From IMG/VR virus record IMGVR_UViG_3300033153_001775, positions 1-33,006 of that record: a stretch of 33,006 nucleotides of DNA; one strand, written 5' to 3'. Below the pieces are notes generated by a model. That model had not been told where the DNA came from. It did not search any database and was given only the letters and a program-made list of their open reading frames with translations. Within the stretch, counting starts at the first letter, position 1. The number at the start of each line of letters is the position of its first letter. The translations under genes and the position numbers were made by a program. Positions 1-33,006 of the stretch are shown here, one piece after another. This DNA is from a virus.

Positions 1-66
1 CCTAAAGTAGAAAAATACTTATATTTACAACTATCTCAAATAGTAAAAGAAAAAACAGGAGAAACT

Positions 67-567
67 ATGGCAACACGAAAAGATTCTTTTGCTTCTTATC
101 AAAGAGCAACAGCAAAAACACACGCACAAAAACGAAGAGCTGAAAGACTTGAAGCACAGCAAATACATCAACGAAAATTAATGTCCTCTGTAAGTGCTTT
201 AGATATATCTTCACCAACCTCAGAAACTTTATCTTATGAAGGTTTAATAGAAGCCCAAAGAACATTAAATGAACAAAGAACAGCTAGAACTAGAAATCCT
301 CCACCTTCGCCTTGGTCAGACCCATTTCCATCATTGCATACAACAACAACAGATACAACAATAGAACCAGAACCAGAAAAAGTAGAAGAAGATACAACAA
401 CTAGTTTTCAAATTACTTTACAAGAAAAAGAATTTATTATCTTAAAAACTATCGCTGGTCATGCTGAAATTTCTCCAGGAGAACTATTAGCTAAAATAAT
501 TATGGATACTCTTAATCCTCACAAAGGTATTGATAAGAAAAAAGAAAAGGAATCTTCTGATGCTTGA
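67..567 (+). CDS. Hypothetical protein (may extend off the left edge)
   Basis: The 166-residue product from ATG 67 has a basic N-terminus (RKDSFASYQRATAKTHAQKR), a low-complexity Thr/Glu/Pro-rich middle (about residues 80-115) and a folded-looking helical C-terminus (EFIILKTIAGHAEISPGELL), ending in a Lys-rich tail. I do not recognise the family. ATG 67 has an excellent ribosome site (ACAGGAG five bases upstream). However, the same frame is open to base 1 and codes plausible residues (PKVEKYLYLQLSQIVKEK), so this could be the 3' part of a longer gene with ATG 67 internal. The stop overlaps the start of a 27-codon ORF. As the first gene of an early/middle replication operon it is likely a phage accessory or DNA-binding protein, but no function can be assigned. 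Confidence 0.7.
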   Translation: MATRKDSFASYQRATAKTHAQKRRAERLEAQQIHQRKLMSSVSALDISSPTSETLSYEGLIEAQRTLNEQRTARTRNPPPSPWSDPFPSLHTTTTDTTIEPEPEKVEEDTTTSFQITLQEKEFIILKTIAGHAEISPGELLAKIIMDTLNPHKGIDKKKEKESSDA

Positions 568-643
568 TATGCTAACAAAATATCTAACTGAAAAAAATAT
601 GTTCAATAAAGAACTTCCTGAATTTATGGATGATATGACATGA
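560..643 (+). CDS. Small ORF, 27 aa, between two operon genes
   Basis: ATG 560 lies inside the end of the preceding gene, nine bases after an AAGGA ribosome site at 547-551. The frame encodes MLDMLTKYLTEKNMFNKELP and seven more residues up to TGA 641-643, one base before the next start at 645. The product is a short acidic/amphipathic helix with no known family. The overlap with one neighbour and near contact with the next fit a translationally coupled leader for the helicase-primase, whose own start has a poor ribosome site. It could also be only a coupling ORF with no functional peptide. Confidence 0.45.
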   Translation: MLDMLTKYLTEKNMFNKELPEFMDDMT

Positions 644-644
644 G

Positions 645-2717
645 ATGACTTTATTTGCTTCTCAATTTAGTAGACATATTGAACTTACAGATAAAACACT
701 TATACCTGTAAATGCTATTACTTTTGTATTAGCTTCTAGTGGGTTCAATAAAGATAGGTCTGCAAATGGTATGAGAAAATGTTTCTCTGAAGGTTATACA
801 CTTATAAATGAAAAGAGAAAAAATCTAGCTATTCAAAAAGCTATTCAATTAGCTACATTAGATGGTAAATGTAATAACCCTAATGATATAACATGTTGGA
901 AACAATTCTATGAAGACCCTACACCTTTATTCATAGCTACATCTACTGAAGAAGGGCTTATATCTCATATAAATGAACTAGAAGAGGATGAATTAGGTGC
1001 TGCAAGTATTTATGTAGGAGAACTTGGTTCAGAGCTTCAGAGCAATCCTAACATCATTAACAACATACGATTATATAGTGAGTTATATGACTTAGGATTT
1101 AAAGAGGTTAAAAAGATTAAGTCTAAAGAATTCCAAGCTAAATCTATTAACTGTATAGCAGCTAATGGTTTATTCATAGGTAGTCATGATAATATTCTAT
1201 ATGATGATACAGTTAAAAATAAATTTAAATTAGAATTTACAACTAAACTAGCTAGAAGAAGTTTCTTCACATTTACGCCTGATATACCAGAACCATTAAC
1301 ATTTGATTCAATGGATAAACTATTAGCTCATGATTTATCTGAAGAATCTTTAGCCTTTAATAGTAGAAACAAAGTTAATGAACTAGCTAAAGATGTTGCT
1401 ACCCATAACTTAGGTATAGTACTACGTACACCTATAAAAGAAACTCCAGAAGTTACTCAATTATTTCTAGCATATAAAAGATATAATGAAATTCTTGCTA
1501 ATAATTTAAATCCTTTATACCCTATAACTAAACTTGTAAGAAAACATGCTCAATGGAGAGCATTAAAACTTGCTGGAGCTTTTGCTATTATGGCTAAACA
1601 TAATGAAATACAGCCAGAAGATTTTGGACATGCTATTACCTACATAGAACTTATATCTAATGATATGATTAGATTTGAAGAAGAATTTCGTAAAGAAGCT
1701 TATGAACAATTTATTGATTATATGAACTTTATTTCTATAGATAATAAATCTTCAGTATCTATACATACTCTCCGTAAAATGGGATATATACCTACATCTG
1801 GAGCTTCTGACAGCAGAATAAAAGAACTTGTCAGATTAGCCTCCAGTTTAAACAATGAAGGTATATATACTATAGCTGATAATGGTATAGATTTTGAAAG
1901 ACAAATCAAAACAGATGTAGTTGGAATGTCCTTTAAACATGTAACAGGAACTAAAGAAGAGAGAGCTCCTAAAATTGTTGATGGATATAAATACATTGAT
2001 GTTACTTTTGAACAAATAGCAGGTTTATTGGAACAAGATGCTGCCTATAATGGCTTTGAATTCAAAAAAGGTATCAGAGGTAAGGATAACATCTTAGGAG
2101 GTTCTAAAGTAGTTATACTAGATGTAGATAATAGTAAAATATCTGATGAAGATACACACTATATCTTACAAGATATTAATCATCATATTGTAAGAACTTC
2201 TGATAAAGATAATCCATTTAAATTTAGAGTCATCATAGAATTAGATTCTGTAGTGGATATAAAAGATATTCTATGGAAAGGATTTATAGAATCTATAGCA
2301 GAGTATTTATCTCTTTCTGTAGACTTATTACCCAAATCTCAAATCTATTTCTGTTGGTCAGATAGGAAAGTATTATCTGTTATAGATAAAGTACCTCTAG
2401 AAACTAGAGACCATATACTAGCTGCCCATGATAAAAGTTTAGTAAACAAAGTAGATGTTAAATCTTTCTCCACTAAAAAGAAAAAAGAAATGTTAGAGAA
2501 TCCTATGGATACATTCTTTTATCTATATGACTGTCCTGATGGTAAAGGAAGTGTAACTATGATAAGAGCCGCATATCATTTAAGAGATATAGGAGCTACA
2601 GTAGAAGAAGCTTCAGCTGTTTTATCAGAAGCTAACAATTATTGGGTAGTACCTCTTCCAGAAAAAAGATTTATAGGAACAGTGTTAAATCAACTTCCTG
2701 TAATATGGAATAAATAA
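645..2717 (+). CDS. Helicase-primase-like replication protein: DUF3987-type ATPase half plus AEP primase half
   Basis: The product is 690 residues. The N-terminal 350 residues resemble phage DUF3987-type primase-helicase ATPases in layout: a hydrophobic strand then SSGFNKD at 31-37 where the P-loop should be (Lys36), a Walker-B-like strand SIYVGELGSEL at 121-131, and a helical end around 300-345 (LAGAFAIMAKHNEIQPEDFG). The P-loop lacks the normal GxGK[ST], and Walker B has Gly-Glu instead of Asp-Glu. The C-terminal half looks like an archaeo-eukaryotic primase: VVILDVDNSK with putative metal ligands D493/D495, then HHIVRTSDKDNPFKFRVI at 513-530, then a PriCT-like tail at about 635-690. It should prime replication; whether it hydrolyses ATP is doubtful. 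The start at 645 has no strong ribosome site and probably depends on coupling to the 27-codon ORF. The N4 replication block also contains a DUF3987-type protein and a primase (recalled, not checked). Confidence 0.68.
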   Translation: MTLFASQFSRHIELTDKTLIPVNAITFVLASSGFNKDRSANGMRKCFSEGYTLINEKRKNLAIQKAIQLATLDGKCNNPNDITCWKQFYEDPTPLFIATSTEEGLISHINELEEDELGAASIYVGELGSELQSNPNIINNIRLYSELYDLGFKEVKKIKSKEFQAKSINCIAANGLFIGSHDNILYDDTVKNKFKLEFTTKLARRSFFTFTPDIPEPLTFDSMDKLLAHDLSEESLAFNSRNKVNELAKDVATHNLGIVLRTPIKETPEVTQLFLAYKRYNEILANNLNPLYPITKLVRKHAQWRALKLAGAFAIMAKHNEIQPEDFGHAITYIELISNDMIRFEEEFRKEAYEQFIDYMNFISIDNKSSVSIHTLRKMGYIPTSGASDSRIKELVRLASSLNNEGIYTIADNGIDFERQIKTDVVGMSFKHVTGTKEERAPKIVDGYKYIDVTFEQIAGLLEQDAAYNGFEFKKGIRGKDNILGGSKVVILDVDNSKISDEDTHYILQDINHHIVRTSDKDNPFKFRVIIELDSVVDIKDILWKGFIESIAEYLSLSVDLLPKSQIYFCWSDRKVLSVIDKVPLETRDHILAAHDKSLVNKVDVKSFSTKKKKEMLENPMDTFFYLYDCPDGKGSVTMIRAAYHLRDIGATVEEASAVLSEANNYWVVPLPEKRFIGTVLNQLPVIWNK

Positions 2718-2725
2718 GGAATTAC

Positions 2726-3043
2726 ATGGGATACAGAAGTGATGTATATATAAAAATAAAAAAAATAGATAAAAAAAAGTTTATCGAATTACTTAAAGAA
2801 AAAGATTTACTCGATGCTTTTGAAGAAAAAGAATGGAATACAGAAACTCCTGATGAATATGTTAGATTTAGAGGAAACCATTTAAAATGGTATTCTAGAT
2901 ATGATGATGTTAAAAAAATTAATTCTTTTATTAATGCTTCTGGAGATAGAGGACTTATAGCCATAGGAGAAGATGATGCTACAATATATCAAGGTAATCC
3001 TTCAAATATAGATATGTTTAGTATTGTGGAGGTAGAATGGTAA
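2726..3043 (+). CDS. Conserved phage-type hypothetical protein, MGYRSDV family
   Basis: The 105-residue protein begins MGYRSDVYIKI, a start seen in a widespread but uncharacterised group of small phage and bacterial proteins. It continues with a Lys-rich amphipathic helix, a central WNTETPDEYVRFRGNHLKWY stretch rich in aromatic and charged residues, and an acidic C-terminus. It has no signal peptide, membrane segment or nucleotide-binding motif. It starts 8 bases after the primase stop, behind a weak AAGGA site, and overlaps the helicase start by 7 bases, so it is translated as part of the replication operon. Its function is unknown; alpha/beta ferredoxin-like folding is only a guess from the strand-helix pattern. 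Confidence 0.75.
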   Translation: MGYRSDVYIKIKKIDKKKFIELLKEKDLLDAFEEKEWNTETPDEYVRFRGNHLKWYSRYDDVKKINSFINASGDRGLIAIGEDDATIYQGNPSNIDMFSIVEVEW

Positions 3044-4314
3044 TACCTAAATTAACACTTCATCAAAATAATATTATACATAATCTACTTAATTGCTCTG
3101 ATAAAATAGTCCTCCTAACAGGTGGACCAGGAACAGGTAAATCTTTTACTATTTCCCAATTTATACAAACAATACAACATCAAGGGAATTTTGTAGGTAT
3201 CACAGCTACAAGCCATAAAGCAGCAGCTAATCTTACAGACATGATTGGAATACAAGCAACAACTATACATAAGTTCTTAGGTATGAGATTAGTTGATACT
3301 TATGGAACAGCACCTTATTTAACAGCAGTTAAAAATGCTAAAGTAGAAGCAGTAGATTACCTTATTATAGATGAAGTATCTATGCTCACTAAACCCCTCA
3401 TAGAACGCTTAGATGAGTATATTAAAGCTTTTAACCCTACTAAGGTTATATTAGTTGGAGATGCTATTCAACTAAGATTACCAGGGTCTATAGATATATC
3501 CTCATTTCCTATGTTTGAGTTAACTGAACAAATGAGACAGTTGAACACACCCAATGTTTCTACTACACTACAAACTATTAGAGAAAGTATTCAAAATAAA
3601 ACTGTCTTACCTAAACTAACAAATCAAGGTAAAGACTTAATTATCTATACTAACCATAATGATTTTTTAAAAGCCTATAAACATAGTGATTTTAATGATA
3701 GAGTATTTATTACTTACCAAAATAGAACAGTTAAATCTTATAATGATAATGTAAAACTATACATCTATGAAGATGAAGAAAAATATAGTAAAGGGGATAT
3801 TATATATCCTACTTCACCTATCATAGAAAAAGTAAGACATGATAAAGGTTTCTCTAATATAACCACTATTACTAATAGAGAACTTTGTACTATTTTAAAA
3901 GTACAAAAAAATCTAACAAAAGATGGTGATATATTTAGTTATAAATTAACTACAGACAAAGGTATTATAAAAGTACCTAAAGTTAAAACACAATTCTTTG
4001 AAGGCTTAGAAGTCTTAGCTCAAAGAAAAGACTGGGTTACTTTTTATGGATTGAAAAATACTCACTCTGCTGTACATCATACTTTCGCAGGAACTAGTCA
4101 TAGTCTCCAAGGAACATCTTTTGATGAAGTATTCATAGATTATACTGATATAGCTAAAATAGCTGATTATGGGTCAATAGATGACCTTAAAAGAGCATTG
4201 TATGTAGCTATCAGTAGATGTAAACATAAATGCCATATCTTTGTAGGAGATACTCGTAACTATAAAGCATTAGGTAAATATACACCAAGGAAAAACAATG
4301 AAAGCATGGATTAA
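3037..4314 (+). CDS. SF1 DNA helicase, Dda/RecD-like
   Basis: This 425-residue ATP-dependent DNA helicase acts in replication or recombination. Motif I/Walker A is GGPGTGKS at 29-36, motif Ia is ITATSHKAA near 55-63, motif II is LIIDEVSML with D112/E113, motif III is GDAIQL at 141-146, motif V is TSHSLQGTSFDEVF and motif VI is LYVAISRCKH, both near the C-terminus. Size and motif order match phage T4 Dda and the RecD-like AAA_30/UvrD_C_2 architecture, which is normally 5'-3'. It overlaps the previous gene by 7 bases and the next by 17, and its ribosome site GGAGG lies inside the upstream gene. N4-like phages carry a comparable helicase in their replication block. Confidence 0.92.
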   Translation: MVIPKLTLHQNNIIHNLLNCSDKIVLLTGGPGTGKSFTISQFIQTIQHQGNFVGITATSHKAAANLTDMIGIQATTIHKFLGMRLVDTYGTAPYLTAVKNAKVEAVDYLIIDEVSMLTKPLIERLDEYIKAFNPTKVILVGDAIQLRLPGSIDISSFPMFELTEQMRQLNTPNVSTTLQTIRESIQNKTVLPKLTNQGKDLIIYTNHNDFLKAYKHSDFNDRVFITYQNRTVKSYNDNVKLYIYEDEEKYSKGDIIYPTSPIIEKVRHDKGFSNITTITNRELCTILKVQKNLTKDGDIFSYKLTTDKGIIKVPKVKTQFFEGLEVLAQRKDWVTFYGLKNTHSAVHHTFAGTSHSLQGTSFDEVFIDYTDIAKIADYGSIDDLKRALYVAISRCKHKCHIFVGDTRNYKALGKYTPRKNNESMD

Positions 4315-4537
4315 CATATTTAGAAATGATTTAAAAAATGATGTAGTATTTGATACTTATTGTAATAGAGAAGATGCTACAGTATCAGCAGATGGAGAAA
4401 TGGTTACATTCTTTATTGTACCTTGTAAACAAGATGAAACTAAAGATGCTATAGATAGACCTGAAAGACATAGTATCAGTGGACATATGAATGACCCTTC
4501 TCCTACACAAGAACAAGCTTTTAAAAAGGATAACTAA
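4298..4537 (+). CDS. Hypothetical protein, 79 aa
   Basis: The small acidic protein begins MKAWINIFRND and is rich in Asp and Glu, with a probably disordered C-terminus (about residues 45-79, DETKDAIDRPERHSISG onward). ATG 4298 follows a good AAGGA site at 4288-4292 within the helicase gene. Its stop TAA overlaps the next ATG by one base (TAATG), a re-initiation arrangement used again at 4674. No family is recognised. Tight packing between helicase and zinc-ribbon genes supports its being a real gene. Confidence 0.65.
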   Translation: MKAWINIFRNDLKNDVVFDTYCNREDATVSADGEMVTFFIVPCKQDETKDAIDRPERHSISGHMNDPSPTQEQAFKKDN

Positions 4538-4674
4538 TGGAAAAATGTACAAGATGTGGCACTACTTCAATGGTAGAATATAGAAGAAATCCTTATCAAT
4601 GGGATATGTACGAAGAAACTGTAATGGAATGGTTATGCCCTGACTGTTACCAAGATATAGCAGGAGATATTTAA
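4537..4674 (+). CDS. Small zinc-ribbon protein, 45 aa
   Basis: The product starts MEKCTRCGTTSM and ends EWLCPDCYQDIAGDI. Two CxxC pairs (Cys4/Cys7 and Cys36/Cys39) about 30 residues apart are a classic zinc-ribbon layout, and little else would fit in 45 residues. Such phage mini-ribbons commonly bind nucleic acid or a polymerase, but no partner can be named here. The gene overlaps its neighbours by one base at each end (TAATG at both junctions), so it is translationally coupled within the operon. Confidence 0.72.
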   Translation: MEKCTRCGTTSMVEYRRNPYQWDMYEETVMEWLCPDCYQDIAGDI

Positions 4675-4967
4675 TGCTAGACAAAATAAGACAAACAAGC
4701 TGTAAATATATAACAGCAGACCTATTAGATAAAGGTATGTCAAAAGAAGGTATGCAACCTTTTATAGAGACATGTGATGATGCTATAGATGAAGCTTGTA
4801 ATGATATATTAGATGCTGATAAAGAACATTACATAGCTGATAATATAACCTTTAAAAATTCACATTTAGTGGCTTATTATTTATTTCATAAAGATGCTGA
4901 AGCAGCAAAAGCAATGCACGAAGAATTAACATTTAATTTAAGGAGACCTGATGGCAAAGATAGCTAA
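4674..4967 (+). CDS. Hypothetical helical protein, 97 aa
   Basis: The product starts MLDKIRQTSCKYITADLL and is predominantly helical and acidic, with CDDAIDEACNDILDADKEH in the middle and an Arg-rich end (NLRRPDGK). No motif of a known family is visible. It is coupled to the zinc-ribbon gene by TAATG and overlaps the following nuclease gene by 17 bases; the AAGGAG ribosome site of that nuclease lies inside this gene's 3' end. It may work with the nuclease, but this rests on position alone. Confidence 0.65.
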   Translation: MLDKIRQTSCKYITADLLDKGMSKEGMQPFIETCDDAIDEACNDILDADKEHYIADNITFKNSHLVAYYLFHKDAEAAKAMHEELTFNLRRPDGKDS

Positions 4968-5721
4968 TTATGTAAAAGTAGGTATAAAAGGAAAGTTTAA
5001 CATTAGTCCTTCCTCTATAGCATTATTTCAAGATAATGCAAAAGTATTTTATGATAGGAATATCTTAGGTACTGATAAATTTACAGGGAATACAAACACT
5101 GTATTAGGCTCTGTAGTGCATGCTGCTATAGAACAACATAATGAAGGTGGTACTCTAGGATATGATGATATAGCTTTATACTTAGAACAATACCTTTTTA
5201 ATGGTGAAGTTAATATGATAGATGTAAGTCAATCATGGGAAGAAATGTTTGAAGCCTATAAAGCTTATGGAGCACCTATACCAGATAAACAGGAATACCA
5301 AGTACTTACAGAACTGGATGATAACCTAACATTAGGTGGGTCTGTAGATGCTAAACTAGATACTACTATTATAGATTATAAAACCTGCTCTACTATCACT
5401 AAAAATATGAGTATAGATACCTATAAAACACAACTAATGTCCTATGCTTATTGTGAAGTTAAAGCTGGAAATCTAATAGATACTTTACAAATATATTTTA
5501 TTCAGAGACCAAATAAAGGACATCCTTCAGAAAAAACAGGTAAGATTATAGGTATCAAACCTGCTAAAGTTCTATTAGTAGAACATAAAATTACTAAAGA
5601 AGATTGGAAAGAATTTGAAGAGATACTTACTATTATGAGAAAAACTCTTTATATCCATAAAATACGTCCTGATTTAGCTGATGTATTGTTCAGACATAAT
5701 CCTTATACCTTTAGACAATAA
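4951..5721 (+). CDS. PD-(D/E)XK nuclease (RecB/Cas4-like fold)
   Basis: The 256-residue protein has the ordered signature of the PDDEXK_1/RecB-like nuclease family: an N-terminal SPSSIALFQ motif, LGSVVHAAIE with His57, GGSVDAKLD with D133, IDYKTCST with D142 and K144, and KTQLMSYAYCE with Q161 and Y165. These are the expected metal-binding and catalytic positions. No Cys cluster for an iron-sulfur centre is seen, unlike Cas4. The role is probably exonucleolytic processing of host or phage DNA, or recombination, alongside the helicase and the Sak4/SSB pair. N4 carries a nuclease-fold protein in its replication block. AAGGAG sits 6 bases before ATG 4951. Confidence 0.88.
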   Translation: MAKIANYVKVGIKGKFNISPSSIALFQDNAKVFYDRNILGTDKFTGNTNTVLGSVVHAAIEQHNEGGTLGYDDIALYLEQYLFNGEVNMIDVSQSWEEMFEAYKAYGAPIPDKQEYQVLTELDDNLTLGGSVDAKLDTTIIDYKTCSTITKNMSIDTYKTQLMSYAYCEVKAGNLIDTLQIYFIQRPNKGHPSEKTGKIIGIKPAKVLLVEHKITKEDWKEFEEILTIMRKTLYIHKIRPDLADVLFRHNPYTFRQ

Positions 5722-5726
5722 ACACC

Positions 5727-5915
5727 ATGACTTATGATATATATGATGTAGAGTTATGGGATATGTATAACGAACAGATAGAAGAAAAAATAACATATGA
5801 AGAAGCTTATTACGAATATCTTATCATAGATACTAAAGAAAAACAGAGTCCTGCATCTCGATTTGTAGGTTGGAAAAAGTATGGTATACCATATGACTGC
5901 ATCCGTAAAAAGTAA
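5727..5915 (+). CDS. Hypothetical protein, 62 aa
   Basis: The small protein begins MTYDIYDVELWDMYNEQ, has a very Tyr/Glu-rich middle (ITYEEAYYEYLI) and a basic aromatic end (FVGWKKYGIPYDCIRKK). No family is recognised. It starts 5 bases after the nuclease stop with a poor ribosome site, so expression would rely on coupling. Its stop codon marks the edge of the structured non-coding stretch, and its last codons (CCGTAAAAAGTAA) resemble the start of the hairpin units there. Codon use looks like its neighbours'. Confidence 0.55.
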   Translation: MTYDIYDVELWDMYNEQIEEKITYEEAYYEYLIIDTKEKQSPASRFVGWKKYGIPYDCIRKK

Positions 5916-5947
5916 TCAGCGTAGAGTGAACTAACGTAACAGTTCTC

Positions 5948-5992
5948 ACCGTAAAAATAAACTGAGCATACGGTATATAAATTACTGAGTAA
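5948..5992 (+). repeat. Hairpin-tail unit 1
   Basis: Stem ACCGTA (5948-5953) pairs with TACGGT (5969-5974) across a 15-nt loop. It is followed by the conserved tail CGGTATATAAA-N6-AGTAA (5971-5992), whose first four bases form the 3' arm. Confidence 0.65.
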
Positions 5993-6041
5993 CCGTAAAC
6001 ATGTCAACTAAGAAGATGACGGTATATAAATAGACTAGTAA
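5992..6041 (+). repeat. Hairpin-tail unit 2
   Basis: Stem ACCGT (5992-5996) pairs with ACGGT (6019-6023) across a 22-nt loop that can form an alternative GTCA/TGAC pairing. The tail CGGTATATAAA-N6-AGTAA runs 6020-6041. This unit abuts unit 1, sharing base 5992. Confidence 0.65.
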
Positions 6042-6105
6042 GTTGAAGTAGGAGGTCATAGCCTATATAAAAAACCTTGAACGTGCCACTACGACCTACT
6101 GGCAA

Positions 6106-6161
6106 ACCGAGAATGGACTTTGCAGAACCATCAACAGCTCGGTATATAAAAATAAGAGTAA
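6106..6161 (+). repeat. Hairpin-tail unit 3
   Basis: Stem ACCGAG (6106-6111) pairs with CTCGGT (6138-6143), with an inner ATGG/CCAT stem (6113-6116 with 6128-6131). The tail CGGTATATAAA-N6-AGTAA runs 6140-6161. The last two stem pairs differ from unit 1 on both sides (TA/TA versus AG/CT), which preserves pairing. Confidence 0.65.
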
Positions 6162-6220
6162 GGGCATTCTGTATAGATGAAGTGGGAATCGGGTACTATT
6201 CAAAAACCTAGCCCATCTAA

Positions 6221-6296
6221 TGAGGTATCGCCAAGTTGGTAAGGCATCACGTTTTGGGCGTGATATTCATAGGTTCGAGTCCTCCTACCCTAGCCA
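6221..6296 (+). tRNA. tRNA-Gln (anticodon TTG), CCA encoded
   Basis: The anticodon arm is TCACG-TTTTGGG-CGTGA, giving anticodon TTG, which reads the CAA codon favoured by this AT-rich genome. The D-arm GCCAAGTTGGTAAGGC is typical of bacterial tRNA-Gln, and the sequence ends G-CCA (6293-6296). Acceptor TGAGGTA/TACCCTA has an A-C mismatch at the third pair, and the T-stem ATAGG/CCTCC has two mismatches. The molecule is therefore either slightly degenerate, post-transcriptionally adjusted, or functional despite weak arms. Confidence 0.85.
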
Positions 6297-6303
6297 AATA
6301 TAA

Positions 6304-6380
6304 TGACGTATGTAACCGAGTGGTTAAGGTACTTTCCTCATAAGAAAGAGAAATCGGGGGTTCGAATCCCTCTGCGTCAA
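6304..6380 (+). tRNA. tRNA with CAT anticodon (Met or lysidine-type Ile2)
   Basis: Acceptor TGACGTA/TGCGTCA pairs fully with one G-U. The anticodon arm is CTTTC-CTCATAA-GAAAG (anticodon CAT) and the T-arm GGGGG-TTCGAAT-CCCTC is intact. The 3' CCA is not encoded: the discriminator A6380 is followed by GTACC. CAT can mean elongator Met, or Ile2 when modified to lysidine by the host; the phage uses ATA codons very heavily, so Ile2 would make sense, but the sequence does not decide. The last 12 bases are duplicated at 6818-6829, beyond the endonuclease gene. Confidence 0.88.
6369..6380 (+). repeat. 12-bp direct repeat, left copy (tRNA 3' end)
   Basis: CCTCTGCGTCAA is the 3' end of the CAT tRNA, including its 3' acceptor strand. 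It is identical to 6818-6829 and brackets the endonuclease gene. Confidence 0.8.
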
Positions 6381-6439
6381 GTACCAAAACAATACAATTC
6401 TCAGGTTATAAATGTTATAATTCAACCATAAGGATACTT

Positions 6440-6814
6440 ATGAAAAAATGTATAACATGTACTGAAATAAAAGCTTTTATTGACTTTCCAAGAGGAAGAA
6501 ATGAATGCAAAAATTGTAGAAATAAATATCATAAAAAACAAAGAGCCAATAATCCAAGAAAATATTTTGGTCATTATGTTAAAACACGATATGGAATAAC
6601 TCATAATGAATATGACAAATGTATGTCAACATCAACTAAATGTGAAATATGTAATCAAACAGAAAAACTTGTTTATGACCATAATCACACTAATGGTAAT
6701 TTTAGAGGTGTTTTATGTAGTAACTGTAATAATGGTCTTGGAAAATTTAAAGATAATATAGTTAATTTAAAAAATGCTATTTTATATTTAGAAAACAAAG
6801 GTAGTTATGGATAA
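6440..6814 (+). CDS. Endonuclease VII/HNH-family nuclease, probable homing endonuclease
   Basis: The 124-residue protein has an N-terminal zinc site (Cys4/Cys7 and Cys23/Cys26, the latter as CKNCRNKYH). It then carries the Endonuclease_7 signature: CEICN (Cys68/Cys71), YDHNHTNGNFRGVLC with D80, H81 and H83, and CSNCNNGLG (Cys93/Cys96). ATG 6440 follows AAGGATACTT. Members of this family are either resolvases like T4 gp49 or small free-standing homing endonucleases of phages. The position next to a tRNA, and the 12-bp copy of that tRNA's 3' end just after the stop codon, favour a mobile gene. It interrupts an otherwise tightly packed operon, which also suggests insertion. Confidence 0.87.
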   Translation: MKKCITCTEIKAFIDFPRGRNECKNCRNKYHKKQRANNPRKYFGHYVKTRYGITHNEYDKCMSTSTKCEICNQTEKLVYDHNHTNGNFRGVLCSNCNNGLGKFKDNIVNLKNAILYLENKGSYG

Positions 6815-6817
6815 TAT

Positions 6818-6829
6818 CCTCTGCGTCAA
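6818..6829 (+). repeat. 12-bp direct repeat, right copy
   Basis: CCTCTGCGTCAA, an exact copy of 6369-6380, starts 3 bases after the endonuclease stop. It is the likely right boundary of an inserted segment of about 0.45 kb. Confidence 0.75.
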
Positions 6830-6842
6830 CTATATCTTTTCT

Positions 6843-6864
6843 AAATAATATTTAAATATTATTT
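6843..6864. repeat. Perfect 22-bp palindrome
   Basis: The sequence is its own reverse complement over 22 bases (each half-site AAATAATATTT), centred between 6853 and 6854. It lies in the short gap between the endonuclease repeat and the next gene's ribosome site. It could be an operator, a cruciform or RNA hairpin, or an old recombination or cleavage site. Confidence 0.7.
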
Positions 6865-6877
6865 CTAAAGGATATTA

Positions 6878-7108
6878 GTGAAACATTCAAAAGTACCTAA
6901 AGAACTACTTCGTAAAGCTATACATATTACTGAAGAAAGGTCTGAATCTATAGACTTAGAACTTCATAGAATGTCTGCATACATCAATAAACCTCTCATA
7001 CTGTCTTACCTACCTAAAGGTATATTAGATACCCTGAATCAACATATAATAACTCTTAAACATCATAATAGACCTATAAATGGAGATGTATATGAAAAAA
7101 CCAAGTAA
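6878..7108 (+). CDS. Hypothetical protein, 76 aa, GTG start
   Basis: The product starts (GTG)KHSKVPKELLRKAIHITEE and is helical with a mixed charge pattern, ending in PINGDVYEKTK. No family is recognised. The start is GTG at 6878, seven bases after AAAGGA; no better ATG lies upstream in frame. Its 3' end overlaps the next gene. The unknown pair 6878/7092 sits between the mobile-looking endonuclease and the RNA ligase. Confidence 0.65.
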   Translation: MKHSKVPKELLRKAIHITEERSESIDLELHRMSAYINKPLILSYLPKGILDTLNQHIITLKHHNRPINGDVYEKTK

Positions 7109-7676
7109 AGCTATACAAAGAATGTTTGCTATAGCTAGTTTTTCAGGAGCAGCTCTTAAAACTATAGAAACAACAGACCCATATCTTAATCGTCTAATGA
7201 ACCATATAAATAATGCTATGAAAGTATATAGTAGAAAAGTAGGTAACACAGAGTATTGGAGATATAATAAAGAGTTAGAACTCTTATGGGGTAACTTATC
7301 TAAAGAATATAGTAATATTATCCAGGAAACAAGCATTCCTGCTCTTATAACCTGTTTTTCATATATTGTATCACCTAAAGATTATAAAGCCTTTCTAGGT
7401 ATGATTCCACCTCAATATGAGGATGATGTACCACAAGAAGATTGGATAAAAATATGTGACTCTTCTCTACGACTAAATAAAGCTTTAAATGATTTACTTA
7501 ATACTACTTCTATTACATTAGTTAAACCTAAAGAAAAAATAACTAAGATTAAAAAAGAACGTACTAAATCTACTAAACTAAATAAACATCAAAAAGAAGT
7601 TCAAGCAGAACAAAAACGTAAAGCTAGAGTTAAGATAGCTCTTAAAGAAAGAATATCTCAAGCAAGGAAAAATTAA
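7092..7676 (+). CDS. Hypothetical protein with very basic C-terminus
   Basis: I place the start at ATG 7092 because GGAG at 7082-7085 is correctly spaced; ATG 7080 in the same frame would add four residues but has no ribosome site. The product of about 194 residues has a helical body (KPSKAIQRMFAIASFSGA..., WRYNKELELLWGNLSKEY) and a C-terminal 45 residues dominated by Lys and Arg (ITKIKKERTKSTKLNKHQKE onward), typical of a nucleic-acid-binding tail. No known domain is visible. It overlaps the previous gene by 17 bases. Confidence 0.7.
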   Translation: MKKPSKAIQRMFAIASFSGAALKTIETTDPYLNRLMNHINNAMKVYSRKVGNTEYWRYNKELELLWGNLSKEYSNIIQETSIPALITCFSYIVSPKDYKAFLGMIPPQYEDDVPQEDWIKICDSSLRLNKALNDLLNTTSITLVKPKEKITKIKKERTKSTKLNKHQKEVQAEQKRKARVKIALKERISQARKN

Positions 7677-7719
7677 TGCACCATATAAACGATGGCAGAA
7701 AAATTTACATACACAAAAG

Positions 7720-8307
7720 ATGTTACCAGAAAATACAAAATTTGGAGACTTTAAAAAAGATGAATTTGCTTCTGAGGAATTTGAGTATTTATTCAATAAT
7801 ATATGGGAATGGTCAGAAAAACTAGATGGCACTAATATTCGTATTTACATTAAAGATGATGCTATAACTATAGCTGGTAGAACAGATAACTCTTCTATCC
7901 CTCAACATTTATATACATGGATTAATTCTTGGTATCAAACTAATAAAACAGAACTTCATAAACAATTCCCAAAAGGTGTAATATTCTATGGAGAAGGTGT
8001 AGGTAAAAAAATCCAATCTGGCGGTTTATTCGGTGAACAACATTTTAAACTGTTTGATGTTCTTATCGGAGATTTTTGGCTAAATAAAGATATTGTCACG
8101 AGTCTAGGTAAACAATTTAATCTAGATACACCTATTACATGGTTAGGTACAATGCAAGAAGCTATAAATAAAGTTAAAACTAAACCTAAATCTTCTTTTG
8201 GAGATTTTGATATAGAAGGTTATGTAGGAACTCCTACTTATAGATTATTTAATGCTAAAAAAGAAAGAATTATTACTAAAATAAAAGTAAAAGATTTTTG
8301 TAGATAA
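7720..8307 (+). CDS. RNA ligase family protein (nucleotidyltransferase core)
   Basis: The 195-residue protein has the ordered motifs of covalent nucleotidyltransferases: motif I EKLDGTN with the AMP-accepting Lys34, motif III IFYGEGVG with E92, motif IIIa FKLFDVL, motif IV DIEGYVG with E166, and motif V ERIITKIKVKDF with K187/K189. It resembles minimal phage RNA ligases lacking a large C-terminal domain. It would seal nicked RNA using ATP; with two tRNA genes 1.4 kb upstream, tRNA repair is a reasonable idea, though no polynucleotide kinase is in the window. The start is uncertain. ATG 7720 has no ribosome site, the well-spaced ATG at 7676 is out of frame, and the frame stays open upstream without another ATG. 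Confidence 0.85.
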   Translation: MLPENTKFGDFKKDEFASEEFEYLFNNIWEWSEKLDGTNIRIYIKDDAITIAGRTDNSSIPQHLYTWINSWYQTNKTELHKQFPKGVIFYGEGVGKKIQSGGLFGEQHFKLFDVLIGDFWLNKDIVTSLGKQFNLDTPITWLGTMQEAINKVKTKPKSSFGDFDIEGYVGTPTYRLFNAKKERIITKIKVKDFCR

Positions 8308-8316
8308 GGAAACTAA

Positions 8317-8548
8317 ATGAAAAATAGTATGTATTATTATGGTATCCCAGGAACATCTTATAAAAATATGAGTTATGAAGAAGCTTTAAATCTTAAGATA
8401 ACTTCTGCTCATACCCACAAAAGGTAAAGAAGTTCTAGATACTTTAGAATATTCTCCTGAATATATTGCTATCATGGAGTGGTATTTAGAAGTAGAAAAA
8501 GCTATCAAATTCAACGAGAAACTATTAGCTGAATTAGTTGATAGTTAG
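8317..8548 (+). pseudogene. Small gene split by an apparent +1 frameshift (76 aa if joined)
   Basis: ATG 8317 follows AAGGAAACTA and encodes MKNSMYYYGIPGTSYKNMSY up to a stop at 8425-8427 (36 residues). The +1 frame then stays open from there to TAG 8546-8548 with clearly coding-like sequence (GKEVLDTLEYSPEYIAIMEW...). That second frame has a stop at 8399-8401 and no start with a ribosome site. A +1 slip of tRNA-Lys at AAA-AGG-TAA, where AAAA permits re-pairing and the next codon is the rare AGG, would join them exactly. It is either programmed frameshifting, a real inactivating deletion or insertion, or a sequencing error. Confidence 0.6.
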
Positions 8549-8566
8549 CCCATATAAAGGATATAA

Positions 8567-8731
8567 ATGACATCAAAGACGTTTGACGAAAAGTTTGTAA
8601 TTAACTATAAATTACAGAAAAAAGAACTAGTGGAATACATTAGTGAACTTGAAGCTGAAGTATATGAGAAAAATAAGATTCTTGAAACATATAAAATTAA
8701 AATAGCTGAAATAGAAGAGGATTTAAAATGA
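8567..8731 (+). CDS. Small coiled-coil protein, 54 aa
   Basis: ATG 8567 follows the AAAGGATATAA ribosome site. The product begins MTSKTFDEKFVINYKLQKKE and is almost entirely one long charged helix with heptad-like spacing (LVEYISELEAEVYEKNKILE), suggesting a short coiled coil. Its stop overlaps the next start as ATGA (8728-8731), so it is coupled to the Sak4-like ATPase. It may be a small partner of that protein, inferred from coupling only. Confidence 0.68.
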   Translation: MTSKTFDEKFVINYKLQKKELVEYISELEAEVYEKNKILETYKIKIAEIEEDLK

Positions 8732-9393
8732 GCGTAAAATTATTAATTAGTGGTGTAGAACGTAGTGGTAAATCCACTCTTACCTCCCAAATTGTAGATG
8801 CACTTGTAATATCTTTTGATACAAAAGCTTACCCATTCAGTGTTCCTCATGTAAATGTTGAAAAGTACCAGGGATTAGGACAACTATTACAACTTATCAA
8901 TGAAAAGGTAGGATTGTACAAAGAGAAATATGATAGATTTCCTAATACTATCGTACTAGACACTGTAACTGCTTTATATACTATGATAAATCATTATGCC
9001 TCTGACAGATTCAGTGGGTATGATATACATAGTACTATCAACAAAGATACATTAGGGTTTAATGATTATATAGAAAATACTCTCATTAAAAATGGTGTTA
9101 ATGTGGTAATTGTAGCACACACTATTTATGATGCTGATACTTCTCGTTATATCATACCTGCTTCAGGTGCATTCGCTAAATCAGGTTCATGGTTAGGTAC
9201 AGTAGATAATGCTGTATATGTAGGTATTAAAGCTAATAAATTCTTTGCTTATCATAAAGACCTCAAATTCTCTTGTAGAAGTACTTTAGGAGAAGAGATA
9301 CCTATGTCCTCCCCTATTGAAGAGTATGATATTAATGCTCACATAGCATTACTTCTATCTAAACATAATGATAACAAAGAGTTTACTCTCTAG
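8728..9393 (+). CDS. Sak4-like / AAA_24 RecA-fold ATPase (recombination)
   Basis: The 221-residue product is a single RecA-fold domain. Walker A is GVERSGKST (Gly9 to Thr17, Lys15), Walker B is NTIVLDTV with D78, and a further core strand VNVVIVAHT lies near residue 127. This fits the AAA_24/Sak4 group of phage ATPases, short RecA/Rad51 relatives that promote annealing and usually depend on a phage SSB encoded beside them. Here the next gene is an SSB, which supports the assignment. It would help pair single-stranded DNA during replication-coupled recombination. The start overlaps the coiled-coil gene by 4 bases and the stop lies in a hairpin arm. Confidence 0.8.
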   Translation: MSVKLLISGVERSGKSTLTSQIVDALVISFDTKAYPFSVPHVNVEKYQGLGQLLQLINEKVGLYKEKYDRFPNTIVLDTVTALYTMINHYASDRFSGYDIHSTINKDTLGFNDYIENTLIKNGVNVVIVAHTIYDADTSRYIIPASGAFAKSGSWLGTVDNAVYVGIKANKFFAYHKDLKFSCRSTLGEEIPMSSPIEEYDINAHIALLLSKHNDNKEFTL

Positions 9394-9432
9394 GCAGTGT
9401 CAATAAGTCCTAGAGTGTTGTAAGCTTAACAC
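9388..9432 (+). promoter_or_regulatory. Two tandem stem-loops between sak4-like and SSB genes
   Basis: CTCTAGG (9388-9394) pairs with CCTAGAG (9409-9415) across 14 nt and includes the upstream stop codon. GTGTT (9415-9419) pairs with AACAC (9428-9432) across 8 nt. No U-run follows, so a standard intrinsic terminator is unlikely. Transcript processing or SSB-specific expression control is possible. Confidence 0.4.
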
Positions 9433-9457
9433 ACAATAAAAATAACCAAGGATATAA

Positions 9458-10081
9458 ATGGCTTTTATTACAATGGATGAAGAATCCAGAAAAAAAGTAT
9501 CAGAAGACAAAGGTGGTGCAAATGTCATCAGTGAATCAGGAATTTATTCCCTCACTATTAAACATGCATCTGTAAGTACAACAAAAAATGGAGCTACTCA
9601 AGTAGACTTTAATTTTGAAGGTAATGATGGAGTAGTTACATGCTATGGTATGTATATTTCAGGTAAAGATGGAGCTCCTACTTTCGGTATGACAACTCTT
9701 AAATCTTTAATGACTATTCTAAGTTTAGATGGTCTATCTGACCCTGAACCAGAGGAATTTACTTTTGGTAGTAAAAAAGTTACTCTTAATGTAATCCCAG
9801 AACTTGCTGACCAAGAAGTAAAAGTTAAACTTCAATTAGAACATGGAGTATGGCAAAACAAAGTTTCTAGTCAACTTAAAGTAAGAAGATTCTATAGAGC
9901 TTCTGATGGTAAAACAGGAAGTGAAATTGTTAATGAAGTTGATTCAAAACAACTTGCTACTGATATGAAGTATGCTACTAAAGATAAATACAATGATGGA
10001 CTTACTGCGGATGACGTAGCTAACAAATCAAGTGGAACTCCAGCAGCAGAAACACCAGTCGATAACCCATTCGCTCAATAA
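9458..10081 (+). CDS. Single-stranded DNA binding protein, N4-SSB-like role
   Basis: The 207-residue protein has a strand-rich OB-fold-like core from about residue 24 to 150 (SGIYSLTIKHASVSTTKNGA, VTCYGMYISGKDGAPTFGMT, then a basic strand KVSSQLKVRRFYRA). A flexible C-terminus ends PVDNPFAQ, comparable to acidic SSB tips. It binds ssDNA; in N4 the SSB is also needed for early vRNAP transcription and activates late host-polymerase promoters (established for N4, inferred here because a vRNAP is present). The strong AAGGATATAA ribosome site suggests high expression. Adjacency to the Sak4-like gene fits the known Sak4-SSB partnership. Confidence 0.8.
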   Translation: MAFITMDEESRKKVSEDKGGANVISESGIYSLTIKHASVSTTKNGATQVDFNFEGNDGVVTCYGMYISGKDGAPTFGMTTLKSLMTILSLDGLSDPEPEEFTFGSKKVTLNVIPELADQEVKVKLQLEHGVWQNKVSSQLKVRRFYRASDGKTGSEIVNEVDSKQLATDMKYATKDKYNDGLTADDVANKSSGTPAAETPVDNPFAQ

Positions 10082-10090
10082 AGGATACTT

Positions 10091-10258
10091 ATGACCGTAC
10101 AAGATTTAAAAAATACATGTATCGCTATTTTAAGTGATATAGATAATGTATCTACTATAAAAGCTGCTTCTAAACGAGTAAGAGTAAATATTGGAAAAAT
10201 TTCTGGTAATGCTCCTGCTCTAAGAAAACAATTAAGAGACTTAGATACCAAGAAGTAA
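10091..10258 (+). CDS. Small basic protein, 55 aa, histone-H1-like pattern
   Basis: ATG 10091 follows AAGGATACTT. The product begins MTVQDLKNTCIAILSDIDNV and has a Lys/Arg-rich second half (KAASKRVRVNIGKI, LRKQLRDLDTKK). The sequence TIKAASKRVRVNIGKI has the flavour of the Hc1-type small histone-like proteins of bacteria and their phages, but the resemblance is by eye and weak. It is probably DNA-binding. It follows the SSB gene by 9 bases in the same operon. Confidence 0.65.
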   Translation: MTVQDLKNTCIAILSDIDNVSTIKAASKRVRVNIGKISGNAPALRKQLRDLDTKK

Positions 10259-10261
10259 CTA

Positions 10262-10429
10262 ATGTTTCGTCTAATTAGGGATATGATACTAGCTATTATG
10301 ATAGCAGGAGTGTTAATAGCAGCTTTGTCTGCTATTATGTATCTCTCTTTTCTTTTAGTACCTGTCTTGATACTCCTAGGAGTATCAGGAATAATTTTCT
10401 TTGTACTTCAAGATGAACGAAAGCGTTAA
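10262..10429 (+). CDS. Small membrane protein, 55 aa, holin candidate
   Basis: The product starts MFRLIRDMILAIMIAGVLIA and is almost wholly hydrophobic, with probably two membrane helices (about residues 8-28 and 30-50) and a charged QDERKR tail. Size and topology are compatible with a class II holin or another small phage membrane protein; no endolysin is visible beside it, so the role is open. It begins 3 bases after the previous stop with only a weak ribosome site. Its last bases overlap the convergent vRNAP gene by 4 bp, the shared TTAA supplying both stops. Confidence 0.68.
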   Translation: MFRLIRDMILAIMIAGVLIAALSAIMYLSFLLVPVLILLGVSGIIFFVLQDERKR

Positions 10430-13400
10430 GCTATAACATCAAAATTCAGTACATTCATAGGTAAGATAGTCTCTGCACTAAATATATCACCTATAGGGTC
10501 ATTAAGCAGATTCTCTCTAGTAAGAATATTACTACCTACTATATGATAAGGAGTATGTTCAGGGCTTAGCCCTAACAACTCTCCTGCTATTATAGCCCCA
10601 AAGAATGTTACTGGATTATTCTTACCTAACATAATAATAGCTCTCTGTATTCTAGCCCAGAATGTAACAAATGGGGTAACTAAATAATCACCAGTAGTTT
10701 TTAATAATCTAGGTGGATTAATACCGTAATTTAGATATGCATCATTTACTTTATCATTAATAACTTGTAACTGTGCAGCAGTTAATTCTGCTTCAGATTT
10801 ACCAGTTTGTTCTATTAAATAATCTCTATATATAGACTTAGCTATAGCATCAGGATAAAGAGTCATCATAGACCCTATCTGTGTTACCATAGAATTAGGA
10901 GCAGCAATATATTCAGCTAAATATTTACCCATCTCTTTATCTGTTTTTATTTGTTCCATCTTTTTAGACATCTCTCTTATACTATCTGTAAGAGCCTTAG
11001 ATGTTTTACCAGACTTTTCCATAGCTCTACTCATTTGACCTAATACATCTTCTATATTTATACCAAATTTAGAGAAGTTAAGTATCATATTACCAAAGCC
11101 ATTAGGAACACCTTCTTTTTCCATTGTAAGCTTATTTAAGACTGTTTCTACACTTCTCTGTAATCCAGTAATAGTATCATAATCTTTCAATATAATATCA
11201 GTAGAAATAGACTGCATCATTCCTGCTTTCATAAACCCAGCTAAGTCATGATTAGCTATATCATCTTCAATTCTCTTAAGAGCTAGTTCTGTATCATCTG
11301 TAGGATTAGCATGATGAGCTATAGACAGTTGAATCTGTTCAGCTCTAAGACTTGCCATTGCCGCAAACTTAGATGTATTTCGCTTATACCCTTTTACAAC
11401 ATCAATAGGCGATACCCCTAAAGAAACTAAAAGTGTAGTATTAGATATACCATCTAAAGTTATCTTAGCAGGATTAACAATAATCCAATGTATCTTCAAT
11501 AGTTTAACTAATTGTTTCACTATACTAAAGAATTTCCGTAACTCTGGAGTTTTCTCAAATGGTATAGCTTCTTTATACCCTACTAACCAAGGTGCTATAT
11601 CTTTTCTTACTAAAGTAATTTTAGTACTAAATCCTTTCACATTAGAAACAGGTTCAGTGATAATTCTATACTTTTGTCTTATCTCTTTAGGCATATCACT
11701 TAAAAGAACTTTACCTTGCAGTTTAACAAACCAAGGATTATCAATATTCTTATCTTTAATCATATCAACTAATGCTTGTGTATCTTCATCTTTAGCTGAT
11801 TTCACTACTTCTATCATACTATTCTGTACTATTTCATCTCTAATGGCTTGAGTTTCATATACTTCTCTAATATGAGAATAAGACCTCTTAAGTATCTGTC
11901 CTGGATTCTGTACAACACCCATCTCCTCTTTCTGAGCTTGAGTTAGAACTAGTTTTTGCCTTTCTACATTACCAAATTTAATTGTAACAGTATTCTGATT
12001 ATGACCTCTATACTCTACAGGTAATAATAAATCTGTATTAGCATAACTAAGATTTGTACCTGTACCTGCTTGATAAGATACATCACTTATATCTCTATAA
12101 ACAATACCATAATCATTTCCTGTAGGTTTCTCTAATATCTTCCATCCATTCTGTTCTATATATTCACCAGTAGCTAAATCCTGAATAGAGATAGCTTTAA
12201 TCTCTTTAGGTATTTCATAGTACTCACTAACCATATTTCCTCTATATTGAGGATTATCTGCATTAGATTTGTATACTACCTTAGATAGATTGTATAGAGA
12301 AATAGAAGCATCTGACAATGCATCATAAAGGTCCTTTTTATGCTTAAAGATGTCTTGGATAAGCTCTTGGCTACCTTTAACCTTTTTAAGACTATATAAG
12401 GCTGTCAGCTGACTAATACTAGCTTCTGCTTTAATAGTTAAATTCCCACTTTGAATATCTAAACTATAAGAGTCTGTATTCATAGCATTTCCATCTACAT
12501 ATAAATCAGCTAAACCTTGAGCTATTTTTATATACTCAAGATGTGTACTCTCTTCTAAATAAGTAATAGCATCATCTATAGACATATTACCTTCAGCTAT
12601 TGTTCTTAATATTCCATCATTCTGTATTAAAGAAAAAATAGGTGTAGTAGCAAAGATAGTATTTAAATTAGAAATAACTTCTTTACCCATACCTTTCATC
12701 ATAGCATCTATCTTAGCTGTCTCTGCATTGTCTATCTTATTCCTTGTCTGCATAGCACCAAGAGAGATAGAAAGAAATTCTGACATATGTTTCCTATCTT
12801 GAATCATTCCAGGATTTAAATAAGGTTTTAATTCACTCATAAAATCACTGTTCCATGCATCATCTATAATATTCCTAGTATTGGCATACATAGGAAAATT
12901 TGCTACTAATTTCTTATCCTGTGACTTCATCCATTTCATAACTAATGGCTCAGCAGCAGGACCAAACTTATTCCACAATAAATCTGCAACATTCTGATTA
13001 GTTGCTTGAAGAAAATCAGAAACTAAATCTCCTTGATAATAATAAGTTTTCTCAGTCTTCTTGTGGTATCCCATAGCCTTATTCATCTTTTGTTTACCAG
13101 ATAATTTAGCTTTAGTACCAAATTTACCAAGACCTATATCACTTACTACATCTTTAAGAACTAACTCTGATTTACCTCCCTCTTCTATAAGTCTTTCAGA
13201 TGCCTCTATTATTCCTTTAGGGTCTGATTTAAACATATTCGATATAGACTTCCAGATTCTTTGAATAGCAGCTTTAAACCCTGTTTGTGTACTTTTATTA
13301 GCTAACACACTGGTTATCTCTGAAGCTATAGATACTTCTGTTCCCATAACAGCTACTAATTCATATACTTTTCTCTTCTCACTATGGTTAGAATCTAATA

Positions 13401-16400
13401 TATACTGTACTCTCTCAAAAGCTTCTGAAGAAAGTTTCTTCTCTAAACTATCTAAATTCTTATCTAAATAAGTAATTATCTTTTTAAGATAACTAATGTC
13501 TTTATTAGTGTCCCAATATTTAAAAATAAATCCAGCAGACTTATAATGAGCTATCTCATGCTTTAGTCCCTCTATAATATCAGCAGTATTATTAGCTTCC
13601 TTATCTATGATAATTTTATGAAGTTTAGGACTGTATACCCATTCCTTACCTAAATCTAATACTGAAGCTATATCTTTGTCCTGAAAGAACTCTGCTATCT
13701 CCTTATCTAATTTAGACATGTCAACAACTATATCCTCTAAAGTCTTACCTGTTAAATCATAATCTTTAGATAATTTAGATTTCTTACCTAACCCAAACTC
13801 TCCTTCATAAGGCTCAACACTCCTATCTTCTTTAGCTTGTTTAGGTATTCCCTTTTGCTTAGAAGATTTTTCAATAACTTCCTTTTTCTTTTCTTTTTTC
13901 TTCTTAGGTGGAATATCTTTAGGCTTAACAATCTCATCTAATTCATTAGGAAACCCAAATAAAGATTCTGTATCATAATTCATATCAGCAAGAGCTTTCT
14001 GTTTCTTACCTGATGCTTCTTGAGCTTTCTTCAACTCTGTTTCATATTTAGTTACATCATGTCCCTCTATCTGTCCGTATGCTTCTATTAACATCTCATT
14101 AATATCATATACAGAGTTAATATCTCTAGAGGTTTCTCTATAGTTTCTTTGAAACTCTTCAGAGAACTCTGGATGAGCAATAACTTCATCATATACAGGC
14201 ATAGACCCACCCATTACTGCTGGATTAAATCTTTTATCCTTCTCAAAAGTACGTCTATAAGCTTCTATAAGAGCAGCATTATCCATCATATGAATCAAGT
14301 TAACAAAAGCAGCTATCATATGTGGTAATTCTTTTCTGATGACCATACTATTCTCACCAGGATTATCCACTGTTTCAAACAGCTTCATAACAGGAACACC
14401 TTTTTTATGCATCTCTACTAATTCTTCAGCATTAGGTTTCCTATCGTTATTTCTAACAAAATCGTAATATATAGAAGCAGGTACAACAGTAATACGTTCT
14501 TTATTAGAAGACTTATTATAAGCACTTTCTACCATATCCCAAAGACCTTCTACATACTCATTATTATCTTTTAAATGAACAGTAATAAATTTACTTTCTA
14601 ATGTATTGTATAAATAATCTGCTGTCACACTGTGATGGAAAGAGTACAATGCTTTATAAACACCCCTAGAATCATATTCTACCATCTCTGATACAGTCAT
14701 ACCATCTAAGTCTTTAGCTAACTTCTTATCAGTCTCAGCTATCTGTTTAAGAATAGTCTTTGTATCTGTAAATTTATCTATTCTCATAGCTGCGAATACT
14801 GCATCTGTAATATCAGAAGCAATAGTAGCTTGAGCAGAACCACCTGATTGATGATACATTACTGTCATAGAAGGAGATTTAGATATTTCTCTTAATCTAC
14901 CAAACACATTAGCTTCTAACCATTTAACACTATCTGTACCATCTTCATTAAGAGAACCTTCATAGTCCTCTTTGATTGCTTGTTCCATAATGTCATAAAC
15001 ATCCCTAAGAAGTGGGTGTGCTTCTGGGTCTTGTGCATTTAACTTATTATATACATTATCTAATCCTAATAAACTAAGTAAACTAAACCCATTCTTTAGA
15101 TATTTACCTGCCATTTGCATAGCCATAATAGCACCGCCTGAAGCAGTAGCATCTGGTTTAGGTAAATAAGAAGAAGTCATTTCTCCTTTATCTATTCCAT
15201 TCCTTAAATCTACTATTCCAGCTAAAGTATCTATAGCTTTCCATGGTCCACCAATACCTATCTCATTCTTCCAAGGAGTATCTGCATCTACACCTAGTTT
15301 CCGTAATCTATTGGTCATGAAAACTAATAACTTCTTTCCCTTCTTATCTTTAGGTAAATTCATAATAACTTCATATTCATCTAATAGAATATCTAACTCT
15401 TCATTTATACCTTTAAATAGAATATCATTAGTAGAAGCAAAGCTTCCCTGGTCTGCTAAACTTTGAGCAATGTGAGCAGTAACCTTATCTCCTATCTTTA
15501 CATCAATAGTATAAGGTTTTATACCCATCATAAATCTAGAGAAATGTTTATCTGTTTGATAATTACCTACAGTTTCCTGTACATTTAACCTAGCATTTCT
15601 TACCATTTTAAATGTATAAAAAAGAGGTTGATTTTTTAAATCATCCCAACTTTCCATGAAATCTGTAATAGGCATAGTTTTAGATAAAGCTTGACCTCTC
15701 TCAGATTCTCTGGTTACATCTGTAGTTTCACTTTCATGTTTATATCCAAACACATAAGCTCTTCCTGCTTTATTCATCTGTTTAGCAAAAGATTCTACTC
15801 CTTCTGCTCCTTTAGCCATACTTGAGATATACTCAAATACCTCTTCAAGATGAGAGTGATAATGTAATGCTCCTTTAGATAAAAGTTCTATAACACCATC
15901 TGTATCTTCAGATGTAGCTACATCATAATTATGACTGAATGTTTCTGGTTCTATAGTACTAGGTAACTGCTTATTAGATGGTATTTTAAGTCTATATATA
16001 AACTTACCTGTATCTACACTATTAACTAGCTTTCCGAAAGTATTATTTATACTACCTCTATCAAAAATAGTAGAATCTTTATTTAAATACTTAGACAATA
16101 GAGCTAAATCTTTACTATCTAAAGTTTCTTTAATACCAAAAGCTTCTGCATTAATTTGAATGATTTCACCTGGAATAACTTTAGTATCACCTTTATATCT
16201 TTCTTTAGGTTTATTTCTGTTCTTAAATCCTCTATTAATTATCTTACCATTAGATTTGATAGATACAAGCCCTATCTCTTCTAAGTCTTTGACTGCTTGC
16301 CTACCCATTTCTGTATACATAGTTTCTACAGCTTCCTGAGCTTGAGTATATGTTAAACCTTCCATAGCTTGAGCTTTAAGACTGATACCCTGTGTATAAG

Positions 16401-16893
16401 CAATATCTCTTCCTATAGCAGCATAAGTACCTAATGCGGAGACAGGAGGAATTATAGCTCCTACAGGAAGTATCTCTTTAATCTCGTTAGGGGATAAAGC
16501 GTATTTAGAAGCTAAATCTCTCTGAGTTTTTATGTCACTGATAATATGATTAAAAGCAAGGCTTCTAGCTAATAGTGATACACCAGTTAAATCTTTTCCT
16601 TGTAATAAAGGATTATCTTCAAACTTAGTAGAGAGTACAGCAATACCATTTAACTTCTTCATATAAGCATCAGAGTTTACTATATCTTTAACCTTTTTTA
16701 ATGCAGACTTAGAGGCTTCAATACCTTTAGTAAATAGGCTAAGTACAATACTATTATTAACAGCGTAGTTATCAAACCTATAATCTTTTTTACCAGATAT
16801 AGGTCCTCCTTCTACTTTAACACCTTTCCCATCTTCAGATTTAATCTTATATACCAACTTAAAGAATTGTTCTTTACTTATACATTCAGCCAT
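10426..16893 (-). CDS. Virion RNA polymerase (N4 gp50-like), compact form with C-terminal extension
   Basis: The 2155-residue protein is a T7-family single-subunit RNA polymerase, packaged and injected in N4-like phages. Motif A is PDATASGG with D581. Motif B is REISKSPSMTVMY with R668, K672 and Y680, the same R-x3-K-x7-Y spacing as T7 R627/K631/Y639. The pre-C segment FVNLIHMMDNAAL (863-875) precedes motif C MPVYDE with D902. The T/DxxGR region is degenerate (VRNAR, R435). The polymerase occupies about residues 1-960, whereas in N4 (about 3500 residues) roughly 1000 residues precede it. A Lys-rich linker (996-1016) follows, then KHEIAHY (1111-1117), a zinc-peptidase-like motif, and a long C-terminal part with hydrophobic stretches near the end. 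It is last in the virion cluster, as gp50 is relative to MCP and portal in N4. Start ATG 16893 follows AAGGATAATGT. Confidence 0.87.
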   Translation of the reverse strand: MAECISKEQFFKLVYKIKSEDGKGVKVEGGPISGKKDYRFDNYAVNNSIVLSLFTKGIEASKSALKKVKDIVNSDAYMKKLNGIAVLSTKFEDNPLLQGKDLTGVSLLARSLAFNHIISDIKTQRDLASKYALSPNEIKEILPVGAIIPPVSALGTYAAIGRDIAYTQGISLKAQAMEGLTYTQAQEAVETMYTEMGRQAVKDLEEIGLVSIKSNGKIINRGFKNRNKPKERYKGDTKVIPGEIIQINAEAFGIKETLDSKDLALLSKYLNKDSTIFDRGSINNTFGKLVNSVDTGKFIYRLKIPSNKQLPSTIEPETFSHNYDVATSEDTDGVIELLSKGALHYHSHLEEVFEYISSMAKGAEGVESFAKQMNKAGRAYVFGYKHESETTDVTRESERGQALSKTMPITDFMESWDDLKNQPLFYTFKMVRNARLNVQETVGNYQTDKHFSRFMMGIKPYTIDVKIGDKVTAHIAQSLADQGSFASTNDILFKGINEELDILLDEYEVIMNLPKDKKGKKLLVFMTNRLRKLGVDADTPWKNEIGIGGPWKAIDTLAGIVDLRNGIDKGEMTSSYLPKPDATASGGAIMAMQMAGKYLKNGFSLLSLLGLDNVYNKLNAQDPEAHPLLRDVYDIMEQAIKEDYEGSLNEDGTDSVKWLEANVFGRLREISKSPSMTVMYHQSGGSAQATIASDITDAVFAAMRIDKFTDTKTILKQIAETDKKLAKDLDGMTVSEMVEYDSRGVYKALYSFHHSVTADYLYNTLESKFITVHLKDNNEYVEGLWDMVESAYNKSSNKERITVVPASIYYDFVRNNDRKPNAEELVEMHKKGVPVMKLFETVDNPGENSMVIRKELPHMIAAFVNLIHMMDNAALIEAYRRTFEKDKRFNPAVMGGSMPVYDEVIAHPEFSEEFQRNYRETSRDINSVYDINEMLIEAYGQIEGHDVTKYETELKKAQEASGKKQKALADMNYDTESLFGFPNELDEIVKPKDIPPKKKKEKKKEVIEKSSKQKGIPKQAKEDRSVEPYEGEFGLGKKSKLSKDYDLTGKTLEDIVVDMSKLDKEIAEFFQDKDIASVLDLGKEWVYSPKLHKIIIDKEANNTADIIEGLKHEIAHYKSAGFIFKYWDTNKDISYLKKIITYLDKNLDSLEKKLSSEAFERVQYILDSNHSEKRKVYELVAVMGTEVSIASEITSVLANKSTQTGFKAAIQRIWKSISNMFKSDPKGIIEASERLIEEGGKSELVLKDVVSDIGLGKFGTKAKLSGKQKMNKAMGYHKKTEKTYYYQGDLVSDFLQATNQNVADLLWNKFGPAAEPLVMKWMKSQDKKLVANFPMYANTRNIIDDAWNSDFMSELKPYLNPGMIQDRKHMSEFLSISLGAMQTRNKIDNAETAKIDAMMKGMGKEVISNLNTIFATTPIFSLIQNDGILRTIAEGNMSIDDAITYLEESTHLEYIKIAQGLADLYVDGNAMNTDSYSLDIQSGNLTIKAEASISQLTALYSLKKVKGSQELIQDIFKHKKDLYDALSDASISLYNLSKVVYKSNADNPQYRGNMVSEYYEIPKEIKAISIQDLATGEYIEQNGWKILEKPTGNDYGIVYRDISDVSYQAGTGTNLSYANTDLLLPVEYRGHNQNTVTIKFGNVERQKLVLTQAQKEEMGVVQNPGQILKRSYSHIREVYETQAIRDEIVQNSMIEVVKSAKDEDTQALVDMIKDKNIDNPWFVKLQGKVLLSDMPKEIRQKYRIITEPVSNVKGFSTKITLVRKDIAPWLVGYKEAIPFEKTPELRKFFSIVKQLVKLLKIHWIIVNPAKITLDGISNTTLLVSLGVSPIDVVKGYKRNTSKFAAMASLRAEQIQLSIAHHANPTDDTELALKRIEDDIANHDLAGFMKAGMMQSISTDIILKDYDTITGLQRSVETVLNKLTMEKEGVPNGFGNMILNFSKFGINIEDVLGQMSRAMEKSGKTSKALTDSIREMSKKMEQIKTDKEMGKYLAEYIAAPNSMVTQIGSMMTLYPDAIAKSIYRDYLIEQTGKSEAELTAAQLQVINDKVNDAYLNYGINPPRLLKTTGDYLVTPFVTFWARIQRAIIMLGKNNPVTFFGAIIAGELLGLSPEHTPYHIVGSNILTRENLLNDPIGDIFSAETILPMNVLNFDVIA

Positions 16894-16902
16894 ACATTAT
16901 CC

Positions 16903-19900
16903 TTAATTACAAAGTGGTTTTTTCATACTATCAATAAATGAAGCTAACACCTCATCATTCATATCTTCTTCTGTTACAGGTTCTAAATTACTATTATCTA
17001 AGTTGCTATGAGAACTTCCAGCATCATTAGCTATATTTTCTATAATAACAGATTCTACCTTTTCTTTCTTAGGTGTCTTTACCTCTGGGTCTTTAGTTTC
17101 TTTTACCTCTGGTTCAGGTACAGTTTCAAACTCTTTCTTTGTTACAGTAGTATTAGCTTTTACTTTAGCTAATCTCTTCTCTAGAACACCCTTCTGAGCC
17201 TTAGTTATATCTTTCCTAACCTCTGCATCATCTAAGAGTCTTTGAACTTCTACAGCCTCTTCTATATAGCTAAATTTCCCTTGCCTAAGCATAGCTTTTA
17301 ACATATTAATATTATAAGATTTATTCTTACTAAGTACTACATCTTTAGTAATAAGAATATCTTGAGTCTCTGTATCATAGCCTTCTTTAGTTAAGGCAGA
17401 TTGTCTCTCTTTTTGTATTCTTTCAATTATCTTTTGTACTTCTAAAGAAGTCTTAGAATTTTCATAAGCTTCTGTAAGTGATTCATCACTATACTTAACT
17501 AGTTTATCATAAGCTCTGCGTTTAGATAACTTACCTGTAAGAATAGCTTTAACAGCAGACATAACTAAAGTATCATCTTTAACAGTTTTAGCACTATCTA
17601 TCTTACCTGTCTTCTGTTTAGTAGGTATACTTTCTTTTTTTATATCAAGCTTTTTATTAGCTTCTACTAAAGAACCTTTAAAAGTATTAATTTGTTTGTC
17701 AATCTGCCCATCAAACTCATCAGTGCCTAATAGACTTTTCTTCATAACTTCAAGATGAGCTATATTTATATCATCATAATTAAGTTCCATTCCAGGTAAT
17801 ATCTCATCAAAAGATGTTCCCTCTAGGAAAGATAGTTCTACTAACCCTTCATTAGGTACACTATTTATAAATTCCTCAGAACTTAAATCTTCTTCTAAAC
17901 CATAAATTTTAGCTAACATATCCACAAACACTCTTACATTTTTATCACTACTATCTAGTAACTTCTGTAAAATAGGTATTGTTCTGGTTTTATATGCTTC
18001 TTTAACATGAACATTCTCATCAAATTCTTCTAAGATAGACTCTTTATGAACAGTTCCCATAACTACATTTATATCATCTCCACCTATAGCTTCTAGCTCT
18101 TCATAAGTACTAGCTTTTTCAATGTCTACTTTCTTCTGCTCTAAATCATTAATACCAGATTCTATATCTGTTTTAAGTAACTCTGCATCAACTATAACTA
18201 AATCTCTATCCTTAGGACTTATAGCTTTAGCTTCATCTGCTTTCTGTTTCTCCCACATTTTTTCTTTATGAGCATGGTAAGCAGCTACAGGAACTCCAGG
18301 AGCTTCAACAGCACCTCTCAATGCTCCACCCATAACACCACCAGCTATACCTGCTGCAATAGCTTCATTCTTGGTTATAACTTTATCTTTAACATTCCAT
18401 GTCTGTTGAGCTTGGTCTGCTATCTCTTGCATAGCCTCAAATGTTCCTGCTTTAGCTACAGCACCTACTTTACCACCAACAGTTCTGCTTGTAGCACCAG
18501 TAGCTCCTCTGGTAACTCCTTTAGCTACTCCACCCATACTCTTCATAAGCTCTGCAATAGGCTTAAATACAAGGAATTGTTCTATACCTAATACCATGGC
18601 ATTGGTAGTCCACATTTGAGCTTTACGTTGCATATCTGGTTGCTCATCTTTGTGGAGTTTAGCATACTCATCACTATCTGCTTTAACTCTTGTAGCTACT
18701 GCTGCAAATAACCCTGGAAGCTTACCTGCTAATAGTACCATTTCTGGAGCTGATTGAGCTAAGTGAATATCTAAGTTCTTTAATACAGATAGAGCTGCTT
18801 TACCATACTCACCTTTATTGACAGCCTCAGTAAGTTCTCTACTAGAAACTTTTTGAAACTTTTTATCTAAACCTACTGTCTTCTCTAAATCTTCCCTAGA
18901 TACATCCCAGAAATCTCTAGTAGCTTGTCTACTTTTCTTAGTACCAGTACCTAAGTATTCTTCTAAATCTGCCATAGCTTCTGAACCGAAGTCCATACCT
19001 TGACCTATCTTTTCAGCTAGGGTAGTTACTATGCCTTTAATGTTAGAAGTAAATCTACCATCTCCTGTAGCACCACCATACTTCTCTAAATTATAATCTA
19101 TCTTCTCTTGAGTGGTCATATCTTTATACAACTTAGTAATTTCTTCAGGATTAGTTGTAGTGAGAGCTTTAGCAACTACTGGTCCTATAGTATTATCACT
19201 ACCGTCTACACTAGGTGCGTTAAGTAATCCCATAGTTTTAGCATCATAGTATTCAGAAGCTCCTGAACCATATGCTTCCCTCTGTTTAGCTGACTCAGGT
19301 GTTCCTTTATCAAACATCATACGAGCATCTATATTCCCTTTACTCCCATGTATTCTTCCTTCAGCTTTAGTTGCTACATCACTAGGAAGCTGCCAATTCA
19401 TGAAAGCAGATTTAGGGTCTATACCTTGGGGACCAGATTCCCATCCATATCTAGGGTTTCTGCTAAGCCCTTCTCTATGAGCTTGTCCAGGAGTATATCT
19501 AGGTTCTACACCATATCTACCTACACCAAATTTAACTACATCAGGACTTGTCTTAGAAGTACCACCATATAAGTAACTAGTATCTATGTTCTGGTCTTTA
19601 ATATAGTGTCTTTTACCTGTATGGTCTGGTAGTTGATATTTTCTACCTTGCTCATCTGTAAGTATTCTTTGGTCATAAACATCAGATATATATTGTTGCT
19701 GTTCAGTGGGAGTCATAGTATTGAGTATTTTATTCTTATTAGTGACAGAAACACCATCTACAATACTACGAGTATCAGGAGAAAAAGACTCTCCTTGTGA
19801 GATGGGGAGAGTACTAGTATCTCTATAGCCTTGAGAGTTATATCCTAATGTATTTCTTTTTTTATCTGCGGAGATAGCTAATCCACTTCGTTTTCGTCCT

Positions 19901-19953
19901 ACTGGTGAGTTAGCTACTTCACTCAAGTATTGCTCAAATAACTCATCAGTCAT
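16903..19953 (-). CDS. Large virion protein, probable DNA-ejection protein
   Basis: The product has 1016 residues. The first 300 residues are polar and loop-rich. A helical/hydrophobic zone at about 400-570 includes APEMVLLAGKLPGLFAAVA, VLGIEQFLVFKPIAELM and the Gly/Ala-rich IAAGIAGGVMGGALRGA, candidates for membrane insertion. The C-terminal 400 residues are charged and coiled-coil-like, ending in a disordered acidic tail. Size, hydrophobic Gly-Ala segments and position next to the vRNAP fit an internal or ejected protein of an N4-like virion (the gp51-gp54 slot). No catalytic motif was seen. ATG 19953 follows AAGGATAGCTA; 9 bases separate it from the vRNAP start. Confidence 0.75.
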   Translation of the reverse strand: MTDELFEQYLSEVANSPVGRKRSGLAISADKKRNTLGYNSQGYRDTSTLPISQGESFSPDTRSIVDGVSVTNKNKILNTMTPTEQQQYISDVYDQRILTDEQGRKYQLPDHTGKRHYIKDQNIDTSYLYGGTSKTSPDVVKFGVGRYGVEPRYTPGQAHREGLSRNPRYGWESGPQGIDPKSAFMNWQLPSDVATKAEGRIHGSKGNIDARMMFDKGTPESAKQREAYGSGASEYYDAKTMGLLNAPSVDGSDNTIGPVVAKALTTTNPEEITKLYKDMTTQEKIDYNLEKYGGATGDGRFTSNIKGIVTTLAEKIGQGMDFGSEAMADLEEYLGTGTKKSRQATRDFWDVSREDLEKTVGLDKKFQKVSSRELTEAVNKGEYGKAALSVLKNLDIHLAQSAPEMVLLAGKLPGLFAAVATRVKADSDEYAKLHKDEQPDMQRKAQMWTTNAMVLGIEQFLVFKPIAELMKSMGGVAKGVTRGATGATSRTVGGKVGAVAKAGTFEAMQEIADQAQQTWNVKDKVITKNEAIAAGIAGGVMGGALRGAVEAPGVPVAAYHAHKEKMWEKQKADEAKAISPKDRDLVIVDAELLKTDIESGINDLEQKKVDIEKASTYEELEAIGGDDINVVMGTVHKESILEEFDENVHVKEAYKTRTIPILQKLLDSSDKNVRVFVDMLAKIYGLEEDLSSEEFINSVPNEGLVELSFLEGTSFDEILPGMELNYDDINIAHLEVMKKSLLGTDEFDGQIDKQINTFKGSLVEANKKLDIKKESIPTKQKTGKIDSAKTVKDDTLVMSAVKAILTGKLSKRRAYDKLVKYSDESLTEAYENSKTSLEVQKIIERIQKERQSALTKEGYDTETQDILITKDVVLSKNKSYNINMLKAMLRQGKFSYIEEAVEVQRLLDDAEVRKDITKAQKGVLEKRLAKVKANTTVTKKEFETVPEPEVKETKDPEVKTPKKEKVESVIIENIANDAGSSHSNLDNSNLEPVTEEDMNDEVLASFIDSMKKPLCN

Positions 19954-19970
19954 TAGCTATCCTTCTTATA

Positions 19971-20540
19971 TTAAAATGTTTGGCTTCTTAATGCATTCTT
20001 ATTCCAGTTAAAAGGATTAAAAAAACTAGTGTCTTCTACATCAGCAGAAATAGCAGCAGCTCTGTCAATATAACCAAGGTCACTTTTCATAGCAGCATCT
20101 CTAGCTTCCAATATTCTTATATCATCAGGATGCAGTGTTTCTCTTTGGTAAGGTGTTATAGCAGATTTAGTGCTTTGTGTACCTTTCTTCTTAAGACGTT
20201 TATCTTCTTTATATCCTTGCTCTATATCCCATAGAATATTATTTCTACGAGCTATCTCTTTCTGAGCAGCAGTCATACCTTTGCCTCTTCTACTAGCTGC
20301 TGACCTTGCTAATCCAAGTCTTGCTGTTCTATCTGCATCTTTAAGGAGATTAACTCTTTTAACTTCCTCAAATTGCTCTTTACTAAGTCCTAACCTACTA
20401 GCTTCCATCTCTTCTTTAGAAGCTCTATCTGCATCTTTAGCAATCATACTCTGTTGATATTGGTTAGATTGCATAAGAGCTTTAAAAGGGTTATTATAGG
20501 CTATCTGTGATGGTTGTATACCACTTCTTGTTCCACGCAT
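19971..20540 (-). CDS. Basic helical virion protein, 189 aa
   Basis: The product starts MRGTRSGIQPSQIAYNNPFK. It is long-helical and rich in Arg, Lys and Ala (KDADRTARLGLARSAASRRG), with a hydrophilic C-terminus ending NALRSQTF. It has no known domain. It sits between the 127-residue and 1016-residue virion genes, 4 bases after the former, in the slot corresponding to N4 gp51-gp54, so an internal capsid or ejection role is inferred from place and composition. Confidence 0.68.
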   Translation of the reverse strand: MRGTRSGIQPSQIAYNNPFKALMQSNQYQQSMIAKDADRASKEEMEASRLGLSKEQFEEVKRVNLLKDADRTARLGLARSAASRRGKGMTAAQKEIARRNNILWDIEQGYKEDKRLKKKGTQSTKSAITPYQRETLHPDDIRILEARDAAMKSDLGYIDRAAAISADVEDTSFFNPFNWNKNALRSQTF

Positions 20541-20544
20541 AACA

Positions 20545-20928
20545 TTATCCTCCGAAACTCATGTTTGAAGCTGCTCCATAGAATTGTTTATATCTTTCAG
20601 CATCTTCATTCATAATTTTTCTTTTATCTTTAGAAGCTCTTATATTTTCTTTATTTACTGCCATAGCACCATTAGGTCCAAATGCAGAGTATAGTCCAGC
20701 AACAGTATTAATACCACCATAAATATCTTTTGCATTCATATTATCCCACCAAGAACCACCTGCATCACCAAAAGCTGATGTAGTAGTAAGTGAGGGGTCT
20801 ACCATAGCATTATAAGCTTGGTCTTGAGCTTGTAAACCAAAAGGGTCATTGAAATTAGTTCCCCCAAAATCCATACCTGTATTACTGTAGTCTTGCATTG
20901 GTTGATTATATCCTACATTTCCACCCAT
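20545..20928 (-). CDS. Gly/Asn-rich small virion protein, 127 aa
   Basis: The product begins MGGNVGYNQPMQDYSNTGMD. Its first half is low-complexity (Gly, Asn, Asp, aromatic), then a short Ala/Gly hydrophobic stretch (GGINTVAGLYSAFGPNGAM) and a charged helix (RASKDKRKIMNEDAERYKQF) precede a Gly-rich end. This layout is common in small internal virion proteins of podoviruses. ATG 20928 follows AAAAGGATTCAACA. The upstream intergenic gap holds two stem-loops. Confidence 0.68.
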   Translation of the reverse strand: MGGNVGYNQPMQDYSNTGMDFGGTNFNDPFGLQAQDQAYNAMVDPSLTTTSAFGDAGGSWWDNMNAKDIYGGINTVAGLYSAFGPNGAMAVNKENIRASKDKRKIMNEDAERYKQFYGAASNMSFGG

Positions 20929-20955
20929 TGTTGAATCCTTTTATAATATTATTTG

Positions 20956-21008
20956 TAGGTACTACAAAAGAGTCTACCTATAATAATACCTTCCGAAGAA
21001 GGCACTAT
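20956..21008 (-). terminator. Tandem stem-loops, one with a UUCG tetraloop, after the 155-aa gene
   Basis: On the minus strand CCTTC-TTCG-GAAGG (20989-21002) has a C(UUCG)G tetraloop and extends outward with G-U and A-U pairs to about 11 bp. A second hairpin, TAGGTA/TACCTA, lies downstream (20956-20980). No clean U-run follows, so attenuation, RNase-resistant 3' ends or phage-polymerase termination are all possible. Confidence 0.55.
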
Positions 21009-21012
21009 ATAA

Positions 21013-21480
21013 CTAGTATCTTGTCACCGCATACATAGGTGCTTCTATCATCCTAAAGTTACCATTAGGTTTCTTAGTTACAGGGTCAATGATTGCTTTA
21101 CCTACAATCATCTTTCTTTTTTCGATGTCTTGAATCAAAGCTTCTTCTAGTGCAATATCCATATCTAATGGTACAACCCTAGCTAGGTCAATCTTCATAT
21201 TATGAACACCTGAGAATACTGTAGAAGCACTTAGGTTTTCTTTATCAAGATTAACAATACGAACTTTAGATAGAGAGGTAGCTCTCATTTTATTTACTTG
21301 TTTAGGAGTAAGTTTCTTAGGTTCAGCCACAATAGCTGCTTTCTTCTCAGCCTCAGCTCCTCTAACTTTCTTTTCCAGGTTTTCAAACCCAATATTCTTC
21401 TGGTACTTAATACCTAGGTTATCAGCCAATACCTTTAAATCTTCCAACGCTTTATTTTGGTTGTTCTCAGTGTTACTCAA
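21013..21480 (-). CDS. Capsid-region protein, 155 aa, TTG start
   Basis: The start is TTG at 21480-21478 (TTG AGT AAC), eight bases after a strong AAAAAGGA site, with no in-frame ATG nearby. The N-terminus (DLKVLADNLGIKYQKNIGFE) has the shape of a HeH/LEM-type helix-extended-helix. The rest contains a Lys/Glu linker and a strand-rich C-terminus (MIEAPMYAVTRY). It follows the major capsid gene directly, the position of N4 gp55, and is bracketed by two UUCG stem-loops. A capsid decoration or accessory role is likely but unproven. Confidence 0.72.
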   Translation of the reverse strand: MSNTENNQNKALEDLKVLADNLGIKYQKNIGFENLEKKVRGAEAEKKAAIVAEPKKLTPKQVNKMRATSLSKVRIVNLDKENLSASTVFSGVHNMKIDLARVVPLDMDIALEEALIQDIEKRKMIVGKAIIDPVTKKPNGNFRMIEAPMYAVTRY

Positions 21481-21504
21481 TGTGAATCCTTTTTATATTT
21501 GTTA

Positions 21505-21541
21505 GTGGAAGCCCACAGTAGTACCTCCCGAAGGAGATACT
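21505..21541 (-). terminator. Stem-loop with UUCG tetraloop after the major capsid gene
   Basis: Read on the minus strand, AGTATCTCC-TTCG-GGAGGTACT (21520-21541) forms a 9-bp stem with one G-U, starting 11 bases after the capsid stop. A small GTGG/CCAC hairpin follows (21505-21516). It may stabilise the 3' end of the capsid mRNA or partly terminate transcription before the TTG-started gene. Confidence 0.6.
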
Positions 21542-21551
21542 CTTTGAGCTA

Positions 21552-22844
21552 CTACTCTGAAGCAGTAACGTAAGCAACCAATAATTTCTCTGGCTGAAGA
21601 GCGATACCTGCATACCATGTGTTATAAGAGAATAAACCCTTAACACCGTATGGGTCATCACTAGTTGGAGTACCTGGAGCTTTAGATTTGAACTTAATCG
21701 CACCTGCACCTGCAAGAGATACTGTCGCATATGAACCCTTAGTTGGGAACAAGATAGGGAATACATCATAGTTTCCACCAGTTTCCTGAGCACCAGGGTT
21801 AACAGTAACAGCAGCACCTTGTCCTGCATACTTCATAGCTCTGGTAGTCTCAAGGAATCTAACTTCATGAAGAGACCCAATTTCATTATCAGCTACATTA
21901 CCTGCTGCTGCATATTCATATACTGCGTTAAACTCATTAATACCCTCTAGGTCATAAGTAACATCTTGTCCTACGATAGCGTAGTATGCCTTATTAATAG
22001 GAGAAGTACCAACCTTAGTTGAACCAGTAATCATGTCTGTATTCTTCTGTGCTAGATTAGTCTTAAGACGTTTAGCAATCTTTCTGAAGAAATCATATGT
22101 AGGAAGTCCAACTTCATCACCAGTACCAACAGTAGCGATAGATGTAGCTGTACCTGCATAGAATCTTACACCAGCAGAACCTAGCATACCAAGTTGTGTA
22201 TTGTCATCTTTAACTTCAATAGCTAATCTAGCTAGTTTAGTTCTGTACTCCATTTGCATGTCGTGGTCAGAAAACAATATCTCTTCATCAGTATACTCTT
22301 CAAAGTTACCTTGTCTTACTAGAGATGTACTGAAGTTCTCTCTTGTAACACCAACACGGTTAACTCTGTCTGCACCTTCAGCAAGCAAAGGAAGTGCTGT
22401 AACAACATCACCAACATTTCTGCTAGAACCATATAAGTTACCACCACCAGTAGTTACGTCGAACACTAGAGGTTCTACATTACCTGCAATAGCAGCAATA
22501 CCATCTGCTGTAGCATCATAAGTTGCTTTAGCTGCGTCAGCTAGAACTTCTGTAGCATAAGCAATGTTAAGGAAAATCCACGAAGTGTTACCAATTACAT
22601 TACCTTCACCATCGAGACCTTGGTTATTCACATTGGCATCATCAAGAATGTGTAGGAATCTACTAATCTTAAATGTTTTACCGCTGTTCCTTTTCTGAGT
22701 TTTACTATCTACGAATTTACCGTAGATTAGGTCTTCTACTGCAACCTTAATTGCTGCTCTGTCGTAATAGTCCGTTCTGATATTATCGTGTGAACCACCT
22801 GTGGCTTGAGTACCACCACCATATACATTACCTGTCCATGCCAT
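21552..22844 (-). CDS. Major capsid protein, N4-gp56 family
   Basis: This 430-residue protein forms the icosahedral shell. It starts MAWTGNVYGGGTQATGGSHD. It has an early K-F-x-I-S-R-F-L-H-I-LDDANVNNQGLDG segment, then RVNRVGVTREN and the long helix-forming FSDHDMQMEYRTKLARLAIE. A central YDFFRKIAKRLKTN helix precedes the domain ending IGSLHEVRFLET (about residues 325-336). These are the landmarks of the N4-gp56 capsid family, an HK97-fold shell protein, and the length matches. The scaffold-like gene lies just upstream and a strong stem-loop follows the stop. The AAGGATAAGAT ribosome site is among the best in the window. Confidence 0.9.
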   Translation of the reverse strand: MAWTGNVYGGGTQATGGSHDNIRTDYYDRAAIKVAVEDLIYGKFVDSKTQKRNSGKTFKISRFLHILDDANVNNQGLDGEGNVIGNTSWIFLNIAYATEVLADAAKATYDATADGIAAIAGNVEPLVFDVTTGGGNLYGSSRNVGDVVTALPLLAEGADRVNRVGVTRENFSTSLVRQGNFEEYTDEEILFSDHDMQMEYRTKLARLAIEVKDDNTQLGMLGSAGVRFYAGTATSIATVGTGDEVGLPTYDFFRKIAKRLKTNLAQKNTDMITGSTKVGTSPINKAYYAIVGQDVTYDLEGINEFNAVYEYAAAGNVADNEIGSLHEVRFLETTRAMKYAGQGAAVTVNPGAQETGGNYDVFPILFPTKGSYATVSLAGAGAIKFKSKAPGTPTSDDPYGVKGLFSYNTWYAGIALQPEKLLVAYVTASE

Positions 22845-22853
22845 ATCTTATCC

Positions 22854-23981
22854 TTAATTAAAGTCTTGTATGGAACGTCCTACCATCTTCTCAAAAGCTT
22901 TGTCAAAGTCCTCATCACTCATACCATCTAAATCTTCTTTAATAAAAGACTCTTTAGGGGTTTTCTTGGATTGGACTGTTGTACCAGCATTCTTTCGTTT
23001 GGTATTCAATTCTTGTTTATTTTCAACAACCTTTGTAGGTTCTGGTTGTTTAACCTCTTGTTTGTTTTCACCAAACTTAGCAGCTACCTTTAGGTAAGTC
23101 TGTAATGTTGGTTCTGTTTTTCCATATAGTGATTGCTGTTTAATAACTTCAGGCATAACCTTCTGATAAACACCTTGCTGAACATCTTTATATAAAGCAC
23201 CCATGCTGTTAGAATTAGCTGAAACTAGTTCATACATATCCTCTGGCATTGATTGTAAAGCTGTCTCTACTATAGGAGCATTTGTTGTATCTGAAAGTAT
23301 AGTATTCTTTATCTGTTCCATCTCTACATTAGGTACTTCCTTACTATAGTCTTTTGGAGTATATTCTTCTTTACCTTCGGTTTCAACATCTAATGGGTCT
23401 AGTTTAGCATTAGCTAATAATTTACCTAGTGCTTCTTTGTTACCATTTTTAGCCTCAATAAGTAAATTCAAATCATCTGTAGTCAGGTTATTTTCTGACA
23501 TTAGATTCATATCTTTTCTATGAGGAGCAATTTCTTGCATTTTTTGAGTATAGTTCATACCCTTTTTAAACCCTTCTTCTAACTCAGCCATTGTTGCTCT
23601 AACTGTCATACCATTAACATTGATGTCTTTTGGAATAACTTTGTCTTGCGGTACTTGACTAAAATCAAATTCTCCTGGTTCTTTTGAATCCTCAACTACT
23701 GGGTCTTTTATCTCACCTTCTTCTGGTTGTTCCGTTGCAACGGTTTCCTCAGAGGATGAAGTATCTAACTCTTCTTGGGGCTGTTCGTCTTCTTTAATAG
23801 GAGTTTCCTCTGGTTGAGCCTCTTCCTGTAGGTCTGGCTCAGTTTCAATAGGAGACTCAGCTAATTGGGTTTCCTCCGTCTGTCCTTGAGCAGTATCAAA
23901 CTCTTCTGGAGTTTGACTCATCATAGTATCAAAGGCTTTATCGAAGTCTTCATCAGACATAGTATCTACTGCATTACTCAT
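22854..23981 (-). CDS. Scaffold-like acidic capsid assembly protein with duplicated terminal peptide
   Basis: The product has 375 residues. It has an extremely Glu/Pro/Gln-rich disordered N-terminal third (about 20-110), a helical middle, then a Lys-rich region and a short C-terminal helix. The peptide MSDEDFDKAF occurs at residues 8-17 and again at 354-363. Acidic, helical, low-complexity proteins encoded directly before the capsid gene are typical scaffolds or core proteins; N4 gp57 occupies this slot. The duplicated end-peptide could be a docking site for capsid or portal. The gene overlaps the upstream 128-residue gene by 8 bases and ends 9 bases before the capsid start. Confidence 0.75.
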   Translation of the reverse strand: MSNAVDTMSDEDFDKAFDTMMSQTPEEFDTAQGQTEETQLAESPIETEPDLQEEAQPEETPIKEDEQPQEELDTSSSEETVATEQPEEGEIKDPVVEDSKEPGEFDFSQVPQDKVIPKDINVNGMTVRATMAELEEGFKKGMNYTQKMQEIAPHRKDMNLMSENNLTTDDLNLLIEAKNGNKEALGKLLANAKLDPLDVETEGKEEYTPKDYSKEVPNVEMEQIKNTILSDTTNAPIVETALQSMPEDMYELVSANSNSMGALYKDVQQGVYQKVMPEVIKQQSLYGKTEPTLQTYLKVAAKFGENKQEVKQPEPTKVVENKQELNTKRKNAGTTVQSKKTPKESFIKEDLDGMSDEDFDKAFEKMVGRSIQDFN

Positions 23982-24360
23982 CTGAAGCTCCTTCCTCTAA
24001 TTGTTCTTGAAGTTGTTTAATCAACTCTACTCTTTGTGCAGGATTTTCAATCCCTTGGAGTGTATCGGTCATATCTTTAAGGAAATGAGAAAGAAAGCCT
24101 TTAGCCACTATCTTAGAGACAATCAAATCTCTATCTTTTACTGCTTGAACATTTCTACTCATAAGAAAACCATTCAATCTTGAAGCTTCCTCAGTTATAT
24201 ATTTATTCAAAATAACACGATGAAAGTCTGGAGATTCATATAGCCTATCTAAGGCTCTCTTATCTTCAACTAACTCATCAAATTCCTGTAGAGATACTTC
24301 CATTCTATTATCTGGTTGGTCATCTGTAAAGATTTGTGAACTATCCACTTCTTGTAACAT
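23974..24360 (-). CDS. Small helical head protein, 128 aa (gp58-like position)
   Basis: The product begins MLQEVDSSQIFTDDQPDNRM and is otherwise almost entirely helical with charged residues (KDMTDTLQGIENPAQRVELI), ending in acidic EEGASDE. No motif was found. It lies between portal and scaffold-like genes, the place of N4 gp58, and overlaps the latter by 8 bases. A head-assembly role is inferred from position. Confidence 0.68.
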   Translation of the reverse strand: MLQEVDSSQIFTDDQPDNRMEVSLQEFDELVEDKRALDRLYESPDFHRVILNKYITEEASRLNGFLMSRNVQAVKDRDLIVSKIVAKGFLSHFLKDMTDTLQGIENPAQRVELIKQLQEQLEEGASDE

Positions 24361-24407
24361 TTGATTCCTTTTAGGTACGTCTTACACTCAAGGCTGCGTT
24401 GAACTAT

Positions 24408-24434
24408 TTAGCTAAGTATACCACACTTACTTAG
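24408..24434 (-). promoter_or_regulatory. Candidate late promoter overlapping a 7-bp stem-loop
   Basis: On the minus strand TGG-TATACT (24423-24415) is an extended -10 box; no good -35 is seen, as expected for an activator-dependent promoter. The same bases lie in a hairpin CTAAGTA/TACTTAG (24412-24418 with 24428-24434) overlapping the portal stop. It sits in the 66-bp gap before the 128-residue gene, one of the larger gaps of the virion block. Confidence 0.35.
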
Positions 24435-26397
24435 GTTTTACTTGGCTCTTATTGTTTTCAATACTTTTCTTATCTTCTAAGTCAAGGTATTTATCTTCTA
24501 TCTCACGTTGTCTATTTACACCATCTTTATCGTTTAAGAAATCTAAGTCTGTTTGGTCAGCCATAGAATGAGTACTCCTAGCTTTAGCTCTCTCATTCTC
24601 TGCCTTAGCTTCTTTAAGCTCCATATCCACTTGATTTTCCATAGCTCTACTGTTACGTTCCATAATCTCAGACTCTAGTTTAGCTATCTCTAACTCTTTA
24701 GTTTTCTGAGCCATTGGGTCTGGCTGAGGTTGATACTCTTTAATAGATTTAGATAAGTCTGGCATTTTTCTTAAGTCTGCTATCTCTGATAGTAATATCT
24801 TAGTTAGGTCAAAAGGAAGAGATTGTCCCATAGTCTGTAACATGAAAGATAGCTCTTGAGATTTCTGTGAGTCTGTCTCTGAAGTAGAAATAGTAATATC
24901 TATATCAATCTTACCATTAAGACTGTCTCTCTGAATTTTGACAAACTCTTCATTAGTTATACGAACAACTTCCTCTTCTTCAAGGAACTCGGAAGAGTAG
25001 GATAACCATTTACGAAGTATAGGTTTAACCCCATTCTCTGATAAGTTTCTAACAAGGTCTATCTCTCTCTTAGCTGTACTGTTAAGAGTCCCATTTACTG
25101 CTGTAGCTGTATTACCTAAGCTAGACCCTCCAATACCTCCTGAAAAGCTTTTAACACCTGTGAGAGCTTCTACATCGTTACTCATAAGATTATAGAACTC
25201 TAAAACAGAACTAGGGAGTTGATTATAACTACCATCCCATAAGTCAGTGGGAGAACCATTAAATTCAAAGTCTTGACCATTAAGGAACTTTTTCAAGTTA
25301 ATAGGGTCAAGAGCTCCTTTTTTAATACCTTTCTGAGCATTGTTGGATTTAGACATATTATCTATAACACCTCTAAGTAGTGATGTTTTAACTTTTTGAG
25401 GGACAGAGAGTAACTCTGCATTAGCAATACCATTTAAACTAAAAGGTTCTGCTGACATAGCTACAGCTACAAAAGGGATACCTTTATCTGGATAAGGATT
25501 TTCTTCTAATCTAATAAGAGTATCATTTACCCAGGTAGCTACGATAGGTTCTGTTACACCATTACCAGATTTATCTATATTACCCCAATACTCATATACA
25601 TCCATCTCTTTTCTAGCTTTATCACTGAACTGGAAGTCTTTAGCAGAGTTTACTTCTCTATATAAACTATCAGAGTTTTCATTCGTATCTGAGTTAAGCT
25701 TTGCTAAATTCTTATATCTACCATCTGTCTTTAATGTAGAGAGGTTAGCTTTAAATCTATATATAACAAACTGAGCTTTAGATATATCACCTTTACATGT
25801 AGGGTCTATAAATATATCTATATTATCAACTACCTCTGCTGTAGGTCTATTAGTAATAGTTCTCATAAAGGTTTGTTCTTGCATAACAGTTTTAGTGGGA
25901 GTAGGTATTTCCATACCTCGTTGAGCTGCTTGAGTTACCATAGCAAGGTCAAGAGGAACTGGTACAGCTACAGGAACCATTTCAGTTACCTTTTCTTCTA
26001 CAAACTCCCAACCAGTTCTAACAATTACTGTACCTTCTCTCTGGAATACTTTAATCATATTACTCATAAACTTATATCTGTTAAAGTCTCTACAGAACTG
26101 ATAGTTAAGTAAATGTTCTGCTTGTTTAGCTCCATCTCTATCTTCATATGTAATAGGATTACATCTTACTATGTTAGGAGAAGATACAAAGGGTTCTATA
26201 AGAGAGGGGAACTGCCATTCATTCTGTTTACGAATATCCTGAGAAACAATAGAAGACCTACCCTTTTGCTCATTACCATAAGGGTCTCCATTATACTCTT
26301 TAACCCATTGAATACGTTTAGCATCCATTTCAGACTTAAAACTCTCAGTCTCCTGTAAGTCTGCTTTTAGTATTTTTAATATTTCTGAATTTTTCAT
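24427..26397 (-). CDS. Portal protein, N4-gp59-like
   Basis: The 656-residue protein forms the dodecameric head vertex through which DNA is packaged and released. The N-terminus (WVKEYNGDPYGNEQKGRSSI, then SQDIRKQNEWQFPSLIEPFV) and the central FQREGTVIVRTGWEF and VDNIDIFIDPTC segments match the N4-type portal pattern. The SFSGGIGGSSLGNTATAVNG loop is typical of the wing/stem region. The C-terminal 130 residues are a Glu/Lys-rich coiled coil ending SQVKPK, a likely barrel helix. The order relative to capsid and scaffold-like genes matches N4. ATG 26397 follows AGGAGATACTT. Confidence 0.88.
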   Translation of the reverse strand: MKNSEILKILKADLQETESFKSEMDAKRIQWVKEYNGDPYGNEQKGRSSIVSQDIRKQNEWQFPSLIEPFVSSPNIVRCNPITYEDRDGAKQAEHLLNYQFCRDFNRYKFMSNMIKVFQREGTVIVRTGWEFVEEKVTEMVPVAVPVPLDLAMVTQAAQRGMEIPTPTKTVMQEQTFMRTITNRPTAEVVDNIDIFIDPTCKGDISKAQFVIYRFKANLSTLKTDGRYKNLAKLNSDTNENSDSLYREVNSAKDFQFSDKARKEMDVYEYWGNIDKSGNGVTEPIVATWVNDTLIRLEENPYPDKGIPFVAVAMSAEPFSLNGIANAELLSVPQKVKTSLLRGVIDNMSKSNNAQKGIKKGALDPINLKKFLNGQDFEFNGSPTDLWDGSYNQLPSSVLEFYNLMSNDVEALTGVKSFSGGIGGSSLGNTATAVNGTLNSTAKREIDLVRNLSENGVKPILRKWLSYSSEFLEEEEVVRITNEEFVKIQRDSLNGKIDIDITISTSETDSQKSQELSFMLQTMGQSLPFDLTKILLSEIADLRKMPDLSKSIKEYQPQPDPMAQKTKELEIAKLESEIMERNSRAMENQVDMELKEAKAENERAKARSTHSMADQTDLDFLNDKDGVNRQREIEDKYLDLEDKKSIENNKSQVKPK

Positions 26398-26410
26398 AAG
26401 TATCTCCTAA

Positions 26411-28312
26411 TTACGATATTTGTTCCATAAACTGTTCAGTCTTTTGTCCACCAAATTGTTGGTCTTTTAAGATACTCATAGCCTGTAAAGCATCTGGTTC
26501 ATATACAGTCTGTTCCTGTAAAGCATACATCTGTTCTGGAAACTGGAATGAAGTCTTTTCTAACTGGTCTTCATTAACAGTATCAGGCTTAGATGCACTG
26601 TTGTTTGCAAGCTTCATATATACAGAAAGTCCTTGCTTTAGCCTACCTATAAATCCAGAGATACTCATCTCAGCAAAAGATGTTGTTGTTCCAAATAGAA
26701 CTTTCATCGGATTTGTAATTATATCTAATACAGATAAAATATTATTAGACACATTATCTATAACATTTACAACAACATCTTTAACAAACATTTCGACAGT
26801 ATACTCAGAAACAGCATTAATTAACCCTTCATCTAACGCTTTTAGTGCAAACTTTTTGAAAGCGTTCTGTACCACAGCCATTATACCTGTTATAGATGCT
26901 GCTAATCCAATTATCTGAGCTACCTGTCCTATTATTCTTACAAGTCTCATAGCAGACAGTCCCATCTGGCTGAGAATAATACCGCCAACAGTTAATACTA
27001 AAGCTCCATACCCTAATCCCATAGCTAGAGAAGCCAAAGAGAAGGCTGAAGGTCCTAATACACCTGCTGTAAATAGAGTTACTACAATAGCTGCTATAAA
27101 AATGATAATAGCTAAGAGTTTCTCCCACCAGGAAGCTTCTTCTGCTTTAAAGTCTGTATCTAAGCATTCAGCTACCATACTTACAAACTCATACCTTTTC
27201 ATACTATCAACTTTATCTTTTATAAGCTTTCCATTGCTGAAGTATTCTCCCCAGTAAGAATGCTCTGCTAACTCTTCTTCCGTTAAAGAGTTCATATGTA
27301 AATCATACATACTATGTTTAATTGTAGTATCTATAATTATATTTTCTCTTTTTCTGTTTGTTATATATGAAGTATAGGTATCTATATCTTGGATAAGCAT
27401 ACTATCTTCATCAGCTCCAGTATACTCAAACTCATAAACTTCATAATATCCCAATGATACCCCAGCTAATGCAAAGTCTGATGTATTTTTTACGTCAGAA
27501 ATAATAAGGTCTCCATTTGTATCAAATAGCTCTTCAGGAGGATTTTCATCAGCTTGGGAATAAGTAATGAAGCCTGAGTCTATAATAATCTTATTTCCTT
27601 GGCTATCTTTTGTGGAAACAAAGCATGACTCGGAAGAGTCTACAAGACTTAATACACCAAAAGAATTATCTAAGGAGGTAGCTATAGTTACAGGAGTGGT
27701 AGTTTTACCAACTATGAACTCAGGTGCAAGATTAGCTGCTATACTTACATCTCCTGTGTTAACTGTGTTAAATCCTACAACCTCTCTATATTCATCAGCA
27801 GATACAGTAATATTAGCTATATACTTCCAAGGACTACTAAACAGTCTTTCCATTAAAGCCACAGTATTGAACCCTTCAGACTCAATCTCACCTGCATCAT
27901 TAATACCCCATATATCTGTAAACTCTGGTAAAACTCTTTGTGTAGGTCCACCATACACCAGTTTAACCTGATATTTAGTACCTATAATAAGGGTAGCATT
28001 TAATGTAGTAGCTAATTCAGGGGGGTTAACTAGATTAGTTATATCTCCAGAAGGAGTTTTATTACGGTTAAAATAGAACCAAGCTTGCTCTACTTCATCA
28101 TAATCATTATCTTTTAAACTCTTACAAGAAGTACCTATAGCCTTAAGAAATCTATCTAATCCTTCATCCTCCACAACTTCTCCGCCTGTATAGAATTTAA
28201 GTTTATGGGAATAGTGTATACCATCAACATCAACTCCCCATCTTTTTCTGAATCTCTGATAGATAGTAGAGTTCATTCTAAAGTTATTGATAAGGGGACC
28301 TACATAATCCAT
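26411..28312 (-). CDS. Structural protein with long hydrophobic segment, 633 aa
   Basis: The product starts MDYVGPLINNFRMNSTIYQR. The first 390 residues are strand-rich and polar; residues about 398-485 form two to four hydrophobic helices (KLLAIIIFIAAIVVTLFTAG, LVLTVGGIILSQMGL, AASITGIMAVV). A helical tail ends EQFMEQIS. A virion protein with such segments next to the portal is a candidate for a tail or ejection channel component; no enzymatic motif was seen. The ribosome site AAGGAG lies about 20 bases before ATG 28312, too far, while the frame stays open between them, so the true start may be non-canonical. It could also be a tail sheath or neck protein. Confidence 0.7.
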   Translation of the reverse strand: MDYVGPLINNFRMNSTIYQRFRKRWGVDVDGIHYSHKLKFYTGGEVVEDEGLDRFLKAIGTSCKSLKDNDYDEVEQAWFYFNRNKTPSGDITNLVNPPELATTLNATLIIGTKYQVKLVYGGPTQRVLPEFTDIWGINDAGEIESEGFNTVALMERLFSSPWKYIANITVSADEYREVVGFNTVNTGDVSIAANLAPEFIVGKTTTPVTIATSLDNSFGVLSLVDSSESCFVSTKDSQGNKIIIDSGFITYSQADENPPEELFDTNGDLIISDVKNTSDFALAGVSLGYYEVYEFEYTGADEDSMLIQDIDTYTSYITNRKRENIIIDTTIKHSMYDLHMNSLTEEELAEHSYWGEYFSNGKLIKDKVDSMKRYEFVSMVAECLDTDFKAEEASWWEKLLAIIIFIAAIVVTLFTAGVLGPSAFSLASLAMGLGYGALVLTVGGIILSQMGLSAMRLVRIIGQVAQIIGLAASITGIMAVVQNAFKKFALKALDEGLINAVSEYTVEMFVKDVVVNVIDNVSNNILSVLDIITNPMKVLFGTTTSFAEMSISGFIGRLKQGLSVYMKLANNSASKPDTVNEDQLEKTSFQFPEQMYALQEQTVYEPDALQAMSILKDQQFGGQKTEQFMEQIS

Positions 28313-28341
28313 ATATATAAATGCGATGATATACTCCTTAT

Positions 28342-29184
28342 TTAGTTACAGTCATTTCCTAAAGTAGGGCATGGACTATCACTGTTAAGATAATCCATAG
28401 CTACTACCCATTTGTCTACAAGTGTTTGATGCTCTGCTGAGTATACTTCAGAAGCAAGTAATCCTGAAATCATCTGAGAAGCTGCATTGGCAGCATGGTT
28501 ACGTTTAGAATCTTCAAATGATACTCTTTGTCTTTTGGAGAAAGTAATCTCTTCAGCAATTTTACCACTACCATCAGCAGAGACAGGTAAACCATTACCA
28601 TCCACAGTAACACTACCATTCTTCATAAATGCGTCAGATAAGATGCCATATCTCTGAGCTTTAACCATTTCAGTCTGATGCCACTTAAGACCTTCTTCCA
28701 TAAGAGCTGTAGGTCTACATACATCAGAAGGGTCATAAGTAGATACTCTACCATTATCTCTTAGAGAACCTGCAATAAGAACTTCTTTCTTAGCACATTC
28801 AATCTCAGTTTCTTTCTCTAATTTACAGATTTGAGCCTTAGCTAATAAAACTTCTGCCTGAGCTTTCATAGCTTGTCCATGTAGGATAGCCATATTATAC
28901 TCACCATCTCTTTCTTCTTTAGCCCATACCACAGCAGACTGCATAGATGTAGCAGATAAAGATGTAGCCATTTGAGCTATATTCTGAGCAACTATTTTAG
29001 CTTTCTCTTCGGAAGCTAACTCTAGGTCCTCAAAGAGTTCAAAGAAAGTTTCTTTAGTTCTCATGTATAAAGAACCTTCAGCCACAGTCTCAGCCATTAA
29101 AGCTTGATATTTTTCTATAACTGCTAATTCCCCTGATAGTCCAGTAGGAAGAGATATATTATCTCCGCAATATGTTGTAGCCAT
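28342..29184 (-). CDS. Helical structural protein, 280 aa
   Basis: The product starts MATTYCGDNISLPTGLSGEL and is mostly long helices (MQSAVVWAKEERDGEYNMAI, AQAEVLLAKAQICKLEKETE) with a short strand region near 190-215. It contains several Cys residues, two near the C-terminus (CPTLGNDC). No family is recognised. Position between the hydrophobic virion protein and the 436-residue protein, and good AAGGACATAAA ribosome spacing, support a virion or neck component. Confidence 0.66.
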   Translation of the reverse strand: MATTYCGDNISLPTGLSGELAVIEKYQALMAETVAEGSLYMRTKETFFELFEDLELASEEKAKIVAQNIAQMATSLSATSMQSAVVWAKEERDGEYNMAILHGQAMKAQAEVLLAKAQICKLEKETEIECAKKEVLIAGSLRDNGRVSTYDPSDVCRPTALMEEGLKWHQTEMVKAQRYGILSDAFMKNGSVTVDGNGLPVSADGSGKIAEEITFSKRQRVSFEDSKRNHAANAASQMISGLLASEVYSAEHQTLVDKWVVAMDYLNSDSPCPTLGNDCN

Positions 29185-29194
29185 TTTATGTCCT

Positions 29195-30505
29195 TTATTT
29201 TAGGATAGTATACCCTATTGTAAATTTAGGGAACTGGAAGTCACTAGCTCCCCCCTCCATTTGAGAGAATAAGTATGTAGTTCCATTAGCACCTGTTTTA
29301 AAATACAGTGCTCGTAAGTTATGAACAACTTCTGGTCCATTATCATAGGTTTCTTCTCTAAATAGGATAAGTTGTGTGTATGTCATGAGATTTATATATA
29401 CTTGAGGAACTGAAGAACCTGAAGGTACTCCGCTTGAAGCTACACCATCATAAGACCTAATAAAAGAACCTCCACCCTGCATATGCCCAAAATGGGAATC
29501 ATATCCATCCATATTATAATGTAAAAATAATATTTCTCCTGGATTTAAAATAGGAAAGTCTGAAATAGAATTATATCCTGTACTAAACACTCTAGCAGGA
29601 ATTTCATAATTACCACTTCTGATTACTTTCATCCCAGCAGAACCTAGTGTTGTATCTAAGATTTTAGTTGTACCAGAGAATATCTGAGTTCCAGTATTTT
29701 CAGAAGACTTAATATTTATACCAATACCGTGTGGTTTCTGATTAATTAACTGCATTACAGTACTTGCTGCTCGTCCAAAGTCTATCTTTTTATCTACACT
29801 GTTTATAACTGTAGCAGTTAGAAATTTTAAGGTTCTTACATCTATACCATTTACTATAAAGTTTGTGTTATTCATTATAATTTCATTATTATCTGGAGAA
29901 GTTCGTAAAGAATCAACTTCTCCATTATATTTAAAATTAAATACAACAAAATCTATAAAAGGTCTTTGCTTATTGCATGGAATAGCTAGATATTTATAAG
30001 TACTGTCAGGTTCTCCTCTTAACTCATCAAACTTTTTATTTCCTATTGCAGAGTCAAAGAATTTTCTTGCTGTCATTACTTCATTCCAACCACCTACATC
30101 ATACTCAAAAAGGTCATTCTCATGAAATGTAGAGTAAGTCTTAGCGAAAGTAGCTGTAGTATTTTTATACATATTACATTCAACAGTATCTTCTGATGAA
30201 TCTATAACACCATCAACTATTATATTGGCATAACCTTCTGCAAGTTTATCCATCAACTCTTGTGACATTTCATATGTATGATGTTTAAGGTATATATTAC
30301 GCTTTCTCCCATCAATACCTCTAGAGTACTTTTCCCAGATATATCCTGTATAGGGTATAGTAAAAGTTTCATAAGTAACATAAGATACATCAGAGTGGAA
30401 GATAGTGTTATCAAACACTGGTCCTCTCATATCTACAATATCATGAGAACCAGATGTAATATGACATTGAGATTTATCATTGTACTTACCCGTGTAAAAA
30501 CTCAT
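29195..30505 (-). CDS. Structural protein, strand-rich, 436 aa (tail/appendage candidate)
   Basis: The product starts MSFYTGKYNDKSQCHITSGS. It is dominated by beta-strand-type sequence rich in Tyr, Asn, Gly and Ser, including a jelly-roll-like C-terminus (LFLHYNMDGYDSHFGHMQGG and FPKFTIGYTIL). Such composition is typical of tail spikes and tips. It overlaps the receptor-type tail protein gene by 4 bases (ATGA), implying co-translation and perhaps assembly together. No enzymatic motif was recognised. Confidence 0.66.
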   Translation of the reverse strand: MSFYTGKYNDKSQCHITSGSHDIVDMRGPVFDNTIFHSDVSYVTYETFTIPYTGYIWEKYSRGIDGRKRNIYLKHHTYEMSQELMDKLAEGYANIIVDGVIDSSEDTVECNMYKNTTATFAKTYSTFHENDLFEYDVGGWNEVMTARKFFDSAIGNKKFDELRGEPDSTYKYLAIPCNKQRPFIDFVVFNFKYNGEVDSLRTSPDNNEIIMNNTNFIVNGIDVRTLKFLTATVINSVDKKIDFGRAASTVMQLINQKPHGIGINIKSSENTGTQIFSGTTKILDTTLGSAGMKVIRSGNYEIPARVFSTGYNSISDFPILNPGEILFLHYNMDGYDSHFGHMQGGGSFIRSYDGVASSGVPSGSSVPQVYINLMTYTQLILFREETYDNGPEVVHNLRALYFKTGANGTTYLFSQMEGGASDFQFPKFTIGYTILK

Positions 30506-32253
30506 CTTATATGTATCTCCCCATCATTAAGATTTATCATAAATGTATAAGTATTCTGGTCTGCTCCATTATTATACATTACACCTGCATTTACTACGCC
30601 TAGATTAGCCGCTAAAGCACTAAGAGTAGTAGTTTGAATACTATGAGCTAAGACTGTACCAGTTTGTATCATTCCCCCATTTATGGTCGTTATAGAGGCA
30701 TCTACTTCTGGAGCAGTAATATATCCTGCATTTACTATATCTGTAATATCTTGTGTATGCTGAGCATATAATGTATCATAAGTACCAAACCTACTATTCA
30801 GCTCTGCATTACCTTCAAAAGTAACTGTAGCATTAAACCCTACCTTATGGTTTATATTATCTACATAAAACACAGGAAGAGATTCAGAAGTACTAGCTAT
30901 CTCAAAATTATCTGCAAATACTCTAAAAGCAGACTGAGCTCCATATCCATCAGACACAGCAGAAGCCCTATACCCTGAAACTGCTGTTTGTCCTGAACTA
31001 CCTGTAGCTTCTACAATAAGACTAGACCTAGCGATAGCTTCACCACCAATATCTACAGTGGCTTCATCTAATCTGTTTACAGAAGCCTCTATACGAGAAT
31101 CTGAGACCTCTTTCCAGTTATTAGCACTCCAAGTAGGGTTATCACTTCCATTAGGGTTTAAACCATCATATCTACGCATAGTATTATTGCTATTGCTACT
31201 GTCATACCAAATATCACCATTCATCTTATAAGCTTCATCAACAGGTAATCCTGCATCAGTTAATGTTGGAGCCCAAGATTGAAACCATGTATTTACTTTA
31301 CCATCAGCAGTGTCTTGAGCTAATAAGGCTAATTGATACGCTTCTTCTGCTCTACTATCTGTAATAGCTACAAAAGCAAAACCATTATCATCTGTATATG
31401 GGGTATCTATAGAAGTTTTAGTAAATCTCCATGAAGCTATGTATACTTTATTGAGGTTAACATCTAGTTCATATTTTACATAAGTATCCCCAGTATGTAT
31501 TTCTCTTGCATTATCAGTTACCCAGCTTATATAAGGTTCAGCAGTAAGTATAATATCACCTGTAGCAGAAACTACATCTTGTACATCAAACCATGTCTCT
31601 ACAACACCATCTGCTTGTTTCTGTAAATCATCTATACTTCCCCAGATATTTCCTATCTGAGAAGCTTGACTTTTCATATAAGCATTAAGAGATGAAGCAC
31701 TTCTAGCAGCACTATAAGCTACAGAAGCTACAGCAGAAACACTTCCTTCAAACCATGCACCACCTAATGCAGAATCATTTAGATAAGCTCCTACTACTTC
31801 AGTAGAAACAGCCCTAGCATAGTCTTCTGTTGCATAAGTATCTTTTATCTCAACAATACCTGCTGCATTGTCATCAGACCTAGAAACTAAGGATGTTAGT
31901 TGAGTATTTTGTGTCTCATCACTATTCTCTAAAGAGATAACTCTAGCATTGTACCCATTCTCAAAGTTTTCTAAAGTATCTTCTATTTCTTGTAATGAAG
32001 AAACTAATAGACCATCAGGAGATTCAATAATAGACTCTATAGCTGTTTTTAACCAGGGAGGAATTTCTCCGAACTCATGTACTATATAAATATGGTCATT
32101 AACTAACATCCATTCATTTACCTGAGCTTCTACTTCGAACACATTTTCTACAGAAACATCTATATCTACAGAAGTTTGAGCTTCTACAGGAGTAGAGGTA
32201 TTTAGTGTACTTGTATCAGCAAGGTAATCTAACTCTACTTCTATATCTCTCAT
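30502..32253 (-). CDS. Tail tip / receptor-binding type protein (J-like C-terminal modules)
   Basis: The product has 583 residues. After an acidic N-terminus and a helical stretch (about 70-215) there are two related modules starting ADGVVETWF (214-222) and ADGKVNTWF (316-324). The second continues into GDIWYDSSNSNNTMRRYDG, the pattern of tail-tip fibronectin/collar repeats. Residues 435-480 (DGYGAQSAFRVFADNFEIAS and VFYVDNINHKVGFNATVTF) resemble the DUF1983/phage-J C-terminal domain that ends host-specificity proteins. The end (ITTINGGMIQTGTVLAHSIQ) is a trimeric-fibre-like repeat. It is probably the adsorption appendage, determining host range. Confidence 0.78.
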   Translation of the reverse strand: MRDIEVELDYLADTSTLNTSTPVEAQTSVDIDVSVENVFEVEAQVNEWMLVNDHIYIVHEFGEIPPWLKTAIESIIESPDGLLVSSLQEIEDTLENFENGYNARVISLENSDETQNTQLTSLVSRSDDNAAGIVEIKDTYATEDYARAVSTEVVGAYLNDSALGGAWFEGSVSAVASVAYSAARSASSLNAYMKSQASQIGNIWGSIDDLQKQADGVVETWFDVQDVVSATGDIILTAEPYISWVTDNAREIHTGDTYVKYELDVNLNKVYIASWRFTKTSIDTPYTDDNGFAFVAITDSRAEEAYQLALLAQDTADGKVNTWFQSWAPTLTDAGLPVDEAYKMNGDIWYDSSNSNNTMRRYDGLNPNGSDNPTWSANNWKEVSDSRIEASVNRLDEATVDIGGEAIARSSLIVEATGSSGQTAVSGYRASAVSDGYGAQSAFRVFADNFEIASTSESLPVFYVDNINHKVGFNATVTFEGNAELNSRFGTYDTLYAQHTQDITDIVNAGYITAPEVDASITTINGGMIQTGTVLAHSIQTTTLSALAANLGVVNAGVMYNNGADQNTYTFMINLNDGEIHIR

Positions 32254-32631
32254 TTATTCTCCTATATCTACCACATAGATTTGTGGTACTTGTGCATAGA
32301 TTGTACCTTCTGTAGCTGTTGAAACATCTAATAATGCTTGACATGTTGGAGCTACAGGAAATCCATCTTCACCAAACTGTATGTTAGAAGGTAAATCTTT
32401 AGTCTGGTCTGCTGTAAGTGTAAGAAACATCTTCCCATTAGCATTATCTTCTGATGTACCTAAAGCCATAGGGACTTTAGATAGAAGAACTTGTGGGTCT
32501 ATACCATAAGTAGATAGAGTGAATGTTCCTGTATCACTCATACTTAACTGTATAGGGTCAGTAGTCCCTGACTGTTTAATAATGAATGTACATTTAAATA
32601 TTCTATTTTGAACTATTTTAAACTTAGCCAT
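32254..32631 (-). CDS. Small structural protein, 125 aa
   Basis: The product starts MAKFKIVQNRIFKCTFIIKQ and is beta-rich throughout (FTLSTYGIDPQVLL, KMFLTLTADQTKDLPSNIQF), ending QIYVVDIGE. This looks like a small beta-sandwich appendage or baseplate-type domain, but no family is recognised. The AGGAGAAGAAT ribosome site precedes ATG 32631 and the stop abuts the tail-tip gene start with no gap. Confidence 0.66.
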   Translation of the reverse strand: MAKFKIVQNRIFKCTFIIKQSGTTDPIQLSMSDTGTFTLSTYGIDPQVLLSKVPMALGTSEDNANGKMFLTLTADQTKDLPSNIQFGEDGFPVAPTCQALLDVSTATEGTIYAQVPQIYVVDIGE

Positions 32632-32640
32632 ATTCTTCTC

Positions 32641-33006
32641 CTATATGCACAAAGTAAGTAACTGTTGTGTAAATATGTAGGCTGTACCTGTTTCTAAGGT
32701 ATCGCCATTAGCTGTATACTTGATAAGATATACTTTATCTGTATTTGTAGAGTCTTGAATATAGTATTCATTATCTACAGCATAAGAGCTTCCAGGAACT
32801 AAAGCAAAACCTGATTTACAGTTAGCCTTAGTTGGGATACTATCCCCTAAATTGACTACTGTTGTAGGTCTTCCTGAGCTCATAGTTATTGCGTAAGCTA
32901 CATCAAAAGGATTCATAACCTCTGTAATGTTAGCTGCATCAATAGCTTGAACATTTGTAGCAAATGGTATCTGTTCTCTCGGTAAGTCTCCCGAAACATC
33001 TAAAGA
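32641..33006 (-). CDS. Structural protein, 5' end beyond the window (partial)
   Basis: The frame is open to the right edge. Before the internal ATG at 32916 there are 30 more coding-like codons (ending DAAN-ITEV), and that ATG has no proper ribosome site, so the gene almost certainly starts outside the window. The 121 visible residues include MSSGRPTTVVNLGDSIPTKA and a small strand-rich C-terminus ending FTQQLLTLCI. It is a small structural or appendage-type domain of unknown family, in the same minus-strand virion operon, 9 bases before the 125-residue gene. Confidence 0.66.
   Translation of the reverse strand, partial: SLDVSGDLPREQIPFATNVQAIDAANITEVMNPFDVAYAITMSSGRPTTVVNLGDSIPTKANCKSGFALVPGSSYAVDNEYYIQDSTNTDKVYLIKYTANGDTLETGTAYIFTQQLLTLCI

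Follow-up and report, generated by a model that had tools for sequence, protein, structure and literature searches.

The stretch of DNA analysed here (the window) spans positions 1 to 33,006 of IMG/VR virus record IMGVR_UViG_3300033153_001775 and carries hallmark structural genes of the Schitoviridae (PHROG 1216 portal, 2e-193; PHROG 1357 head, 2e-75; PHROG 2120, 3e-42), its portal protein matching that of AD45-P4 at 49%. The canonical virion RNA polymerase (vRNAP) of this family is packaged in the virion, ejected, and transcribes from single-stranded DNA hairpin promoters. In the window, an enzyme of this type is encoded in two parts by an operon of two minus-strand genes, P0002 and P0001. 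As with the vRNAP gene of N4 and other Schitoviridae, the genes in the gp51 and gp52 positions and that of the major capsid protein lie upstream of them. The relevant features are as follows.

10426..16893 (-): P0001, polymerase chain of the split vRNAP, 2155 aa (ORF, profile, PHROG and PDB fold matches)
13546..13560 (-): HExxH motif, P0001 residues 1112-1116, in the C1 domain
14188..14190 (-): motif C, D902 (N4 D951), conserved in 76/77, the remaining one being a gap
14854..14892 (-): motif B, R668, K672 and Y680 (N4 R666, K670, Y678); R and K 77/77, Y 76/77
15151..15153 (-): motif A, D581 (N4 D559), invariant in 77/77
15589..15591 (-): R435, arginine of the T/DxxGR motif (N4 mini-vRNAP R424), invariant in 77/77
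16882..16884 (-): Cys4 of P0001, the sole cysteine in 2155 residues (codon position from the ORF coordinates)
16900..16904 (-): P0001 Shine-Dalgarno sequence AAGGA, which shares bases with the stop codon of P0002
16903..19953 (-): P0002, N-terminal-domain chain of the split vRNAP, 1016 aa (tblastn, profile-profile)
16909..16911 (-): Cys1015 of P0002, the sole cysteine of this 1016-aa chain and its penultimate residue (CTT TGT AAT TAA)
19971..20540 (-): cysteine-free 189-aa protein in the position of gp51 (periplasmic tunnel), with no profile match to gp51
20545..20928 (-): cysteine-free 127-aa protein in the position of gp52 (outer-membrane channel), with a weak gp52 profile match (E 0.004)
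26411-28312: gp53

The polymerase chain

The reading frame of P0001, which the earlier note had reported without a strand, is real and runs from an ATG at 16893 down to 10426. The Shine-Dalgarno sequence is separated from this ATG by 6 nt; a TAA in the same frame, 6 nt ahead of the ATG, rules out any longer N-terminus. The domain order of P0001 is RNAP (about residues 1-960), linker, C1 with the HExxH motif, and C2, and the polymerase domain is thus at the N-terminus, as had been proposed, although of its own chain. The catalytic residues D581, R668, K672, Y680 and D902 are in the positions claimed for them and are conserved in 76-77 of the 77 relatives in the alignment used for counting. In motif B, the lysine and tyrosine follow the arginine at +4 and +12, which is the spacing of N4 (R1663/K1667/Y1675, equivalent to mini-vRNAP R666/K670/Y678). 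The HExxH motif is also found in N4 (at 2228) and in the phages PT11, R22Y and L006, and is missing from the vRNAP chains of AD45-type phages.

Comparison of profiles and of predicted structure indicates that P0001 is an N4-type vRNAP. With residues 1-960 as the only query, hhalign finds the Schitoviridae vRNAP polymerase profile at E 3e-10, and with a lineage profile of this region at E 1e-20. The C-terminal half, whose presence had also been noted, matches the profile of the N4 vRNAP C-terminal domain (CTD; E 1e-17, or 6e-26 with the lineage profile), and PHROG 2206 is matched at E 4e-22. The nine best PDB matches of an AlphaFold2 model of P0001 are all N4 vRNAP entries (3c2p at E 4e-10; 2po4, 9pnq and 9pnr among them), with mitochondrial and T7 RNA polymerases next in rank; the model is modest (mean pLDDT 55, pTM 0.55), was used for fold matching only, and was built from an alignment holding N4-type relatives, which biases it towards the N4 fold.

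The chain nevertheless supports the earlier proposal of a divergent vRNAP lineage. Identity to the N4 RNAP domain is about 12% in structural alignment, and neither a phmmer search of the PDB nor a Pfam search returned a match. Only the CTD was picked up by hmmsearch with Schitoviridae profiles, so that profile-profile comparison was needed. Scans of viral contigs, with P0001 alone and with PT11 plus R22Y as queries, returned no relatives, nor did scans of genome contigs and plasmids.

The N-terminal domain in a separate gene

Schitoviridae vRNAPs are usually single polypeptides of about 3000-3800 aa. Since the window has two genes instead, encoding 1016 and 2155 aa, its vRNAP is classed as a split variant rather than the canonical form. 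The earlier note had taken the N-terminal domain (NTD) to be absent and had suggested that the remainder marks the least that packaging and ejection require; neither view is borne out. By sequence and profile comparison, the NTD of roughly 1000 residues is present in trans as the adjacent upstream gene P0002, and the combined coding capacity of 3171 aa shows that this is not a reduced enzyme.

A tblastn search of 50,697 phage records aligns P0002 residues 51-239 with the AD45 vRNAP N-terminus (E 2e-6), and blastp against five AD45-type NTDs, a small test set, gives E values of 1e-16 to 1e-9. A profile built from the P0002 proteins of four phages matches the vRNAP NTD profile at E 4e-6 with a score of 61.6, compared with a top score of 20.8 among 40 column shuffles; the same profile has no match to the polymerase, CTD, gp51, gp53 or gp54 profiles. 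P0002 ends in a tail of about 100 residues rich in P, E and K, which is similar in place and character to the N4 linker between NTD and RNAP. The split point corresponds to this flexible linker of N4 gp50.

The same NTD|RNAP two-gene layout occurs in the Alteromonas phages PT11-V19 (OP751378; 1000+2082 aa) and R22Y (PP212876; 1008+2083 aa) and in L006 (987+2068 aa). Their polymerase chains are about 24% identical to P0001 and the spacers between the genes differ, so a sequencing error is not the cause of the split. The N-genes of these three phages resemble P0002 by position, length, lone cysteine and profile only; there is no BLAST match, and global alignment of the PT11-V19 and R22Y proteins with P0002 gives 16-25% identity. 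For R22Y, a vRNAP of about 2,080 aa has been reported, and the parts of that report available to us do not mention the neighbouring N-terminal gene (PMC11705849).

A second group, the AD45-type phages (Alteromonas phages AD45-P1 to P4 and the IMG/VR loci L107-L109), forms a sister clade (0.967) with an N-domain homologous to P0002, but its vRNAP is cut at RNAP|CTD rather than at NTD|RNAP (n=4). The flexible linkers of the N4 vRNAP lie at 907-1006 and 2102-2123 (PMC12633501), and the two schitovirus cut sites coincide with both of them. Shigella phage pSb-1, with three ORFs, was considered as a further natural split and rejected, because relatives at 94% identity have a single ORF and its pieces contain no cysteines, at their ends or elsewhere.

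Cysteines at the facing ends

Cysteine-freeness is usual in these proteins, although not strict (70/77 near-complete unsplit vRNAPs), and N4 gp50 is one cysteine-free chain of 3500 aa. In the window there is instead one cysteine per chain, and Cys1015 of P0002 and Cys4 of P0001 are at the two ends that face each other. This pattern recurs in all eight split schitoviruses, four of the window type and four of the AD45 type, despite the different cut site: 16/16 chains have exactly one cysteine, always at the facing end, either 0-4 residues from the C-terminus or at residue 4-6.

A similar arrangement exists in the Crassvirales, whose vRNAP is likewise a giant ejected polymerase made as 2-3 pieces (phi14:2 gp65-gp67; crAss001 gp47/gp49/gp50) but has an unrelated, two-barrel fold, some internal cysteines, and pieces that may occupy different operons or strands. 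In phi14:2, the only four cysteines in 5,398 aa are C1797 of 1797 in gp67, C3 and C2179 of 2180 in gp66, and C3 in gp65. The phages crAss001, cr111, cr85 and cr126 agree with the facing-end rule, and at fused junctions the cysteine pair is gone (A+B in cr50 and Fpv2; B+C in p-crAss). Across 16 phages and two unrelated polymerase types, terminal cysteines occur at 41/41 facing ends, many of them related by descent, and at 0/31 outer ends; the background in the same genomes is 2.0% for the first 6 aa and 4.3% for the last 6 aa. L107-L109 and the crassviruses were examined only after the cysteine hypothesis had been formed. No paired-end rule is seen in T7 gp13-gp16. The literature searched contains no report of the rule, which Drobysheva 2021 (phi14:2) or Yutin 2018 may possibly mention.

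Possible roles of the end cysteines

The placement of these cysteines suggests that disulfide bonds link the ends of the injected pieces to one another. For the window, the analysis shows the split of a Schitoviridae-type vRNAP at the NTD linker, the homology of both parts, the operon, and the single-cysteine rule with its recurrence elsewhere; that both chains are packaged, ejected and rejoined by such a bond is probable. On this reading, one ancestral chain was divided into two genes within the long, flexible linker that connects a membrane-binding NTD with the T7-like polymerase domain, and both products would enter the virion and be ejected. A disulfide between the C-terminal cysteine of P0002 and the N-terminal cysteine of P0001 would then hold them together as a single thread while they cross the tail and envelope, and its reduction in the host cytoplasm would release the polymerase from its membrane anchor. 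A broader form of this proposal, in which injected giant polymerases of both N4 and crAss type are translated as separate pieces and coupled head to tail by redox-sensitive terminal disulfides, is favoured with somewhat more reserve.

Such a bond raises difficulties of its own. The cytoplasm in which these chains are synthesised is reducing, and the hosts of crassviruses are anaerobes; oxidation would therefore have to take place in the periplasm or once the virion has been released. The lack of cysteine in vRNAPs has been explained as avoidance of disulfides during ejection, which makes a deliberate disulfide unexpected. In favour of the bond, disulfides are known between other virion proteins of crAss001 (PMC10172136).

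It is less likely, but conceivable, that the vRNAP is split and that the end cysteines instead serve homodimer disulfides, metal binding, or attachment to the portal, membrane or another virion protein. The cross-junction bond is something we infer; each virion holds several copies of the polymerase (about 4 in N4; PMC12633501), so that like chains could pair, and the 857-aa gp47 of p-crAss has a lone C-terminal cysteine with no evident partner. Homodimers or anchors, however, would not obey a facing-end rule, whereas cysteines are found on both sides of junctions at different cut sites and are absent from fusions and outer ends, and one cysteine per chain makes a poor metal site.

That P0001 is a truncated enzyme lacking the NTD, with P0002 an ejection protein of unrelated origin, for example gp51 or gp53, is very improbable. 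Pfam and PHROG give no significant match for P0002, and single-sequence comparison with N4 itself found nothing, but the matches of P0002 to the AD45 vRNAP N-terminus and, specifically, to the N-domain profile oppose this reading. Besides their gene of about 1000 aa, PT11 and L006 also carry distinct candidates for gp53 and gp52 as well as a gene in the gp51 slot, and the window has its own gp53; on these grounds and by profile specificity, an identity of P0002 with gp51 or gp53 was rejected.

Hardly any weight attaches to the idea that the two genes yield one protein in practice. The AD45-P1 split has been taken as a sequencing error, gene-calling mistake or read-through (PMC10654107), AD45 records carry the annotation "potential frameshift", and P0002 and P0001 abut. 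P0001 nevertheless has its own Shine-Dalgarno sequence, a change of frame and the in-frame stop, which together exclude a frameshift fusion; the split persists in eight divergent schitoviruses with different spacers, and the first piece lies on the opposite strand in crAss001 and cr85, where the end cysteines are nonetheless retained, refuting this reading for these two phages. Equally improbable are relics of split inteins or another trans-ligation reaction: the N-terminal MHKPNC and MANC and the CN and CNGK near C-ends superficially resemble extein junctions, and inteins are common in crassviruses (PMC7886860), but neither chain has an intein domain, the N-terminal cysteine lies beyond residue 2, and a relic would not remain the sole cysteine through about 24% identity.

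For N4 and crAss-like phages alike, the terminal-cysteine rule bears on how a multidomain polymerase of 3,000 residues passes through a tail channel of ~35 A and on what keeps its parts in order. The rule fits the avoidance of cysteine elsewhere in these proteins. It also brings back into view split vRNAPs that had been dismissed as errors of gene calling or lost to length filters, such as the removal of proteins under 2500 aa (PMC10654107), and P0002 corrects the idea of a dispensable NTD. If true, the proposal would describe a generally usable means of passing an enzyme of several parts through a phage tail as a single chain, its parts being freed in the reducing cytoplasm.

The polymerase chain and its N-terminal domain

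The virion RNA polymerase (vRNAP) of this phage is split between adjacent genes, which lie in the window with several other features.

16893 to 10426, minus strand: P0001, polymerase chain, 2155 aa
19953 to 16903, minus strand: P0002, N-terminal-domain (NTD) chain, 1016 aa
13546-13560: HExxH motif (P0001 residues 1112-1116)
10365-10390: terminator-like hairpin, 11 pairs
26411-28312: homologue of the tail-plug protein gp53 (match 5e-6)
6221-6380 and 7720-8307: tRNA-Gln and tRNA-Met genes

The start of P0001 is fixed by AAGGA and an in-frame TAA, each six bases upstream. Motifs, profile matches and fold search identify it as a true vRNAP, as the earlier note had proposed, and the motif residues named there are correct. 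In an alignment of 77 relatives, R435, D581, R668 and K672 are invariant, Y680 is kept in 76, and D902 in 76 with a gap in one. A profile comparison matches residues 1-960 alone to the Schitoviridae polymerase profile (E 3e-10); combined with its three relatives, the polymerase part reaches 1e-20, and the remainder of P0001 matches the vRNAP C-terminal domain (CTD; 1e-17 and 6e-26). A modest structure model (pLDDT 55, pTM 0.55) retrieves N4 vRNAP as its top nine entries, followed by mitochondrial and T7 polymerases, and N4-like vRNAPs again rank first in a viral structure library, although the fold match is partly dependent because N4-type relatives are in the alignment behind the model. The C1 domain carries the zincin-like HExxH motif, for which no third zinc ligand was identified; it is common to N4 (at 2228), where it was already known (PMC12633501), and Presley, but is missing from AD45-type chains. 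Just past the end of P0001, the strong hairpin separates convergent early (+) and late (-) gene blocks.

The earlier note's reading of P0001 as a truncated vRNAP that has lost its NTD is mistaken, as this domain is encoded by P0002, whose 3′ end lies 9 bases upstream of the P0001 start. When 50,697 phage records were searched, P0002 residues 51-239 matched the AD45 vRNAP at its N-terminus (2e-6); in a small test set, matches to AD45-type proteins are as strong as 1e-16. The profile built for the P0002 position from four phages scores 61.6 (E 4e-6) against a vRNAP N-domain profile of 65 sequences, whereas none of the decoys (40 column shuffles, one reversed profile) exceeds 20.8. Against polymerase, CTD, gp51 and gp53 profiles E was 0.02 or worse, and gp54, in a smaller profile set, matched likewise poorly. 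The P-, E- and K-rich tail of P0002 is like the low-complexity NTD-RNAP linker of N4 (residues 907-1006, ~100 residues; PMC12633501). Hydrophobic, glycine-rich stretches occupy 405-549; the N4 NTD inserts into membrane nanodiscs (PMC12633501).

Other N4-type genes of the phage include those for portal, major capsid and tape-measure-like proteins, the portal being nearest to that of Alteromonas phage AD45 (49%). Downstream of the capsid gene come proteins in the N4 gene positions of gp55, gp52 (127 aa; weak profile match, 0.004) and gp51 (189 aa), followed by P0002 and P0001. In N4 the tail-plug gene is next to gp52/gp51; here its gp53-like counterpart is found past the portal gene, a rearrangement of the structural module. 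The tRNA genes lie near an RNA ligase gene (Pfam PF09414, 1e-14), possibly forming a tRNA repair set.

Conservation of the split and its two cut sites

The split is real and conserved. Tandem genes cut between NTD and RNAP recur with differing intergenic spacers, and in AD45-type phages the cut falls at the other of the N4 vRNAP's linkers.

Table. Split vRNAPs in other phages
Alteromonas phage PT11-V19: NTD/RNAP, 1000+2082 aa
Alteromonas phage R22Y: NTD/RNAP, 1008+2083 aa
IMG/VR locus L006: NTD/RNAP, 987+2068 aa
AD45-P1: RNAP/CTD, 2495+1409 aa
IMG/VR loci L107-L109: RNAP/CTD, 2510+1439, 2431+1390 and 2802+1394 aa

Each group is monophyletic (support 1.0), and the two unite as a clade (0.967, midpoint rooting). 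Zheng et al. (2023) found the vRNAP as two neighbouring ORFs in AD45-P1 and as three in pSb-1, blamed gene-calling mistakes or read-through, and merged them (PMC10654107). For Shigella phage pSb-1, whose vRNAP (locus L070, 631-11437) is broken into three ORFs, a natural split is rejected: relatives 94% identical have a single ORF, so sequencing error is likely. Unlike pSb-1, error is not likely for AD45.

Cysteines at the facing ends

N4-type vRNAPs are known to lack cysteine, a feature that earlier papers connect with their route through tail and periplasm (PMC2784036, PMC3715699, PMC3915230), and 70 of 77 near-complete unsplit vRNAPs are cysteine-free. The T7 ejection proteins gp15 and gp16 (locus L111) also lack cysteine, and gp14 has one, at residue 2. 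Split vRNAPs have exactly one cysteine per chain, always at the partner-facing end (8/8 phages, two cut sites): 0-4 residues from the stop in chain 1, at residue 4-6 in chain 2. None is present in the falsely split vRNAP of pSb-1. Five phages first revealed the pattern; L107-L109 and the crassviruses were then used to test it.

The Crassvirales virion polymerase, unrelated in fold, is also made in pieces, all found in virions (in crAss001: A, gp47; B, gp50; C, gp49; PMC10172136).

Table. Cysteines of Crassvirales pieces (position/length for C-terminal residues)
phi14:2: A C1797/1797; B C3, C2179/2180; C C3
crAss001: A C2339/2341; B C5, C2404/2412, one further internal; C C5
cr111: A C1636/1638; B C5, C2281/2283; C C3
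cr85: A C2515/2518; B C3, C2401/2401; C C5
cr126: A not seen; B C5, C2402/2402; C C4

In phi14:2, whose piece B is PDB 6VR4, these four are the only cysteines in the 5,398 residues of A+B+C; some crassvirus pieces have internal ones. Fusion of A with B (cr50, Fpv2) leaves just the AB/C pair, and fusion of B with C (p-crAss) just the A/BC pair. Piece A is encoded on the opposite strand in crAss001 and cr85, which excludes read-through or a junction artefact as the cause of the end cysteines. In cr116_1 (locus L120, 16095-26960), a small ORF whose annotation notes similarity to a gene product of a Salmonella phage interrupts the B gene, probably as intronic or other inserted sequence; the last residue is Cys 2507/2507 in B1 and Cys 833/833 in B2, and cr116 also fits the rule. 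The p-crAss cargo protein gp47 (locus L116, 5588-8161, 857 aa) is a misfit, its lone cysteine at 856/857 having no evident partner end.

Across both polymerase types, with the interrupted cr116 left out, terminal cysteines occur at 41/41 facing ends and 0/31 outer ends (Fisher p 4e-21, which overstates independence, as the genomes are related). Of 254 other proteins from these genomes, 2.0% have a cysteine within the first six residues and 4.3% within the last six. No earlier report of the rule was found in the openly accessible papers searched.

The analysis shows the split, the homology of the parts and the cysteine rule, so that this split vRNAP bears a chemical mark seen again in a polymerase family to which it is not related. 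We infer packaging of the pieces, their bonding, its timing and its consequence as follows: disulfides would link the pieces end to end, so that they stay one thread through ejection, and the reducing cytoplasm may then free the polymerase in the window type and, in the AD45 type, an autoinhibitory CTD, as inhibition by the CTD is described for N4 vRNAP (PMC12633501).
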